NCBI RefSeq assembly: GCF_016806065.1
Contig: NZ_CP032405.1
Coordinates: 1,888,001 to 1,952,000, forward strand
Direction of reading: 5' to 3'
Length of the DNA stretch: 64,000 nucleotides
From: Rhizobium rosettiformans
GTDB taxonomy: Bacteria > Pseudomonadota > Alphaproteobacteria > Rhizobiales > Rhizobiaceae
The notes under the pieces were generated by a model. The model made no database searches. It worked only from the letters and a program-made list of their open reading frames with translations, and had not been told where the DNA came from. Positions within the stretch are counted from its first letter, which is position 1, and every line of letters begins with the position of its first letter. The translations under genes were made by a program, and so were the position numbers. Positions 1 to 64,000 of this stretch are shown piece after piece.

Positions 1-1
1 T

Positions 2-682
2 GGCGTTGCCATCCTGGGCTCTGCCTACATGATGCTGATCGTTCTGTGCCTGTCGCTGCCGCTCGGGGTCGCTGCCTCGATCTATCTGGAAGAGTTCGCG
101 CCGCAGAACTGGTTCACCGACCTGATTGAAGTCAACATCGCCAACCTTGCGGCTGTTCCTTCGATCGTCTTCGGTATCCTCGGTCTCGCCGTGTTCATCA
201 ACTATGCTGGATTGCCGCAGTCGGCACCGGTGGTCGGTGGTCTTGTTCTGACGCTGATGACACTGCCCACGATCATTATCGCGACCCGTGCCGCCCTCAA
301 GGCCGTACCGCCCTCGATCCGCGACGCAGCTCTCGGCGTCGGCGCATCGAAGATGCAGTCGATCTTTCACCACGTCCTGCCGCTTGCTATGCCAGGTATC
401 TTGACCGGTACGATCATTGGTTTGGCCCAGGCGCTCGGGGAGACAGCGCCACTGCTTCTCATCGGCATGGTGGCTTTCGTTCGCGAATATCCTGGCGCTC
501 CACCGGAAGGCTTCTTCGATCCGGCATCGGCCCTGCCGGTCCAGGTCTACAACTGGACCCAGCGCGGTGACCCAGCCTTCGTCGAGCGTGCATCCGGTGC
601 CATCATCGTGCTCCTGGTGTTTCTGATCCTTATGAACCTGATCGCAATCATTCTTCGCCGCCGCTTCGAGCGTCGCTGGTAA
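2..682 (+). CDS. pstA: Phosphate ABC transporter permease PstA (5' truncated by window edge)
   Basis: Inner-membrane permease of the high-affinity PstSCAB phosphate importer. The frame is open from base 2, so the N-terminus lies outside the window and 226 residues are visible. These hold several hydrophobic spans and the EAA-type cytoplasmic loop typical of binding-protein-dependent permeases ([20 protein letters not shown], followed by [13 protein letters not shown]). The end is a basic tail, RRRFERRW. pstB follows after 11 bp and its Shine-Dalgarno AAGGAG overlaps the pstA stop, so the two are cotranscribed. Rhizobial PstA is usually over 400 residues, so roughly half is probably missing. 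Assignment is firm because of pstB, phoU and phoB downstream. Confidence 0.95.
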
Positions 683-693
683 GGAGTTCCAAG

Positions 694-1503
694 ATGATGA
701 ACAATCTCGCGACCAAGATGACCACGACGAAAGCTCCGACAATGACTGAAGCCAAGATCACCGCCCGCAACGTGCAGGTCTTCTACGGTGACAAGCACGC
801 CCTCAAGGATGTCGACATCGACATCCGCCCCCGTTCCGTGACGGCTTTTATCGGTCCGTCGGGTTGCGGCAAATCGACCTTCCTGCGCTGCATCAACCGT
901 ATGAACGATACGATCGCGAGCTGCCGTGTCGAGGGAAGCATCCTGATCGATGCCGAAAACATCTACGACACCAAGGTTGACCCGGTGCAGCTCCGCGCCA
1001 AGGTGGGCATGGTCTTCCAGAAGCCGAACCCCTTCCCGAAGTCGATCTACGAAAACGTGGCTTACGGTCCTCGCATCCATGGTCTCGCCCGTAACAAGGC
1101 GGAGTTGGACGAGATCGTTGCGACCGCGCTGCAGAAGGCCGGCCTCTGGAACGAGGTCAAGGACCGTCTTGATGCCGCCGGTACAGGTCTTTCCGGTGGT
1201 CAGCAGCAGCGTCTGTGCATCGCGCGTGCCGTCGCCGTCAGCCCGGAAGTCATCCTGATGGACGAGCCCTGCTCGGCGCTCGACCCGATCGCCACCGCCA
1301 AGGTGGAAGAACTGATCCATGAACTGCGCGAGAATTTCACCATCGTCATCGTGACGCACTCGATGCAGCAGGCGGCCCGCGTTTCCCAGCGCACCGCCAT
1401 GTTCCACCTCGGCAATCTGGTCGAGGAGAACGACACCGACAAGATGTTCACCAATCCGGATGACCAGCGCACCCAGGACTACATCATGGGCCGCTTCGGC
1501 TGA
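694..1503 (+). CDS. pstB: Phosphate ABC transporter ATP-binding protein PstB
   Basis: ATPase that powers phosphate import through PstC/PstA. The 269 residues show a Walker [10 protein letters not shown] (about residue 53), the ABC signature LSGGQQQR, Walker [13 protein letters not shown] and a switch histidine in VTHSMQQA. PstB-specific features are present: YGDKHAL near the start and [13 protein letters not shown] after the Q-loop. The ATG at 694 sits behind AAGGAG with about 8 bp spacing. The first 18 or so residues are poorly conserved in type (M/T/K rich), so an inner ATG (718 or 742) is possible. It lies between pstA and phoU in the usual order. Confidence 0.97.
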
Positions 1504-1549
1504 GCCCGGGCACCATCCTCGGTTGAACTCAATTTCAAGGACGTTTCAA

Positions 1550-2263
1550 ATGGGCTCCACACACATCTACTCGGCCTTCGACGAGGAACTGAAGTTCCTG
1601 ATGCGCCGTATTTCCGAAATGGGCGGTCTGGCGGAACAGATGGTCGCCGAAAGCGTGCGCGCGCTGGTCAATTCCGACGCTGCCCTCGCTCAGAAGGTGA
1701 TCTCCGACGACGTGCTCATGGATGCCATGGAGCGCGAGATCGGCGACAAGGCAGTCATCACCATCGCAAAGCGCCAGCCGGTCGCCTCGGATCTTCGCGA
1801 AATCATCGGTGCGCTGCGTATCGCGGCCGATCTCGAGCGCGTCGGTGACCTCGGTAAGAGCAACTCCAAGCGTGTCGTCGCCGTTCAGGCAACCGGCGTT
1901 CCGCGCAAGCTCGCTCGTGGCCTGGAGCACCTTTCGGACCTGGCTCTTGCCCAGCTCAAGGAAGTGCTCGACGTCTACACGACCCGTTCGGCTGAAAAGG
2001 CTAAGTCCATCCGTGACCGCGACGAGGAGATCGATGCGATCTACACCTCGCTCTTCCGCGAACTCCTGACCTATATGATGGAAGACCCGCGCAACATCAC
2101 GAGCTGCACCCATCTCTTGTTCTGCGCCAAGAACATCGAGCGCATCGGCGATCACGCGACCAACATCGCCGAGACCATCTACTACATGGCCACCGGCGCC
2201 CAGCCGGAAGGCGAGCGCCCGAAGGAAGACCTGACCTCTTCCGTCGGCGCGATCACCGAGTGA
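1550..2263 (+). CDS. phoU: Phosphate signalling protein PhoU
   Basis: PhoU links the PstSCAB transporter to the phosphate two-component system and keeps Pho genes off when phosphate is plentiful. The 237 residues form the two PhoU repeats, each with the E/D-rich metal-binding signature: DLERVGDLGKSNSKR in the first and NIERIGDHATNIAETI in the second. I choose the ATG at 1550 (MGSTHIYSAFDEELKFL) with CAAGGACG about 8 bp upstream. The same frame is open back to 1460, but that part overlaps pstB and has no family resemblance. phoB follows within 25 bp. Confidence 0.96.
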   Translation: MGSTHIYSAFDEELKFLMRRISEMGGLAEQMVAESVRALVNSDAALAQKVISDDVLMDAMEREIGDKAVITIAKRQPVASDLREIIGALRIAADLERVGDLGKSNSKRVVAVQATGVPRKLARGLEHLSDLALAQLKEVLDVYTTRSAEKAKSIRDRDEEIDAIYTSLFRELLTYMMEDPRNITSCTHLLFCAKNIERIGDHATNIAETIYYMATGAQPEGERPKEDLTSSVGAITE

Positions 2264-2288
2264 CGATGGCCAGCGAGGTTGATGATCA

Positions 2289-2972
2289 ATGCAGCCGAAG
2301 ATTGCCGTAGTCGAAGACGAGGAGGCCCTTTCGGTCCTCCTGCGTTACAATCTCGAAGCCGAGGGTTATGAGGTCGAAACGATCCTGCGGGGCGACGAAG
2401 CCGAGATCCGGCTTCAGGAGCGCGTGCCCGATCTCCTGATCCTGGACTGGATGCTTCCGGGCGTCTCCGGCATCGAACTGTGCCGCCGTTTGCGCGTGCG
2501 ACCCGAGACCGAGCGTCTGCCGATCATCATGCTGACGGCGCGCGGCGAGGAAAGCGAGCGCGTGCGTGGTCTGGCGACAGGTGCCGACGACTATGTCGTC
2601 AAGCCCTTCTCTACCCCGGAACTGATGGCTCGCGTTAAGGCCATGTTGCGGCGTGCCAAGCCCGAAGTCCTGTCCAGCGTCCTGCGCTGCGGCGACATCG
2701 AGCTTGATCGCGAGACGCATCGGGTGCATCGCAAGAGCCGCGAGGTTCGTCTCGGGCCGACCGAGTTCCGCCTTCTGGAGTTCCTGATGGCGTCGCCTGG
2801 CCGGGTCTTCTCTCGCTCGCAGCTTCTCGACGGTGTCTGGGGCCACGACATCTATGTCGACGAACGTACGGTCGACGTGCATGTCGGTCGCCTGCGCAAG
2901 GCGCTCAACTTCTCCAACATGCAGGATGTCATCCGCACCGTTCGCGGTGCCGGCTATTCGATGGAAGCCTGA
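2289..2972 (+). CDS. phoB: Phosphate regulon response regulator PhoB
   Basis: OmpR/PhoB-family transcription factor that activates Pho-box promoters, including pst, when phosphate is scarce. In 227 residues the receiver domain (1-120) has acidic residues EDEE near residue 10, the phospho-acceptor Asp in LLILDWMLPGVSG (about D53), Thr in MLTARGEE and Lys in VVKPFSTPEL. The winged-helix domain (about 130-227) has RLGPTEFRLLEFLM and the recognition region VDERTVDVHVGRLRKAL. It is the last gene of pstA-pstB-phoU-phoB and is followed by a terminator. The cognate kinase PhoR is not in the window and would be expected upstream of pstS. Confidence 0.95.
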   Translation: MQPKIAVVEDEEALSVLLRYNLEAEGYEVETILRGDEAEIRLQERVPDLLILDWMLPGVSGIELCRRLRVRPETERLPIIMLTARGEESERVRGLATGADDYVVKPFSTPELMARVKAMLRRAKPEVLSSVLRCGDIELDRETHRVHRKSREVRLGPTEFRLLEFLMASPGRVFSRSQLLDGVWGHDIYVDERTVDVHVGRLRKALNFSNMQDVIRTVRGAGYSMEA

Positions 2973-2994
2973 CCGGCCGAACCCATCATGCATC

Positions 2995-3028
2995 AAGGGC
3001 CGCGCGGATTGTCCGTTGCGGCCCTTTT
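2995..3028 (+). terminator. Rho-independent terminator of the pst-pho operon
   Basis: Perfect 9-bp arms AAGGGCCGC (2995-3003) and GCGGCCCTT (3018-3026), with the second arm running into TTTT. It lies 23 bp after the phoB stop. Confidence 0.8.
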
Positions 3029-3049
3029 CCATGGGCGACAGGCGGTAAC

Positions 3050-3076
3050 GAAAAACGGGCCCCGAAGGACCCGTCT
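3050..3076 (-). terminator. Terminator of gcrA (minus strand)
   Basis: Read on the minus strand, ACGGGTCC-TTCG-GGGCCCGT with one wobble pair is followed by TTTTC. It starts 24 bp after the gcrA stop and converges with the pst-pho terminator, insulating the two units. Confidence 0.75.
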
Positions 3077-3099
3077 AAAACTCCAAGCTTCGCTTGATA

Positions 3100-3645
3100 T
3101 CAGCGAGCGGCCTTGCGGCGTTCGCTGACAGGCTGATAGGCGAGCTTCGCGTGATAGGTACAGTAAGGTGCGCTATCGGCGATTTCGCAGCCGCAGAAGT
3201 GGAAATCGTCCTTCATCGGATCGCCGATTGGCCACTTGCAGGTGCGCTCGGTCAGCTCGGTGAGGGCGAGACGTCGCGAGATCGGCACGACCACGTTCAG
3301 CGGACGGCGAACTTCGGCTTCCTCGTAAGCCTCGACCTCGATCTCTTCCTTCAGCATTGTCGCGCCAGCTGCACGGGTCACGGTTCGCGTGGTCGCCGTC
3401 GCCGCAGGCCGGTTCTGGAAGGTCGCCGGACGCTGCGTCTGCGCCGGACGTTTCGCCGGGCGTGCCGCAGTCGAGCTGCCGCCTGCCTTGGCCCGACCCG
3501 GAAGGTTCAGTCGGTGTACCTTGCCGATAACGGCATTTCGGCTCACGCCGCCGAGCTGTGCCGCAATCTGGCTTGCGCTGAGGCCTTCGGCCCACAGTCG
3601 CTTCAGTCTTTCGACCCTGTCGTCACTCCATTGCGCAGTCGTCAT
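3100..3645 (-). CDS. gcrA: Cell cycle regulator GcrA
   Basis: GcrA is an alphaproteobacterial sigma70-interacting regulator that acts at promoters carrying CcrM-methylated GANTC sites and drives S-phase genes. The 181-residue protein starts with the diagnostic helix-turn-helix region (TAQWSDDRVERLKRLWAEGL, then SASQIAAQLGG and SRNAVIGKVHRLNLPGR). A Pro/Ala/Arg-rich linker (about 50-115) follows, and then the conserved C-terminal domain with CKWPIGDP and the Cys/His cluster FHFCGCE...YCTYHAKLAYQP, which contacts the sigma factor. The ATG at 3645 is the only good start. The upstream gap carries a GANTC cluster, which suits methylation-dependent control of this gene itself. Confidence 0.95.
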   Translation of the reverse strand: MTTAQWSDDRVERLKRLWAEGLSASQIAAQLGGVSRNAVIGKVHRLNLPGRAKAGGSSTAARPAKRPAQTQRPATFQNRPAATATTRTVTRAAGATMLKEEIEVEAYEEAEVRRPLNVVVPISRRLALTELTERTCKWPIGDPMKDDFHFCGCEIADSAPYCTYHAKLAYQPVSERRKAAR

Positions 3646-3680
3646 GCCACTTCTCTCCGCCGCTCGCGTCTGTCATGGCA

Positions 3681-3944
3681 GAATCCGTCACCCCTGCTTC
3701 GAACGAATTCGAAACATAACCGCCTCGTTACTGTCGGTGAGCACTTCCGCCGCATGCAATCTATTAATGAAATTTAACCTAGTGGCACGCTGACTCCGTG
3801 ACAAGAGTCGGGGGAATCATCTGGAATCGATTTTCCGGTTTTCCCCAACTTGCTTCCCGAGTGAGTCAAGTATGCAACAGGTGGAATCTTGTCGCGCACG
3901 CGTCTGGGGCGAGGCGACCAAATCCGCGTCTACTCCTGCGATTC
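3681..3944. promoter_or_regulatory. GANTC (CcrM methylation) cluster in the gcrA-argD gap
   Basis: The 436-bp gap between gcrA and argD has eight GANTC sites: 3681-3685, 3792-3796, 3805-3809, 3814-3818, 3824-3828, 3863-3867, 3884-3888 and 3940-3944. Seven fall within 153 bp, where chance at this GC content predicts about 0.5. GANTC is the CcrM methylation target, and GcrA-dependent promoters carry such sites. The nearest gene reading away on the minus strand is gcrA itself. A 92-codon frame across the gap (3798-4076) has no ribosome site and looks spurious. Confidence 0.65.
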
Positions 3945-3972
3945 CTGTGGAATTCGTTGACATTGCAGGGTG

Positions 3973-4020
3973 AAATGCCGATAGTGCCCGCGCCGCCGCG
4001 AGGCGGCATTTTTAATTTTC
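3973..4020 (+). terminator. Terminator-like hairpin in the argD leader, with overlapping alternative stem
   Basis: The inner stem GCCGCC (3992-3997), loop GCGA, GGCGGC (4002-4007) is followed by ATTTTTAATTTT. A second stem, AAATGCCG (3973-3980) with CGGCATTT (4004-4011), is perfect over 8 bp and shares bases with the inner stem, so the two cannot form together. The hairpin lies 60-100 bp before the argD start on the same strand. It may be a simple terminator for upstream transcription or an attenuator. Confidence 0.55.
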
Positions 4021-4081
4021 TGAGGCCTCGAGAGGCCGCTCCGTCTCGTGTGACGGATTGTCGAGAAGGATCGTGACAGCC

Positions 4082-5284
4082 ATGGCCGAAGCTACGCCGC
4101 TCTACCAGACCTACAATCGGGCGCCGCTGCGTTTCGAGCGAGGCGAGGGCGTCTGGCTCGTGACCGAAAGTGGTGAACGCTATCTCGATTTCGCAGCCGG
4201 TGTCGCCGTCACCTCGGTCGGCCATGGCCATCCCCATGTCGTTGGCGCGTTGAAGGATCAGGCCGACAAGGTCTGGCACCTCTCCAACCTCTATGAGGTG
4301 CCGGGGCAGGAAGTGCTGGCCAAGCGTCTGACCGATGTCACCTTCGCCGACCGTGTCTTCTTCACCAATTCGGGCGCTGAAGCCCTCGAATGTGCGATCA
4401 AGACGGCGCGTCGCTATCACTTTGCCAAGGGGCATCCGGAGAAATTCCACATCATCACGATGGAAGGCGCCTTCCACGGCCGCACCATCGCGACAATCGC
4501 TGCCGGCGGCCAGGAGAAGTATCTGGAAGGCTTCGGTCCCAAGGCCCCGGGTTTCGATCAGGTGCCGTTTGGCGACATCGAAGCCGTCAAGGCGGCAATC
4601 ACCGACGCAACGGCTGGGATCCTGGTCGAGCCGGTGCAGGGCGAGGGCGGTATTCGTCCGATCCCGGTGGAGATGCTGCGCGCCTTGCGTGATCTCTGCG
4701 ACGAACACGGCTTGCTGTTGATCCTCGACGAAGTCCAGTGCGGCGTCGGTCGGACTGGAAAGCTCTTTGCCCATGAATGGGCTGGCATCACGCCCGACCT
4801 CATGGCGGTTGCCAAGGGTATTGGCGGCGGTTTCCCGCTCGGCGCCTGCCTGGCGACCGAAGAAGCTGCCTATGGCATGAAGCCAGGTACGCATGGCTCG
4901 ACCTATGGCGGCAATCCGCTCGCCATGGCCGTCGGAAATGCCGTTCTCGATGTCGTGCTCGGCGAGGGTTTCCTCGACAATGTTCGCGATACAGCCCTCG
5001 TCTTCCGCCAGGGCCTTGCCTCGCTGAAGGATCGTTACCCAGATGTGATCGAGGAAGTGCGCGGCGAAGGCCTGATGCTCGGCATCAAGGCCAAGGTGCC
5101 GAACACCGAGCTTCTGATGGCAATGCGCGACGAGCACCTGCTCGGCGTTCCCGCCGGCGACAATGTCATTCGTCTCCTGCCGCCGTTGACGGTAACCGCC
5201 GAAGAAGCTCGCGACGGTCTCGCCCGCATCGAACACGCCGCAGAGCGCATTCGCGCCAAGACGGCAGTGGCAGCGACAGCCTAA
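4082..5284 (+). CDS. argD: Acetylornithine/succinyldiaminopimelate aminotransferase ArgD
   Basis: PLP-dependent class III aminotransferase that converts N-acetylglutamate semialdehyde to N-acetylornithine in arginine synthesis, and can also serve lysine synthesis. The 400 residues show [17 protein letters not shown] at the start, [11 protein letters not shown] for the phosphate cup, [17 protein letters not shown] and the PLP lysine in [16 protein letters not shown] use the ATG at 4082, 11 bp after AAGGA. An in-frame GTG at 4073 is too close to that site, and a TTG at 4058 has weaker support. argF follows after 15 bp. Confidence 0.95.
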
Positions 5285-5299
5285 GACAGGACCTCATTC

Positions 5300-6217
5300 A
5301 TGGCATCTCCGAAGCACTTTCTCGATCTCTCCGCGACCACGGCAGAGGATCTTCGCAGCATTCTCGAAGACGCGAAGACCCGCAAGCAGGCGACCAAAGC
5401 CGGCACCGCCGACAAGCCGCTGGCCGGAAAGATGCTGGCGATGATTTTTGAGAAGCCGTCTACCCGGACGCGCGTTTCCTTCGATGTCGGCATGCGCCAG
5501 CTCGGTGGCGAGACCTTGTTCCTGTCGGGCACGGAAATGCAGCTCGGTCGCGCTGAGACCATTGGCGACACCGCCAAGGTTCTGTCGCGTTATGTCGACG
5601 CTATCATGATCCGCACGACCGACCATGCCCGTCTCCTGGAGATGGCCGAGCATGCGACGGTTCCTGTTATCAACGCCCTGACGGATCTCACCCATCCCTG
5701 CCAGATCATGGCAGACATCATGACCATCGAGGAGCATCGTGGCCCCGTGACGGGCAAGACGCTCGCCTGGACCGGCGACGGCAACAATGTCCTGCATTCG
5801 CTGGTCGAAGGGGCAGCCCGTTTCGGCTACCGGATGAACATGGCCGTGCCGCTGGGCTCTGAGCCCGATGACAAGATCCTGAACTGGGCCCGGAACAATG
5901 GCGGCGAGATCATGCTTTGCCATGATGCCGATCGTGCGGTCGCCGGCGTTGACGCCGTGATCACGGATACCTGGGTGTCGATGAACCAGGAGCACAAGGC
6001 ACGTGGCCATAACGTCTTCCAGCCTTTCCAGGTGAATGCGGAACTGATGAAGAAAGCGAAGGAGGAGGCCCTCTTCCTGCACTGCCTGCCGGCCCATCGC
6101 GGCGAAGAAGTCACCGACGAGGTGATCGACGGCGCGCAGTCGGTGGTCTTCGACGAGGCCGAAAACCGCCTGCATGCGCAGAAGTCGATCCTCGCCTGGT
6201 GCCTCGGCGCGATCTGA
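5300..6217 (+). CDS. argF: Ornithine carbamoyltransferase (anabolic)
   Basis: Makes citrulline from ornithine and carbamoyl phosphate, the step in arginine synthesis that follows release of ornithine. The 305 residues carry the carbamoyl-phosphate motif [11 protein letters not shown] (about 51-61), HPCQ (about 133), the ornithine-binding region DTWVSMNQE and the catalytic [11 protein letters not shown] near the C-terminus. Length and motifs match the short anabolic trimeric enzyme. The ATG at 5300 follows AGGAC. It is cotranscribed with argD (15 bp gap) and probably with hslO, an arrangement familiar in Rhizobiaceae. Confidence 0.96.
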
Positions 6218-6336
6218 GGCCGGGCAGGGGCTTTGGCGCCCGACTTGACCTTTGGCATGGGTGATCCCATCTGTGCCGTTTCTGATCGGGCCGCTCGGGC
6301 CCAGCGTTTGGCGCTTCAAGCGCCGGGAGTACATTC

Positions 6337-7326
6337 ATGTCGATGAGACAAGCAGAACTCGGCGAATTCGGTTTCGCCGGTGACGATCGCGTGGTTCCCT
6401 TCCAGGTGGAGGGCCTCGATGTGCGCGGCCGTGCCGTCCAGCTCGGACCGTTGATCAATTCCATTCTCGACCGCCACGACTATCCGGCGCCGGTCGCGCG
6501 GCTTCTCGCCGAAGCCATCGTCCTGACCGTGCTGATCGGCACATCGCTGAAGTTCGAGGGCAAGTTCACGGTCCAGACCAAGGGCAATGGCCCGGTCGAC
6601 CTGCTGGTTGCCGATTTCAGCTCGCCTGAAAACGTGCGCGCCTATGCCCGCTTCGACGAGCAGGCGGTGGCCGATGCCGTTGCGGCCGGCCGCGCCTCGC
6701 CCGAGGAGCTTCTCGGCGAGGGCGTGCTTGCCTTCACCATCGATCAGGGATCCTTCATGCAGCCCTATCAGGGTATTGTGCCGCTCGACGGAACGTCGCT
6801 GGAGGACATTGCCGGTGTCTATTTCCGCCAGTCGGAACAGATCCCGACGCGCGTTCGCCTGGGGGCGGCCGAACTCTTCGATCGGGATGCCGACGGCAAG
6901 CCACGTCGCACATGGCGGGCAGGTGGTCTCATCGCGCAGTTCCTGCCGGATGCGCCGGAGCGGATGCGCCAGCCGGATCTGCATGGCGGCGACGGCGACG
7001 ACCGCGATGCCGATCTGCACGGCGACGATGCCTGGGATGAGGCTCGCGTTCTGGTCGAGACGATCGATGCCGACGAACTGACCGATCCGCAGGTAGGTAT
7101 CGAGCGGCTGCTGTTCCGCCTCTTCCACGAGCGGGGTGTGCGGGCTTACGAACCACAGGCGGTTTACGACCGCTGCAGTTGCTCACGCGAGCGCCTGAAG
7201 GGAGTTCTCCAGGGCTTTTCTGCCGAAGAGATCGAGGCGAGCACCGAAGACGGTACGATCACCGTGACCTGCGAATTCTGCTCGACCAATTATGATTTCG
7301 AGCCGAGCGAACTCACGCCGGCTTGA
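6337..7326 (+). CDS. hslO: Redox-regulated molecular chaperone Hsp33
   Basis: Hsp33 is a cytosolic holdase activated by oxidation of four zinc-bound cysteines. The 329-residue protein has the Hsp33 core and, at its C-terminus, the switch motif CSCSRERL plus CEFC, that is CxC followed by CxxC, intact. An aspartate/histidine-rich insert (DLHGGDGDDRDADLHGDDA, about residues 215-235) is longer than in the E. coli protein and seems typical of alphaproteobacterial versions. GGGAG lies 8 bp before the ATG, and a GC-rich palindrome (6310-6324) sits directly upstream of that site. It is the last gene of the argD-argF-hslO run. Confidence 0.95.
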   Translation: MSMRQAELGEFGFAGDDRVVPFQVEGLDVRGRAVQLGPLINSILDRHDYPAPVARLLAEAIVLTVLIGTSLKFEGKFTVQTKGNGPVDLLVADFSSPENVRAYARFDEQAVADAVAAGRASPEELLGEGVLAFTIDQGSFMQPYQGIVPLDGTSLEDIAGVYFRQSEQIPTRVRLGAAELFDRDADGKPRRTWRAGGLIAQFLPDAPERMRQPDLHGGDGDDRDADLHGDDAWDEARVLVETIDADELTDPQVGIERLLFRLFHERGVRAYEPQAVYDRCSCSRERLKGVLQGFSAEEIEASTEDGTITVTCEFCSTNYDFEPSELTPA

Positions 7327-7350
7327 TCGATCGGAATGCTGAAAATGGTT

Positions 7351-7375
7351 AAGGCCGGAGCGATCCGGCCTTTTC
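7351..7375 (+). terminator. Rho-independent terminator after hslO
   Basis: Stem AAGGCCGGA (7351-7359), GCGA loop, TCCGGCCTT (7364-7372), running into TTTTCT. It lies 24 bp after the hslO stop and between two convergent genes, so it may also serve the minus strand. Confidence 0.85.
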
Positions 7376-7406
7376 TGTAATTGAATGTAGCAAGCGCCCG
7401 GAGGAT

Positions 7407-8351
7407 TTACGGATCCGATGATGCCGGGTGACCGCCGATCGCCTCCTTGACTGCGATTTCCGCCATGGCGAGGATCGCGTCACGCGAATTTGCCGCCGCG
7501 ATGAAGCGGCCGTTGTGACAGAAGGTGGCGCCCTTTACACCGCAAGCAGCCTCCAGATCGCCATTGCTCAAACCCGCCCAGGCAGCGGGTAGGTCCGCGC
7601 GCTGCTCGAAACTGCCTTCCGCCTTGCGGATTCCGGTGATGCACCAGTCCTTGTCGCGTGGATGAACGACGAAGAGCAGTTGGTCGGCGCCTGCCTTGAC
7701 GATGGCCGGGCGGAACGGCATGCCCATCGGCAATTCGAGGACGCGAGCGTCCCCTGTTGCTGCGATCGCTTCCAGCACCATCGTCTCGGCGCGCAGCTTC
7801 GCCGCCCGCTGGCCGATGGCAGCTTCAACGATCATCCGTGCAATCGAAAAGGCGGACTGGAAGCCGCGATCGTCGGCTCCGGGCTCCTTGTTGTCGAAAA
7901 CAGGCTTCAGCGTTTCGAGCAGGCTCGGCAGGGTGAGATCGGCCAGTGGCCCGGCCGTTGCCGGGCTGAGCGCGCCATTGTCCATCAGGTCGATGGGCAG
8001 AACGAACTTCGCATCGAAGCTCTGGTGGACCGCCTCGACATGAGCGCTAGGGAGACCCATGGCTGCAAGATAGGCGCGCCCGTAATGCCTCCAGATGAGC
8101 CCGAAGGAGCTGTAGGGCTGTCCATCGTCGCGAAGCGGTGCGCCGCGCTGATGATGGTCGAAGATCTGCGCTTCGGCATCATAGGCGCCGCCGACATCAT
8201 AGATGATCCGGTCGGATGCCGGAGTGATCCAGTCCGGCGCGCGACTGCGCACGATCGTCGCATCGGGATAGAGCCGTGTCAGGATCACGCTCGACAAGAG
8301 TTCGTCGGCATGGAAGCCACCACTATGGGTGACGAGATGGGTAATGCTCAT
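7407..8351 (-). CDS. MYG1 family protein (UPF0160, DHH-like phosphoesterase fold)
   Basis: Member of the MYG1/UPF0160 family, whose eukaryotic members act as 3'-5' RNA exonucleases; the bacterial role is not established. The 314 residues show the family's metal-binding motifs in order: HSGGFHADELL near the N-terminus, IIYDVGG, and IFDHHQRG (DHH-like). The C-terminal half has VVHPRDKDWCITGIRK and FCHNGRFIAAANSRDAIL, also typical. Full length and intact. It faces hslO across a shared terminator and lies 79 bp downstream of apaG. Confidence 0.85.
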   Translation of the reverse strand: MSITHLVTHSGGFHADELLSSVILTRLYPDATIVRSRAPDWITPASDRIIYDVGGAYDAEAQIFDHHQRGAPLRDDGQPYSSFGLIWRHYGRAYLAAMGLPSAHVEAVHQSFDAKFVLPIDLMDNGALSPATAGPLADLTLPSLLETLKPVFDNKEPGADDRGFQSAFSIARMIVEAAIGQRAAKLRAETMVLEAIAATGDARVLELPMGMPFRPAIVKAGADQLLFVVHPRDKDWCITGIRKAEGSFEQRADLPAAWAGLSNGDLEAACGVKGATFCHNGRFIAAANSRDAILAMAEIAVKEAIGGHPASSDP

Positions 8352-8430
8352 GCCGGTTTAGCCCTCTGGATGGCGTCGCGATCGATGCCATCAGATAGCG
8401 GCTGGGGCCGGTCAACTCAACTGGCAATCG

Positions 8431-8823
8431 TCAATTGAGGGTGCGGACCATGCCTGGGCTGTCGAGGGAAAAGGCAGGTATTTCGACGTCGAAGGTCTCT
8501 CCGTCGTCGGTTTCCATCCGGTAGGTGCCATACATCATGCCCGAGGGCGTATCGAGCGGGCAGCCGGAAGAATATTCGTAAGTGTCGCCGGGATCGAGGC
8601 GCGGCTGCTCGCCCACTACGCCCGGGCCGCTCACCTCATCCACCTGACCGTTCTGGTCGGTGATGTGCCAGTAGCGATGGGTCAACCGCACAGGTTTGCC
8701 CGAGTGATTGGATATCACGATCCGGTAACCCCAGACATAGCGACTGTCATCGGGGTCCGACTGTTCCTCGAGATAGTAAGGTTCGACCAGAACCTCTATG
8801 TCCCGTGTCAGCGCGCGATACAT
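8431..8823 (-). CDS. apaG: Co2+/Mg2+ efflux protein ApaG (DUF525)
   Basis: Small beta-sandwich protein of the ApaG family. The name refers to a cation-resistance phenotype in Salmonella (CorD), and the molecular role is still unclear. The 130 residues contain the family core [43 protein letters not shown] and [16 protein letters not shown]. The ATG at 8823 is the first and best start. It is separated by 190 bp from metZ upstream, so probably has its own promoter. Confidence 0.93.
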
Positions 8824-9013
8824 GCCTGGACCCTGAAAAGCTTGTCATCAACAGTGATAGAGATGGCGCTCATTGTGGCGGCAGCAAGGGCGACACACAA
8901 ACACCGTGCCTTTTGAAGGGATAACGACGCAACTCCTTACGTCAAGGGCAATGCTCCAGCCGCAACGCCTGTCGCGGCTGAAATATTTGCGTTGCTGAGC
9001 GCGTGTCTGGCGC

Positions 9014-10192
9014 TCAGATGGCCTTGAGCGCCCGTGCGAAGTCGTCCAGCAGGTCCTGGGTATCCTCGATCCCGCAGGAGAAGCGAACCGTGCCCCCGGA
9101 GATGCCGAGTTCGGCGCGTGCTTCGTCGGTCAGGTTTTTGTGGGTCGTGGTTGCCGGATGGGTGATCAGGCTCTTTGCATCGCCGAGATTGTTGGAGATC
9201 TTGACGATCTCCATGGCGTTCTGCAGCTTGAATGCCGCTTCTTTGCCACCCTTCAGCTCGAAGCAGACCAGCGTCGAACCGCCCGTCATCTGCTTGGCGA
9301 TGATGTCGGCCTGCGGATGGTCCTTGCGGCCTGGATAGATGACCTTGGCAACGGCACTCTGGTCCGCCAGGAAATCGGCAATCGCTGCCGCACTCGTCGT
9401 CTGCTGCTTCACCCGCAACGGCAGCGTTTCCATGCCCTTTAAGAGCGTCCAGGCATTGAACGGCGACATGGCAGGGCCGGTATGGCGGAAATAGTCGTGC
9501 AGGTTCTCGTTGATCCATTCCTTCGACGACAAGACGACGCCACCGAGGCAGCGGCCCTGACCGTCGATATGCTTGGTCGCCGAATAGACGACGACATGCG
9601 CGCCGAGTTCGAGCGGCTTCTGGAAGAGGGGGGTCGCAAAGACGTTGTCGACGATCAGCTTCGCGCCGATCTGATCGGCGAGCTTGGCGACGCCTGCGAC
9701 GTCGATCACTTCGAGCGTCGGATTGGTCGGGCTTTCCAGGAACAGCACCTTGGTGTTCGGCCGGATCGCCGCTTCCCAGTTGGCAAGGTCACGACCATCG
9801 ACCAGCGTGCATTCCACGCCGTAGCGGGGCGCCAGCGTCTCGACGACATAGCGGCAGGAGCCGAACAGGGCGCGTGCGGCCACGATATGGTCGCCGGCCT
9901 TGACCTGGCAGAGCACGGCAGCAGCAACGGCCGCCATGCCCGACGCCATCGCACGCGCATCCTCGGCGCCTTCCATCATGCACATGCGCTTTTCGAACAT
10001 GTCATTGGTCGGGCTGCCATAGCGGGCGTAGATATAGCCGTCGTTCTCGCCCTTGAAGCGGGCTTCTGCCGCTTCCGAGCTTTCATAGACGAAGCCCTGG
10101 GTGAGGAAGATCGCTTCAGACGTCTCGCCATAAGGAGAGCGCAGCGTGCCGCCATGGACGAGGGTGGTGGCCGGGCGCCAGTTCTTGCTCAT
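9014..10192 (-). CDS. metZ: O-succinylhomoserine sulfhydrylase MetZ
   Basis: PLP enzyme of the Cys/Met metabolism family. It makes homocysteine directly from O-succinylhomoserine and sulfide in methionine synthesis. The 392 residues show RYGSPTNDMFEKR, ASGMAAVAAA, the PLP-binding region VVYSATKHIDGQGR (Lys in the SATKH motif) and the C-terminal RFSCGIEDTQDLLDDF. The ATG at 10192 lies 7 bp after AAAGG; the open frame to 10213 falls between the terminator and that site and is rejected. The 5' leader carries a SAM-II riboswitch and terminator, which supports a methionine-pathway assignment over cystathionine gamma-synthase. Confidence 0.93.
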   Translation of the reverse strand: MSKNWRPATTLVHGGTLRSPYGETSEAIFLTQGFVYESSEAAEARFKGENDGYIYARYGSPTNDMFEKRMCMMEGAEDARAMASGMAAVAAAVLCQVKAGDHIVAARALFGSCRYVVETLAPRYGVECTLVDGRDLANWEAAIRPNTKVLFLESPTNPTLEVIDVAGVAKLADQIGAKLIVDNVFATPLFQKPLELGAHVVVYSATKHIDGQGRCLGGVVLSSKEWINENLHDYFRHTGPAMSPFNAWTLLKGMETLPLRVKQQTTSAAAIADFLADQSAVAKVIYPGRKDHPQADIIAKQMTGGSTLVCFELKGGKEAAFKLQNAMEIVKISNNLGDAKSLITHPATTTHKNLTDEARAELGISGGTVRFSCGIEDTQDLLDDFARALKAI

Positions 10193-10211
10193 GCACGTGC
10201 CTTTCGAACAC

Positions 10212-10242
10212 AAAAAAACCGGTCGCGTGAACGGACCGGTTT
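10212..10242 (-). terminator. Riboswitch expression platform: terminator of the metZ leader
   Basis: On the minus strand AAACCGGT, an 11-nt loop and ACCGGTTTTTTT form a classic terminator. The upstream segment GACCGG just after the aptamer can pair with CCGGTC, which overlaps the terminator's first arm, giving an antiterminator. It stops 20 nt before the metZ start. Confidence 0.85.
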
Positions 10243-10257
10243 CGTAAACCCGGTCTA

Positions 10258-10309
10258 TTTAGCCACTTGTTTAACGTGGCTGCAAGCCGACCGGCCAAAT
10301 CACCACGGG
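10258..10309 (-). ncRNA. SAM-II riboswitch (metA motif) aptamer upstream of metZ
   Basis: The minus-strand RNA begins CCCGTGGTGATTTGG and ends AAACAAGTGGCTAAA, matching the SAM-II consensus found in front of methionine genes of Rhizobiales. CGTGG pairs with CCACG to close the first helix, the conserved GTGATTTGG follows the 5' arm, and the A-rich GCTAAA end forms the pseudoknot side. It lies between metZ and dcd and points at metZ. High SAM should stabilise the aptamer and turn metZ off; here the terminator just downstream suggests transcriptional control. Confidence 0.92.
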
Positions 10310-10389
10310 ATAAGGCTGCCTTACGCCTTCGTGGGCCTTGCGTCAATTGGTGGGCTTTGGTTTTGTCGGGCCCAAACAGGATTGAGATC

Positions 10390-11487
10390 ATGACCTTGAA
10401 ACCCGGGATTTTGTCCGATCGCGCGATCGGCGCCTTGTTCGGTGGCGGCCAGCTGAAGAGCGAGGTCATGCTCGACAAGGACCAGATCCAGCCGGCGAGC
10501 CTCGACCTGCGCTTGGGCGGCAAGGCGATCCGTGTGCGAGCCAGCTTCATGCCGGGGCGCGGCCACACCGTTGCCGAAAAGCTGGAGCGGCTCACCCTGC
10601 ACGAGATCGATCTCGAAAACGGAGCGGTGCTCGAAACCGGCTGCGTCTACATCGTGCCCCTGATGGAGAGCCTCGATCTGCCCGCGGAGATCTCGGCGTC
10701 TGCCAATCCGAAGAGCTCGACCGGCCGCCTAGACATCTTCACCCGCGTAATGGTGGATTACGCCCAGGAATTCGACAAGGTGCCGGCCGGCTACAAGGGC
10801 CAGCTCTACCTCGAAATCTCGCCGCGCACCTTCCCAATCATCGTGCGTCGTGGATCGCGCCTGTCGCAGATCCGCTTCCGCACCGGACAGGCGCTGCTCG
10901 GCGAGGCCGAACTCTTCGACCTGCACAAGGCCGAGACGCTGGTTGCCAGCGACACGCCGAATGTCTCCGGTGGCGGGATTGCGCTGTCGATCGACCTGAC
11001 TGGCTCCGGCCCGGACGGTCTGATTGGCTATCGCGGCAAGCACCACACCTCGGTCATCGACGTCGATCGGAAGGCTGCCCATGATGTGCTCGATTTCTGG
11101 GACCCGATCTACAGCCGCGGCCGCGGCGAGCTGATCCTCGATCCGGACGAGTTCTACATCCTGGTCTCGAACGAGGCCGTCCATGTCCCGCCGCTCTATG
11201 CCGCCGAGATGACGCCCTATGACCCCCTCGTCGGCGAATTCCGCGTGCACTATGCCGGCTTCTTCGATCCGGGCTTTGGCCATGCGCCGGCCGGTGGCTC
11301 AGGCAGTCGCGCGGTTCTGGAAGTCCGCAGTCACGAAGTGCCTTTCATTCTGGAACACGGCCAGGTCATCGGCCGTCTGGTCTATGAGCACATGCAGGAG
11401 AGCCCGGAGGGCCTCTACGGCACGGGGCTCGGCTCCAACTATCAGGCGCAGGGCTTGAAGCTGTCGAAACACTTCCGTTTGCCCTGA
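10390..11487 (+). CDS. dcd: 2'-deoxycytidine 5'-triphosphate deaminase (double-length form)
   Basis: Deaminates dCTP to dUTP, feeding dTMP synthesis. At 365 residues it is about twice the length of E. coli Dcd and contains two dUTPase-fold units, as is usual in alphaproteobacteria: N-terminal PASLDLRLGGKAIRV and SANPKSSTGRLDIFTRVM, C-terminal PYDPLVGEFRVHYAGFFDPGFG and VPFILEHGQVIGRLVYE. I start at the ATG 10390 (MTLKPGILSDRAIGALFGGG), with AGGA upstream. The frame is open to 10267, but that part runs through the opposing metZ riboswitch and is not protein-like. Confidence 0.92.
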   Translation: MTLKPGILSDRAIGALFGGGQLKSEVMLDKDQIQPASLDLRLGGKAIRVRASFMPGRGHTVAEKLERLTLHEIDLENGAVLETGCVYIVPLMESLDLPAEISASANPKSSTGRLDIFTRVMVDYAQEFDKVPAGYKGQLYLEISPRTFPIIVRRGSRLSQIRFRTGQALLGEAELFDLHKAETLVASDTPNVSGGGIALSIDLTGSGPDGLIGYRGKHHTSVIDVDRKAAHDVLDFWDPIYSRGRGELILDPDEFYILVSNEAVHVPPLYAAEMTPYDPLVGEFRVHYAGFFDPGFGHAPAGGSGSRAVLEVRSHEVPFILEHGQVIGRLVYEHMQESPEGLYGTGLGSNYQAQGLKLSKHFRLP

Positions 11488-11547
11488 GGCAGGCGTCGCT
11501 GCCAGCGCTTGACACTGGCAGCGAACTGTTGGATTCCTCTCCCCGTC

Positions 11548-11621
11548 GCGGGTGTAGCTCAATGGTAGAGCAGCAGCTTCCCAAGCTGAATACGAGGGTT
11601 CGATTCCCTTCACCCGCTCCA
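11548..11621 (+). tRNA. tRNA-Gly (anticodon CCC)
   Basis: 74-nt cloverleaf starting GCGGGTG and ending CACCCGC plus TCCA, so CCA is encoded. D arm GCTC-AATGGTA-GAGC, anticodon loop TTCCCAA with anticodon CCC, T arm GAGGG-TTCGATT-CCCTT (4 of 5 pairs perfect). The first anticodon-stem pair (G27-A43) is mismatched. Confidence 0.96.
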
Positions 11622-11632
11622 GACTCTTCTCG

Positions 11633-12184
11633 CTATTTCCCCGCAAACTTCGCAAACGCTGCTAGCAGGTCGCCGAGCCGCTTTGCCGTCGCTTCGTCCG
11701 TCAGCTTGCCCTCGGCATCGAACAGCGTATGCGCCCGCGACACCATCAGCCGCTTCTCTGAAAACGTCCGGCAACCGAGCGTGTGCAGCACCGAGAGCCA
11801 GCCGTTCTGGCTGAGCAGCGTCCCGAAATTTCCAGGCGACGCGCCGACGAGCGCAAAGGCCTTTCCACCGAAGACTCGAGCCATGTCAGACGACGGACGC
11901 GACAGCCAGTCGATTGCGTTCTTGAACGCGCCGGGGATGCCGTTGTTGTATTCGGGCGTGAACAGGATGACGCCATCGGCGGAAATGATCTTCTCTTTCA
12001 GAGCCGCCACAGCTGCTGGGATGCCCTCGGCTTCCTCGAGATCGCCGTCATAAAGCGGTATGCCGTGAATGCCGGCTGTATCCATCCGGTAACCGTCTGC
12101 CGGCAAGGCTGCGGCGGCTTGCATCAGAGCCGTGTTGAGCGAGCCCTTGCGCAGGCTTCCCGAAATGCCGAGCAGTGCCACCAT
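11633..12184 (-). CDS. NADPH-dependent FMN reductase (ChrR-like)
   Basis: Flavodoxin-fold quinone/FMN reductase of the NADPH_FMN_red family, 183 residues. The FMN phosphate loop GISGSLRKGSLNTAL is at the N-terminus, followed by FTPEYNNGIPGAFKNAIDWLSRP, the diagnostic motif of the ChrR/YieF group. These are soluble dimers that reduce quinones, azo compounds or chromate; the physiological substrate here cannot be told. It lies convergent with tRNA-Gly, 11 bp away, so its 3' end nearly touches the tRNA. Full length with ATG at 12184. Confidence 0.88.
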   Translation of the reverse strand: MVALLGISGSLRKGSLNTALMQAAAALPADGYRMDTAGIHGIPLYDGDLEEAEGIPAAVAALKEKIISADGVILFTPEYNNGIPGAFKNAIDWLSRPSSDMARVFGGKAFALVGASPGNFGTLLSQNGWLSVLHTLGCRTFSEKRLMVSRAHTLFDAEGKLTDEATAKRLGDLLAAFAKFAGK

Positions 12185-12246
12185 GATCCTCGTCTCCCGG
12201 TTGGATGCGTTGCTTCGACACTAATGTGCGACCGGGTTTGGAGCAA

Positions 12247-14160
12247 TCACTCGGACGCCTGCAAAACCGCTTCGCTTGGCCGATGCGGTGTCTTGTTCCA
12301 GTGGAACGGCTTCAGCCTCAGTTCGATCACGGCCTTCCATGCCGCAAGCGACACGGCCATCCAGTAAACCGGGATCATCGCCCATTTCCAGCCGACGCCC
12401 TCCTTTTCGCCCTTGCTCATCGGCGTTGCGCCAAGCACGAAAAAGATCGCGTAGCTCCCGAGGATGTTGAAGATGTCCATGGCGAGCATGATCGTCGTGA
12501 AGAGGCTCGGCTGCGCAGCCGGGGCCTGCATCAGCGAGATCACCAGAAATGTGAGGAAGACGATTAGGCCGGGGTGGCTGAGCGCTGCAATCAGCATGCC
12601 GCCGACCAGCAGCTGAAAGGCGAGGAAGGATAAAAATCCCATGTCGCGCGCAGTTTGCAGGGGCTTGCGCATCAGCACCAGCCAGGTTTGCAGCCATCCC
12701 TTGTACCAGCGGGTCCGTTGCGCGAGCCAGATCCGGAACTCTGTCGGCGCATCCTCATGAGTTGGCAGCGTGAGGGTCGAGGAGCGATACCCCATTCTGT
12801 AGAGGCGCATGCCGAGATCGGCATCCTCGGTGACGTTGTAGGGATCCCAGCCGCCGCTGTCTCTGAGGAGGGCGGTTTTGAAATGGTTGGAGGTGCCACC
12901 AAGCGGCAGCGGCATACGATAATAGCCGAGGGCCGGCAGCAGTCTGCGGAACAGCGCCGAATATTCGAGCGCGAAAATGGCGCTGATCCAACTTTCGCCA
13001 GCATTGCCGATCACCAGCGGCGCCTGCAGGCAGGCGAGATCGGCCGGACCGAGCCGGAAGGCGTGATAGGCTTCCTTCAACTGCTGCGGATGTGGCCGAT
13101 CCTCGGCATCGTAGATGGTGAGGAACTCGCCGCGTGCGCCAGCCAGTGCATAGGTGAGGGCCTTGGGCTTGGTGCGCGGCGCCATGGCCGGCACGGCCAC
13201 CACCTCGACATGCGGACCGGGATTCAACTGGCGGATCGCCTCGATCGTCGCGTGATCATCGGCCTCGCAAACTAGCTTCACATCCAGGAGGCTACGCGGC
13301 CAGTCGAGCCCATCGAGGGCGGCGAGCAGTTGCGGAACCACATCGGCCTCCCGGTAAAGCGCCACCATGACCGTGTAAACCGGCAGAACATCGCTGCCAT
13401 ATTCGAGCTTTGCTTCTAAGACCCGGTGGCGTCGCCCATGCGAGACGACGGCCATGCGCAGCATGAGAGCTGCCGTATGAAAGAGGGAGAGCGCAAGGTG
13501 GCTGATGACGGCGGCGAGCATCGGCGCCATGATCGCAAAGAGACAGATCAGACAGAGCCCGGCGCCGGCGATGAAGCCTTGGTCCCCGGTCACCACGAGC
13601 CGCGCCGAAAGCGGCTGCAGCGTGTCGAACAGACCGCGCACGGCCTGGCCCACGCGTCTGCTCTCCCCGACCTTCCAGCTGGCATGCCGGATGGCGCTCG
13701 GTGTCGTGACGATGAGGGTGCCCGCGCCCGGTCCGTTCCGACCGAAGCGTTTTGCGAGACCCTCCATGTTGAGGATGTGCGGAGCAATCGCCACGACCGG
13801 CGGCCGGTCGCTGTAGTGGAGCCGCAGCATGCGCGGCTCGGCGAGCTGGGTGTCGCTATACGCATGATCCACAAGCAGCGAAGGGTCGATCTCCGGCAGG
13901 AACGGCAAGCCGTACATCCGCGCCAGACCCGCAAAATAGGCCTCTTCCTCGATGACGCCACTGGCGAGCAGTTCGGCCTCGACGGAGGTCCCGTTGGCGG
14001 CTGCGCGTTTTGCCATGCGGGCAATCAGCGGCTTGGAAATGCCGAGTATATGGAGCAAGCGCGCTTCGCTTTTCAGCCAGGCCAAACTTCCCACGTCGGC
14101 CGCGCCTACCGCGCTCCGCTGGTCTTGCCCCCGCAATGACCCAAGGCGCGCGGCAACCAT
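12247..14160 (-). CDS. Family 2 glycosyltransferase with N-terminal MshEN/GspE-N-like domain
   Basis: Membrane glycosyltransferase resembling processive cellulose-synthase-type enzymes. In order: an N-terminal region with the pattern seen in the N-terminal domain of type II secretion ATPases (residues about 30-110, GVIEEEAYFAGLARMYGLPF), two hydrophobic segments (about 190-235), and a GT2 catalytic domain with EADDH, YDAEDRPH (DxD), TEDADLG and QRTRWYKGW (QxxRW). Further membrane spans are at the C-terminus. The sugar product is unknown. An upstream GTG at 14226 would add 22 residues; I use the ATG at 14160, with moderate certainty. The divergent gene at 14245 shares the short upstream gap. 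Confidence 0.85.
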   Translation of the reverse strand: MVAARLGSLRGQDQRSAVGAADVGSLAWLKSEARLLHILGISKPLIARMAKRAAANGTSVEAELLASGVIEEEAYFAGLARMYGLPFLPEIDPSLLVDHAYSDTQLAEPRMLRLHYSDRPPVVAIAPHILNMEGLAKRFGRNGPGAGTLIVTTPSAIRHASWKVGESRRVGQAVRGLFDTLQPLSARLVVTGDQGFIAGAGLCLICLFAIMAPMLAAVISHLALSLFHTAALMLRMAVVSHGRRHRVLEAKLEYGSDVLPVYTVMVALYREADVVPQLLAALDGLDWPRSLLDVKLVCEADDHATIEAIRQLNPGPHVEVVAVPAMAPRTKPKALTYALAGARGEFLTIYDAEDRPHPQQLKEAYHAFRLGPADLACLQAPLVIGNAGESWISAIFALEYSALFRRLLPALGYYRMPLPLGGTSNHFKTALLRDSGGWDPYNVTEDADLGMRLYRMGYRSSTLTLPTHEDAPTEFRIWLAQRTRWYKGWLQTWLVLMRKPLQTARDMGFLSFLAFQLLVGGMLIAALSHPGLIVFLTFLVISLMQAPAAQPSLFTTIMLAMDIFNILGSYAIFFVLGATPMSKGEKEGVGWKWAMIPVYWMAVSLAAWKAVIELRLKPFHWNKTPHRPSEAVLQASE

Positions 14161-14244
14161 CCGCGGGCCGTATTCCCTCGTCCACACCAAGCTGCTACAC
14201 GTCGTCCGGTCTGAACGACGCCCCACCCTTGACCCCGGTTGAAG

Positions 14245-15126
14245 ATGATAGAGATGCGCGCAAAAGTTACATCCCTAGATTTTGCGGGGTTGTGGCCCTG
14301 GATCGCCGCGATTCTTCTCGTTTCGCTCATGTCCGCGCCACCTGCGCGGGCGCAGGGGATCGACCTTCCGGTCCTTTTTGATGCCCGCGAGCGGCTGGTT
14401 CGGCCGGATGTCAGCAGCGTTCTTCGGTTGCGTTTTCTGACCACCACGGATTTTCCGCCCTTCAACTTCACCGATCAGAGCGGTCGGCTAACTGGCTTCC
14501 ATGTCGATCTTGCCCGCGCGCTGTGCGATGAGTTGGGCCTTCAGGCACGTTGCCAGATCCAGGCCCTGCCTTATGAGCAGCTGACGTCGGCGCTTGAAAG
14601 TGGGCAGGGGGAAGCGGTGATGGCGGGCGTCGCGGTCACGGAAGACCTGCGCGGAAAGTTCAATTTCACGCGACCCTATCTCTTGTTGCCCGCACGTTTC
14701 CTGATGCGAAACGACATTGCCCTTGCTCGTCAGGATGTCGAGGCGCTCTCCGGTCGGAAGGTTGGTGTCGTCAGGGATACCGCGCATGAAGCCATGTTGA
14801 AGGCTTTCTTTCCCGGCATCACGCCGACGACCTTCGAGGATCAGGGCGCCCTCATGACTGGACTGAAGGAGAAGGAGGTCGAAGCGGTCTTCGCGGATGC
14901 CCTACAACTGTCCTTCTGGATGATGAGCCCTGAAGCTGTCGGCTGCTGCAGCTTTCTCGATGGGCCCTATCTATCCGAGCGCCATCTCGGCGAAGGCATG
15001 ACCATCATGGTCGGCGGGCAGGATGGAGCCCTTGCCGCCGCGCTTGAAAGCGCGCTTGCGGCGCTGTCAAAGGACGGGCGGCTGGAAGAAATCTATCTGC
15101 GCTATTTCCCGGTTGGGCTTTTCTGA
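14245..15126 (+). CDS. Amino-acid-type ABC transporter substrate-binding protein (SBP_bac_3)
   Basis: Periplasmic solute-binding protein of family 3, 293 residues. After a hydrophobic signal (WIAAILLVSLMSAPPARAQG) comes the typical first lobe: LRFLTTTDFPPFNFTDQSGR, LTGFHVDLARALCDELGL, QALPYEQLTSALESGQGEAV, then the second lobe KVGVVRDTAHEAML and FADALQLSFWM. No permease or ATPase lies nearby, so it may be an orphan receptor or work with a transporter elsewhere. The start is uncertain: ATG 14245 or 14254, with a TTG at 14239. It is divergent from the glycosyltransferase. Confidence 0.85.
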   Translation: MIEMRAKVTSLDFAGLWPWIAAILLVSLMSAPPARAQGIDLPVLFDARERLVRPDVSSVLRLRFLTTTDFPPFNFTDQSGRLTGFHVDLARALCDELGLQARCQIQALPYEQLTSALESGQGEAVMAGVAVTEDLRGKFNFTRPYLLLPARFLMRNDIALARQDVEALSGRKVGVVRDTAHEAMLKAFFPGITPTTFEDQGALMTGLKEKEVEAVFADALQLSFWMMSPEAVGCCSFLDGPYLSERHLGEGMTIMVGGQDGALAAALESALAALSKDGRLEEIYLRYFPVGLF

Positions 15127-15131
15127 GCCGG

Positions 15132-15545
15132 TCAGACCCGGCGATAGCGGGCAGAGGCGCTGCGCTCCAGGGCGGCGCAGGTGAGCTTGTCGAGCGCAAG
15201 GCGATCGCGGAGCAACTGCAGCAGGCGCATTTCCTCCGCGCGAATGGTCAGATCGACCGCGACGATTTCAACAGCCAGCGCATAGGCGGTCTCATGCAGC
15301 CATTCCGGCAGGGCGTCGCGAATGGTTTCGAGCGCGATGTCCAGACCCTCAGGCCCGGAAAGCAGGGTTGCACAGCGCTGCGACACCTCGATCAGGTGCT
15401 CCTTGTCGAAATTCTCAAAGACCGGAAGAATGTCGATCAGCTGGCCAATCCGCACGAGTTCCTTTTCGGCCATGGCATTGTCGACGGCGGACGCCATGAC
15501 CATGACGAAGATCAGGGCTTCTTCCGGGGATACGGGCTTGTTCAT
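15132..15545 (-). CDS. TerB-like protein
   Basis: 137-residue, mostly helical soluble protein. The pattern EEALIFVMVMASAVDNAMAEKELVRIGQLI, then LPEWLHETAYALAVEIVAVD and EEMRLLQLLRDRLALDK, fits the TerB/DjlA-type helical domain (tellurite-resistance TerB family). The acidic positions common in TerB metal sites are only partly present. No ter operon is nearby, so a role in tellurite resistance should not be assumed. It is convergent with the binding-protein gene, with only 5 bp between them. Confidence 0.75.
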   Translation of the reverse strand: MNKPVSPEEALIFVMVMASAVDNAMAEKELVRIGQLIDILPVFENFDKEHLIEVSQRCATLLSGPEGLDIALETIRDALPEWLHETAYALAVEIVAVDLTIRAEEMRLLQLLRDRLALDKLTCAALERSASARYRRV

Positions 15546-15599
15546 GTAAGATGGTTTCCAGTTGCAGTGGGCAAAGAGTAGGAGGGACGGCTGGGCGTT

Positions 15600-16331
15600 T
15601 CAAGGGAGCGTGCCGGCGCGTTGTACGGGCTCACCAAAAAGCCCGCGTCTTGCGGCACGGGCTTCCTCGGTCAGTGCGGCGAGTGCGGAGCCCGGCTCCG
15701 CCTCTGCCCATCCGTATTTTGCAAGCCAGGAGGACACATCCTGAACGCCGACCCAGCATCGTGTGCGGATCTCGCCTTGCCATGCGGTGGCGCCGGTTTC
15801 GCAGGTGAGCGACCGGTTGCGCAGGAACTGACGCTGCTGCGTGCGCGCCATGGCGCCACAGGGCCAGACGTCGCCCTCCGCTGTAGTACAGCTGAGGTCC
15901 ACAGGCGTCTCGATCAGATCGGCCAGGCGAACGTGTTGATCCGGTCCGAAGGCGACGACCCCAGCGGCGAGGCTCGACGGCCGATGCAGGAGAACCACTT
16001 TCGGTTTCGTGCGCTCGACGGCGGTGGACAAAGGTGCCCGCGCCGCCACCCGTTCGAGGTCTTGCGCGTCGGCAAAGGCCGGAGATCCGAAAGCATCCGG
16101 CTCGATGCTGCGCACCTGCCGCCTTGCTTCGATCACTGCCGGTTCTTCGACCGTGTCGTCCTGCAAGGAGCCGACATCGGGTAGGTCGAGCTCCGACGGA
16201 TCGGGTACGTCTAGGTCCTCGAGATTATAGTCGACGGGATCTTCGCGGAGCGTCGCTCCGGCTGCCATCACGAGATAGGCCCACAGGAGGAGGCCGACTG
16301 CCCCGGCGATGAAGGTGCTGATCCGTCGCAT
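15600..16331 (-). CDS. Thermonuclease-like (SNase-fold) envelope protein
   Basis: 243 residues with an N-terminal membrane anchor or signal (FIAGAVGLLLWAYLVMAAGA) and an acidic low-complexity segment (about 30-65, rich in D/E/L/P). The C-terminal part looks like the second half of a staphylococcal-nuclease domain (CETGATAWQGEIRTRCWVG, VSSWLAKYGWAEAEP, EEARAARRGLFG). The arginine/glutamate catalytic set of true nucleases is not clear to me, so it may be inactive. Its start is 12 bp after the stop of the S24 regulator gene, implying one transcript. Confidence 0.6.
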   Translation of the reverse strand: MRRISTFIAGAVGLLLWAYLVMAAGATLREDPVDYNLEDLDVPDPSELDLPDVGSLQDDTVEEPAVIEARRQVRSIEPDAFGSPAFADAQDLERVAARAPLSTAVERTKPKVVLLHRPSSLAAGVVAFGPDQHVRLADLIETPVDLSCTTAEGDVWPCGAMARTQQRQFLRNRSLTCETGATAWQGEIRTRCWVGVQDVSSWLAKYGWAEAEPGSALAALTEEARAARRGLFGEPVQRAGTLP

Positions 16332-16343
16332 AGGCGCGTTTTC

Positions 16344-17012
16344 CTATTGGCTAGCCCAGATGATGCGCGCTACCCATTCGACATCGCCCATGTCCAGCAT
16401 GCGCGGAGGGTGGTCCGGATTGAGCGATTGCAACTCGATCGATTTCGCGCTCTGCCGTGCCAGGATCTTCGCCATGACTTCGCCTTCACGGGTCTTCACC
16501 ACGACGCGGTCGCCACGTCGCACCTGGGCACCCGGCTCGACGATCAGGATGTCGCCGTCCCGGTAGAGCGGCTTCATGCTTTCGCCCTGGACCTCCAGCG
16601 CATAGACCCCATTGTTGCGGCCCGGGGCTGCCGGGAACTCGACGAGATCCCAGCCCTGACCGGCCGGAAAGCCGCCATCGTCGAAAAAGCCGCCGGCACC
16701 TGCCTGTGCCATGCCGAGCAGGGGGATCGAGCTTGCCTGCGGCGGAAATGTCCCCTGCGGCAGCGGGCTGCCGCGCAAGGCGTCGGGCGAGACATAACGC
16801 ATGAACTGGTCGAGGCTGGCGCCGGTCGCTTCCAGCACCTTGGCGATGGATTCGGTCGAGGGCCAGCGCATCCGGCCATCGGCCCCGATACGCTTGGATT
16901 TGTTGAAGGAGGTGGGGTCGAGGCCTGCACGGCGCGCAAGACCCGATGGCGTCAGCGAATGCTGCTCCGCCAGCCGATCGATCGCGGCCCATATGCTGTC
17001 ATGCGAAAGCAT
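16344..17012 (-). CDS. Helix-turn-helix transcriptional regulator with S24 (LexA-like) peptidase domain
   Basis: 222-residue two-domain repressor-type protein. The N-terminal HTH (SLTPSGLARRAGLDPTSFNKSK, about residues 19-40) is followed by a linker and a C-terminal S24 domain with the catalytic serine in QGESMKPLYRDGDILIV and the lysine in VVVKTREGEVMAKIL. This is the layout of CI/LexA-like self-cleaving regulators, but there are no phage genes nearby and the type is common on rhizobial chromosomes. The presumed cleavage pair in the linker is not certain. Probably cotranscribed with the SNase-like gene (12 bp gap). Confidence 0.85.
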   Translation of the reverse strand: MLSHDSIWAAIDRLAEQHSLTPSGLARRAGLDPTSFNKSKRIGADGRMRWPSTESIAKVLEATGASLDQFMRYVSPDALRGSPLPQGTFPPQASSIPLLGMAQAGAGGFFDDGGFPAGQGWDLVEFPAAPGRNNGVYALEVQGESMKPLYRDGDILIVEPGAQVRRGDRVVVKTREGEVMAKILARQSAKSIELQSLNPDHPPRMLDMGDVEWVARIIWASQ

Positions 17013-17127
17013 GTTCGCGCCTCTTCAGCGCCGGAACACTTCGGATCCCCGGTCCGGCAATGGCGAAAACAATAGATCAGCAAAGGCCGATAGTAAAGCA
17101 AAAAGGAATAAAATCCTCTTGCTTGCC

Positions 17128-17775
17128 TCAGGCGACCATGGCCATGTTGATCTTGCCAAGCTGGATCACGGCCTGGGTGCGGCTGTCCACCTTGAGCTTC
17201 AACAGGATCGCCGAGACATGCGCCTTGATCGTCGCTTCCGACACGCCGAGTTCATAGGCAATCTGCTTGTTGAGCAGGCCTTCGCCGAGCATGCCGAGCA
17301 CACGGCTTTGCTGCGGCGTAAGTGTGCGCAGCCGGTTGATGAGATCGGCCACGTCGGGATCCGTTTCCTGCCCGCCCTGATAGCTTGCCGGCGTGGCGAT
17401 ATCGCCTTCCAGCACCGACTGGATCGCTGAGCGGATATCGTCGATCCCCGCCGACTTTGAGATGAAGCCGGAGGCCCCGAGCTCGAGCGCCCGGCGGATG
17501 GTGACCGGATCGTCGGTGGCGGAGACGATGACCAGCGGCAGGCTCGCAAATTCGGCGCGCAGCGCCATCAATCCGGAAAAACCGGAGACGCCGGGCATGG
17601 CGAGATCGAGCAGCATGAGGTCTGCATCCGAATGCTCGGCGGCCGCCTTGCGGGCAGCTTCGAAGTCGCCAGCCTCGATGATGGTTTGCGTGCCGTCGAT
17701 GCCGGTCACGGCCTGGCGCAGGGCGCCCCGGAACAGCGGATGGTCGTCTGCGATGATGAAGGTCGATGCAGCCAT
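17128..17775 (-). CDS. LuxR/NarL-family response regulator, CrbR/ErdR-like
   Basis: 215 residues: a receiver domain with ADDHPLFRGAL at the start, phospho-Asp in LMLLDLAMPGVSG, and FISKSAG with the conserved Lys, then a LuxR-type HTH (LTPQQSRVLGMLGEGLLNKQIAYELGVSEATIKAHVSAILLKL). The string NKQIAYEL.VSE.TIKAHVSAIL.KL is close to what I recall of CrbR/ErdR, the partner of SLC5-type kinases that controls acetyl-CoA synthetase. A kinase of that type lies at 43.5-47 kb. Start ATG 17775 with GGAGGG upstream; the frame beyond that is rejected. Confidence 0.85.
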   Translation of the reverse strand: MAASTFIIADDHPLFRGALRQAVTGIDGTQTIIEAGDFEAARKAAAEHSDADLMLLDLAMPGVSGFSGLMALRAEFASLPLVIVSATDDPVTIRRALELGASGFISKSAGIDDIRSAIQSVLEGDIATPASYQGGQETDPDVADLINRLRTLTPQQSRVLGMLGEGLLNKQIAYELGVSEATIKAHVSAILLKLKVDSRTQAVIQLGKINMAMVA

Positions 17776-17897
17776 GTCACAGCCCCCTCCCAAGAGCGAT
17801 GTCATTTTGCGCGCGAATGCGTTTCATTCTTTTAGCGCCTGACGGCGCACTAGACAATGGTCGTGCAACGAATGGGTGAACAAGGCCTGTTTTGCGA

Positions 17898-18329
17898 TCA
17901 GGTTCGGTCCGGAACGGGGTCGCCTGGCTTACCCTGCTCCTCCCCTTGGAATTCCTGCACCAGCCCGAAGAAAGCCCGCATGAAGCGCTCCATGATGCCG
18001 ATCGAGCGGTCGATCTCCGCGTCGCTCGGAAGCTCGCCGCTTTTGGCAGCCATACCTTCGGTTAACTGTTTTTCCAGCGCTTCGACCCGTTTTTCCAGCC
18101 GGTCGAGATCCGCGTCGTAAGCGGCCCGTTCGTCTGCCGCCATCCGGCAAGTGAGCGTGCCCTCGGCTTCGGTGCAGAGTGTCACGGCCCCTGTCTGCCG
18201 ATCGAGCCGCACGAAACCGTTGTCCGATTTTTCCAGCGTGAAGCGGTCGGTGGCAACATCCTGCGCCATGGCGAAGGAAGCGCCGAGCGAGAGCGCCGCC
18301 AGTGTGAGAACTGTCTTGCCGATGGACAT
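17898..18329 (-). CDS. Conserved periplasmic protein with C-terminal coiled coil
   Basis: 143 residues starting with a clear signal peptide (MSIGKTVLTLAALSLGASFAMA). The mature part has FTLEKSDNGFVRLDRQTGAVTLC and LTCRMAADERAAYDADL, then a heptad-rich coiled coil (LDRLEKRVEALEKQL, about 82-97). Two cysteines in the DRQTGAVTLC...LTCRMA region could form a disulfide. I cannot name a function. The ATG at 18329 follows GGAGGAGA. The nearest gene, DUF952-pyrD, is divergent with about 100 bp between. Confidence 0.65.
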   Translation of the reverse strand: MSIGKTVLTLAALSLGASFAMAQDVATDRFTLEKSDNGFVRLDRQTGAVTLCTEAEGTLTCRMAADERAAYDADLDRLEKRVEALEKQLTEGMAAKSGELPSDAEIDRSIGIMERFMRAFFGLVQEFQGEEQGKPGDPVPDRT

Positions 18330-18428
18330 CTTGTCTCTCCTCCTGTCGTCCGTATCTCCCGGCGTGGACATTTGGCCGCGTTTGCGGCAAACCCGCCTCG
18401 ACCATCATGATCTTGGAGAGACCGAACC

Positions 18429-18785
18429 TTGGACAAGACCATATATAAGATCGTGCCGCGAGAATTATGGCAGGAGGCACGCGACGCGGGCTTTTTCAAA
18501 GGCGCGCCCATCGATCTCAAGGACGGCTACATCCATTTTTCGACAGGAGCCCAGGCGGTGGAGACCGCGCGTCTGCATTTTGCCGGACAGTCCGATCTGC
18601 TGCTCGTCGCGGTCGATGCAACTGTCTTCGGCGAGGCCCTGAAATGGGAGGCCTCCCGCGGAGGAGACCTTTTCCCCCATCTTTACGCCGACTTGCCGCT
18701 CGACGCCGTGCTCTGGGAAAAGCCCTTGGCCCTCGGTGGTGACGGACTGCATGTATTCCCTGATATCGATGCGGAGAACCGCTGA
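18429..18785 (+). CDS. DUF952 domain-containing protein
   Basis: 118-residue soluble protein of the DUF952 family, which is related in fold to ADP-ribosyltransferase-like proteins but has no proven reaction. Family features: IYKIVPRELWQEARDAGFFKG, DGYIHFSTGAQAVETA, LLLVAVDATVFG and FPHLYADLPLDAVLWEKPL. The start appears to be TTG at 18429 with GGAGAG upstream; no ATG is available before the conserved IYKIV. Its TGA overlaps the pyrD ATG by one base, so pyrD is translationally coupled to it. Confidence 0.88.
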   Translation: MDKTIYKIVPRELWQEARDAGFFKGAPIDLKDGYIHFSTGAQAVETARLHFAGQSDLLLVAVDATVFGEALKWEASRGGDLFPHLYADLPLDAVLWEKPLALGGDGLHVFPDIDAENR

Positions 18786-19873
18786 TGCTCGACCTCTTCT
18801 CCCTCGGCCGTCGCGGCCTTTTTCTCTTCGATGCGGAAACGGCCCATGGTCTGTCGATCGCGGCCCTGAAAACCGGCCTCGTCCCGACCTGCAAGTCCGC
18901 CGCGGATCCGCGTCTTGCCCAGACGGTTGCCGGCATCCGCTTCCCGAACCCGCTCGGCATGGCGGCCGGTTACGACAAGAATGCCGAGGTGCTGGATGCA
19001 CTGCTGTCGCTCGGTTTCGGTTTTGCCGAAGTCGGCACGCTGACGCCCAAGCCTCAGACCGGCAATCCGAAGCCGCGCATTTTCCGCCTGGAACGCGACC
19101 GCGCGGTCATCAACCGCCTCGGCTTCAACAACGAGGGGCATGAGGCGGCGCTGGCCCGGCTCATCGCCCGTGGCAACCGCGCAGGGATCGTCGGTGTGAA
19201 CATCGGCGCCAACAAGGATGCCACGGACCGGATTGCCGACTACGTCGCCGGCATTCGTCGCTTCTATCCCGTGGCCACCTATTTCACCGCCAATATCTCC
19301 TCGCCCAACACCCCGGGTCTGCGTGACCTGCAGGCCAAGGAAAGCTTGGATGCGCTCCTGTCTGCCGTACTCGCCGCGCGTTCGGAAGAAAGTCTGCGGG
19401 CCGGCAAGCGCCTCCCGGTTTTCCTGAAGATCGCCCCGGACCTGACGGAAGAAGGCATGGACGACATCGCCGAGGTCGCCGCCGCCCATGATCTCGACGG
19501 GCTCATCGTCTCCAACACCACGCTGTCACGCGATGGCCTGACGGACCCGACTCTGGCAGGGGAAGCCGGCGGCCTCTCTGGCGCACCTCTGTTTGACAAG
19601 TCGACCGCCGTTCTCGCCCGTATGCGAAAGCGCGTTGGTCCGGCCCTGCCGATCATCGGGGTCGGCGGCGTGTCCTCGGCCGAAACCGCGCTGGAGAAAA
19701 TCCGCGCAGGCGCGGATCTGGTGCAGCTCTATTCCTGCATGGTCTATGACGGACCGGCGCTGCCAGGACGGATCGTCCGGGGCCTGTCGTCGCTGCTCGA
19801 TCGTGAAACGGTCGCCAATATCAGCGAATTGCGCGACACCAGGCTCGATCACTGGCTTTCGGTGAAGGTCTGA
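18785..19873 (+). CDS. pyrD: Dihydroorotate dehydrogenase (quinone), class 2
   Basis: Membrane-associated flavoenzyme that oxidises dihydroorotate to orotate with quinone in pyrimidine synthesis. The 362 residues include the class 2 N-terminal membrane helix region, NPLGMAAGYDKNAEV, the FMN-binding GTLTPKPQTGNPKPRIFRL, the substrate loop NRLGFNNEG, the catalytic serine in TANISSPNTPGLR, FLKIAPDLTEEG, IVSNTT and the phosphate-binding IGVGGVSSAETALEKI. It overlaps DUF952 (ATGA). Its 3' end overlaps the convergent MATE gene by 25 bp. Confidence 0.96.
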   Translation: MLDLFSLGRRGLFLFDAETAHGLSIAALKTGLVPTCKSAADPRLAQTVAGIRFPNPLGMAAGYDKNAEVLDALLSLGFGFAEVGTLTPKPQTGNPKPRIFRLERDRAVINRLGFNNEGHEAALARLIARGNRAGIVGVNIGANKDATDRIADYVAGIRRFYPVATYFTANISSPNTPGLRDLQAKESLDALLSAVLAARSEESLRAGKRLPVFLKIAPDLTEEGMDDIAEVAAAHDLDGLIVSNTTLSRDGLTDPTLAGEAGGLSGAPLFDKSTAVLARMRKRVGPALPIIGVGGVSSAETALEKIRAGADLVQLYSCMVYDGPALPGRIVRGLSSLLDRETVANISELRDTRLDHWLSVKV

Positions 19874-21195
19874 TCGGTCTTCGGCTTCAGTCTGGCGAGA
19901 AGCAGCAGACCGCGTAGACCGAGAAACACATTGAGCGCGATCCAGAGTCCGTGGTTGGAAAACAGGGGCACGAGCACGGCGACCGTCGCAAGATAGCCGG
20001 CAAGCGCGACGAGCATCATGTTGCGCATGTCGGATGACCATGTCGCACCGATGAAGACGCCGTCCATGTGAAAGGCGAGTGCCCCGGTCAGCGCGGTCAG
20101 CGCCGCATAGATCAGATAGGTCTCTGCAACGCTGCGGACATCGCCGGCCGTGGTGATGAAGCCGATGATCGCGGACCCGAAGACCAGGAAGAAGGCAAGG
20201 CTCGCCAGAGCCAGGCCGAAGGACCAGACCCCAGTCAGTTTCACGGCACGCTCGAAGGCGCGCCGCTGTTTGGCGCCGATCGTTTCCCCCGTGATCTGCT
20301 CTGCCGCCGTTGCCATGCCATCGAGATAGAAGCTGGCGATCATGAAGAAGTTCATCAGAACGGCATTGGCCGCGAGCGTCACGGCGCCGAAACCCGCCCC
20401 GATGCGGGTCATGACGGTAAAGGCAGTGATCAGCGAGAAAGTCCGGATCAGGATGTCCCGATTGAGCCGGAACAGCGCCATCAGCTTGGCGCGGTCGTTG
20501 ATCATCGAGACCTGCGGAACGGCGGCCCGCCCGTAGCGCCAGAAGACGAAGGCGAAGCCGGCGATCATGGCGACGAACTCGCCGATGACAGTGCCCCAGG
20601 CAACGCCGGCAATCCCGTATCCGAATGTCAGACCAAGCAGGATGGACATGGCGATGTTGACGCCGTTCAAGAGGATCTGCAGCGCAAGCCCGACAGAGCC
20701 GAGCCCGCGCCCGAGCACGAAGCCGAGCAGGGTGAAGTTGCTGAGCGTCAAGGGAGCCGCCAGAATGCGGATGCCGATATAGGTCGCGGCAGCTGCTTGA
20801 ACGTCCCCATCGGCACCCATCAGCGCGGGGCCAAAGCCGACGATGACCGGAGAGGCGGCAAGGATCAGCAAGCCGAAACCAAGCGACAAGACGATCGAGC
20901 GCCAAAAGACGGCGAAGAGTTCAGATGGCTCCCCGCGTCCTTGCGCCTGGGCGACGAGGGCCGTCGTCGAGGCTCTCAGAAAATTCAAGGAGGCGAAGAG
21001 AAGGTCGAAGAGAGCTGCAGCAATCGCGAGCCCTGCCAGTTGGGCCGCATCGCCGCTGCGTCCGACGACGGCGGTATCGGTGAGCCCCAGAAGCGGTGTA
21101 GTGACGAAACCGAGGGTCATCGGTACTGCGATCGCAAGCACGCTGCGATGGCTGACCTCGATGGTCCGGGTGATGGGAGAAGATGGGCTATGCAT
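19849..21195 (-). CDS. MATE family efflux transporter (DinF/NorM type)
   Basis: 448-residue membrane protein with about 12 predicted spans, arranged as two MATE halves. The first half starts with VLAIAVPMTLGFVTTPLLGLTDTAVVGRSGDAAQLAGLAI, typical of the DinF-like branch. Proteins of this family expel cationic drugs or other solutes in exchange for Na+ or H+; the substrate is not predictable here. I use the ATG at 21195 rather than 21231 because the extra 12 residues are not family-like and GGAG precedes 21195. The CAP-domain gene lies directly upstream on the same strand. Confidence 0.88.
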   Translation of the reverse strand: MHSPSSPITRTIEVSHRSVLAIAVPMTLGFVTTPLLGLTDTAVVGRSGDAAQLAGLAIAAALFDLLFASLNFLRASTTALVAQAQGRGEPSELFAVFWRSIVLSLGFGLLILAASPVIVGFGPALMGADGDVQAAAATYIGIRILAAPLTLSNFTLLGFVLGRGLGSVGLALQILLNGVNIAMSILLGLTFGYGIAGVAWGTVIGEFVAMIAGFAFVFWRYGRAAVPQVSMINDRAKLMALFRLNRDILIRTFSLITAFTVMTRIGAGFGAVTLAANAVLMNFFMIASFYLDGMATAAEQITGETIGAKQRRAFERAVKLTGVWSFGLALASLAFFLVFGSAIIGFITTAGDVRSVAETYLIYAALTALTGALAFHMDGVFIGATWSSDMRNMMLVALAGYLATVAVLVPLFSNHGLWIALNVFLGLRGLLLLARLKPKTDQTFTESQ

Positions 21196-21231
21196 GGATC
21201 GCTCCGGTGGGGACCAGAGCGACAGAATCAC

Positions 21232-21729
21232 TCAGGCCGAGAGTACCATGGCCCAGTAGGGGCGGTTGCTGGAAGCGGAATCCCAGGCGACGGCGACGCC
21301 GAGCCCGTTGAAGCTGCCGGTCATGTTGTCGAGGTGCCGCTTGGAGTCGATCCAAGCCTGCACGGCACGCTCGACGCTATCCTGGCCCGCCGCGATGTTT
21401 TCGGCCGCCGGCAAGGGTACGCCATGTCCCTTCATGCGGGCGCCGAAACTGTCGTTGAAGCCGATCAGATGCGACATCTCGCCGGCGCGTGCCATGCGTT
21501 TTGCCTGGGCGATGGCCGCCACTTCCGCGGGACGACTGCGGGAGAGGGAGGAGAGGCCACGCGATTGCCGAAGCCGGTTGACCATCGGCAATGCGGCGGC
21601 CGTCTCAGCCCGGGACTGGCCGTCGTCGGGATTGAGGATGTCGGAGGAGCGGCAGCCGGCGATCGCTGCCGTCAACATGCCGGCCGAGATCAGGATCAGC
21701 CGGCGGCGGTGCAAGACAGGCTCGGCCAT
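21232..21729 (-). CDS. CAP (SCP/PR1) domain lipoprotein
   Basis: 165-residue secreted protein. The N-terminus RRRLILISAGMLTAAIAGC ends in a lipobox (IAGC), so it is probably a lipoprotein with Cys near residue 26. The CAP domain follows: NRLRQSRGLSSLSRSRPAEVAAIAQAKRMA, MSHLIGFNDSFGARMKGHG, AAENIAAGQDSVERAVQAWIDSKRHLDNM and the final WAMVLS. Bacterial CAP proteins of this kind have no well-defined role. The ATG at 21729 lies 7 bp after the DUF6460 gene's stop, and the MATE gene follows. Confidence 0.82.
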   Translation of the reverse strand: MAEPVLHRRRLILISAGMLTAAIAGCRSSDILNPDDGQSRAETAAALPMVNRLRQSRGLSSLSRSRPAEVAAIAQAKRMARAGEMSHLIGFNDSFGARMKGHGVPLPAAENIAAGQDSVERAVQAWIDSKRHLDNMTGSFNGLGVAVAWDSASSNRPYWAMVLSA

Positions 21730-21736
21730 GACGCCC

Positions 21737-22003
21737 TCAGCTCCGTGATGCAAAGAGGCGGAGCAGGATGAAGGCGGGAATGACGATCGTCGCGCCAATC
21801 AGCAGATACTGTCCAACCCGTCCGAGTGCGTCGAAGCCGGTATACCAGAGGTCGATGATGAAGAACCGGATGCCCTCGAGAAGATCCATCGGATCAAGCC
21901 CGAAGATCGACATCACAAAGCCAACGATGAGCGAAACGACGATCAGCTTGACGATCGTGCGGCCCGGCGTGTCGCCGAGAAATCGATTGAGGCCATCAGC
22001 CAT
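21737..22003 (-). CDS. Small membrane protein (DUF6460-like)
   Basis: 88 residues with two hydrophobic segments (TIVKLIVVSLIVGFVMSIFG and YLLIGATIVIPAFILLRLF) around a short loop with aromatic residues (FFIIDLWYTGFDALG). The opening MADGLNRFLGDTPGRTIVKL is a pattern I recall from a conserved rhizobial family now named DUF6460; function unknown. The ATG at 22003 is behind AGGAGA. The long upstream extension of the frame to 22159 is rejected because it overlaps the divergent methyltransferase promoter region. Confidence 0.72.
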   Translation of the reverse strand: MADGLNRFLGDTPGRTIVKLIVVSLIVGFVMSIFGLDPMDLLEGIRFFIIDLWYTGFDALGRVGQYLLIGATIVIPAFILLRLFASRS

Positions 22004-22170
22004 GCGTGTCTCCTGTTGTCGTTCGCTGATATGGGCCCGGTCGGCCCGCCCTGCAAGCTGGCAAAGCAGCGGCTTGCGATAGGACTTGAGTTTTTTCTGG
22101 GGATCGGTCAAGACCGCGCGCCCGCTCCATGCTGGATCACCCCATGCTGGCAGGCGCAAGGATCTCTTCG

Positions 22171-23109
22171 ATGCACCCCACCCAGTTCTCGTCCGGCGAC
22201 GTCATCGCCGACCGCCGTGCCGACTATGCGCGCATGCTCGCTGAGAATGGCGAACATGAGGCAGCAGTCGAATTGATGGAACAGGCCTTGGAACTGGTGC
22301 CGGACTGGCCGGCCGGTCTGTTGCGTCTTGCGGATTATGCGGAAAAGGCCGAGCAGGCAGAAAAGGCGATCCCGGCACTCCGCCGACTGCTCGTGCTCGA
22401 CCCGGAAGATCTGTTCGGCGCGCAGTTGAAACTGGCTCTGCTCGGGGCCGAAGATATTCCAGACCAGCCACCGTCTCGCTATGTCGAGGCGCTTTTCGAT
22501 GACTATGCCGATCGTTTCGATACCGCGCTTGTCGAGAAGCTGGATTATTCGGTTCCGGCCAAGCTCGCCCGGCTGATCGTCGAGCATAATGACAGGCGCT
22601 TCGATCTGGCTGTCGACCTTGGCTGCGGCACGGGACTTTTCGGCGCCGAGATCCGCGACAGAGTGAGCCGCTTGGAAGGCTTCGACCTCTCGGCCAACAT
22701 GCTCGCCAAGGCGGAGGAAAAGGAACTCTACGATTTCCTGGCGAAGGCCGATCTGTCGCTCGAGGCGACGGAGTCAGGCCTGTTCGATGATGGCCTCGCA
22801 GAAAATCGTGCCGATCTCGTCTCCGCGGCTGACGTGCTGATGTATCTGGGTGACCTCGCCAACGCTTTTGCGCTTGCAGCGCAGCTTCTGAAACCGGGCT
22901 CGCTCTTCGCTTTCTCGATTGAAGACGCAGGCGACGGCGACGGTTTTCTCCTGGCGCCGAGCCTGCGTTATGCCCATACCGAGCAGCATGTGAGACAGCG
23001 TCTCGATGAAAACGGCTTTGACCTCGTGAAGCTCCTGCACACGACCATTCGCATGGATGGCGGAAAACCAGTCTCCGGCATACTGTTTCTTGCTGACCGG
23101 AAGGCCTGA
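22171..23109 (+). CDS. Class I SAM-dependent methyltransferase with N-terminal TPR
   Basis: 312 residues. Residues about 15-95 look like tetratricopeptide helices (RADYARMLAENGEHEAAVELMEQAL, AEQAEKAIPALRRLLVLDPED). The methyltransferase core follows: YADRFDTALVEKLDYSVPAKLA, then motif I DLAVDLGCGTGLFGAEI, GFDLSANMLAKAEEK, SAADVLMYLGDL and a C-terminal SGILFLADRK. This combination is common in alphaproteobacteria; the substrate is unknown. The ATG at 22171 has AAGGA 8 bp upstream, better than the ATG at 22129. YitT follows about 115 bp later. Confidence 0.87.
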   Translation: MHPTQFSSGDVIADRRADYARMLAENGEHEAAVELMEQALELVPDWPAGLLRLADYAEKAEQAEKAIPALRRLLVLDPEDLFGAQLKLALLGAEDIPDQPPSRYVEALFDDYADRFDTALVEKLDYSVPAKLARLIVEHNDRRFDLAVDLGCGTGLFGAEIRDRVSRLEGFDLSANMLAKAEEKELYDFLAKADLSLEATESGLFDDGLAENRADLVSAADVLMYLGDLANAFALAAQLLKPGSLFAFSIEDAGDGDGFLLAPSLRYAHTEQHVRQRLDENGFDLVKLLHTTIRMDGGKPVSGILFLADRKA

Positions 23110-23224
23110 CGAGCAGCTTTCTTGCGATTTGCGCGATAGGTCAGTTTTGCTGACCTATCCTCCTTGTTTCCCAGGGGATCTCGGGTACAATTTGTACTTG
23201 GGAGGTCAAGGTCTGGAGAGCAAG

Positions 23225-23863
23225 ATGGCGCCGTTGACGAGCATGCTGGGAATCTGGAATTCGAACCCGACACGCCACACGCCGGCGGAAGATCTGCAGG
23301 GCATCTTGGCCGGCAGCCTGATCGCCGCACTCGGCCTTTACTTCCTCGCCCAGGTCGGACTTCTGACCGGTGGCATGGCCGGCCTCGCCTTCGTCCTGCA
23401 TTACTGGAGCGGCTGGAGCTTCGGTCTGTTGTTCTTCCTGCTCAATCTGCCCTTTTACATCCTGTCGCTGCGTCGCGTTGGTCTCGATTTTACCATCAAG
23501 ACCTTTGTTGCCGTAGGGCTCACTTCCTTCATCGTCGAAATCGAGAGCCGCTTCCTGGTGATAGAGAGCATCGCCCCGATCTGGGCGGCAATTCTCGGCG
23601 GCCTGCTGCTCGGCTTCGGCCTTTTGGCTCTCTACCGTCACCGGGCCAGCCTTGGCGGCCTGGGCATTCTCGCCGTCTACATCCAGGACCGCTTCGGCAT
23701 CCGCGCCGGCCTCGTCCAGCTTGCCTTCGACCTCTGCGTCATGGCGCTCGCCTTTGCCGTCGTCAGCCCCTCCGTGGTGCTCTATTCGGTCATCGGCGCC
23801 GTGGTGTTGAACCTCTTCCTCGCGATCAACCACCGCTCGGATCGGTATATCGCGCTGCGTTGA
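23225..23863 (+). CDS. YitT family membrane protein (DUF161)
   Basis: 212-residue integral membrane protein. After a short polar start (residues 1-22) there are about five to six spans: GILAGSLIAALGLYFLAQVGLLTGGMAGLAFVL, FGLLFFLLNLPFYILSL, IWAAILGGLLLGFGLLALY, and others. The G-G-M/T-A-G pattern in LLTGGMAGLAF is the family signature. YitT proteins are poorly characterised transporters or scaffolds. The ATG at 23225 follows GGAG; the frame upstream to 23057 overlaps the methyltransferase and has no membrane character. Confidence 0.85.
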   Translation: MAPLTSMLGIWNSNPTRHTPAEDLQGILAGSLIAALGLYFLAQVGLLTGGMAGLAFVLHYWSGWSFGLLFFLLNLPFYILSLRRVGLDFTIKTFVAVGLTSFIVEIESRFLVIESIAPIWAAILGGLLLGFGLLALYRHRASLGGLGILAVYIQDRFGIRAGLVQLAFDLCVMALAFAVVSPSVVLYSVIGAVVLNLFLAINHRSDRYIALR

Positions 23864-23911
23864 GCGCTTTTCGGCCCTTCTCTTTCCCCGCTCGTCCACT
23901 ACCTTGGGGCA

Positions 23912-26431
23912 GTGAAGACAGCTGATTCCGCCCTTGCCCTTCTGCCTGCCCCCTTCCTCCGCTGGTTCGGCGAAAAGGGCTGGCAGCCGCGTGACCATCA
24001 GCTGGAACTGCTGGCCCGGGCGAGATCCGGCGAGAATGGCGGCGAGAGCCTGCTGCTGATCGCCCCGACCGGTGCGGGCAAGACGCTTGCTGGCTTTCTG
24101 CCGTCGCTGACGGAACTGACCGAGCGTGGCCGCAAGAAGCCGGGCGAGGCCTTCACCGGGATCCACACGCTCTACATCTCGCCGCTCAAGGCGCTCGCCG
24201 TCGATATCGAGCGAAACCTGATGAAGCCCGTCACCGAGATGGGGCTCCCGATCACCATCGAGAACCGCACCGGCGATACTCCGGCTCACAAGCGTCAGCG
24301 GCAGAAGACCAATCCGCCGGATATCCTCCTGACGACGCCAGAGCAGGTGGCGCTGCTCATCTCCCACTCGGACGCGGCGCGCTTCTTCAAGGACCTGCGC
24401 TACGTCATCTTCGACGAACTGCATTCGCTGGTGACCTCGAAGCGCGGCCATCTGCTGTCGCTTGGTCTCACGCGGCTGAGGAAACTCTCCCCTGGTCTCA
24501 AGACCATTGGCCTTTCTGCGACTGTCGCCCAGCCGATGGATCTGCGACGCTGGCTTGTGGCGCAGCCGGATAAGGGCGAGGCGGCGGCCGGTCTGATCAC
24601 GGTCGATGGCGGTGCGCGACCGAACATCACCATCCTGCAGACGGAGGATCGCATTCCCTGGTCAGGGCACAAGGCACACTATGCCATCCCCGAGGTCTAC
24701 AAGGTCCTCAACGACTTTCAGACGACGCTGCTTTTCGTCAACACGCGCTCCCAAGCGGAAATGCTCTTCCAGGAACTCTGGACGGTCAATGACGACAACC
24801 TGCCGATAGCCCTGCACCACGGCTCGCTCGACGTCTCCCAGCGCCGCAAGGTGGAGGCCGCCATGGCCGAAAACCGGCTGCGCGCGGTCGTCGCGACCTC
24901 GACCCTCGACCTCGGCATCGACTGGGGTGACGTCGATCTCGTCATCCATGTCGGTGCGCCCAAGGGCGCATCGCGCCTTGCCCAGCGCATAGGTCGCGCC
25001 AATCACCGCATGGACGAGCCGTCCCGCGCCATTCTCGTGCCGGCCAACCGCTTTGAGGTGATGGAGTGTCAGGCGGCACTCGATGCCAACTATATCGGTG
25101 CCCAGGACACCCCGCCGGTCGGCGAGGGTTCACTCGACGTGCTGGCCCAGCATGTGCTCGGCATGGCCTGCGCCGATGCCTTCGATGAGGAGGAGCTCTA
25201 CCGCGAGGTGACGACGGCGCTTCCCTATGCAGCGCTGCCACGCGAGACCTTCGCCCGCATCGTCGATTTCGTCGCGACCGGCGGCTATGCGCTTCGGACC
25301 TACGAGCGCTACGCCCGCATTCGCCGCCGCAAGGACGGCTTATGGCGCGTGTCCAATCCGCAGGTCGCCCAGCAGTATCGCCTCAACCTCGGCACCATCG
25401 TCGAGATGCCGATGCTCAATGTCCGGCTGGTCAAGCGCAACCATCTGGGCTCGATCGGTCGCGGCGGCATGACGCTCGGCAAGGTCGAGGAATATTTCTT
25501 CGAACAACTGACCCAGGGCGATACCTTCCTCTTCTCGGGCAAGGTGCTGCGCTTCGAAGGCATCAGAGACAACGAATGCCTCGTCTCCAACGCCTTTTCG
25601 ATGGATCCGAAAATCCCGGCCTATGCCGGCGGCAAGTTCCCGCTCTCGACCTATCTCGCCGAACAAGTTCGTGCCATGCTCGACGATCCCGCCCGCCGGA
25701 CCGGTCTGCCGGATCAGGTGCGCGACTGGCTGTCGCTGCAGGCGGAGAAGTCTGTTCTGCCCAAGCGCGGTGATCTCCTGATCGAGACCTTCCCGCGCGG
25801 CGAGCGCTTCTACATGGTCATCTATGCCTTCGAGGGAAGGCTGGCGCATCAGACGCTCGGCATGCTGCTCACCCGTCGGCTGGAGCGCATGCGCGCCAAG
25901 CCGCTGGGCTTCGTGGCGACCGACTATGCGCTCGCGATCTGGGCCTTGGAGGACATGGGCTCGCTGATCGCGCGGGGAGCACTCAGCCTCGCAGAACTCT
26001 TCGACCAGGACATGCTGGGAGACGATCTCGAAACCTGGCTCGACGAGAGCTTCATGCTGAAGCGCACCTTCCGCAATTGCGCGGTGATCGCCGGCCTGAT
26101 CGAGCAGCGCCATCCGGGCAAGGAAAAGTCCGGGCGCCAAGTGACTGTGTCCTCGGACCTGATCTACGACGTGCTGCGCAGCCACGAGCCCGATCATATC
26201 CTCATGCAGGCAACGCGACAGGATGCCGCCGCCGGACTTTTGGACATTGCCCGCCTTGCCGATATGCTGGAGCGAATCAAGGGGCACATCCTGCACAAGC
26301 GCCTGACGCAGATCTCGCCGCTCGCCGTGCCGGTCATGCTGGAGATCGGCAAGGAGCCGGTAGCGGGCGAAGCCCAGGAGCATGTGCTGTCCATGGCGGC
26401 GGAAGATCTGATCGCCGAAGCCATGGCATGA
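23912..26431 (+). CDS. Ligase-associated DNA damage response DEXH box helicase (Lhr-like)
   Basis: 839-residue SF2 helicase of the Lhr-like group tied to ATP-dependent DNA ligases (TIGR04121-type). Motifs in order: APTGAGKTLAGFLPSL (I), LYISPLKALAVDIERNL (Ia), TTPEQVALLIS, FDELHSL (II, DEXH), LSATV (III), VNTRSQAEMLFQELW (IV), STLDLGIDWGDVDLVI (V) and QRIGRANHRMDEPS (VI). The Lhr-specific C-terminal domains follow. The start is GTG at 23912. Such helicases are expected to work in end processing with a ligase and the PdeM nuclease; PdeM follows within 50 bp, but the ligase is not in the window. Confidence 0.93.
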   Translation: MKTADSALALLPAPFLRWFGEKGWQPRDHQLELLARARSGENGGESLLLIAPTGAGKTLAGFLPSLTELTERGRKKPGEAFTGIHTLYISPLKALAVDIERNLMKPVTEMGLPITIENRTGDTPAHKRQRQKTNPPDILLTTPEQVALLISHSDAARFFKDLRYVIFDELHSLVTSKRGHLLSLGLTRLRKLSPGLKTIGLSATVAQPMDLRRWLVAQPDKGEAAAGLITVDGGARPNITILQTEDRIPWSGHKAHYAIPEVYKVLNDFQTTLLFVNTRSQAEMLFQELWTVNDDNLPIALHHGSLDVSQRRKVEAAMAENRLRAVVATSTLDLGIDWGDVDLVIHVGAPKGASRLAQRIGRANHRMDEPSRAILVPANRFEVMECQAALDANYIGAQDTPPVGEGSLDVLAQHVLGMACADAFDEEELYREVTTALPYAALPRETFARIVDFVATGGYALRTYERYARIRRRKDGLWRVSNPQVAQQYRLNLGTIVEMPMLNVRLVKRNHLGSIGRGGMTLGKVEEYFFEQLTQGDTFLFSGKVLRFEGIRDNECLVSNAFSMDPKIPAYAGGKFPLSTYLAEQVRAMLDDPARRTGLPDQVRDWLSLQAEKSVLPKRGDLLIETFPRGERFYMVIYAFEGRLAHQTLGMLLTRRLERMRAKPLGFVATDYALAIWALEDMGSLIARGALSLAELFDQDMLGDDLETWLDESFMLKRTFRNCAVIAGLIEQRHPGKEKSGRQVTVSSDLIYDVLRSHEPDHILMQATRQDAAAGLLDIARLADMLERIKGHILHKRLTQISPLAVPVMLEIGKEPVAGEAQEHVLSMAAEDLIAEAMA

Positions 26432-26478
26432 ATCATGCGGAGCGGCTATGACGAGCCTTGATGCTGCGGAATGAAGAC

Positions 26479-27204
26479 ATGACGGGTATGACGGCAAGGC
26501 GCCTCGCGCCAACAGAGACACTGGAAACGATGGCCGAGATTGCGCTTTCGGGCGTAGCCGCGGTCTGTGATCTGACCGGCGCCATGTATCTGCCCGACCA
26601 CCGGACCCTCGTGGTCTCCGACCTGCATCTCGAAAAGGGCGCCGCCTTTGCGCGGCGCGGCCAACTGCTGCCACCTTACGACACGCTGGCAACGCTTCGT
26701 CTGCTCGAGAACGTGGTGAACCGCTATCAGCCGGCGACGATCATCAGCCTCGGCGACAATTTCCATGACCGCGTCGGTTCGGCCCTGATGCCGCTGGTGT
26801 TTCGCGAGATGATCCATGGTCTGGTCGCCGGACGTGAGATCGTGTGGATCAACGGCAACCATGATCCTGATGGCACGACGGCTTTGCCGGGCGTGTCGAT
26901 GGATGAGTTTTCGCTCGCAGGCCTCACCTTCCGCCACGAGCCTTCGCTCGCCCATGGCAAGGGCGAGGTGGCGGGCCACCTGCATCCTTCGGCCACAGTC
27001 CGCCGCCGGGAGAAATCGGTCCGCCGTCCATGCTTTGCGACAGATGGCCTGCGCATGGTGATGCCGTCCTTTGGCGTCACCACCGGCGGCCTCGATCTGC
27101 GCCACAAAGCTTTCACTGGCCTCTTCGCCCGTACCGACCTGATCGCCCACCTGCTCGGCCGCGACCGGATCTATTCGGTTCGCTATGGCAATCTGCTGGG
27201 TTGA
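26479..27204 (+). CDS. pdeM: Ligase-associated DNA damage response endonuclease PdeM
   Basis: Calcineurin-like metallophosphoesterase of about 241 residues, partner of the helicase upstream. All metal-binding motifs are visible: VVSDLHLEKG, SLGDNFHDR, INGNHDPDG, and GHLHPSA, followed by RRPCFATDGLRMVMPSFG. The start is ambiguous: ATG at 26461, 26479 or 26488 are all in frame and none has a strong ribosome site. The conserved region begins near MAEIALSGVAAVCDL (26530). It is separated from the helicase by under 60 bp and is read on the same transcript. Confidence 0.9.
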   Translation: MTGMTARRLAPTETLETMAEIALSGVAAVCDLTGAMYLPDHRTLVVSDLHLEKGAAFARRGQLLPPYDTLATLRLLENVVNRYQPATIISLGDNFHDRVGSALMPLVFREMIHGLVAGREIVWINGNHDPDGTTALPGVSMDEFSLAGLTFRHEPSLAHGKGEVAGHLHPSATVRRREKSVRRPCFATDGLRMVMPSFGVTTGGLDLRHKAFTGLFARTDLIAHLLGRDRIYSVRYGNLLG

Positions 27205-27207
27205 ACC

Positions 27208-28011
27208 TCAATCCTTCCGGAAGATCAGACTCGCTGCCCAGCCCGTGATCAAGGCCAGCAGCACGGCAAACGTGCCATAGGCCAGCGGCTGCTGGTGAGC
27301 AGCTTCTGTTATCGCTTCTTCCAGACCCGTCTTGATGACGCGCAACGGCAATTCCCTCTCCCCGATGAACTCGCCCGACTTGAACAGGTAGGCATGCACC
27401 GTATGAACGCCATTGGGGATATTGGCGGGTAGCCGCAACCTCGCCTGAAACAGGCTCGATGACACGAAGCGCACGCCGCCTGTGTCGCGCTGGTAGAGGC
27501 CGCCATTCTGTTTCAGCCTGCGGAATGCCTCGCGAAACTCGCGGAGGTTCGCGGAATTGCTGATGAAACCGGTGGGCGTCAGCGCGAGGTGATCGATGCC
27601 GATGCCGAGCGAAGTCAGAACCCCGTCCTCCGCGATCTCTTCCACCGGCCGGGTGCTTGCCAAGGAATAAGAGATCGGCATTCGCTCGAAGGTCAGCGAC
27701 GTCCGATTGACCCAGATCCCGAACAGCCGCTCCTTGCGGCGCACGGTTGTCCAGTCACGTGGCCCTTCCAGGGTCACAACGATATCATATTGCCCGATGG
27801 CAAGAAGCAGTTGGTCGGTGTTTGTGAGTGCGCCAAAGACGGTGAGATCAGCGCCAGAAAAGTCCGAGGTGATCGCGATCTCGCTGGTCGAGATGCCGAT
27901 CTCAAGGCCTTCGCGTTCCGCAAGCTGCGTCGTTAGCGGATCCTGGGCCGCCGCCGGGGTCGAGCAAGCGGTGAGGGTAGCCAGGGCGAGAGCGAGAAAA
28001 GCTGCCTTCAT
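27208..28011 (-). CDS. TIGR02186 family membrane-anchored periplasmic protein
   Basis: 267 residues: a signal sequence with a possible lipobox (LATLTACS), a large periplasmic domain beginning LEIGISTSEIAITSDFSGADLTVFG, and a C-terminal membrane span (AYGTFAVLLALITGWAASLIF) followed by RKD. This topology and the opening motif match TIGR02186, a family found next to TauE/SafE permeases in alphaproteobacteria. No function has been assigned. It starts 1 bp after the stop of the TauE gene upstream, so the two are translated together. Confidence 0.83.
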   Translation of the reverse strand: MKAAFLALALATLTACSTPAAAQDPLTTQLAEREGLEIGISTSEIAITSDFSGADLTVFGALTNTDQLLLAIGQYDIVVTLEGPRDWTTVRRKERLFGIWVNRTSLTFERMPISYSLASTRPVEEIAEDGVLTSLGIGIDHLALTPTGFISNSANLREFREAFRRLKQNGGLYQRDTGGVRFVSSSLFQARLRLPANIPNGVHTVHAYLFKSGEFIGERELPLRVIKTGLEEAITEAAHQQPLAYGTFAVLLALITGWAASLIFRKD

Positions 28012-28012
28012 C

Positions 28013-28930
28013 TCAGCCTCCGATCGCCAGCGAGTAGATGTCGTCGGGCGTCACGACCAGTTCGACCGCGAGACGCACACCGACCGCGAGCACGAGAAGC
28101 CCGAGCAACGCGCGCAACTGTTCACCGCGCAGCTTCTGGCCGACACGCACGCCATATTGCGCGCCAATCACGCCGGCCACCATCAGGATGAAAGCGAGTA
28201 CGATGTCGACGGAATAGTTCGTCGCCGCCTGGACGATCGTCGTATAGGCGGTGGTGAAGATGATCTGGAAGAGCGAGGTCCCGACGACCACGTTGGTCGG
28301 GATGCGGAGCAGGTAGATCATGGCCGGGACCATGATGAAGCCGCCGCCGACGCCCATGACCGAGGTCAGGATGCCGATGCCGAAACCGAGTGCAAGAATT
28401 GGGATGACGCTCAGATAGATTTTCGATTTCTTGAAGCGCATCTTGAAGGGCAGGCGATGCACCCAATTATGCTGCCCTGGCCGCTTCAGCGGGACGGCTT
28501 CGTTGCGGGCGGCCCGGCGAAGCGCCCGCAGGCTCTCCGCCAGCATCAGCCCGCCGACGGTTCCGAGGAAGATCACGTAGAGCAACGAGATGATTAGATC
28601 GAGCTGGCCGAGACGCCTGAGCCACGAGAAAATGAAGACACCGATCGTCGCGCCGACGAGACCGCCTATCAACAGGACCGTTCCGAGTTTCATATCCAGC
28701 GAGCCACGCCGGAAATGCGAGATGGCGCCCGATACGGAGGAAGCGACGACCTGGTTGGCGCCGGTCGCAACGGCGACGACAGGAGGAATGTTGTAGAAGA
28801 TCAGGAGTGGCGTAATCAGGAAGCCACCGCCAACGCCGAACATGCCCGAGAGGAAGCCGACAGCCGCGCCCATTCCAAGAATGATGAACACGTTGACCGA
28901 CAACTCGGCGATCGGCAGATAGATCGTCAC
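28013..28930 (-). CDS. Sulfite exporter TauE/SafE family permease
   Basis: 305-residue membrane protein with the TauE/SafE duplicated signature: GAAVGFLSGMFGVGGGFLITPLLIF near the N-terminus and GIGILTSVMGVGGGFIMVPAMIYLLRIPTNVVVGTSLFQIIF in the second half. About eight spans, with a basic cytoplasmic loop (VPLKRPGQHNWVHRLPFKMRF). Members move sulfur-containing anions such as sulfite or sulfoacetate. The start is GTG at 28930. It is tightly linked to the TIGR02186 gene, a pairing I know from other rhizobia. Confidence 0.9.
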   Translation of the reverse strand: MTIYLPIAELSVNVFIILGMGAAVGFLSGMFGVGGGFLITPLLIFYNIPPVVAVATGANQVVASSVSGAISHFRRGSLDMKLGTVLLIGGLVGATIGVFIFSWLRRLGQLDLIISLLYVIFLGTVGGLMLAESLRALRRAARNEAVPLKRPGQHNWVHRLPFKMRFKKSKIYLSVIPILALGFGIGILTSVMGVGGGFIMVPAMIYLLRIPTNVVVGTSLFQIIFTTAYTTIVQAATNYSVDIVLAFILMVAGVIGAQYGVRVGQKLRGEQLRALLGLLVLAVGVRLAVELVVTPDDIYSLAIGG

Positions 28931-29134
28931 GTCAGGACCTCAAATGCGGGAAGCCGCGCGTTGGCGCGCGGTCACGTCAGGGCATTCAGCCCCTCGTTCT
29001 CTCTCATGCTGGATAGGCGCAAGTCCTTGATCGGACTTGCTCCCCTTTGAATTCTTTTCTGCGCCTCAAGGCCATCCAAGTCAATTCGAGAGCCCGTCAT
29101 AGACCCTTATTCGCGGTCTTTTGTGACAGCCACA

Positions 29135-32100
29135 TCATTTGTTGCGGGCCAGAAGCTCGGTCACCAACTTATCCGTCACCTGACCCGTCGGCTGTTCACC
29201 GATCGATGTCTGGAAGGCCTTGATCGCCGAGACTGTCTTGGCACCCATCACGCCGTCGGGCGTTCCTGCGTCATAGCCGTTCTTGTTGAGAATGGCCTGG
29301 ATGTTACGGATCGCCTTCTTCATGTCGACGCTTGCGGTTTTCAGGCCCTTGCCGGCCCATTCGTCCGGCGTATTGACCGAATTGGCGTCCGGGTCCATCT
29401 CCTTGGCCTTCCAGAGGTCCACCTCGGCGCGGGCGCGTTCGAGTTCTTCCGGCTTCAGTGCATTGGCCACTTCGTCGCGCTTCTGAGCAGCATCCGTATC
29501 GCCACCCTTGGCTGCGATCGCAAACCACTTGTAGGACGTCACCAGATCAGCCGAGGTCCCGTTGCCACGGGCACTGAGGATCGCGAGGTTGAACTGGCTG
29601 TCTGAAATACCGTAATCAGCGGCCTTGCCGAACCATTCCACCGCCTTGGCATAGTCCTGTGCCCCATCCTTGCCGGAGGCATAGATGACGGCGAGGTTGT
29701 GCATGGCGCTGGCATTGCCGGCATTCGCCGCCATTTCATAGTAGCGCTTCGCTTCGCCGATATTGGGTGCGACGCCCGTGCCCTTTTCGAGGAAATTGGC
29801 CAGACGATACTGGGCAGGCGCAAAACCCTTGTCGGCGGCGAGGCGATACCACTTGGCCGCTTCGGCAAAGTCGTTCTTCACACCGCGCCCTTCGGTATAA
29901 CGTGCGCCGATTTCGAAGAGCGCGACCGGATCGCCATTCTTGGCAGCAATCGAAAGCGATGGCGGCGTGATTTCCGAGGGAACGACGATCTCTGCTGACG
30001 GAGCCGCGGGCGCGATTTCCTGGGCGACAACGACGTTGGCCGCGGAATCGGCAACCCTGGTTGGCGCTTCGAGTGTCTGGCTGGGCGCGCTGGCCGCGGG
30101 CGCCATCAGCGCACTGACAGGAGCCGTCTCACCCGCCTGAACACGTGCCGGTGTCGTCGATGCGGCCTGAACGGCGACGAGGTCTTCCTCAGTCTCGGCT
30201 GGAGGCTCTGCCTGAGCGGAGGCCGCCGACGGTGTCGCCGTGCCGGTGTCGCTCTGGACAGCAGCTTCACCAGCGGTCTCGACCGCAGGTTCTGCGATGA
30301 CGGCCTCGCTCGTCTCATTCGGGCCGGTCTCTTCGACAACAGCGGGCGCATCGCTGCGGGTCAGCGTATTGACGAGCGGCATGGCCATGGCAACGAGGAG
30401 CACGGCGCCCACGGCCATCATGATGGGGCGGCGATACCGCGCGAAGAGGGAGGTTTCCCCTGACTTCGCCTTGGCCTTCACATCGGCCACGGTCTTGTTG
30501 CCCGAGGGCGCTGTCTTCTGGGCGCGATCCATTTCCATCGCGGCCGCCTGGGCGGCGCGCCGGGCGGCGGCGATGTAGTCCGTCCGGTCCCCATTGTCGG
30601 CGCCGGCCGGGCTGGCGCCCTTGGCTGCCTGCTGACTGGCACGAACGCGCTCAAGGATTTTGCGTACATCGGGCGCTCCGGAGCCGGGCTCAAGGAGTTC
30701 ATTCGCGTCGTCGGGCGGCAGCACATCGACCGGATCGATCGACGGCGAAGGGTCGACCATCTGGCGCGGTTCGGCAGGGGCCTTCGGCGCCTTCTTGCCC
30801 GGCATCAGCTTCTTGCCGAGACCGGCGAGCAGGCTGGGCTTCGCAACCTTCTTTTCACGCGCGGCATCGATCACCGGCAGTGCGGTCATGGTCTGGGCGA
30901 AATCGTCCGCTGCCGCGAGCAGTTCCTGATCAATCGGATGTGCCGGTTCGGTGACGGGTTCCGCCATCATGCGCGGCGGTTGCGGAACCGGTGCCGCGGC
31001 TTCAGGTGCGCGCGGTGCGGGAGCAACAGGAGCCTGGGCGAAGAGAGGTGCTGCTTCGGTCTGCTGTCCGATATGGTGCAACTCGTCGAGCCTTCCGGCG
31101 ATCTGCACGAGCGTGTCATGCAGGGCCTCGAAGGTGCGGTGGGTCCGCTCTTCCGAATGACGGCTATAGTCTTCGAGCTGCTTCAGGTGATCGGACAGGG
31201 CCGACAGCGCAGAAATGTCAGCCGATGCCGCCTGGCTGCCGACTGGGAAGCGCTGGGCGAAATTGGCCATGACGGTTTCGGCGGCCTGACGGGCTGCCTC
31301 GATGATGTATTCGTCGCTCGTCGCAACATAATCCTCAAGGGCCGAGATCCGGCCAGAGACCTCTGGATCGGACGGCGACGGCTGGCTGATCAGCTGGGAG
31401 AGATGGGCGATCTGGTCTTCCAGACCCTTGAGGCTGGCGCTTTCGCTGATGGGGGCAGAGGAACTCGTTTCCTCCAGGCGATCGACGACGGCATTCAGCC
31501 GGTCTTCCAGGTTACGAAGCGCGCTGTCGTCAATGACGGCGACCGCCTGCGGCGTATCCAGCTCCTCGATCCGCTGTGAAAGAAGTTCCAGCCTGTCTGC
31601 GAGGCGGTCGTTGACAGCTCCACCATCCAGCGCATCGATCTTGCGCGAGATGTCGGCAAGGTAGCCGGTCAGTTCCGGCGCAGGCGCCGGCCGCTGTACC
31701 TTTTCCAGCATGTAGGCGAGTTGTTCGAGACGCTCTTCCAGGCGGACGGCGCTTTGTTCGGTGGAGAGCTGTTCGATGCGCTCCGTCAGGAGTTCGAGCC
31801 GCTCGGCCATCTCGTGCGAGGCATCCGGCTGCGGCGGGCGCCGCTCGGAAATGGTCTCGATCTGTCGGGCAAGGCCGGTGAGCCGCTCTTCCAGCCGATG
31901 GAAGGTTGCCGGATCATTGCCCGGACCGGTGTTGCGGCTGCCGGCCGCGATGGCACGGGTGATTTCGTCGAGCCGCATGTCGAGCGAGGCGAACTGCTCG
32001 GTGAGCTTGCGCTCGTTCGGATCGATATGTGCGCCGATATGTTCGAGCGCAGACGCGACGGTCACCAGCTTGTCTTCCAAAGCCCGGATCGCGCGCGTGT

Positions 32101-32920
32101 CGCCCATGCCGCCGAGCTGCGACTTGATGTCGTCGAGGCGGTCGGCGATGCGGATGATCTCGTCGCGCATCGCGCCGGTGTCGAGGCCATCGAGACGGAC
32201 TTCAACATCTTCCCAGCGGCGCTCTATGCGGCGCATGGAATCCTCGCGGGCAAGCCCGTCCATCAGCGACCGCAGGTCGTCGAAGTCTTCACGCAGACCG
32301 TCGGTGCCCGGAGCCTTGATGCCCTCGAGCCGCTGGATGCTTTCAGCCAGACGGGCGATGTCCTGGCGCATGTCGTCTTGGGGGCGGCTTTCTTCGGCGA
32401 GCTGGCGGATCGAGCGCATCTCGTTGCGAAGGCCGGCGATCTCGCGCGACAGGCTTTCGCCGATATCCTGCTTGAGCTCGCGGCGAAGGCCGCTCAGGGC
32501 TTCCACAATGTCGTCGCTTGCGCGCGCCGGCATCGGGGCGCTCGGACGGGTGGTATAGGCCGGCTGCGGATCGGCAAGCGGAGGAACGGGTTGACGCAAG
32601 GGCGCACGCGCCGGCGCATCGTCGCTGCGGCTATAAAGGCTGCCTTCGCTGCCGTGTTTGCGGCTTTCTTCCAGAGCGCGCTGGCGTTGGCGAATTTCAG
32701 CCAGGGGATCCGGCCGCGTATCGCGTTCGCTGCGCGGCGGATCGCTCGCGCGACGACCGGGAAGCGCGCGTGACACCGGCTCGTCTGCACCGCGGCTGCG
32801 GGCCGTCTGCTGGCCGATAAGGCCCTCGATGCGAGCCTCGAGCCCTTCGATCGTGCGGCTCAAGGCATCCAGCGAGGATGGGCTGCCGGGCCGTTGGGTC
32901 TGGGATCGCGATCCGTTCAT
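29135..32920 (-). CDS. podJ: PodJ-like polar localization protein (coiled coil, TM, Sel1 repeats, peptidoglycan-binding)
   Basis: 1261-residue protein. Residues 1 to about 650 are cytoplasmic, polar and heavily coiled coil (LDALSRTIEGLEARIEGLIGQQ, many LEERLE/IEQL heptads). A Pro/Ala-rich linker follows, with one membrane span at about 826-848 (PIMMAVGAVLLVAMAMPLV). The periplasmic part has an Ala/Pro/Glu-rich stretch, four to five Sel1 repeats (about 993-1147, GDPVALFEIGARYTEGRGV onward) and a C-terminal peptidoglycan-binding domain (NIQAILNKNGYDAGTPDGVMG). This is the architecture of PodJ, the cell-pole organiser of Caulobacter, Sinorhizobium and Agrobacterium. The ATG at 32920 is preferred over 32983. 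Confidence 0.8.
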   Translation of the reverse strand: MNGSRSQTQRPGSPSSLDALSRTIEGLEARIEGLIGQQTARSRGADEPVSRALPGRRASDPPRSERDTRPDPLAEIRQRQRALEESRKHGSEGSLYSRSDDAPARAPLRQPVPPLADPQPAYTTRPSAPMPARASDDIVEALSGLRRELKQDIGESLSREIAGLRNEMRSIRQLAEESRPQDDMRQDIARLAESIQRLEGIKAPGTDGLREDFDDLRSLMDGLAREDSMRRIERRWEDVEVRLDGLDTGAMRDEIIRIADRLDDIKSQLGGMGDTRAIRALEDKLVTVASALEHIGAHIDPNERKLTEQFASLDMRLDEITRAIAAGSRNTGPGNDPATFHRLEERLTGLARQIETISERRPPQPDASHEMAERLELLTERIEQLSTEQSAVRLEERLEQLAYMLEKVQRPAPAPELTGYLADISRKIDALDGGAVNDRLADRLELLSQRIEELDTPQAVAVIDDSALRNLEDRLNAVVDRLEETSSSAPISESASLKGLEDQIAHLSQLISQPSPSDPEVSGRISALEDYVATSDEYIIEAARQAAETVMANFAQRFPVGSQAASADISALSALSDHLKQLEDYSRHSEERTHRTFEALHDTLVQIAGRLDELHHIGQQTEAAPLFAQAPVAPAPRAPEAAAPVPQPPRMMAEPVTEPAHPIDQELLAAADDFAQTMTALPVIDAAREKKVAKPSLLAGLGKKLMPGKKAPKAPAEPRQMVDPSPSIDPVDVLPPDDANELLEPGSGAPDVRKILERVRASQQAAKGASPAGADNGDRTDYIAAARRAAQAAAMEMDRAQKTAPSGNKTVADVKAKAKSGETSLFARYRRPIMMAVGAVLLVAMAMPLVNTLTRSDAPAVVEETGPNETSEAVIAEPAVETAGEAAVQSDTGTATPSAASAQAEPPAETEEDLVAVQAASTTPARVQAGETAPVSALMAPAASAPSQTLEAPTRVADSAANVVVAQEIAPAAPSAEIVVPSEITPPSLSIAAKNGDPVALFEIGARYTEGRGVKNDFAEAAKWYRLAADKGFAPAQYRLANFLEKGTGVAPNIGEAKRYYEMAANAGNASAMHNLAVIYASGKDGAQDYAKAVEWFGKAADYGISDSQFNLAILSARGNGTSADLVTSYKWFAIAAKGGDTDAAQKRDEVANALKPEELERARAEVDLWKAKEMDPDANSVNTPDEWAGKGLKTASVDMKKAIRNIQAILNKNGYDAGTPDGVMGAKTVSAIKAFQTSIGEQPTGQVTDKLVTELLARNK

Positions 32921-33230
32921 GGTTCTGCTCGCCTCGATGGTGCCGGATGCAAAGTGCGTCCGAATGCGTCCGGGTGGTCCCATTTGACCCCGACGACTGC
33001 CTCGTGGCCCAGGGGGGCGGGGAGGCGCGGCGGAATCGCGGATGGATCACCAGCTTTCGAACGCAACCTTTCATGAAACATGGTAAACAAGCCGTTAAGC
33101 TTCGCCAAAAATCAGTGAATGCGGTGGTCCGTCGTCTCCCGTCACGCCCCGCGCAAGCGCCTTTCGTTAGAAGCTGCGCAAGGAAGGGGAGGGTGCTGCA
33201 TCCGGCACAAAAATGCCGCAGCCAAAAACT

Positions 33231-33252
33231 TTGACGTTTACGCGCACGTCAA
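33231..33252. promoter_or_regulatory. Inverted repeat upstream of the acyl-CoA dehydrogenase gene
   Basis: In the 396-bp gap between podJ and the fatty-acid genes, TTGACGT (33231-33237) and ACGTCAA (33246-33252) form perfect 7-bp arms 8 bp apart. The left part TTGACGTTTACG resembles operators I recall for regulators of fatty-acid and branched-chain degradation such as LiuR. It lies 65 bp before the start codon, a good operator position. I see nothing else strong in the gap apart from AT-rich sequence after the repeat (AATTATTTGTATAA). Confidence 0.5.
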
Positions 33253-33316
33253 TTATTTGTATAAGCAGACCCAGTCCGATCCCCTCGGAAACCATGTCTT
33301 TGGAGGAAGATGCCCG

Positions 33317-35110
33317 ATGCCTGTCTACAAGGCCCCCGTAAACGACACGCTTTTCATTCTCAACGACGTGCTTGGCCTGGAGCGGTATAACAACCTGCCG
33401 GGCTTCGAGGATGCCACCCCCGATATGATCGAAGCGATCATCGGTGAGGCCGCCAAGCTTGCGGAAGAGCAGCTTTTCCCCCTCAATCTCTCCGGCGACC
33501 AGGAAGGTTGCGTTCGCTCGGACGACGGTTCGGTGAAGACGCCGAAGGGTTTCAAGGAAGCCTACGACGCCTACTGTCAGGGTGGCTGGCTCGGCCTGTC
33601 GATCCCGGCTGAATTCGGCGGTCAGGGTCTTCCCTATACGCTGCACACTGCCGTCGGCGAGTATATGTCGTCTGCCAACATGGCGCTGATGATGTATCCT
33701 GGCCTGACCCAGGGCGCGATCGCCGCGATCCTGGAGCATGGGTCCGACGAGCAGAAGCAGAAGTATCTGCCGAAGATGGTCGAGGGTATCTGGACCGGCA
33801 CGATGAACCTGACCGAGCCCCATTGCGGCACCGACCTCGGCCTGCTTCGCACCAAGGCGGTTCCTGACGGCAACGGCGCCTATAAGATTTCCGGCCAGAA
33901 GATCTTCATCTCGGCCGGCGAACACGACATGTCGGACAACATCATCCACCTGGTGCTCGCCCGTATCGAAGGCGCGCCCGAAGGCACCAAGGGCATCTCG
34001 CTCTTCATCGTGCCAAAGTTCATGGTCGGCGACGATGGTTCGGTGGGCGGCCGCAATACGGTCACCTGCGGCGCCATCGAGCACAAGATGGGCATCCACG
34101 GCAACGCGACCTGCGTCATGAACTATGACGAGGCGACGGGTTACCTGATCGGCGCTGAGAACAAGGGTCTCGCGGCCATGTTCGTCATGATGAATGAGGC
34201 CCGTCTCGGCGTTGGTCTGCAGGGTCTGTCGATCTCCGAAATCGCCTATCAGAACGCCGCCAACTATGCCCGCGAGCGTATCCAGGGCCGGTCTCTGTCA
34301 GGTGCCAAGGCGCCGGAAAAGAAGGCCGATCCGATCATCGTGCATCCCGACATTCGCCGCACGCTGCTGACCATCAAGGCCTTCAACGAAGCCGGCCGCG
34401 CCTTCACCCTGTGGACGGCGCTCAAGTCCGACGTCGCGCACCGTTCCGGCGATGCGGCTGAAAAGCAGCTTGCCGACGACGTGCTTGGCCTGATGACGCC
34501 GATCCTCAAGGGCGTCTTGACCGACAAGGGCTTCGACCATGCGGTCATGGCCCAGCAGGTCTATGGCGGCCACGGCTATATCGAAGAATGGGGCATGTCG
34601 CAGTATGTCCGCGATGCTCGCATCGCGATGATTTACGAAGGCGCAAACGGCATCCAGGCGCTCGACCTCGTCGGCCGCAAGCTTGGCCTCAATGGCGGCC
34701 GTGCCGTCATGGCGCTGTTCAAGGAAATCGGCGATTTCTGCGAAGAGAACCGCAATGACGAGAAGATGGCCTCCTTCACCAAGAGCCTGAAGAAGGGCCT
34801 GAACGATCTGCAGGCTTCCACCATGTGGTTCATGCAGAACGCCATGGCCAAGCCCGACAATGCCGGTGCCGGTTCGACCGACTACATGCACCTCTTCGGC
34901 CTCGTCGTGCTCGGCTACATGTGGGCCAAAATGGCCAAGGCGGCGAACGATAACCTGGCCGCAGGGTCTGGCGATGCCGACTACTACAAGAACAAGCTGT
35001 TGACCGGCCGTTTCTATATGGAAAAGGTCATGCCGGAAACGGCGCTGCGCAAGGCTCGCATCGAAACCGGTGCCGACAGCCTGATGGAAATGGCCGCCGA
35101 GGCGTTTTGA
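33317..35110 (+). CDS. Acyl-CoA dehydrogenase (long C-terminal form, DmdC/FadE-like)
   Basis: 597-residue FAD enzyme catalysing the first step of beta-oxidation. Motifs: [19 protein letters not shown] for FAD/substrate binding, [46 protein letters not shown] with the conserved GGxGY, and the catalytic-base region [19 protein letters not shown]. The extended C-terminal domain is that of the long-chain/methylmercaptopropionyl-CoA dehydrogenase-like group; a general fatty-acid role is more likely here because thiolase and FadJ follow. ATG at 33317 with GGAGGA 8 bp upstream. Confidence 0.93.
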
Positions 35111-35122
35111 TTGCGCGACCTG

Positions 35123-35217
35123 CTCCCTCCCCCTTGTGGGGAGGGGTGGGGAGGGGCCTTTTCAAGCTGCACCCTCTCCCCGTCGCTGCGCTCCGACCCT
35201 CCCCACAAGGGGGAGGG
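35123..35217. repeat. Rhizobial palindromic intergenic repeat, copy 1
   Basis: Perfect 21-bp inverted arms at 35125-35145 and 35197-35217 with core CCCCTTGTGGGGAGGG, separated by a variable centre that itself contains GGTGGGGAGGGGCC and CCCTCTCCCC. It lies in the gap between the acyl-CoA dehydrogenase and thiolase genes. The same core recurs 1.3 kb downstream. Such GC-rich palindromes are a known dispersed class in Rhizobiaceae intergenic regions. Confidence 0.8.
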
Positions 35218-35308
35218 TTGACCCGAGGATGCAGCCCCCGTCTTGTCCGGAAAACGGCAGGGGGAGGACAGTAAAATTCCGGCGCCCCCATGCGCCCAAG
35301 GGAGAGAG

Positions 35309-36520
35309 ATGATGACTGACGCTTTCATTTACGACCACGTGCGCACGCCCCGCGGGCGCGGCAAGAAGGACGGATCGCTGCACGAAGTGCCGACGCCGCG
35401 CCTGGCCGCCAAGACGCTGGAAGCGCTGCGTGACCGCAACGGCCTCGACACGTCCACCGTCGACGACATCATCTTCGGTTGTGTCGATCCGGTCATGGAA
35501 GCCGGCGCAGTGATCCCGAAGGCCGCCGCCTTCGAAGCCGGTTATGATTTCGCAGCCCCCGGCATGCAGATCTCGCGCTTCTGCGCCTCGGGTCTCGACG
35601 CGATCAACCTCGCGGCCGGCAAGGTCAAGGCTGGCTCCGACGACATCGTGATTGCTGGCGGCGTGGAATCGATGTCCCGCGTCGGCATGGGCATGTCAGG
35701 CGGCGCCTGGTACATGGACCCCTCGGTAAACTTCCCCGGCTACTTCATGCCGCAGGGCGTTTCCGCAGATCTGATCGCCACGAAATATGGCTTCACGCGC
35801 GACGACGTCGACGCCTATGCTGTCGAAAGCCAGAAGCGCGCTGCCGCCTCCTGGGCTGCCGGAAACTTCGCCAAGTCGGTGATCCCGGTCAAGGACGGCA
35901 ATGGCCTCGTCATCCTCGATCGTGACGAGCACATGCGCCCCGGCACCGACATGCAGTCGCTGGCCAGCCTCAACGCTTCCTTCCAGATGCCGGGCGAAAT
36001 GGGCGGCTTCGAAGCCGTTGCCATCCAGGCCCACCCCGAGATCGAGCGCATTACCTATGTCCATCATGCCGGCAACTCTTCCGGTATCGTCGACGGTGCT
36101 GCTGCCGTTCTGGTCGGCTCCAAGGCCGGCGGCGAGGCGATGGGCCTGAAGCCGCGCGCCCGCATCCGCGCCTTCACCAATATCGGCTCCGACCCGGCCC
36201 TCATGCTGACCGGTCCTGTCGACGTGACGGAAAAGCTCCTGAAGCGCACCGGCATGAAGATCTCCGACTTCGACCTGTTCGAACTGAACGAGGCCTTCGC
36301 CGCTGTCGTCCTGCGCTTCATGCAGCATTTCGAGGTCGACCATTCGAAGATGAATGTTGCTGGCGGCGCCATCGCCATGGGTCATCCGCTCGGTGCCACC
36401 GGCGCGATGATCCTCGGCACCGTTCTCGACGAGCTGGAACGCCGCGATCTGAACACCGCGCTGGTTACGCTCTGCATCGGTGCGGGCATGGGCACGGCGA
36501 CGGTCATCGAGCGCGTTTGA
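35309..36520 (+). CDS. fadA: Acetyl-CoA C-acyltransferase (thiolase, FadA-like)
   Basis: 403-residue thiolase II family enzyme, which cleaves 3-ketoacyl-CoA to acetyl-CoA. Nucleophilic Cys in [14 protein letters not shown] (about residue 92), the His in [15 protein letters not shown], and the second Cys in [15 protein letters not shown] complete the active site; [11 protein letters not shown] is also conserved. The start is the ATG at 35309 or 35312, after GGGAGAG. It sits between two copies of a palindromic repeat and in front of the FadJ-like gene, an ordinary beta-oxidation arrangement. The symbol follows function; the exact family name may differ. Confidence 0.9.
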
Positions 36521-36521
36521 T

Positions 36522-36627
36522 GGGGTTTAACCCTCCCCTTGTGGGGAGGGTGGCCGGCAGGCGGGAGGGGCCTTTGCACAAGATCCCCTCCCCAACCCCT
36601 CTCCACAAGGGGGAGGGGCTTAACCCC
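36522..36627. repeat. Rhizobial palindromic intergenic repeat, copy 2
   Basis: Left arm 36522-36550 (GGGGTTTAACCCTCCCCTT...) and right arm 36597-36627 (CCTCTCCACAAGGGGGAGGGG, then CTTAACCCC) form an imperfect inverted repeat with the same TTGTGG core as copy 1. It lies between the thiolase and FadJ-like genes. Confidence 0.8.
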
Positions 36628-36692
36628 GCCAGATCGCACCCAATGCGGAGCGGCGGCGACATCGGCGAAATCAAGGGAAGAGGAATCCCAAC

Positions 36693-38906
36693 ATGACCTA
36701 CAAGAACTTTACCATCGAGACAGACGCAGACGGCATTGCACTCGTCACCTGGGACATGCCCGACAAGTCGATGAACGTCTTCACCGTGGAAGTGATGGAC
36801 GAGATCGAGAAGATCCTTGACCAGACCGTTGCCGACGACGGCATCAAGGGCGTGGTCTTCACCTCCGGCAAGTCCTCCTTCTCCGGTGGGGCCGATCTCA
36901 CGATGATCAAGGGCATGTTCTCCATGCTCGAAGAGGAAAAGGCCAAGGACCCGGCCGCCGCCGTCCAGAAGCTCTTTGACGCCGCCGGTCGCATGACCTG
37001 GCTCTGGCGCAAGATCGAGACCAACGGCAAGCCATGGGTTTCCGCCATCAACGGTACCTGCATGGGTGGCGCGACCGAACTGTCGCTCGCCTGCCATGGC
37101 CGTGTGGCCTCGAACGCCAAATCGGTCAAGATCGGCCTGCCGGAAGTCAAGGTCGGCATCTTCCCCGGCGCCGGTGGCACGCAGCGCGTTGCTCGCCTCG
37201 CCAACACGCAGGATGCCCTGCAGATGATGACCACCGGTCAGACCCTGTCGGCCGCCCGCGCCAAGGCGATGAACCTCGTGCACCAGGTCGTCGAGCCCGG
37301 CGAACTGATCAATGCCGCCAAGCAGATGATCAAGGACGGATTGAAGCCTGTCGCCCCCTGGGACGAAAAGGGCTTCAAGGTTCCCGGCGGTGGCATCTGG
37401 ACGCCTGCCGCAGCCCAGCTCTGGCCGGCCGCGTCCGCGATCCTGCGCCGCGAAACCGCCGGCAACTACCCGGCAGCGCTTGCGATCCTGAAGAGCGTCT
37501 ACGAAGGCCTGCAGGTGCCCTTCGATACCGGTCTCAGGATCGAACAGCGTTATTTCACCGAGATCGTCCAGACCACCGAAGCCTATTCGATGATCCGCTC
37601 GCTCTTCGTCTCGATGCAGGAGCTGAACAAGGGCGCCCGCCGCCCCGCCGGTCAGCCGAAGTCGGAGATCAAGAAGGTCGGTGTCGTTGGTGCCGGTTTC
37701 ATGGGCGCCTCGATCGCATACGTGACGGCTGCGGCCGGCATCAATGTCGTGCTGATCGACCGTGACATGGAGGCTGCGGGCAAGGGCAAGACCCATTCCG
37801 AAGGTCTCGTTGCCGGCGCAGTCGGTAAGGGCAAGCTCACCAAGGACGAAGGCGACAAGCTCCTGTCGCTGATCACGCCCTCTGACGACTACGGCACGCT
37901 CGCCGACGCCGATCTCGTCATCGAAGCCGTCTTCGAAGACCGCGACGTCAAGAAAGCCGTCATCGAGAAGGTCGAGGCCGTCCTGCCGGAAGGCGCAATA
38001 TTCGCTTCCAACACCTCGACGCTGCCGATTACGGGCTTGGCCAAGAACTCGAAGCGCCCGGTCGATTTCATCGGCATCCACTTCTTCTCGCCGGTCGAGA
38101 AGATGATGCTGACCGAAGTCATCCTCGGCAAGGAAACCGGCGACAAGGCACTGGCCGTCGCCCTCGACTACGTGGCTGCGATCAAGAAGACCCCGATTGT
38201 CGTCAACGACACCCGCGGCTTCTTCGTCAACCGCTGTGTCCTGCGCTACATGTCCGAGAGCTACAACATGCTCATCGAGGGCGTGCCGCCGGTCATGATT
38301 GAAAATGCCGCGAAGTTCGCCGGCATGCCGGTCGGTCCGCTGGCGCTGAACGATGAAGTCGCGATCGATCTGTCCTACAAGATCCTGAAGGCGACCGTTG
38401 CCGATCTTGGTGAAAAGGCCATCGACCCGCGCCACATGGAGCTCGTCTCCCGCATGGTCGAGAAAGAAGAGCGCTTCGGCCGCAAGAACGGCAAGGGCTT
38501 CTACGACTATCCAGCCAAACCCGCGAAGAAGCACATCTGGCCGGGCTTGAAGGATCTCCATCCGCAGCTGAAGCCAGAAGCCGTCAACGTCAAGACGCTG
38601 CAGGAACGCTTCCTCGCGACAATCGCGCTCGAAGCCGCCCGCACCGTCGAGGAAGGCATCGTCACCGACCCGCGCGAAGCCGATGTCGGCTCGATCCTCG
38701 GCTTCGGTTTCGCGCCTTACACCGGTGGCGCGCTGTCTTACATCGACGGCATGGGTGTGAAGACCTTCGTGGAGCTTTGCGAACGCCTCGCCAAGGACTA
38801 CGGCCCGCACTTCACCCCGACGCCGCTGCTCAAGGACATGGCCGCCAAGGGTGAAACCTTCTACGGCCGCTTCGACCCCTACGGTGAAGCCGCTAAGGCC
38901 GCGTGA
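36693..38906 (+). CDS. fadJ: 3-hydroxyacyl-CoA dehydrogenase / enoyl-CoA hydratase (FadB/FadJ-like)
   Basis: 737-residue bifunctional beta-oxidation enzyme. The N-terminal crotonase domain (1 to about 200) has [12 protein letters not shown] and the oxyanion/catalytic region [17 protein letters not shown] plus [15 protein letters not shown]. The dehydrogenase domain has the NAD fold [39 protein letters not shown], the catalytic [13 protein letters not shown] and [13 protein letters not shown]. It runs directly from thiolase and ends in a strong terminator. Together with the dehydrogenase and thiolase genes it makes a complete beta-oxidation cycle. Confidence 0.94.
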
Positions 38907-38928
38907 GCTTACAGAGTTTACCAAAGGA

Positions 38929-38955
38929 AAAGGCGGCTGACGGCCGCCTTTTCTC
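38929..38955 (+). terminator. Rho-independent terminator of the beta-oxidation operon
   Basis: Perfect 9-bp arms AAAGGCGGC (38929-38937) and GCCGCCTTT (38943-38951) with a 5-nt loop and TTTTC after, 22 bp past the FadJ-like stop. Confidence 0.88.
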
Positions 38956-38976
38956 TTTCCGGCTTTGGGTGACGCC

Positions 38977-40008
38977 TCAGTTCGTCAGCTCATACGACCG
39001 CCGCAGCCCCTGAGCGTCGAGCCATGCGATCACCGCCTCCGGCTCGTCCGTCTGGATGATCGTGACGCCCCGTTCGACGAAGAAGCCCCAGACATCCTCG
39101 GGTTGCCCGGTCGAAAGCGCGAGATAATCGCCGCGTCCGCCCGCCACCATGCCTTCAGGGCGATCGGTGATCGGATAGGTGTTGATCCAGAGATGCGTGT
39201 TATTCCGGACCGCTGCCGCGCGGGCGAGAGGCGAGAGCAGAGGTCCGCCATCCGTAGTGATCGGCTCCGATGAATCCCGATACCAGTGGACTAGCTCAGC
39301 GGCCGGTGCGCCGAGCGCTGATTGGGCGCGGTCGATGAAGGCAGGCTCGGTCACGGCGTCATCGGCAAGGATCGGCATGAAGGCGAAGTCGGCCCCGATG
39401 GCGCGGCGGATGTCGCGGGCGAGTTGCAGCCGGTCGGCATTCCAGACGGCCATCTTCAGGAGCACGCCGTCGGTCATGCCGAGGCTGCGGGCGAGATCCG
39501 CGATCTCGACCAGGGCTTCCGGCTCGAGCTTGTTGTCGATGTTGATCAGGATCCGGCCGCGCGCATGCAGCATCGCTTCTTCGAGCGTGAAGACATGTTC
39601 GTCGGTCGTGCGACGGTCTCCCTCGACCACGAGCCGGCAGCTTATAAGCTCTGCAAGGGTGAACTCGGCCACTTTTCCTCGGCACGTGGTAGTGCGGTCG
39701 AGTGTTTCATCATGCATGATGACGAGCGCGCCGTCTTTCGAGCGCCGCACGTCGAGCTCCACCATTTCAACCCCGGTCGAAACGGCGTGGTCTATGGCGG
39801 CAAACGAATTTTCGGCGCGGACAACGACGCCTTCCTTCTTCCAGCCGGCGCGATGGGCCACGACCATGACATGATCGCGGTTGAGGTTGGCCTTAGTCAG
39901 GCGCTCGTGAATGAGGGCCGCACGATTGGACGGAGGAATGGGGGCAAGGCTTGCAGCCCCCGTGACGAGGGTCAGAAGCAGGCCGAGGACGAGAACGGCG
40001 AGACGCAT
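38977..40008 (-). CDS. Glycerophosphodiester phosphodiesterase (secreted)
   Basis: 343-residue protein with a signal peptide (MRLAVLVLGLLLTLVTGAASLA). The GDPD TIM-barrel motifs are HRAGWKKEGVVVRAENSFAAI (N-terminal HR..N), MVELDVRRSKDGALVIMHDETLDRTT (E-D and H), and GRILINIDNKLEPE. It hydrolyses glycerophosphodiesters to glycerol-3-phosphate and an alcohol in the periplasm, a role often tied to phosphate or membrane-lipid turnover. I choose the ATG at 40008, preceded by GGAG; longer frames reach 40230 but run into the opposing GH32 gene. Confidence 0.87.
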   Translation of the reverse strand: MRLAVLVLGLLLTLVTGAASLAPIPPSNRAALIHERLTKANLNRDHVMVVAHRAGWKKEGVVVRAENSFAAIDHAVSTGVEMVELDVRRSKDGALVIMHDETLDRTTTCRGKVAEFTLAELISCRLVVEGDRRTTDEHVFTLEEAMLHARGRILINIDNKLEPEALVEIADLARSLGMTDGVLLKMAVWNADRLQLARDIRRAIGADFAFMPILADDAVTEPAFIDRAQSALGAPAAELVHWYRDSSEPITTDGGPLLSPLARAAAVRNNTHLWINTYPITDRPEGMVAGGRGDYLALSTGQPEDVWGFFVERGVTIIQTDEPEAVIAWLDAQGLRRSYELTN

Positions 40009-40165
40009 GAGCAGGGCTCCGATCTTCAATGTCGCTCTCGCCGCAGTAGGCGCTTCGGGTGAAGCCGCCATGACGGTTTTCTGAAGCCTCTGTGACATCG
40101 AGGCATGGAACAGTCGCCGGGCCGTGCCGTTGAACGGTGGCGACAGGAATGAAAGGAAGATGCGC

Positions 40166-41884
40166 ATGATGACGACGACGACCGGCATACCGGAAGGCCA
40201 CAGGGCCATCGACGTCGAACTACCCGTCAATGCGATGTTGCATCTCTGGCTGAAGGCCGTGACGCCGGATGAGCCGGGAGCCGTTTCCTTCTACAGCGTC
40301 AATGGCAAATTCGGCGAAGTCCAGGCCGTCAATTCGGAGGAAAACTCCTTCCGTATCTACCACGTCTTCGGTGGCGGCACGGTCACACTGGCCTATGATA
40401 CGGCGGTCACCTCACTCTCGGTTGCCTATTGGTTTACGCCATCGGACGTGCTGGAAACCGGCATTACGGTCATCCACACCAATCCGGCCAACGAGCCGCC
40501 GGATCTGCCTGCTGGATATCACTTCCGCCCGCCCTTCGGCTGGATGAACGATCCGAACGGCTTCGGTCGGTTCGGCGGGCGCCCGCATCTCTTCTACCAG
40601 CACTATTCGCATGGCCGGATCTGGAACAACATGCATTGGGGTCACGCCGTCTCGTCCGACTATTTGCGCTGGCGACACCTGCCGGTCTTCCTCTTCCCAT
40701 CGGAAGAACTGACGGTCAGGCCGGATAAGCGCGGTGGGGCATTTTCCGGTTCGGCAATTGCGCGCACCGACGGGCCCGGCATCCGCGTCTTCTTCACAGA
40801 GAAGATTGCCGACCGAATTCCCGAACAGGAAATCCAGTTGACGGCGACATCGACCGATCTGTTCAGCGCGGGTGCTGCCGAGGTCTTCCTGCCCCGCAGG
40901 CCGGATGGCGAGGGTCTGACCTTCGATTTCCGCGACCCCTATGTGTTCCGGGGGCCTGACGGCCTCTGGAAAATGCTGCTCGGCAGTCAGAGCGACACCG
41001 GCGGTGTCGTGCTGCTTTACGAGACGGAGGACAACACCGCGGCTTCCGGCTGGGTCTATGTCGGCAAGCTCTACACCGAGACGCGCTATGAAACCTCTGC
41101 GCTTGAATGCCCCTGTCTTCTGCCGATGGATGGTGACTACCGTGATCCCGCCACCCGCTGGGCGCTGATCTATGGCCTGATGAACGGCGAGGACCAGGAG
41201 ACGGGTCGGCGAAACCTGACGATGATCGACATCGGCTGGTTCGATGGGCGAAGCTTCGCCAAGTCCTTCGGCCGTGAACTCGATTTCGGCACCGACAACT
41301 ATGCTTTCCAGGCCTTCGTCGACGGCAATACGCCCGTTGGCATCGGATGGCTCGGAAACTGGGCCGACACCGGTCCGACGGTCGATTTCCCCTCTGCGAT
41401 GACCTTGCCGCGTACGCTCGTCCTCGAAGGAGATACGCTGCTGACGCCTCCCATCGGGGCGGCCGAAAGTCTGCGCGCGCGCATGCTCGACCGCACGCGG
41501 CTGGCGTCGGGGCAACGCATCGAGCTGCCCAACGGTGCTGCCGAAATAACTTTCGAGTTGTCCGAGGCCGGCGGCGCGTTTCGGCTGGAGTTCGATCACC
41601 CGGATATTCGCCTCGCCATTGCCCAGCATGAGGAAGGCCTCGAGATCCTGCATGGCTATCTCGACCGCCCCGAAGAGCCGCCGGGTCCGCGCTATCTGGC
41701 AAAGGCCGCCGGCGCTCGCCGTCTGCGCGTCTTCCTCGACTACGGTTCTCTGGAAGTTTTCGCCGATGGCGGGCGCGTGGCCGGGACCAAGCGGATCGCC
41801 GGCTTTGAGCCGGTACGAGCGGCAAGGCTCGTGGCTGAACCCGGTGTCGTGGTGAACGCCACCGTATGGAGCCTCAGGCTCTGA
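40166..41884 (+). CDS. Glycoside hydrolase family 32 (beta-fructosidase / levanase-like)
   Basis: 572-residue GH32 enzyme acting on fructosyl units of sucrose, inulin or levan. The catalytic triad is complete: the nucleophile in FGWMNDPNGFG, the transition-state stabiliser in DFRDPYVF, and the acid/base in ALECPCLLP. About 105 residues precede WMNDPNG, an N-terminal beta-rich extension (LWLKAVTPDEPGAVSFYSVNG) not found in the classic SacA. No signal peptide is evident, so the enzyme may be cytoplasmic. The start ATG 40166 has AAGGA with better spacing than the ATG at 40160. It is divergent from the GDPD gene. Confidence 0.9.
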   Translation: MMTTTTGIPEGHRAIDVELPVNAMLHLWLKAVTPDEPGAVSFYSVNGKFGEVQAVNSEENSFRIYHVFGGGTVTLAYDTAVTSLSVAYWFTPSDVLETGITVIHTNPANEPPDLPAGYHFRPPFGWMNDPNGFGRFGGRPHLFYQHYSHGRIWNNMHWGHAVSSDYLRWRHLPVFLFPSEELTVRPDKRGGAFSGSAIARTDGPGIRVFFTEKIADRIPEQEIQLTATSTDLFSAGAAEVFLPRRPDGEGLTFDFRDPYVFRGPDGLWKMLLGSQSDTGGVVLLYETEDNTAASGWVYVGKLYTETRYETSALECPCLLPMDGDYRDPATRWALIYGLMNGEDQETGRRNLTMIDIGWFDGRSFAKSFGRELDFGTDNYAFQAFVDGNTPVGIGWLGNWADTGPTVDFPSAMTLPRTLVLEGDTLLTPPIGAAESLRARMLDRTRLASGQRIELPNGAAEITFELSEAGGAFRLEFDHPDIRLAIAQHEEGLEILHGYLDRPEEPPGPRYLAKAAGARRLRVFLDYGSLEVFADGGRVAGTKRIAGFEPVRAARLVAEPGVVVNATVWSLRL

Positions 41885-41962
41885 GATCCCTGCGATATCG
41901 ACTGTCATTGGGCTGTCAACAAGCCGGGATTAGGGTTCTGCAACAATCAGGCAGGGCCGATC

Positions 41963-43441
41963 ATGAACATGCGAAAGACCACCGACGCCACCATCCGCGC
42001 GGCTGAAATTCACACCGAGATGATGACCCTCAGGCAAGCGATCCTCGACGGAGCATCGCTTTCATCATCAGGGCATGGTGAAGTGGACCCTGCGATCGTT
42101 AATCTGGCCCATTATCTCGCTCTGCGTCGTCACGATATCCGGCTGTTGCAACGCCGCCTCATGGCGCTCGGGCTCTCTTCGATGGGCCGTTTGGAAAGCC
42201 GGGTCCTGCCGACGATCGATGCCGTGATCCACGCGCTGGCATCGCTCTCGGGCGTCCGGGCAGAGGCCCCCGCCATGCCGGCAGAGACTGACTTTTTCGC
42301 TGGCGAGGCGCGGCTCGAGGCCTCAACCGTTGCCCTTTTCGGCACAACGCCGGCCAGCCGCCGGACGCGGATCATGGTGACGCTGCCCAGTCAGGCCGCC
42401 GAAGGTCCGGACCTCACCCTGGACCTCGCCCGGGCCGGAATGGATGTCGCCCGCATCAATTGTGCCCATGACGATCCGGAGGCCTGGCGCGCCATGACTG
42501 CTTTCGTCCGGGAAGCCGCCGGCGTCTGCGGACGTGACATCAAGGTTCTGATGGACATTGCCGGCCCGAAGATCAGGACCGGCGAGGTGGCCTCGGTCGA
42601 CAAGAAGCTAAGGTTGCAGATCGGCGACCGTGTCCGCCTCGTGGCAAACGCTGCGCCGCGTATCGACGAGAAAGTCCTGCACTCGGCGGCGGTTTCCCTG
42701 CCGGAAATGGTAACCCGGCTCTCCGTCGGTGATCGGCTCCGTTACGATGACGGAAAGCTCGAAGCGGTTGTCGACAGCGTCGAAGCGGAGGAGGCTATCA
42801 TCGTCGTCCGCCGCACCAAATCCGGCGGCACACGCCTGAAGCCGGAAAAAGGGATCAACCTTCCCGACACAGCTCTCGGGCTTTCGCCGCTGACCACTAA
42901 GGACGAAGCCGACCTGGAGATGATCATCGAATGCGCCGATCTCATCGGCTATTCCTTTGTCAGTCGACCGGAAGACATAGATGTGCTCGACGACGTCCTT
43001 GCCCGCCACGGCAGGTCTGATCGGCAGCTCGGCCTGATCGCCAAGATCGAGCAGCCGCTGGCGCTCACCAATCTTCCCGCTTTGATCGCGCGGGCACGCC
43101 AGCGCGGACCATTCGGTGTGATGATCGCGCGTGGCGATCTCGCGGCGGAAATCGGCTTTGAACGGCTGGCGGAAATGCAGGAGGAGATCCTCTGGATCTG
43201 CGAGGCGGCCTCCGTGCCCTGCATCTGGGCGACACAGGTGCTGGAAGACATGGTCAAGCAGGGCATTCCGACGCGCGGTGAGATGACCGATGCCGCCATG
43301 GCGGCACGGGCCGAATGCGTGATGCTGAACAAGGGGCCGGCCGTGGTCGAGGCGGTCTCGCTTCTCGACCGTCTGATGGGGCGCATGAACGATCACGTCT
43401 TCAAGAAGACCCCGACGCTGCGCGCCTTGAAAAGCTGGTAA
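41963..43441 (+). CDS. Pyruvate kinase-like protein lacking the C-terminal domain
   Basis: 492 residues. An N-terminal extension of about 130 residues (LAHYLALRRHDIRLLQRRLM) precedes a pyruvate-kinase barrel with RTRIMVTLPSQ, ARINCAHD, MDIAGPKIRTG, GINLPDTALGLSPLTTKD, LGLIAKIEQPLAL, IARGDLAAEIG and ATQVLEDMVKQGIPTRGEMTDAAMA. The protein ends soon after MLNKGPAVVEAV, so the allosteric C-terminal domain of ordinary enzymes is missing. It may be a real kinase of a short type or a diverged paralogue. The housekeeping pyk of Rhizobiaceae is a different, longer gene not in this window. Confidence 0.78.
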   Translation: MNMRKTTDATIRAAEIHTEMMTLRQAILDGASLSSSGHGEVDPAIVNLAHYLALRRHDIRLLQRRLMALGLSSMGRLESRVLPTIDAVIHALASLSGVRAEAPAMPAETDFFAGEARLEASTVALFGTTPASRRTRIMVTLPSQAAEGPDLTLDLARAGMDVARINCAHDDPEAWRAMTAFVREAAGVCGRDIKVLMDIAGPKIRTGEVASVDKKLRLQIGDRVRLVANAAPRIDEKVLHSAAVSLPEMVTRLSVGDRLRYDDGKLEAVVDSVEAEEAIIVVRRTKSGGTRLKPEKGINLPDTALGLSPLTTKDEADLEMIIECADLIGYSFVSRPEDIDVLDDVLARHGRSDRQLGLIAKIEQPLALTNLPALIARARQRGPFGVMIARGDLAAEIGFERLAEMQEEILWICEAASVPCIWATQVLEDMVKQGIPTRGEMTDAAMAARAECVMLNKGPAVVEAVSLLDRLMGRMNDHVFKKTPTLRALKSW

Positions 43442-43475
43442 GATAGGGTCTCCCGAGCCCGCTCATGCGAAAGCC

Positions 43476-46400
43476 CTATTCGGCTGCCGCACTGCGTTGC
43501 GAGGAGACCTGCGTGATGAAGGCACGAAGCGCAGCCGGCCGCACCGGCTTGTGCTGCACGGTGATCGAATGGCGCTCGGCCTCCGCACGCACCTCAGCCG
43601 AGCGATCGGCGGTGATCAAAAGAGCGGGGATGTCGGCCTGCGTCAGTGCTCTCAGTCTGAGAACTGCCCCAATGCCGCTGCCATCGTCCAGATGGTAGTC
43701 GACAATGACCAGATCCGGAGCCTTGCCGGACTTGATCAGTTCATCCATTTCCGCGATCGAGCCCGCGCATTCGACGGTGCAGCCCCATCCGGAGATGAGA
43801 AGTTGCATGCCCTCGAGGATCTTCGGCTCATTGTCGATGCACAGCACCCGGAAGCCATGCAGCGCCGGCGTGGAGCGACTGCCGGCATCGATCGGTACAA
43901 CGCCCTGGGTGGCCGGCTTGGCGACATCGAGCGGCATGACGACCTTGAACGTCGTGCCCCTGCCGGGCTTCGAGGCGAGTTCCACCGGGTGTTGCAGCAC
44001 CTTGGCGATGCGGTCGACGATCGACAAGCCGAGGCCGAGACCGGATGCTGTTCGCATGCCTTCTTCGAGCCGCGCGAACTCCTTGAACACTGTGCGAAAC
44101 TTGGACGAGGGGATGCCGATGCCGCTATCCGTCACCTGGATCACCACCTTGTCACCTTGACGCCGGGCCCCGACCACGACGCGGCCTGACGGCGTGTACT
44201 TGATCGCGTTCGAAACAAGGTTCTGGACGAGGCGGCGCAGCAGGGTCGGATCCGAGCGGACCGACAGTGTTGTCGGCATCACCACGAGCTTGAGGTCCTT
44301 TTCTCGAGCCATCGGCGCGAAGTCGGTTTCGATCCTTTGCAAGAGGCTGTTCAACGGCACGCTGGAAAAGCGTGGCTTCATCGCGCCGGTGTCCAGACGC
44401 GAAATGTCCAGAACGGCACCGAGAATGCTCTCGACCGATTCTAAAGCAGAATCGATATTGCCGACCAACGCGCTGTTTTGGGAATCGCCGAGCCGCTCGA
44501 CCAGTGACGAGGAATAGAGCCTTGCCGCGTTGAGCGGCTGAAGGATGTCGTGACCAGCGGCTGCGAAGAAGCGGGTCTTGCCGATATTGGCCTCGTCGGC
44601 TGCCGCGCGGGCCTCCGCCAGTGCATGGTTCACCCGTGTCAGTTCGGCCGTGCGTTCGCTGACGCGTTGTTCCAGCGTTTCATTGGCCTGCTTCAGGGCT
44701 TGGTCGGCCTCAACGCGGGCGGTGATGTCGCTGAAGGTCGCAACCAGGCCCTTGTCGGGCATCAGGTTGCAGCGCACTTCGATGATCCGATGGCCACCGG
44801 CCAGCACCATCTGAAACGGCCTGTCGAACTGGTGGAAGCTTCGGATCACAGCCTGTGTGTCACCGGCCGGAACATCGCCTCGCTGCGCCAGAATGGCGAT
44901 CATGTCGAGCAGCGGAAATCCGACCTGGCCGACATGCTCGGGCAGGTCCAGCAGAGTGCGGAAGCGCCGGTTCCAGATCGTCAAGCGGTCGGACGCGTCG
45001 AAGACGGCGATCCCTTGCTCCATCTGGGCGAGTGCCGTCTGCATCATGTCCTGATTGTATTGCAGCGCTTCCGAGGCCTGGTCGAGCAGCCAGACCGTGT
45101 CGGCCGATGGATCCTCGGCCTTCTGCAGGATCAGCGACAGGACTAGCCGCGCCGAAGACGAACCGATCGCGCTGCCGAGCAACTGTTCGGAAAAATGGAT
45201 GAAGGCCATGTCGGCCGGACTGTCATCGGCGAGTTTGCGGCCAACCGTCTGCTCGTAGGACCGGAATGACCGCTCCATGCGCTCATTGCCGAGATAGCGG
45301 GCAATCGCAGCCTTCAGGTCGCCGACGGCGACACTCGTCTTCCATCCCCGGGTTGCGGAGTTGGAACGCGGCTGGCGCTTGATGAAGATCGCCGACTGGA
45401 TGCGCTCCACAGGGCGCGGATTGCGGCTGAGCGAACCGATAACGAAGGCGAGTGTGTTGACCAGCAGGCTGAAGATTGTCGCATTGACAAGCGGATCGGC
45501 ATATTGCGGTTCGAACATCGATAGCCCGGGCAACAGGAAACCCAGCACTGCGGACGCGATCCAGGAATGATCTTCGGCGCCGAGGCTCGGCAGGAAGAGC
45601 AGGTATGCCCAGACCAGGAACCCGATGGTGAGGCCAGCAATCGCGCCTCGTGCATTGGCCCGCCGCCAGATCAGGCCGCCGAACATGGCCGGTGCGATCT
45701 GCGCGATAGCGGTGAAAGACAGAAGGCCGATCTTGGCGAGCCCCGTCGTGTTGTCGGCGGATCGGAAGTAGACATAGCCGAGCAGCAACACGCCGAAGAT
45801 CGCCGTGCGGCGGATATGCAAGAGCGTCTTGGCGAAATCCTCGCGCTGGCTGGGCCGCCCCAGCAGCTTTTGCCGCAGGAAGATCGGCAGGACCATGTCG
45901 TTCGACACCATGATCGCGAGCGCCACGGAGGCGACGATCACCATGGCGGTCGCGGCTGAGAAGCCGCCGATGAAGGTCAGCAGCGACACGAAGCCGGAGC
46001 CGGCTTCGAGCGGCAGCGAGAGCACGTAGAGATCGGCATCGCCGCTGCCGCCGAACATCAACACACCGGCGATGGCCGCCGGCAAGACGAAGATGTTGAT
46101 GGCGATCAGATAGATCGGCATCAGGATACCGGCGAGCTTCAGTTCCCGGGGCGTGCGGTTCTCGACCACGGTGACATGGAACTGCCGGGGCAGCATGATG
46201 ATCGCGAAGGCAGAAAGCGCAATCAACAACAGCCAGCGACTGGGCGGCGTTTCATGCGTCAGGGCGGCCATGACAGCCTCGCTCTCGGTGGCCTTCTGCC
46301 AGAGATCCGCCGGGCCATCGAACATTACCCAGATGACGAAGACGCCCAATGTCCAGAAAGCGATGAGCTTGACCACCGATTCCATGGCGATGGCGAGGAT

Positions 46401-46982
46401 CAGGCCGTCCTGGTGCTCTGTCGCATCGGTATGGCGTGTGCCGAAGATCACCGCGAAGCAGGCAAGGATGAAAGCGACGATCAGTGGCAGGTCGATGAAG
46501 TAGAGATTGCCGGTCCCGATGCCGTAAGCGGTTGGATCCATGACGGCTGCGACCGAACTTGACACCGCTTTCAGCTGGAGCGCGATATAGGGAATGATGC
46601 CTACCAGGTAGATCACGGTGACAAGCATGCCGACGACAGGGTTCTTGCCGTATCGCGCTGCCACGAAGTCGGCGCCGGAGGTGATCTTTTCTGTCTTGGC
46701 GAGTTCGACGATCCGCCGCAGGATCGGCATGCCGAGCGTATACATCAGGATCGGGCCGATGTAGATCGCCATGAATTCCAGACCATGCTCGGCGGCAAGG
46801 CCCACGCCGCCGAAATAGGTCCAGGACGTGCAATAGACGGCAAGGCTCAGCGCATAGACGACCGGCCGTCCCCCCGCAGGAACGCCATGCACGCGCGTCT
46901 TCCGGTCCCCGTAGCTTGCGACGGCAAACAGGAGCAACAGGTAACCGATCGCTGACGCAACGATGATCCAGCCTGGGAACAC
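43476..46982 (-). CDS. Hybrid sensor histidine kinase with SLC5 (sodium/solute symporter) domain, CrbS/MxtR-like
   Basis: 1168 residues. The first 500 form a 12-13-span symporter-type domain (YALSLAVYCTSWTYFGGVGLAA, GLIWRRANARGAIAGLTIGF). Then come a linker (STAC-like region), a PAS domain (about 645-760, ALAQMEQGIAVFDASDRLTIWNRR), the HisKA dimerisation helix with the phospho-His in AAAGHDILQPL (H811), an HATPase (LLRRLVQNLVSNAIKYTPSG, DSGIGI) and a receiver with DYHLDDGSG (D1095). Kinases of this make-up sense carbon sources and control acetate or amino-acid use. The start is GTG at 46982 behind AGGAGG. No cognate regulator is adjacent. Confidence 0.88.
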   Translation of the reverse strand: MFPGWIIVASAIGYLLLLFAVASYGDRKTRVHGVPAGGRPVVYALSLAVYCTSWTYFGGVGLAAEHGLEFMAIYIGPILMYTLGMPILRRIVELAKTEKITSGADFVAARYGKNPVVGMLVTVIYLVGIIPYIALQLKAVSSSVAAVMDPTAYGIGTGNLYFIDLPLIVAFILACFAVIFGTRHTDATEHQDGLILAIAMESVVKLIAFWTLGVFVIWVMFDGPADLWQKATESEAVMAALTHETPPSRWLLLIALSAFAIIMLPRQFHVTVVENRTPRELKLAGILMPIYLIAINIFVLPAAIAGVLMFGGSGDADLYVLSLPLEAGSGFVSLLTFIGGFSAATAMVIVASVALAIMVSNDMVLPIFLRQKLLGRPSQREDFAKTLLHIRRTAIFGVLLLGYVYFRSADNTTGLAKIGLLSFTAIAQIAPAMFGGLIWRRANARGAIAGLTIGFLVWAYLLFLPSLGAEDHSWIASAVLGFLLPGLSMFEPQYADPLVNATIFSLLVNTLAFVIGSLSRNPRPVERIQSAIFIKRQPRSNSATRGWKTSVAVGDLKAAIARYLGNERMERSFRSYEQTVGRKLADDSPADMAFIHFSEQLLGSAIGSSSARLVLSLILQKAEDPSADTVWLLDQASEALQYNQDMMQTALAQMEQGIAVFDASDRLTIWNRRFRTLLDLPEHVGQVGFPLLDMIAILAQRGDVPAGDTQAVIRSFHQFDRPFQMVLAGGHRIIEVRCNLMPDKGLVATFSDITARVEADQALKQANETLEQRVSERTAELTRVNHALAEARAAADEANIGKTRFFAAAGHDILQPLNAARLYSSSLVERLGDSQNSALVGNIDSALESVESILGAVLDISRLDTGAMKPRFSSVPLNSLLQRIETDFAPMAREKDLKLVVMPTTLSVRSDPTLLRRLVQNLVSNAIKYTPSGRVVVGARRQGDKVVIQVTDSGIGIPSSKFRTVFKEFARLEEGMRTASGLGLGLSIVDRIAKVLQHPVELASKPGRGTTFKVVMPLDVAKPATQGVVPIDAGSRSTPALHGFRVLCIDNEPKILEGMQLLISGWGCTVECAGSIAEMDELIKSGKAPDLVIVDYHLDDGSGIGAVLRLRALTQADIPALLITADRSAEVRAEAERHSITVQHKPVRPAALRAFITQVSSQRSAAAE

Positions 46983-47183
46983 CTTTTCCTCCTCGACTGC
47001 GCCCGGTGGGGAACCTTAGGGCATGTCTGCGTCTTTTGAAATCGTTTCGAATATTGACCTTAGTCGAAAGGGAATGGCGGCCTGTGCCAAATTACCATTT
47101 TCGAAAGCGTGAAGATTGATTAACCATGATCCCGGACCGGTTGTGTGCCGGCAAATCTCGGGACCATTTAGGAGCAGGGGAAA

Positions 47184-47609
47184 ATGCTACACGAATTCAA
47201 GACATTCATCGCCCGCGGCAACGTCATGGACCTTGCCGTCGGCGTGATCATCGGCGGTGCCTTCGGTCTGATCGTCAGCTCGCTGGTTGAGGACGTCGTC
47301 ATGCCTGTTGTCGGCGTCATTTTCGGCGGCTTCGACTTTTCGAATTACTTCCTGCCCTTGAGCAGCAATGTGACGGCAAACACGCTGGCCGCCGCCCGCG
47401 AGCAGGGTGCCGTCTTCGCCTATGGCAACTTCATCACGGTCGTCATCAACTTCGTGATCCTCGCCTGGATCATCTTCCTGATGGTCAAGGGCGTGAACTC
47501 GCTGCGCAAGTCGATGGAAAAGGAAGAGCTGAAGGCCTCTGAAGCCGCTCCTCCGCCGGCTGACGTGCAGCTTCTGACTGAGATCCGCGACCTGCTGAAG
47601 ACTCGCTGA
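47184..47609 (+). CDS. mscL: Large-conductance mechanosensitive channel MscL
   Basis: 141-residue pentameric channel that opens under membrane tension and releases solutes during osmotic downshock. Hallmarks are the N-terminal [27 protein letters not shown], first span, the loop [14 protein letters not shown], the second span [22 protein letters not shown] and the charged C-terminal helix ([27 protein letters not shown]). Length fits the family. ATG at 47184 after GGAGCAGG. It has its own short transcription unit, with a hairpin at 47617. Confidence 0.96.
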
Positions 47610-47616
47610 AACCTCT

Positions 47617-47640
47617 CTGCGATCCGGCTGCGGATCGCAG
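47617..47640 (+). other. GC hairpin after mscL
   Basis: Perfect 10-bp stem CTGCGATCCG / CGGATCGCAG with a 4-nt loop, 8 bp after the mscL stop. The sequence after it is AACCCA rather than U-rich, so it is not a canonical terminator and may stabilise the 3' end instead. Confidence 0.5.
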
Positions 47641-47740
47641 AACCCATCAGCAGGATCGATCTTGTCCTCAAGGAATATCATGGGATTTTTACCCGGTGAT
47701 CGGTTAGACAGTCGACACCGATCGAAGGAGTGAATTTCCC

Positions 47741-48910
47741 ATGGCCCTGTTGGACAGCCTCAGCCCCCGCGCGCTCGCCGCACCGGAAAGCGGTATCGTC
47801 GAGATCATCAACTACGCGCGGGGTCGCGACGGGCTTCTGCCGCTCTGGGCGGGCGAGGGCGATCTGCCGACGCCCGACTTCATCAATCGTGCGGCCAGTG
47901 AGGCCCTGCTTGGCGGGGAGACCTTCTATACCTGGCAGCGCGGTATTCCTGAACTCCGCCAGGCGCTCTCGCGCTACTACAAGCGCCACTTCACTGTCGA
48001 TCTGCCGGTCGAACATTTTTACGTCACGGCGTCTGGCATGCAGGCCATCGCGCTTGCCGTTCAGGCTCTGACCTCGCCCGGCGATGAGATGATCTATCTC
48101 TCGCCCTGCTGGCCGAACATCGTTTCGGCGATCGATCTCGCCGGCGCAAAGTCTGTTTGCGTTCCGCTTTCCTTCACCGATGGCCGCTGGGTGCTCGATC
48201 TCGATCAGCTGGAAAAGGCGATCACCCCGAAGACCAAAGCGCTCTTCATCAACACCCCGTCGAACCCGACCGGCTGGACGGCGACCCGCGAAGACTTGAA
48301 GGCCATCCTCGAGATTGCCCGCCGCCACGGCATCTGGATTCTCGCTGACGAAATCTATGCGCTCTACTATTACGGCTCGTCCGAACGGGCGCCGTCCTTC
48401 TTCGACGTGATGGAGGAGGGCGACAGGGTGATGTTTGCCAATTCCTTCTCGAAGAACTGGTCGATGACCGGCTGGCGCGTCGGCTGGATCGTTGCTCCGC
48501 CGGAGCTCGGTCAGGTGCTCGAAAACCTCATCCAGTATTCGACCTCGGGCGTCGCGCAGTTCATGCAGCGCGGTGCGGTCTTGGCCCTCGATCAGGGAGA
48601 CGAATTCATACGGGAGAATATTGCGCGCGCCACCGCCTCGCGAGATATCCTATGCGATGCCCTGATCGCCACCAACAGGGTCGAGACCTTGAAGCCGGAA
48701 GGCGCGCTCTATGCCTTCCTGAAGATCGATGGCATCACCGATAGCCGCAGGGCGGCCCTTGATATCGTCGACAAGACCGGCGTCGGGATGGCACCGGGCA
48801 CGGCCTTCGGCGAGGGTGGCCTTCCGTTCCTAAGGGCCTGCTTCCTGCGCAACCCCGCCCATATCGAAGACGCAGCCGAGCGTCTCAGCGGCTATATCAA
48901 GGCGCTCTGA
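47741..48910 (+). CDS. Class I/II pyridoxal-phosphate aminotransferase
   Basis: 389-residue fold type I aminotransferase. PLP motifs: FINTPSNPTGW for the substrate-binding region, LADEIYALYYYG with the PLP-contacting Asp/Tyr, and the Schiff-base lysine in ANSFSKNWSMTGWRVGWIVAPPEL. The C-terminal region GMAPGTAFGEGGLPFLRACF has the conserved arginine that binds the substrate carboxylate. It resembles the aspartate/aromatic/alanine aminotransferase group, but the exact substrate is unclear. The start ATG has AAGGAG 7 bp upstream. It stands alone. Confidence 0.88.
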   Translation: MALLDSLSPRALAAPESGIVEIINYARGRDGLLPLWAGEGDLPTPDFINRAASEALLGGETFYTWQRGIPELRQALSRYYKRHFTVDLPVEHFYVTASGMQAIALAVQALTSPGDEMIYLSPCWPNIVSAIDLAGAKSVCVPLSFTDGRWVLDLDQLEKAITPKTKALFINTPSNPTGWTATREDLKAILEIARRHGIWILADEIYALYYYGSSERAPSFFDVMEEGDRVMFANSFSKNWSMTGWRVGWIVAPPELGQVLENLIQYSTSGVAQFMQRGAVLALDQGDEFIRENIARATASRDILCDALIATNRVETLKPEGALYAFLKIDGITDSRRAALDIVDKTGVGMAPGTAFGEGGLPFLRACFLRNPAHIEDAAERLSGYIKAL

Positions 48911-48949
48911 TCTCCCCACACGATGGGGTGGTGAATTGATAAAATTTGA

Positions 48950-49003
48950 CTGAAACGGCTTACTCGAACTTTACGAAGAATTCGAATAGGTGAGCCGTTT
49001 CAG
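48950..49003. repeat. Long inverted repeat between the aminotransferase and galE genes
   Basis: Arms CTGAAACGGCTTAC (48950-48963) and GTGAGCCGTTTCAG (48990-49003) pair over 14 bp with one wobble. The 26-nt centre contains another short pair, TCGAA (48964-48968) and TTCGA (48981-48985). It lies 82 bp upstream of the galE ATG and 40 bp after the aminotransferase stop. No U-tract follows, so it is not a normal terminator. Confidence 0.7.
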
Positions 49004-49085
49004 TGGCTTGGAGGCTTTCGATAAGTACTCCGTAAGATGCGCGTGCTTTTCATGTCCCGATAAGAAGAACACGGGAAGAAAAGTC

Positions 49086-50117
49086 ATGGCGATCTTGGTG
49101 ACAGGTGGCGCAGGCTTCATTGGCAGCCATATGGTCTGGGCTCTCCTCGATGCCGGGGAAGAGGTGGTCGTGGTCGACCGGCTGTCCACGGGCTTTCGTT
49201 GGGCCGTTGCGCCCCAGGCACGTTTTTATCTGGGCGATATCGCCAAGCCGACTGTCCTCAAGCAGATCTTCGCCGAGAACGACATTGAGGCGATCATCCA
49301 TTTCGCAGGCTCGATCGTCGTGCCGGAATCGATCGCCAATCCCCTGAGCTATTACGAGAACAACACCGAAAACACCCGCCGTCTCTTGTCGGCCGCCGTC
49401 AAGGCGGGGATCGACAAGGTCATCTTCTCGTCGACGGCGGCGGTCTACGGTCTGCCGGACAAGCCGCTGCCGGTGCGGGAGGATGCGCCACTGCGGCCGG
49501 AATCGCCCTATGGGCAATCCAAGCTGATGAGCGAAATGATGCTACGCGATACGGCGCGCGCCCACGGTCTCTGCTACGTGGCGCTGCGCTATTTCAACGT
49601 CGCCGGTGCCGATGTGCAGGGGCGCGCCGGAAATTCCGCCGTCGGTGCCACGCATCTGCTCAAGGTGGCCTGTGAGGCAGCGCTCGGCAAACGTTCCTCG
49701 ATGTCTGTCTATGGCACTGACTACGACACCCCAGATGGCACGGGTGTGCGGGACTACATTCACATCAACGACCTCGTGGATGCCCATCTCCAGGCGTTGC
49801 GATACTTGCGAAAGGGTGGCGGGCCCCTGGTGGCCAACTGCGGCTACGGCAAGGGATACTCGGTGCTCGACATCATCGAAGCGGTGCGTCGTGCCACCAA
49901 CGCCGATTTCCGGGTCGATTACGCGCCACGCCGTCCCGGCGACGCGTCGCTTGTCGTGGCGGACTCCACATTGGCGAAGCAGGTTCTGGAGTGGACGCCG
50001 CGCCATGACGACCTGGGCGTCATCGTCAATACGGCGCTTGCGTGGGAACGGCGGCTTGAGGAGCAGGCCACCCCTGATATCGACGATCTTCGCCGCCGGC
50101 TTGCCAGCGGTTTCTAG
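49086..50117 (+). CDS. galE: UDP-glucose 4-epimerase GalE
   Basis: 343-residue short-chain dehydrogenase/reductase of the extended class that interconverts UDP-glucose and UDP-galactose, supplying galactose for exopolysaccharide and LPS. The NAD loop is VTGGAGFIGSHMVWALLDAG; then HFAGSIVVPESI, the catalytic Ser/Thr in SSTAAVYG, and Tyr-Lys in SPYGQSKLMSE. VRDYIHINDLVDAH is conserved. The C-terminal ARRPGDASLVVAD is typical. The ATG at 49086 is the true start; the frame is open from 48990 but crosses the inverted repeat. A strong terminator follows. Confidence 0.94.
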   Translation: MAILVTGGAGFIGSHMVWALLDAGEEVVVVDRLSTGFRWAVAPQARFYLGDIAKPTVLKQIFAENDIEAIIHFAGSIVVPESIANPLSYYENNTENTRRLLSAAVKAGIDKVIFSSTAAVYGLPDKPLPVREDAPLRPESPYGQSKLMSEMMLRDTARAHGLCYVALRYFNVAGADVQGRAGNSAVGATHLLKVACEAALGKRSSMSVYGTDYDTPDGTGVRDYIHINDLVDAHLQALRYLRKGGGPLVANCGYGKGYSVLDIIEAVRRATNADFRVDYAPRRPGDASLVVADSTLAKQVLEWTPRHDDLGVIVNTALAWERRLEEQATPDIDDLRRRLASGF

Positions 50118-50142
50118 ACGCATGGTTCGTTGCGCCAGAAGG

Positions 50143-50173
50143 CACCGCCCCGGTTCGCCGGGGCGGTGTTTTG
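50143..50173 (+). terminator. Strong terminator after galE
   Basis: Perfect 11-bp stem CACCGCCCCGG / CCGGGGCGGTG with a TTCG loop and TTTTG after it, 25 bp past the galE stop. Confidence 0.92.
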
Positions 50174-50310
50174 ATTTGACGCGAATGTTGTCCGCCATAG
50201 CAATCTCTAATTGACGTGGATCAAGTTCGCCGACCGTCCAGGCGTCTATGTCTATGCCGTCCTGGTGAAGCCGATGTCCGGCGATGGCAGGCGGATCTCG
50301 GAGATGGCGG

Positions 50311-51381
50311 ATGGCAAAGCGTCAAAGCGGCTGGCTGATCGCATTGCTGCTGATCGTGGTTGGCGGCGGCGCCTATTATGGCTGGAAGACCTTTGAGGGT
50401 GATGGCCTGCCGGCCAACATCGCGCACGGCAATGGTCGCATCGAGGCTGTGGAAATCGACATATCCACGAAGACCGGCGGCCGGGTGAAGGACATTCTCG
50501 TCGACGAAGGTGATTTCGTCAGCGCCGGGCAGGTGCTGGCTCTGATGGACACGAACCAGCTCGATGCCCATCGCCGCCAGGCCGTGGCCGAGCACCGCCG
50601 CACGCTCGTCGCCGTCGATACCGCCAGAAGCGTCGTTGCCCAGCGGGAGGCCGAGCGCGAGGCAGCCCTTGCGACTGTTTCCCAGCGCGAAGCTCAGTTG
50701 AACGCCGCAGAAACCACCCTTGCCCGCACGGAACGGCTGATGGAAAGCCGCACCACGAGCCAGCAGGTGGTCGATGACGGCCGTGCTGCAACCGCAAGCG
50801 CCCGTGCAGCTCTTGCCGCGTCGAAAGCGCAAGTGGCGGCCTCGGAGGCGGCGATCGGTGCGGCCCGGGCCCAGGTGATTGATGCTGAAGCCGCTGTTGC
50901 TGCCGCTTCGGCCGCAATCGAAAGCATAGATGCCGACATTGCCGACAGCACACTCAGGGCGCCGAGAGATGGTCGCGTGCAATACCGCGTTGCCCAGCTC
51001 GGCGAAGTTCTGGGCGCAGGCGGTCGCGTCTTGAACATCGTCGATCTCTCCGATGTTTACATGGCCTTCTTCCTGCCGACGGCAGAGGTGGGGCGCATCG
51101 CGCTCGGAAGCGAAGCCCGCATAGTGCTCGACGCCGCCGCGGCCTATACCATTCCGGCCAGGATCAGTTTCGTTGCCGATGTCGCGCAGTTCACGCCCAA
51201 GACGGTGGAAACCGACGAGGAGCGACAGAAGCTGATGTTCCGCGTCAAGGCGAAGATCCCCGAGGCCTTGCTCAAGAAGTACATCCAGCAGGTCAAAACA
51301 GGCCTGCCAGGGATCGCCTATGTCAATCTCGATCCTGCTGCTCCCTGGCCCGAGAGCCTGACGACGACACTGGTGCAGTGA
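50311..51381 (+). CDS. HlyD-family periplasmic adaptor of an ABC exporter
   Basis: 356-residue membrane-fusion protein. One N-terminal span ([19 protein letters not shown]), lipoyl half [40 protein letters not shown], a long alpha-hairpin rich in Ala/Glu/Arg (residues about 80-210) and the second lipoyl half [34 protein letters not shown]. It links an inner-membrane ABC exporter to an outer-membrane channel. The ATG at 50311 is behind GGAG. The next gene, an RbbA-like ATPase/permease, starts 2 bp after the stop. Confidence 0.9.
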
Positions 51382-51382
51382 C

Positions 51383-54160
51383 ATGAACGGTGTGGCGCAA
51401 ACTCGATCGGACGATCCTGTCGTGCGCCTTGAAGGGGTGAGCCTCGCCTACGGCAAGACGCTGGCGCTGAACGATGTCTCGCTGGATGTGCCGGCAGGCC
51501 GTATGGTTGGTTTGATCGGCCCTGACGGTGTCGGCAAGTCGAGCCTCCTGTCGCTCATCTCCGGCGCCCGCAGGATCCAGACAGGTCGGGTCGAGGCCTT
51601 CGGAGGCGACATGGCGCGTGCCTCGCACCGACGCAAATCCTGCCCGCGCATCGCCTATATGCCGCAAGGACTGGGCAAGAACCTTTATCCGACGCTCTCG
51701 GTCTTCGAAAATGTCGAATTTTTCGGCCGCCTGTTCGGCCAGGACCGCCGCGAGCGCGAGCGACGCATTGCCGGCCTCTTGCACGCCACCGGCCTGACGC
51801 CCTTCGCTGATCGTCCGGCAGGGAAGTTATCGGGCGGCATGAAACAGAAGCTCGGTCTCTGCTGCGCCCTTATTCACGATCCCGATCTTCTGATCCTTGA
51901 TGAACCGACGACCGGCGTCGACCCTTTATCACGCCGGCAGTTCTGGGAACTGATCGACGGCATCAGGGCCGACCGTCCCGGCATGAGCGTCATCGTGGCG
52001 ACCGCCTACATGGAAGAGGCCGAGCGCTTCGACTGGCTGGTCGCCATGGACGGCGGGCGCATACTGGATACGGGGACTCCGGACGAGTTGCGGAAGAGAA
52101 CGGCAACCACGACACTCGATGCTGCCTTCGTCGCCTTGCTGCCTCAGGAGAAGCGCGGTCGAAACGAACCGCTGCGGATTGCGAAACGGTCTGAGGCGGA
52201 TGGCGGCGACATCGCGATCCGTGCGGATCATCTGACCATGCGCTTCGGTGATTTCACCGCCGTCGATGATGTCAGTTTCGAGATCCCGCGCGGCGAGATC
52301 TTCGGTTTTCTCGGCTCGAACGGCTGCGGCAAGACGACGACGATGAAAATGCTGACGGGGCTGCTGGCCGCGACCGAGGGCAGGGCGGAGGTCTTCGGCC
52401 ATCCCGTCGATCCCAAGGACATCGCGATCCGTCGCCGCGTCGGCTATATGAGCCAGGCCTTCTCGCTGTACGGCGAGCTGACGCTTCGGCAGAACCTCGA
52501 ATTGCATGGCCGTCTCTTCGGGATGGCGGATGCCGAAATTGGGCCGCGGCTGGAGGAACTGGCGAACCGATTTGGCTTGGTCGAGACGCTGGAAGAACTG
52601 CCCGATGCTCTGCCGCTCGGGATGCGCCAGAGGCTGTCGCTCGCCGTCGCCTTGATCCACCGTCCCGACATCCTGATCCTCGACGAACCCACATCGGGTG
52701 TGGATCCGGTGGCGCGTGACGGCTTTTGGGCTCTGCTGGCCGACCTCTCCCGGCGCGACAGCGTGACCATCTTCGTCTCGACCCATTTCATGAACGAGGC
52801 GGCACTGTGCGACAGGATCTCGCTGATGCATGCCGGCAAGGTTCTGGTCACCGATAGGCCCGAGGCAATCGTTTCAAGCTGTGGCGCCGAAAACCTGGAG
52901 CAGGCCTTCATCCATCATCTGGAACAGGCGATCGGCGAAGAAGTCGTGCCCACTTTTCGCTCTGGCGAGGTTGAAGACGCTGCAATCTCAGCGCCCGCGC
53001 CATCGACGGAAGTGAAAGGTCATCGCCCGCTTCTTGATCGCCGTCGGCTGCTCGCTTTCAGCCGTCGCGAAGCGTTGGAGCTTGTCCGTGACCCCATTCG
53101 AGCCACGCTTGCCATGCTCGGCAGCCTCATTCTGATGTTCGTCATCGGCTATGGCATCAATCTCGATGTCGAGAACCTGACCTTCGCGGCTCTCGACCGC
53201 GACGACACGGTCTTGAGCCGGGAATATATCGCGGAGATCGCCGGTTCCCGATACTTTATCGAGCGGCCGCCGCTGACCGACTACCAGGAGCTCGATCGCC
53301 GCATGCGCGCCGGCGACATCAGCCTCGCGATCGAGATCCCTCCCGGCTTCGGCCGCGATCTGGCTCGTGGCAATCGCGCTGTCGATGTGGGGGCCTGGAT
53401 CGACGGAGCGATGCCGGCTCGGGCCGAAACCGTCTCGGGTTATGTCCAGGGCATGCATGCAAGCTGGCTCGCCCGCAAGGCCCGCGAACTTTACGGCGAC
53501 AAAGCCACTCTGGCGCCTTTCGAGATCGAATTGCGCTATCGCTACAATCCGAATGTGGAAAGCCTGGTTTCGATGGTTCCGGCTGTGATCCCGCTCCTGC
53601 TGATGCTCATTCCGGCCATGCTGTCGGTGTTGAGCGTGGTGCGTGAGAAGGAACTCGGTTCGATCATCAACTTCTACGTCACGCCTGTGACGCGTCTCGA
53701 ATTCTTGCTCGGCAAACAACTGCCCTATATCGGCATCGCCTTCCTGAATTTCCTGATCCTAACCGCCTTCGCCATCTTCGGCTTCCAGGTGCCGCTCACC
53801 GGAAGCTTTGCGGTTTTGGCGCTGGGAGCCTCGCTCTACGTCTTTGCCGCAACCGCGCTCGGTCTCCTCCTGTCGAGCTTCATGAAGAGCCAGATCTCCG
53901 CGATCTTCGGCACGACGCTGATCACGATCATCCCGGCAGTCCAGTTTTCCGGCATGCTGTCGCCCGTCTCCGCCCTGCAGGGGGCAGGGGCTCTGATCGG
54001 GCAGATCTATCCTGCGAGCCATTTTGTCACCATCTCGCGCGGTGTCTTCTCCAAAGGCCTGACCTTCGCTGATCTCGAGCCTCAACTGCTGGCGCTGGCA
54101 ATCATTGGTCCGCTCCTGCTGCTCGCAGGCACCTTCCTCCTCAAGAAGCAGGCGGTGTGA
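51383..54160 (+). CDS. ABC transporter ATP-binding/permease fusion (RbbA/YhiH-like)
   Basis: 925 residues with two ABC ATPase domains and a fused ABC-2 permease. ATPase 1: [33 protein letters not shown]. ATPase 2: GSNGCGKTT, a degenerate signature [15 protein letters not shown], and [13 protein letters not shown]. The C-terminal part (about 550-925) has one span, a large external loop and five further spans ([38 protein letters not shown]). Partners of this design export small molecules with a HlyD adaptor. The 3' gap to the next permease is 3 bp, so all three genes form one operon. Confidence 0.9.
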
Positions 54161-54163
54161 CCC

Positions 54164-55276
54164 ATGCGGCTGGCAAACATTCTTGAGCTCGGCATCAAGG
54201 AACTGCGCGGCCTCGCCCGAGACCCCGCCCTGCTCTTCCTGATCGTCTACGCCTTCACTCTGAACATCTACACCGCCGCCACCGCAGAGCCAGAGACGCT
54301 GAACAAGGCGGCGGTGGCGATTGTCGACGAGGATCGCTCACAGGTATCGGCCCGTATCGAAAGCGCTCTCTACCCGCCTTATTTCCTGCCCCCGCAGATG
54401 ATCACACCGGCCGAGATCGATCCCCGCATGAATGCCGGCCTCGACACCTTCGTACTCGATATCCCGCCCGGTTTTCAGCGCGATCTTCTGGCCGGCCGCA
54501 GCCCGCAGATCCAGCTCAATGTAGATGCGACCCAGATGACCCAGGCCTTTTCCGGCGGCAGGTACATTCAGGAAATCGTCACGCGCGAGGTGACGGATTT
54601 CCTCAGCCGGGGAGACCCAGCGGATCAGGCGAGCGTCGGTCTGTCGCTCCGGGCACGCTTCAATCCCGAGCTCGACAAAGGCTGGTTCGGATCGATCAAT
54701 GAAGTCATTTCCGCCGTCACCATGCTGTCGATCATCCTGACCGGGGCGGCCCTGATCAGGGAGCGAGAGCACGGCACGATCGAACATCTCCTCGTCATGC
54801 CGGTCACGCCTGCGGAAATCATGCTGAGCAAGATCTGGTCGATGGGCCTGGTCGTGCTGCTGGCGACGATGTTCTCGCTCTTCGTCGTCGTGCACGGCGC
54901 GCTAAACGTGCCCCTTCAGGGCTCCATGACCCTTTTCCTCATCGGGGCAGCGCTACAACTGGTTGCCGCGACATCCATGGGCATCTTCCTCGCCACGGTC
55001 GCCGGGTCGATGCCGCAGTTCGGTTTGTTGCTGATGCTGGTTCTTCTGCCGTTGCAGATCCTGTCGGGCGGCATGACGCCCCGTGAAAGCATGCCCGAGG
55101 TGATCCAGTGGATCATGTCGGCGGCACCCAACACGCACTTCGTCATCATGGCCCAGGCGGTTCTCTTCAGGGATGCCGGGCTCGATGTCGTCTGGCCGCA
55201 GATCCTGGCGCTGCTCGCGATCTCGGCCGTGTTCTTCGTCCTGTCCCTGCGCCGCTTTCGCGCCTTCCTGCGCTAA
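54164..55276 (+). CDS. ABC-2 type permease (YhhJ-like)
   Basis: 370-residue permease: one N-terminal span (DPALLFLIVYAFTLNIYTAATAEP), a large periplasmic domain (DEDRSQVSARIESALYPPYFLPP) and five C-terminal spans with INEVISAVTMLSIILTGAALIREREHGTIEHLLVMPVTPAEIMLSKI, a signature region of ABC-2 permeases. It completes the HlyD-RbbA-YhhJ set. The transported compound cannot be told from sequence. The operon ends at a bidirectional terminator shared with katG. Confidence 0.9.
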   Translation: MRLANILELGIKELRGLARDPALLFLIVYAFTLNIYTAATAEPETLNKAAVAIVDEDRSQVSARIESALYPPYFLPPQMITPAEIDPRMNAGLDTFVLDIPPGFQRDLLAGRSPQIQLNVDATQMTQAFSGGRYIQEIVTREVTDFLSRGDPADQASVGLSLRARFNPELDKGWFGSINEVISAVTMLSIILTGAALIREREHGTIEHLLVMPVTPAEIMLSKIWSMGLVVLLATMFSLFVVVHGALNVPLQGSMTLFLIGAALQLVAATSMGIFLATVAGSMPQFGLLLMLVLLPLQILSGGMTPRESMPEVIQWIMSAAPNTHFVIMAQAVLFRDAGLDVVWPQILALLAISAVFFVLSLRRFRAFLR

Positions 55277-55285
55277 AACAGCAAA

Positions 55286-55315
55286 AAGCCGGAGAGGCGG
55301 CTGCATCTCCGGCTT
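55286..55315. terminator. Bidirectional terminator between the exporter operon and katG
   Basis: Perfect 10-bp stem AAGCCGGAGA / TCTCCGGCTT. On the plus strand it is followed by CTTCTT; on the minus strand, reading from katG, the stem is followed by TTTGC, which is a better U-tract. It serves both convergent units. Confidence 0.82.
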
Positions 55316-55363
55316 CTTCTAGCGGTTCCGAGCCTCGGGGCACGAGGCTCGTTGCCGTAGCTT

Positions 55364-57802
<2,439 letters not shown>

Positions 57803-58711
57803 ATGATCAACTTCACCCTTCGACAGCTGCGTTATTTCGAGGCGCTGGCCCGTCATGGCCATTTCGGGCGCGCGGCCGAAGCCTGTTCGATCTCCCAGCC
57901 TGCCTTGTCGGTGCAGATCAAGGAGCTCGAAGAAGCCCTCGGCGCGGAACTCTTCGAGCGCGCTGCGCGCCAGCTGCGCCTCTCGGCCTTCGGGGAGGAG
58001 TTCCTGGTCAGGGTGCGCGATATCCTGCGGTCGGTGGATGAACTGGGTGATCTTGCCCGTGCCCACCGCCGACAACTGGTCGGGCGCCTGCGCATCGGTG
58101 TCATCCCGACGGTCGCTCCCTATTTGCTGCCCGGCATGATCTCGGCGCTGACCCGCGAGAATGCCGATCTCGACATCCATGTCCGCGAAACCGTAACGCC
58201 GAAACTCTTGCAGGAACTGGCGGAAGGCCGCCTGGATACCGCGATCGTCGCCTTGCCGGTCTCCGAGCCATCGCTCACCGAGATGCCGCTGTTTGAGGAG
58301 AACTTCGTGCTCGTCCGCCCGAGGGAAGACGCCGACAAGCCCGTCCCAAGCCGCGACATGCTACGTGAAATGCGCTTGCTGCTTCTGGAAGAGGGGCATT
58401 GCTTTCGCGAACAGGCGCTTTCCTTCTGCGACATGGGTTCGGTGCGTCCGCGCGAGATCCTGGATGGCAGTTCGCTCTCGACGCTGGTCCAGATGGTCGG
58501 CGCCGGGATCGGTGTCACGCTGATCCCCGAAATCGCCATGCCCGTGGAAACACGCTCCGCCGATGTTTCCATCGCCCGCTTCGAGGACCCGCAGCCTTCG
58601 AGAAGAATCGGAATGGTCTGGCGCAAGACGAGCCCGATCGCCAAGCAATTGACGGGAGTCTCCGACGTGGTTCGCACGGCCGCTGCCGATTTCGGCGTCA
58701 GCTTGCCTTGA
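57803..58711 (+). CDS. oxyR: Hydrogen peroxide-inducible genes activator OxyR
   Basis: 302-residue LysR-family regulator. The N-terminal winged HTH is LRYFEALARHGHFGRAAEACSISQPALSVQIKELEEAL. In the effector domain, GHCFREQALSFC carries two cysteines eight residues apart, matching the redox pair of E. coli OxyR (Cys199, Cys208). GVTLIPEIAMPVE is also OxyR-like. It is divergent from katG, which it presumably controls. Start ATG 57803. Confidence 0.94.
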   Translation: MINFTLRQLRYFEALARHGHFGRAAEACSISQPALSVQIKELEEALGAELFERAARQLRLSAFGEEFLVRVRDILRSVDELGDLARAHRRQLVGRLRIGVIPTVAPYLLPGMISALTRENADLDIHVRETVTPKLLQELAEGRLDTAIVALPVSEPSLTEMPLFEENFVLVRPREDADKPVPSRDMLREMRLLLLEEGHCFREQALSFCDMGSVRPREILDGSSLSTLVQMVGAGIGVTLIPEIAMPVETRSADVSIARFEDPQPSRRIGMVWRKTSPIAKQLTGVSDVVRTAAADFGVSLP

Positions 58712-59660
58712 GCGTTTCCCGCGGGTGGCGGCCGAAGAAGGCTGCATAGTCACCGGAGAAGCGCCCGAGGTGAAAGAAGCCCCAGCGCGTGGCAGCCCGG
58801 GTCACGGTCAGGCCGCGAGACCGCGCTCTGAGATCACGATGAACGCCGTTCAACCGCGCCATCCGATACCATCGATCAGGGGCCTGTCCGAAGGCGGCGA
58901 ATGTTGCTGCCGCAACCTCGCTCTGCTCAAAGGACCAGCGTTCGCAGAGCGCTCCGAAGGTCTCGGGGATATCGTCCTCCTCAAGGAGCGCGCGCTCCAG
59001 TTGGCTGACAAGATCGATCGCCGCAGACCGACTGATCTTCTGGCTTGGCGCCGGTGCAAAGGCCCCGGCACAGCTTGAAAGGCGCATGAGGAGAACTTCC
59101 TCCAGCGCAGCTGCGGCTGATCCGTCGAGTCCACCACCAGTTCGCGCCTGACCGAGGAGGCAAAGAAGCCAGTCGCGCAGAAATTCATCCTCGGGCCGCA
59201 GCCGTCTCGACTGGATGACGGATTCTTTCGTATCGAGAGCGAGCAATGCGGCTGGCATTTCCACATGTAGGAGTTCGCTGCCACTGCCGGGCGCAACGAG
59301 CAAATGGGTCAGTCCTTGCCGCATGGCGATGACGGCGTCCGTCTCACACCGGCCATCGACGCGCCAACCTCCTTCGGATCGGAGCGGGAAGAACAGCGAC
59401 ACACGCCCTCCGGGGCTGATCGTTTCCTGTCCGATCGGAAGATTGATGCGGTCGCGCGTGATCGTGACCTGTCCGATCGACAGCGTTTCCGAGAGCGCCG
59501 CATAGCGACCCCGCCCCAACTGCTTGCTGGCGATCTGCCATCCTCCGACGGCGCCGGCCTGCTCGGTCACGTCGGCGAACTCCTGGCTCCGATAGGACCA
59601 CGCAGCTCCTGCCCAATAATTGAGCGTATCCCCTGGATGGACCTGGATAGAGTGCCCCAT
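58698..59660 (-). CDS. AraC-family transcriptional regulator
   Basis: 320 residues. The N-terminal part resembles ligand-binding regions of the AraC-type regulator group (RINLPIGQETISPGGRVSLFFPL). The C-terminal HTH pair ends in GVHRDLRARSRGLTVTRAATRWGFFHLGRFSGDYAAFFGRHPRETL, the AraC signature. Start is ATG at 59660 with AGGTGA upstream, or GTG at 59669. It is divergent from a serine hydrolase gene with under 50 bp between them, so it may control that gene. It overlaps the oxyR 3' end by 14 bp. Confidence 0.85.
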   Translation of the reverse strand: MGHSIQVHPGDTLNYWAGAAWSYRSQEFADVTEQAGAVGGWQIASKQLGRGRYAALSETLSIGQVTITRDRINLPIGQETISPGGRVSLFFPLRSEGGWRVDGRCETDAVIAMRQGLTHLLVAPGSGSELLHVEMPAALLALDTKESVIQSRRLRPEDEFLRDWLLCLLGQARTGGGLDGSAAAALEEVLLMRLSSCAGAFAPAPSQKISRSAAIDLVSQLERALLEEDDIPETFGALCERWSFEQSEVAAATFAAFGQAPDRWYRMARLNGVHRDLRARSRGLTVTRAATRWGFFHLGRFSGDYAAFFGRHPRETLKAS

Positions 59661-59706
59661 GCGCTTCACCTATTTTGTATGTCTTGCGAACAAAGGAGGA
59701 GTTCTC

Positions 59707-60918
59707 ATGAAATCGAAACTAGCCTGTTCTGTCGGCCTCGCGCTGTCAATCTCAACAACAGCCATTGCTGCTGAACCGTCGCGCTGGGAGACGCCGACGA
59801 TGATCAACGGTCGAGCCGCCATGCTCATGCCGGAACTGAACTACCTGACTTTCCAGCACATGGATCAGCTTTTCGCCACGCGGCCTGTGGCAGCAGGGGA
59901 GACCAAGAGAGAATTGCCGCGTGAGGAGCGTGACATCGGCAACAGCTTCGTCTTCGAAGGCAAGGAGCAGGGGCTCGATGCCTTCCTCGAAGAGACCGCG
60001 ACAAACGCGCTGCTGGTCATCAAGGATGGGAAGATCGTCAAGGAGATCTACCGCAACACCAGCGGTGAGCAGACCCGCTTCATGTCCTTTTCCATGGCCA
60101 AGTCCATGCTGGCGACCATGATCGGCATCGCGATTTCCGAAGGCAAAATCAAGAGCGTCGATGACAAGGTCGTCGATTACCTGCCCGACTGGAAGGGCAC
60201 GGCTTATGCGGATGTCACGATCCTCAATCTTCTCCGCATGCGCTCCGGGATAGACTGGAAGGAGATCTACGAGTTCGGCAGCGAGACCCAGCTCACCAAG
60301 GTCCATGACAACTCGCTGGTCGGATACAAGTATCGCTGGTGCGACTATGCGCGAAATGAGTCCAAGCCGCTGAACGAACAGGGAAGCACCTTCAACTACT
60401 CGACCCTTGATACGTCCGTTCTTGGCTGCGTTCTGGAGGCCGCGACCGGCATGAAAGGGGCGGACTACATGAGCGAAAAGATCTGGAAACCGGCTGGCAT
60501 GGAAGCCCCAGCATTCTACGTGCTCGATGGTTCGGAAGCGGTTGGTCGCGAATTCTATGGTGCCGGCTTCAATGCCACCCTTCGCGATTACGGTCGCTTT
60601 GGCCTGATGATGCTGGAAAACGGCAAGGTCGGGGAAACGCAGGTCGTCCCGCAAGACTGGGTCGAAGCCTCGACCGTTGCCCCCGCCGATTCCGCCGTGG
60701 TCGATCCTGAGGTTGGTTATGGTTATGGCTACCAGTGGTGGACGATCAGCGGCTCAGACGCCTATTCCGCCGTCGGCCTCTACAACCAGTACACCTATGT
60801 CGATCGGTCGACCAACGTGGTGATCGTGAAGCTCGCAGCCCCCGCGAGTCCGCTCGGCTACGAGCGCGAGAATCTGGATTTCTTCAAGCGCATCACAGAA
60901 ACGCTCGCGAAGAACTAG
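59707..60918 (+). CDS. Serine hydrolase (class C beta-lactamase/esterase family), periplasmic
   Basis: 403 residues with a signal peptide (MKSKLACSVGLALSISTTAIAAEPS). The SxxK motif is in MSFSMAKSMLATM (Ser about 122), followed by NYSTLDTSVLG in the position of the YxN element (Tyr-Ser-Thr here). The C-terminal GYGYGYQWWTI and DRSTNVVIVKLAAP are typical of the beta-lactamase/esterase family; 6-aminohexanoate-hydrolase-like proteins look the same. Probably an esterase or amidase rather than a resistance enzyme. ATG 59707 follows AAAGGAGGAG. It is the last clearly host-type gene before the phage-like region. Confidence 0.86.
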   Translation: MKSKLACSVGLALSISTTAIAAEPSRWETPTMINGRAAMLMPELNYLTFQHMDQLFATRPVAAGETKRELPREERDIGNSFVFEGKEQGLDAFLEETATNALLVIKDGKIVKEIYRNTSGEQTRFMSFSMAKSMLATMIGIAISEGKIKSVDDKVVDYLPDWKGTAYADVTILNLLRMRSGIDWKEIYEFGSETQLTKVHDNSLVGYKYRWCDYARNESKPLNEQGSTFNYSTLDTSVLGCVLEAATGMKGADYMSEKIWKPAGMEAPAFYVLDGSEAVGREFYGAGFNATLRDYGRFGLMMLENGKVGETQVVPQDWVEASTVAPADSAVVDPEVGYGYGYQWWTISGSDAYSAVGLYNQYTYVDRSTNVVIVKLAAPASPLGYERENLDFFKRITETLAKN

Positions 60919-60948
60919 TCAAAGCCGACGCACCAACAACGCCATCAG

Positions 60949-60978
60949 CCCGGTCGTCGCCATCAATCGGCGGCCGGG
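60949..60978 (+). other. Hairpin after the serine hydrolase gene
   Basis: An 11-bp stem CCCGGTCGTCG / CGGCGGCCGGG with two wobble pairs and an 8-nt loop, 30 bp after the stop. There is no U-tract. It lies just before the putative attachment site. Confidence 0.5.
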
Positions 60979-61016
60979 AGCGATTGAAAGAAATACAGAA
61001 ATCCAAGGGGATGGAA

Positions 61017-61044
61017 TGGTGCTGCTAGAGAGATTTGAAGCCTC
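61017..61044 (-). other. Putative attachment site: 3' tRNA-like fragment
   Basis: Read on the minus strand, the sequence is GAGGC, TTCAAAT, CTCTC, TAGCAGC, A, CCA, matching in order the T stem, T loop, T stem, acceptor strand, discriminator and CCA of a tRNA. Only one of the five T-stem pairs fails, at the side facing the element. The rest of a tRNA is not present at 61045-61110, so this is a fragment. Its orientation fits a copy displaced by integration at a tRNA 3' end. The tRNA identity is not determined. Confidence 0.45.
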
Positions 61045-61062
61045 AAAGCAGGTGCCAAAAAC

Positions 61063-61076
61063 CCCGGATTTCCGGG
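61063..61076 (-). terminator. Terminator-like hairpin inside the left edge of the element
   Basis: Perfect 6-bp stem CCCGGA / TCCGGG with a 2-nt centre. On the minus strand it is followed by GTTTTTGG, a short U-tract, so it would stop transcription leaving the element towards the host. Confidence 0.45.
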
Positions 61077-61147
61077 CTTCTTGAGAAGGCACTTGTAGCT
61101 GTAGCTTGTAGTTCTTGCAACACCCTCAAACGAACCGGAGACAATCC

Positions 61148-61363
61148 ATGACCAACACCACCGGCCCCTTCGACGCCATCGCTCCCACCCAGACCGTCGC
61201 TGAAACTGTGACCATGCTGAAGAACCCCCACGCCGCCATCGGATGGGCACTGGAGCATCTCCCGCACCAACTCAATGAGTTCTTCACCGAGTACAAGGAT
61301 GACGCCGACGAGTACCAGTGGTCCGTCAACATGACCCAGTGGGTGGAGCATTGCCGCTCCTAA
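61148..61363 (+). CDS. Hypothetical phage-region protein, 71 residues
   Basis: Small acidic protein, MTNTTGPFDAIAPTQTVAE onward, with HAAIGWALEHLPHQLNEFFTEY and a C-terminal EYQWSVNMTQWVEHC. I recognise no family. It has no membrane segment and looks helical. The ATG at 61148 has CGGAG 6-7 bp upstream, which supports real translation. It is the first gene inside the putative element; a hairpin follows 27 bp after its stop. Confidence 0.55.
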   Translation: MTNTTGPFDAIAPTQTVAETVTMLKNPHAAIGWALEHLPHQLNEFFTEYKDDADEYQWSVNMTQWVEHCRS

Positions 61364-61389
61364 TCATCGTTCCGGAAGTCATCGCTTTA

Positions 61390-61412
61390 GGGACTGGCCT
61401 AGTGCCGGTCCC
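61390..61412 (+). terminator. Terminator-like hairpin between two element genes
   Basis: Stem GGGACTGGC / GCCGGTCCC (9 bp, one wobble) with a 5-nt loop CTAGT; CCTTTTC occurs 7 nt later. It lies between the 71-residue protein and the winged-helix gene. Confidence 0.5.
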
Positions 61413-61441
61413 ATCATGCCTTTTCATCTAGGGAGACGCCT

Positions 61442-61810
61442 TTGTCCGACCACCGAGCCCTCCGCGCATACTTTGAAGCTGGCCAGTACATGGCCTCCCT
61501 ATCCTCCACGCTGGAACTCCCGGTATCCATCTTCGTGACCTTCATGGGAGCAGCCATGTGGGCCGACCGTAGGGACCACGTTGACGGCCCGATGCCCCTG
61601 GAGGAACTTGCAGCCCGCACAGGAAGGACACCCTCAAGCATCTCCGGCCACCTTCGCTACCTGGGGGACCGGTACCGTGATGGGAAGCCAGGCTTTGGAC
61701 TGGTGAAGACCTACGAGCACCCGACAAATGGACGCATGAAGACCTTCCAGCTTACTCCCAAAGGGGAAGCCGTGGCGGAGCACTTGCGGTACCTTCACGG
61801 CAGGGACTGA
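61442..61810 (+). CDS. Winged-helix DNA-binding protein of the phage-like region
   Basis: 122 residues. After an N-terminal helical part (ALRAYFEAGQYMASLSSTLE) comes a winged helix-turn-helix: PLEELAARTGRTPSSISGHLRYLGDRYRDGKPGFGLVKTYEHPTNGRMKTFQLTPKGEAVAEHL, similar in layout to MarR/PadR-type and phage replication/regulatory wHTH proteins. The start is TTG at 61442 with AGGGAGA upstream; no ATG is available earlier. The family name is not certain. It lies just ahead of the four-copy repeat, which could be its binding site. Confidence 0.65.
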   Translation: MSDHRALRAYFEAGQYMASLSSTLELPVSIFVTFMGAAMWADRRDHVDGPMPLEELAARTGRTPSSISGHLRYLGDRYRDGKPGFGLVKTYEHPTNGRMKTFQLTPKGEAVAEHLRYLHGRD

Positions 61811-61822
61811 GAGGATGACGGG

Positions 61823-62092
61823 GCAATAGGCGTGTACTTGAAAGGCGTTCAACTCGCGGCAGAAATCTAATAGGCGCGTACTTGAAAGAGGGATGCCTTG
61901 ATCCGCCCGCCGTGCCCCGAGAAAGCTCGATGTCGCGGGCTGGAGTCCGAGCCTCAAATCTAATCTCCACGTACTTGAACAGGCCGCGCCTGATCGGCTG
62001 CTATGGGAAATTCCCTCCCATTCGAAGAAGCCTATTCAAAATCCGTCATTTCTCTCAGCCGCTATGGGCTAATAAGCGTCCACTTGAACAGG
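61823..62092 (+). repeat. Four direct copies of a ~23-nt motif in a gene-free stretch
   Basis: Copies begin at about 61824, 61867, 61960 and 62069 and are all on the plus strand. Aligned, they read (C/G)(T/C)AATaggCGygtACTTGAA(A/C)rGG, with AAT and ACTTGAA invariant. Spacing is irregular (43, 93, 109 nt). The 391-bp gap 61811-62201 between the winged-helix and virion genes holds these and no convincing ORF. The layout (TAATA block, about 6 nt, then CACT/TACT, then an A-rich step and GG) resembles single-subunit phage RNA polymerase promoters, though repressor operators or origin iterons are also possible. A second shared string, GCYGCTATGGG, occurs at about 61998 and 62059. Confidence 0.7.
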
Positions 62093-62201
62093 CGTTAGAC
62101 CGCCTCTGACAATCTCATCACCAATCACCACCTAGCCGTGCCGCCATTCACTGGCCCGCGAAGGCTTCACCACATCCCGACATCACATCAAGGAGAAGAC
62201 A

Positions 62202-64000
62202 ATGGCAGGTCCACCGACCTCTCAGCCAAACGGCGCAACGCGCCCTCAGCCCACATCCGCCACCGTGAACGAGGACCTCCTCCTCCAGGCTCTCCAGGAA
62301 GCCGACGCGGAACTACCTGACGTCGAGCAGGGGGAGCCCTCGTCCCAGGTCCAGGAGCCACCTCCGCAGCACCAGGGTCCCACCTCGATCATCGGGAAAG
62401 GGATCAACGCATGGAAGTCAGTAGGGGCCGGGATGGTCAATGCCGCCTTCGAGACTAAGGACTTTGTCTTTGGGGAGCCCGAGCAGGAAGACAAGTCCGA
62501 GTTCCGCCAGTTGGCCGAGAAGCGCTTTGCCGAACTCAAGGGCGAGAGTGTCGTCAACTCCGCAGCCTTCAGCATCTCGCAGATGGTGACTGGCCTCCTT
62601 GGTGCCGGGAAGATCATGAAGCCCGTCAAGGCCCTCCAGAAGGTCCGTCAGGGCAGCACGGCAGGAAAGATCGGCTATGAAGTGGGCCGGGGTGCCCTGG
62701 CTTCCACCGTCGTCCTCGATCCCCATGAGGAGCGTCTCTCTGACCTCATCGAGGAGTTCCCCGCGCTCCAGAACCCGGTGACCGACTACCTGTCATCTGA
62801 CCCTAAGGACTCCACCGCCGAGGGCCGCTTCAAAAACGCCATTGAGTCCATCGGCCTGGACTTCGCCCTGGTAGGTGCCGTGAAGGCCATCAAGCTTCTG
62901 AAGGCTGGCAAGCAGGACGAGGCCCTCAAGGAAATCAAGAAGCTGGAGACCAAAGAGACCACCGACGCAGCCCGCCTGACCGAGGAGCCGGGAGTCCAAC
63001 GACAAGCCGCCTCAGAGACACCTCCAGGCGCGGCGGAAGGCGCTCCAGCCAATCCCTCACAATCAACCGAGATCGCTCCCACGGCGGCCCCTGGAGTCAA
63101 GGAGGCAAGCCCACAACGGTACCAGCCCACCGACCTCTCCGATGATGCCTTGCGGACCATCCTGAAGGGTGCAGCGGATGAGGATGCAGCTATCCGGAAA
63201 TTCGGCTCCAAGGAGGCGGCAAGCGAAGCAGGACAGGTCCTTTCACGGATATCCTCTCTCCCGTGGCAGAAGCTTCGAGGCACCGAAGAAGTCCTCTCCT
63301 TCGTCAACCGTTCCGCGAAGGTCCTGAAGACCCAGATGGACACCGCCAATGGTGGGGCCGTCATGTCGGACGCTAAGGTGTCGGAGATGGTCCAGGCCCG
63401 TGCCGAGCTATTCGGTGAAGACCCGCTCCTGGTCATGGGGAAGATCCAGGAAGCAGGAGAATCCGCACGGGGAATGGTGGCGACCATGGAGGCTTCGTAC
63501 CTCGTGGCGAACCGGATGTTTCAGGAGACCTATGATGCGGCCTTCAGGCTCCGCAATGGCATCCTGGACGAATGGGGTGGAGATGCAGTCCGCGCCGAGA
63601 AGGAACTCAAGGACAGGCTGATGGCCTCCGCAGACCTCCTCGCCAATGCCCGCTCCATGTCCGCAAACAGTGGCCGTGCCTTGCGCCGGATGCGCGGACA
63701 GTTCCAGTTCAAGCCAGAGGACCTCGCGAAGGTGAGGAACCTGGACGGGGCCAAGCTGGCAGACCTCATTACCCAGACGCAGGGAGACCCCAAAAAGCTG
63801 GCACAGATGGCAAACCCGACATTCCTCAATCGGGTCCTGGACGAGGCAACCTTCAGCCTCACGAACTCCCTGCTATGGCTTTGGCCGACGCACGTCACCA
63901 ACATCACTTCCTCTGTGATCATGCTGGCAGGCAGACCGACCGAGAAGCTCATCGGGTCTATGGCTCTGGGTCCGAAACAGGGTGGCGACATCATCCGACA
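62202..64000 (+). CDS. Large phage virion (internal/ejection-type) protein, truncated by window edge
   Basis: The frame is open from ATG 62202 (AAGGAGA 8 bp upstream) to the window end, at least 599 residues, with no stop. Residues 1-60 are Pro/Gln/Glu-rich and probably disordered. A helical region follows (SIIGKGINAWKSVGAGMVNAAFETKDF), then another disordered linker (about 250-305, rich in P/A/E/S), then a long helical region with EASYLVANRMFQETYDAAFRLRNG, ANSGRALRRMRGQFQ and the hydrophobic LTNSLLWLWPTHVTNITSSV. That last string is of a type I have seen in large podovirus internal virion or ejection proteins. Assignment is by pattern only. Confidence 0.6.
   Translation, partial: MAGPPTSQPNGATRPQPTSATVNEDLLLQALQEADAELPDVEQGEPSSQVQEPPPQHQGPTSIIGKGINAWKSVGAGMVNAAFETKDFVFGEPEQEDKSEFRQLAEKRFAELKGESVVNSAAFSISQMVTGLLGAGKIMKPVKALQKVRQGSTAGKIGYEVGRGALASTVVLDPHEERLSDLIEEFPALQNPVTDYLSSDPKDSTAEGRFKNAIESIGLDFALVGAVKAIKLLKAGKQDEALKEIKKLETKETTDAARLTEEPGVQRQAASETPPGAAEGAPANPSQSTEIAPTAAPGVKEASPQRYQPTDLSDDALRTILKGAADEDAAIRKFGSKEAASEAGQVLSRISSLPWQKLRGTEEVLSFVNRSAKVLKTQMDTANGGAVMSDAKVSEMVQARAELFGEDPLLVMGKIQEAGESARGMVATMEASYLVANRMFQETYDAAFRLRNGILDEWGGDAVRAEKELKDRLMASADLLANARSMSANSGRALRRMRGQFQFKPEDLAKVRNLDGAKLADLITQTQGDPKKLAQMANPTFLNRVLDEATFSLTNSLLWLWPTHVTNITSSVIMLAGRPTEKLIGSMALGPKQGGDIIR

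Follow-up and report, generated by a model that had tools for sequence, protein, structure and literature searches.

An array of four 18-nt motif copies, AAT-N8-ACTTGAA, lies on the plus strand inside a 12.2-kb element integrated at tRNA-Thr(GGT) in the Rhizobium rosettiformans genome. Comparisons with related elements and with complete T7-like phages suggest that the copies are T7-type promoters for the RNA polymerase of an infecting T7-like helper, and that they belong to a satellite of T7-like phages. Judged from sequence, this reading has a probability of roughly 0.6. The window, which is the whole analysed stretch of 64,000 nt, was C1:1888001-1952000. DNA rightward of the window was added as L006, in which a coordinate equals the window coordinate minus 61000.

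Motif array and adjacent genes

A scan of the window for AAT-N8-ACTTGAA returned four plus-strand and no minus-strand matches, and 0.03 matches were expected (100 shuffles, largest count 1). In the whole 5.14-Mb genome (five contigs), five matches were obtained, namely the four array copies and an isolated one, and the control pattern, AAT-N8-ACTTGAA reversed, matched once. The four plus-strand copies reported in the initial annotation were thus borne out and form the sole cluster in the genome. Their starts had been placed 1-2 nt off, at 61824, 61867, 61960, and 62069 (Table 1), and the conserved part measured 18 nt instead of 23 nt. The gene-free stretch ahead of the large gene spans 61811-62201 and has the claimed length of 391 bp. 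The copy-to-copy spacing was irregular (44, 93, and 109 nt), which makes the iterons suggested earlier less likely. On comparing L006 with L009, a version of this element with 90% DNA identity across 7.5 kb, the AAT and ACTTGA ends were kept at all four places, and the 8-nt middle was variable. A promoter layout with an AT-rich upstream part, a specific middle, and a start region at a fixed distance fits the array; TATAGGG is absent from the window copies.

Table 1. Features in and around the motif array (window coordinates)
Feature	Position	Strand	Basis or remark
Left element end, 25-bp direct repeat of tRNA-Thr(GGT) 3' end	61015..61039	.	Second copy at L006:12222-12246, outside the window
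Small ORF	61148..61363	+	ORF list; conserved in L009 (91% identity)
Winged-helix regulator, 122 aa, PHROG 9665, rival array binder	61442..61810	+	Profile match and homologs
Array copy 1, AATAGGCGTGTACTTGAA	61825..61842	+	Motif scan
Array copy 2, AATAGGCGCGTACTTGAA	61869..61886	+	Motif scan
Array copy 3, AATCTCCACGTACTTGAA	61962..61979	+	Motif scan
Possible weak fifth site, AATTCCCTCCCATTCGAA	62009..62026	+	Looser test; not kept in 90%-identical L009
Array copy 4, AATAAGCGTCCACTTGAA	62071..62088	+	Motif scan
Internal virion (ejection) protein, gp16 type, 1170 aa	62202..64000, runs past the window to 65714 (L006:4714)	+	

The large gene downstream of the array had been described as virion-like, and the homology searches agreed. 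Its product showed approximately 26% identity (tblastn) to 'internal virion protein D' of T7-like phages and matched a PHROG internal virion protein profile (E 1.8e-8). Homologs of the winged-helix protein encoded upstream of the array were found in L009, G255, L010, L013, and L017 and in the complete phages G003, G028, G030, G026, G015, L234, and L235, and most of these loci and phages have related sites. In a viral contig (L343:1157-1538, IMG/VR 3300011535_000019), a winged-helix homolog with 47% identity directly precedes a single window-motif copy, beyond which the sequence looks by eye like the tail of a terminase gene. No polymerase match was obtained at this locus.

The 12.2-kb element and its relatives

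The element contains the small ORF, the winged-helix gene, the array, the gp16-type gene, ORFs of 170 and 213 aa, a 432-aa family-A polymerase-like protein (p434), transposase genes of two insertions, which we take to be of IS3 type, and an integrase gene split into two halves with transposase genes between them. In the relative G431, 72 bp separate the matches to the two flanks, as would be expected of an empty site. Another relative, G442, carries a different insert of about 7.8-7.9 kb at the same tRNA-Thr site (C1, between 808291 and 816157). The earlier term 'phage-like region' was too generous, as the 12.2-kb element holds only one T7-like virion gene, which is intact. A separate cluster of phage-like genes, presumably Mu-like by its protein features, was seen in the ORF list farther downstream (L007-L008, approximately 80-118 kb window-relative).

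The element yielded no gene for RNA polymerase, portal, capsid, or terminase. The initial annotation had proposed looking for a single-subunit RNA polymerase gene in the same element; none was found there, and no match to PF00940 (T7-type RNA polymerase) was obtained in its own genome (G000), so that no cognate polymerase was seen alongside the array. The same query had no match in the genomes of all eight array-type elements examined (L009, L010, L013, L014, L017, L018, L021, and L027); it scored in 0 of 14 control genomes and in 14 of 36 records reached through the loci. As an integrative element with an integrase and att sites, the element resembles satellites, and its integrase gene is interrupted in this copy, which is therefore probably immobile.

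Relatives of the ejection protein numbered at least 232 among 7995 candidates scored. They occurred in 18 of 394 genomes sampled from the family of the host, its own genome counted, and at no fewer than 80 viral-contig loci. A scan of named genomes yielded 45 loci, of which L009-L034 bear Rhizobiales-type titles and the others are more distant. G255 is a fuller relative, whose ejection protein is 71% identical.

Gene content was compared using the core proteins of two complete phages as queries against 24 hand-chosen minimal-element loci; complete phages and distant or truncated matches among L009-L053 were left out. Portal, scaffold, capsid, tail tube A, gp14, fiber, terminase, primase, and DNA polymerase were each found in 0 of 24 loci. 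These absences hold for the fetched stretch only, because several stretches are short or cut by contig ends. Within that limit, the loci are devoid of the portal, capsid, and terminase genes for particle formation and packaging, as expected of satellites. By comparison, gp15 was detected in six loci, tail tube B in two, RNA polymerase in two, and p434 in 15. In each of the seven complete phages, polymerase, primase, DNA polymerase, portal, capsid, tubes, gp14, gp15, and gp16 were detected. Terminase went undetected in G011, whose record is cut, as did scaffold in G014 and fiber in three, and p434 was found in none. The same reduced gene set in 24 loci, together with p434 in 15/24 versus 0/7, suggests a lineage of its own rather than independent decay. 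A gp16-type gene together with a T7-type RNA polymerase match was observed at L033 (with G025:C13:403942-405105) and at G381:C1:4610001-4650000, and at none of the other 22 loci; these two are possibly satellites that kept a polymerase or cut prophages.

The arrays of other elements have the same layout (AAT or GTT, 8 nt, and a 7-nt block) with other blocks. G255 carries seven copies with the block (A/C)CTTGA(A/T), and G389 carries eight of the CDATGAG type; the blocks are TCCTGAA-like in L014, ATTAGAG-like in L017, and TATAAGGGAAG-like in L021. Among 14 regions upstream of ejection genes, chosen after viewing the sequences, seven had counts reached by at most 1 of 200 dinucleotide shuffles. 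The counts were not significant in L010 (25/200 shuffles), L013 (65), L018 (16), and L027 (47), and nothing was seen in L024 (128), L016 (194), and L026 (200). The same statistic gave 4 for L006 and 6 for G389 on the opposite strand, because a repeated motif repeats on that strand too.

Matching sites in complete T7-like phages

In complete T7-like phages, a site of the array class was located directly 3' of the RNA polymerase gene, and a second site was located behind terminase. G011 carries AATAGCCACGTACTTGAAAAGG (also AATAGCCACGTACTTGAA) behind the polymerase stop, which equals the window motif at the invariant positions. Behind the polymerase gene, G028 (IMG/VR 3300006946_000008) has two copies of AATAGGCGTGTTCTTGA(A/T), 78 bp apart, and G003, a Nitratireductor prophage, has AATAGGGTCGTACTAGAA. 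An array-class site was present at this place in 12 of 29 viral-contig polymerase loci inspected by eye, out of at least 80 such loci, six of the 12 being duplicates or records used elsewhere too. One or two further copies lie behind terminase, and the first 12-13 nt are common to both sites.

The 13-nt block of the two sites was phage-specific. For seven phages, the sum over own pairs was 84, compared with 79 for the largest derangement (0/1854); the own pair was not the best of its row for G014 and G036 and was tied for G026. These were 7 of the 10 phages with a located polymerase end (13 records), the others being G032, with no anchor, and G031 and G035, with an anchor under a loose pattern only. 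Five further phages gave 63 versus 54 (0/44 re-pairings). The anchor element occurred in 8 of 16 records searched, of which these 5 were used, G449 having one mismatch in its anchor; G456 and G458 (anchor in the other orientation only) and G461 (no located polymerase) were left out. The second site of G450, AATTCCCGCACTATAGAGGGGA, resembles the T7 promoter, which reads AATACGACTCACTATAGGGAGA. A recognition block that recurs at several sites within a polymerase-bearing phage, as expected of promoters, was thus observed in the phages; for the window motif itself, this holds through G011, G028, and G003 only. Site similarity did not correlate significantly with polymerase identity (rho 0.52, p 0.085, 12 sites).

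The T7-type promoter reading, initially drawn from layout, is supported by these array-class sites behind polymerase and terminase, which are also the promoter places of Pseudomonas phage LUZ100. The lack of a polymerase gene in the element had been set as part of a refutation, and none was found. This absence is compatible with promoters, because the element may be a helper-dependent satellite; with no RNA polymerase found in the element or genome, a helper phage would be required, and the array could not fire by itself.

Other signals are shared as well. A degenerate form of GTGCTCAAAGTGAC follows terminase in complete phages; in L006 (L006:7453), L009, G255, G199, L014, and L018, it follows p434. 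It matched 36 times in 3.0 Mb, some of these matches being the same DNA twice in overlapping loci, versus three for the reversed pattern. With one mismatch allowed, it was found in 8 of 16 further phage records, versus one record with a control match. Its place may point to a role in packaging or maturation. Directly behind p434, a T7/T3-like site resembling ATAAC-N2-GCC(A/G)CTA was observed in L006 (L006:7346-7364), L009, L013, L014, L018, L021, L027, and G255, reading AATAACCGGCCACTAAAGG at L006:7346, ATAACCGGCCACTAAAGGGG in L021, and ATAACTCGCCGCTATAGGC in L013. This site is more uniform than the arrays, and its block is not common to the array.

A second repeated motif, in several copies per genome, was present in G003, G011, G015, G026, G028, and G030. 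It is of the ACACTACGCAT type in G003, G011, and G028 and has other sequences in the rest. It often immediately precedes the array-type site that follows the polymerase gene, outnumbers that site in several phages, and is similar to it in G026 and not in G028. This motif could be the main polymerase promoter; its spread would also fit polymerase promoters, which counts against our reading of the array. We go no higher than 0.6 because of this second phage motif, the unmatched site behind p434, and the association with the winged-helix gene, including L343.

Alternative readings and known systems

The main rival is that the adjacent winged-helix (MarR-like) protein binds the copies as asymmetric operators or activator sites, with its recognition helix on ACTTGA and its wing on AAT, and thereby controls the ejection-protein operon. 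The regulator gene immediately precedes the array in the window and adjoins it in several relatives, its homologs accompany many arrays as well as phages with related sites, and the motif copy of L343 stands just behind such a homolog. However, the array elements L014, L018, L021, and L027 had no winged-helix match, that of G389 was marginal (E 0.04) and away from the array, and no match was found in the phages G035 and G036, which have paired array-type sites. In elements without the gene, a homolog from the helper phage would need to act in trans. The copies are not palindromic by inspection, and the fixed places of the phage sites behind polymerase and terminase suit promoters better. Control by this protein appears unlikely to be the explanation.

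The copies may instead be replication-origin sites multiplied by the satellite for replication proteins of the helper or for its own polymerase-like protein. This overlaps with helper-polymerase promoters, because T7 origin sites are themselves promoters. The primary origin of T7 lies behind the polymerase gene, which is the place of the phage site; the distance of 78 bp in G028 is comparable to the 75 bp from phi1.1A to phi1.1B of T7, and most element loci encode the family-A polymerase-like protein. However, the arrays precede ejection genes and are not beside p434, and the irregular spacing also speaks against this function, which we consider improbable. Least probable is an inactive leftover in a decaying phage remnant: the split integrase and the loss of genes that L009 and G255 keep would fit and may hold for the mobility of this copy, but the ejection gene is intact, the reduced gene set recurs with p434 in other loci, and L009 retains the motif ends around a varied middle.

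The best explanation of the element is a non-autonomous satellite of T7-like phages that is degenerate here, and the array is read as promoters for its helper's polymerase rather than for any product of the host or the element. Polymerase recognition, transcription, protein use, and packaging are inferred, as follows. The element may be switched on only during infection by a T7-like virus, remaining inactive until a phage whose promoter specificity fits produces its RNA polymerase. The helper polymerase would start at the four promoters (seven or eight in some relatives) and transcribe the ejection-protein operon; the satellite-coded ejection protein could then enter helper particles, and the post-terminase-like stretch may let the helper terminase package satellite DNA. 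More broadly, we give about even odds to a satellite family of T7-like phages in Rhizobiales-type hosts, whose virion genes would be wired to promoter arrays that match a different helper polymerase in each lineage, with ejection proteins of their own, a miniature family-A polymerase, and a borrowed post-terminase signal.

If true, such satellites would exploit T7-like phages via their most specific handle, the promoter of the phage RNA polymerase. The arrays would record the helper polymerases met by each lineage, so that helper range could be read from DNA, and would supply many diverged polymerase-promoter sets that are naturally paired. A satellite that brings ejection proteins would make the contribution of gp15/gp16-type proteins to entry testable.

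By their descriptions, P4-like elements, PICI, PLE, and PICMI are similar in being small integrated elements with an integrase and without genes for their own particles; they differ in that, within the literature searched, none is described as using promoters of a helper single-subunit polymerase or T7-type ejection proteins. A literature search, with subscription papers and preprints mostly outside its scope, found no satellite of T7-like phages with promoter arrays. In T7, phi1.1A/B lie behind the polymerase gene and phiOR lies at the right genome end, with the start region 13 nt after AAT. The array class shares this layout and these places; the window copies differ in having no TATAGGG, and the element differs in having no polymerase.

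The promoters of LUZ100 (OP329100) were mapped by ONT-cappable-seq (PMC10134795). Its phi2 and phi3 follow the polymerase gene as a tandem pair, and phi8 follows terminase. Of its eight annotated phage promoters, seven show (A/G)ATTACCACACAG with a conserved block after it, and phi5 lacks the motif. The polymerases of LUZ100 and G028 are only 35% identical. LUZ100 differs in that its sequence is another one, about 2 nt longer after the AAT-N8 part, and in that it is a complete phage with its own polymerase and without an array of 4-8 copies. It is alike in that its phage-polymerase promoters stand behind the polymerase gene and terminase, which are the places of the array-class phage sites.
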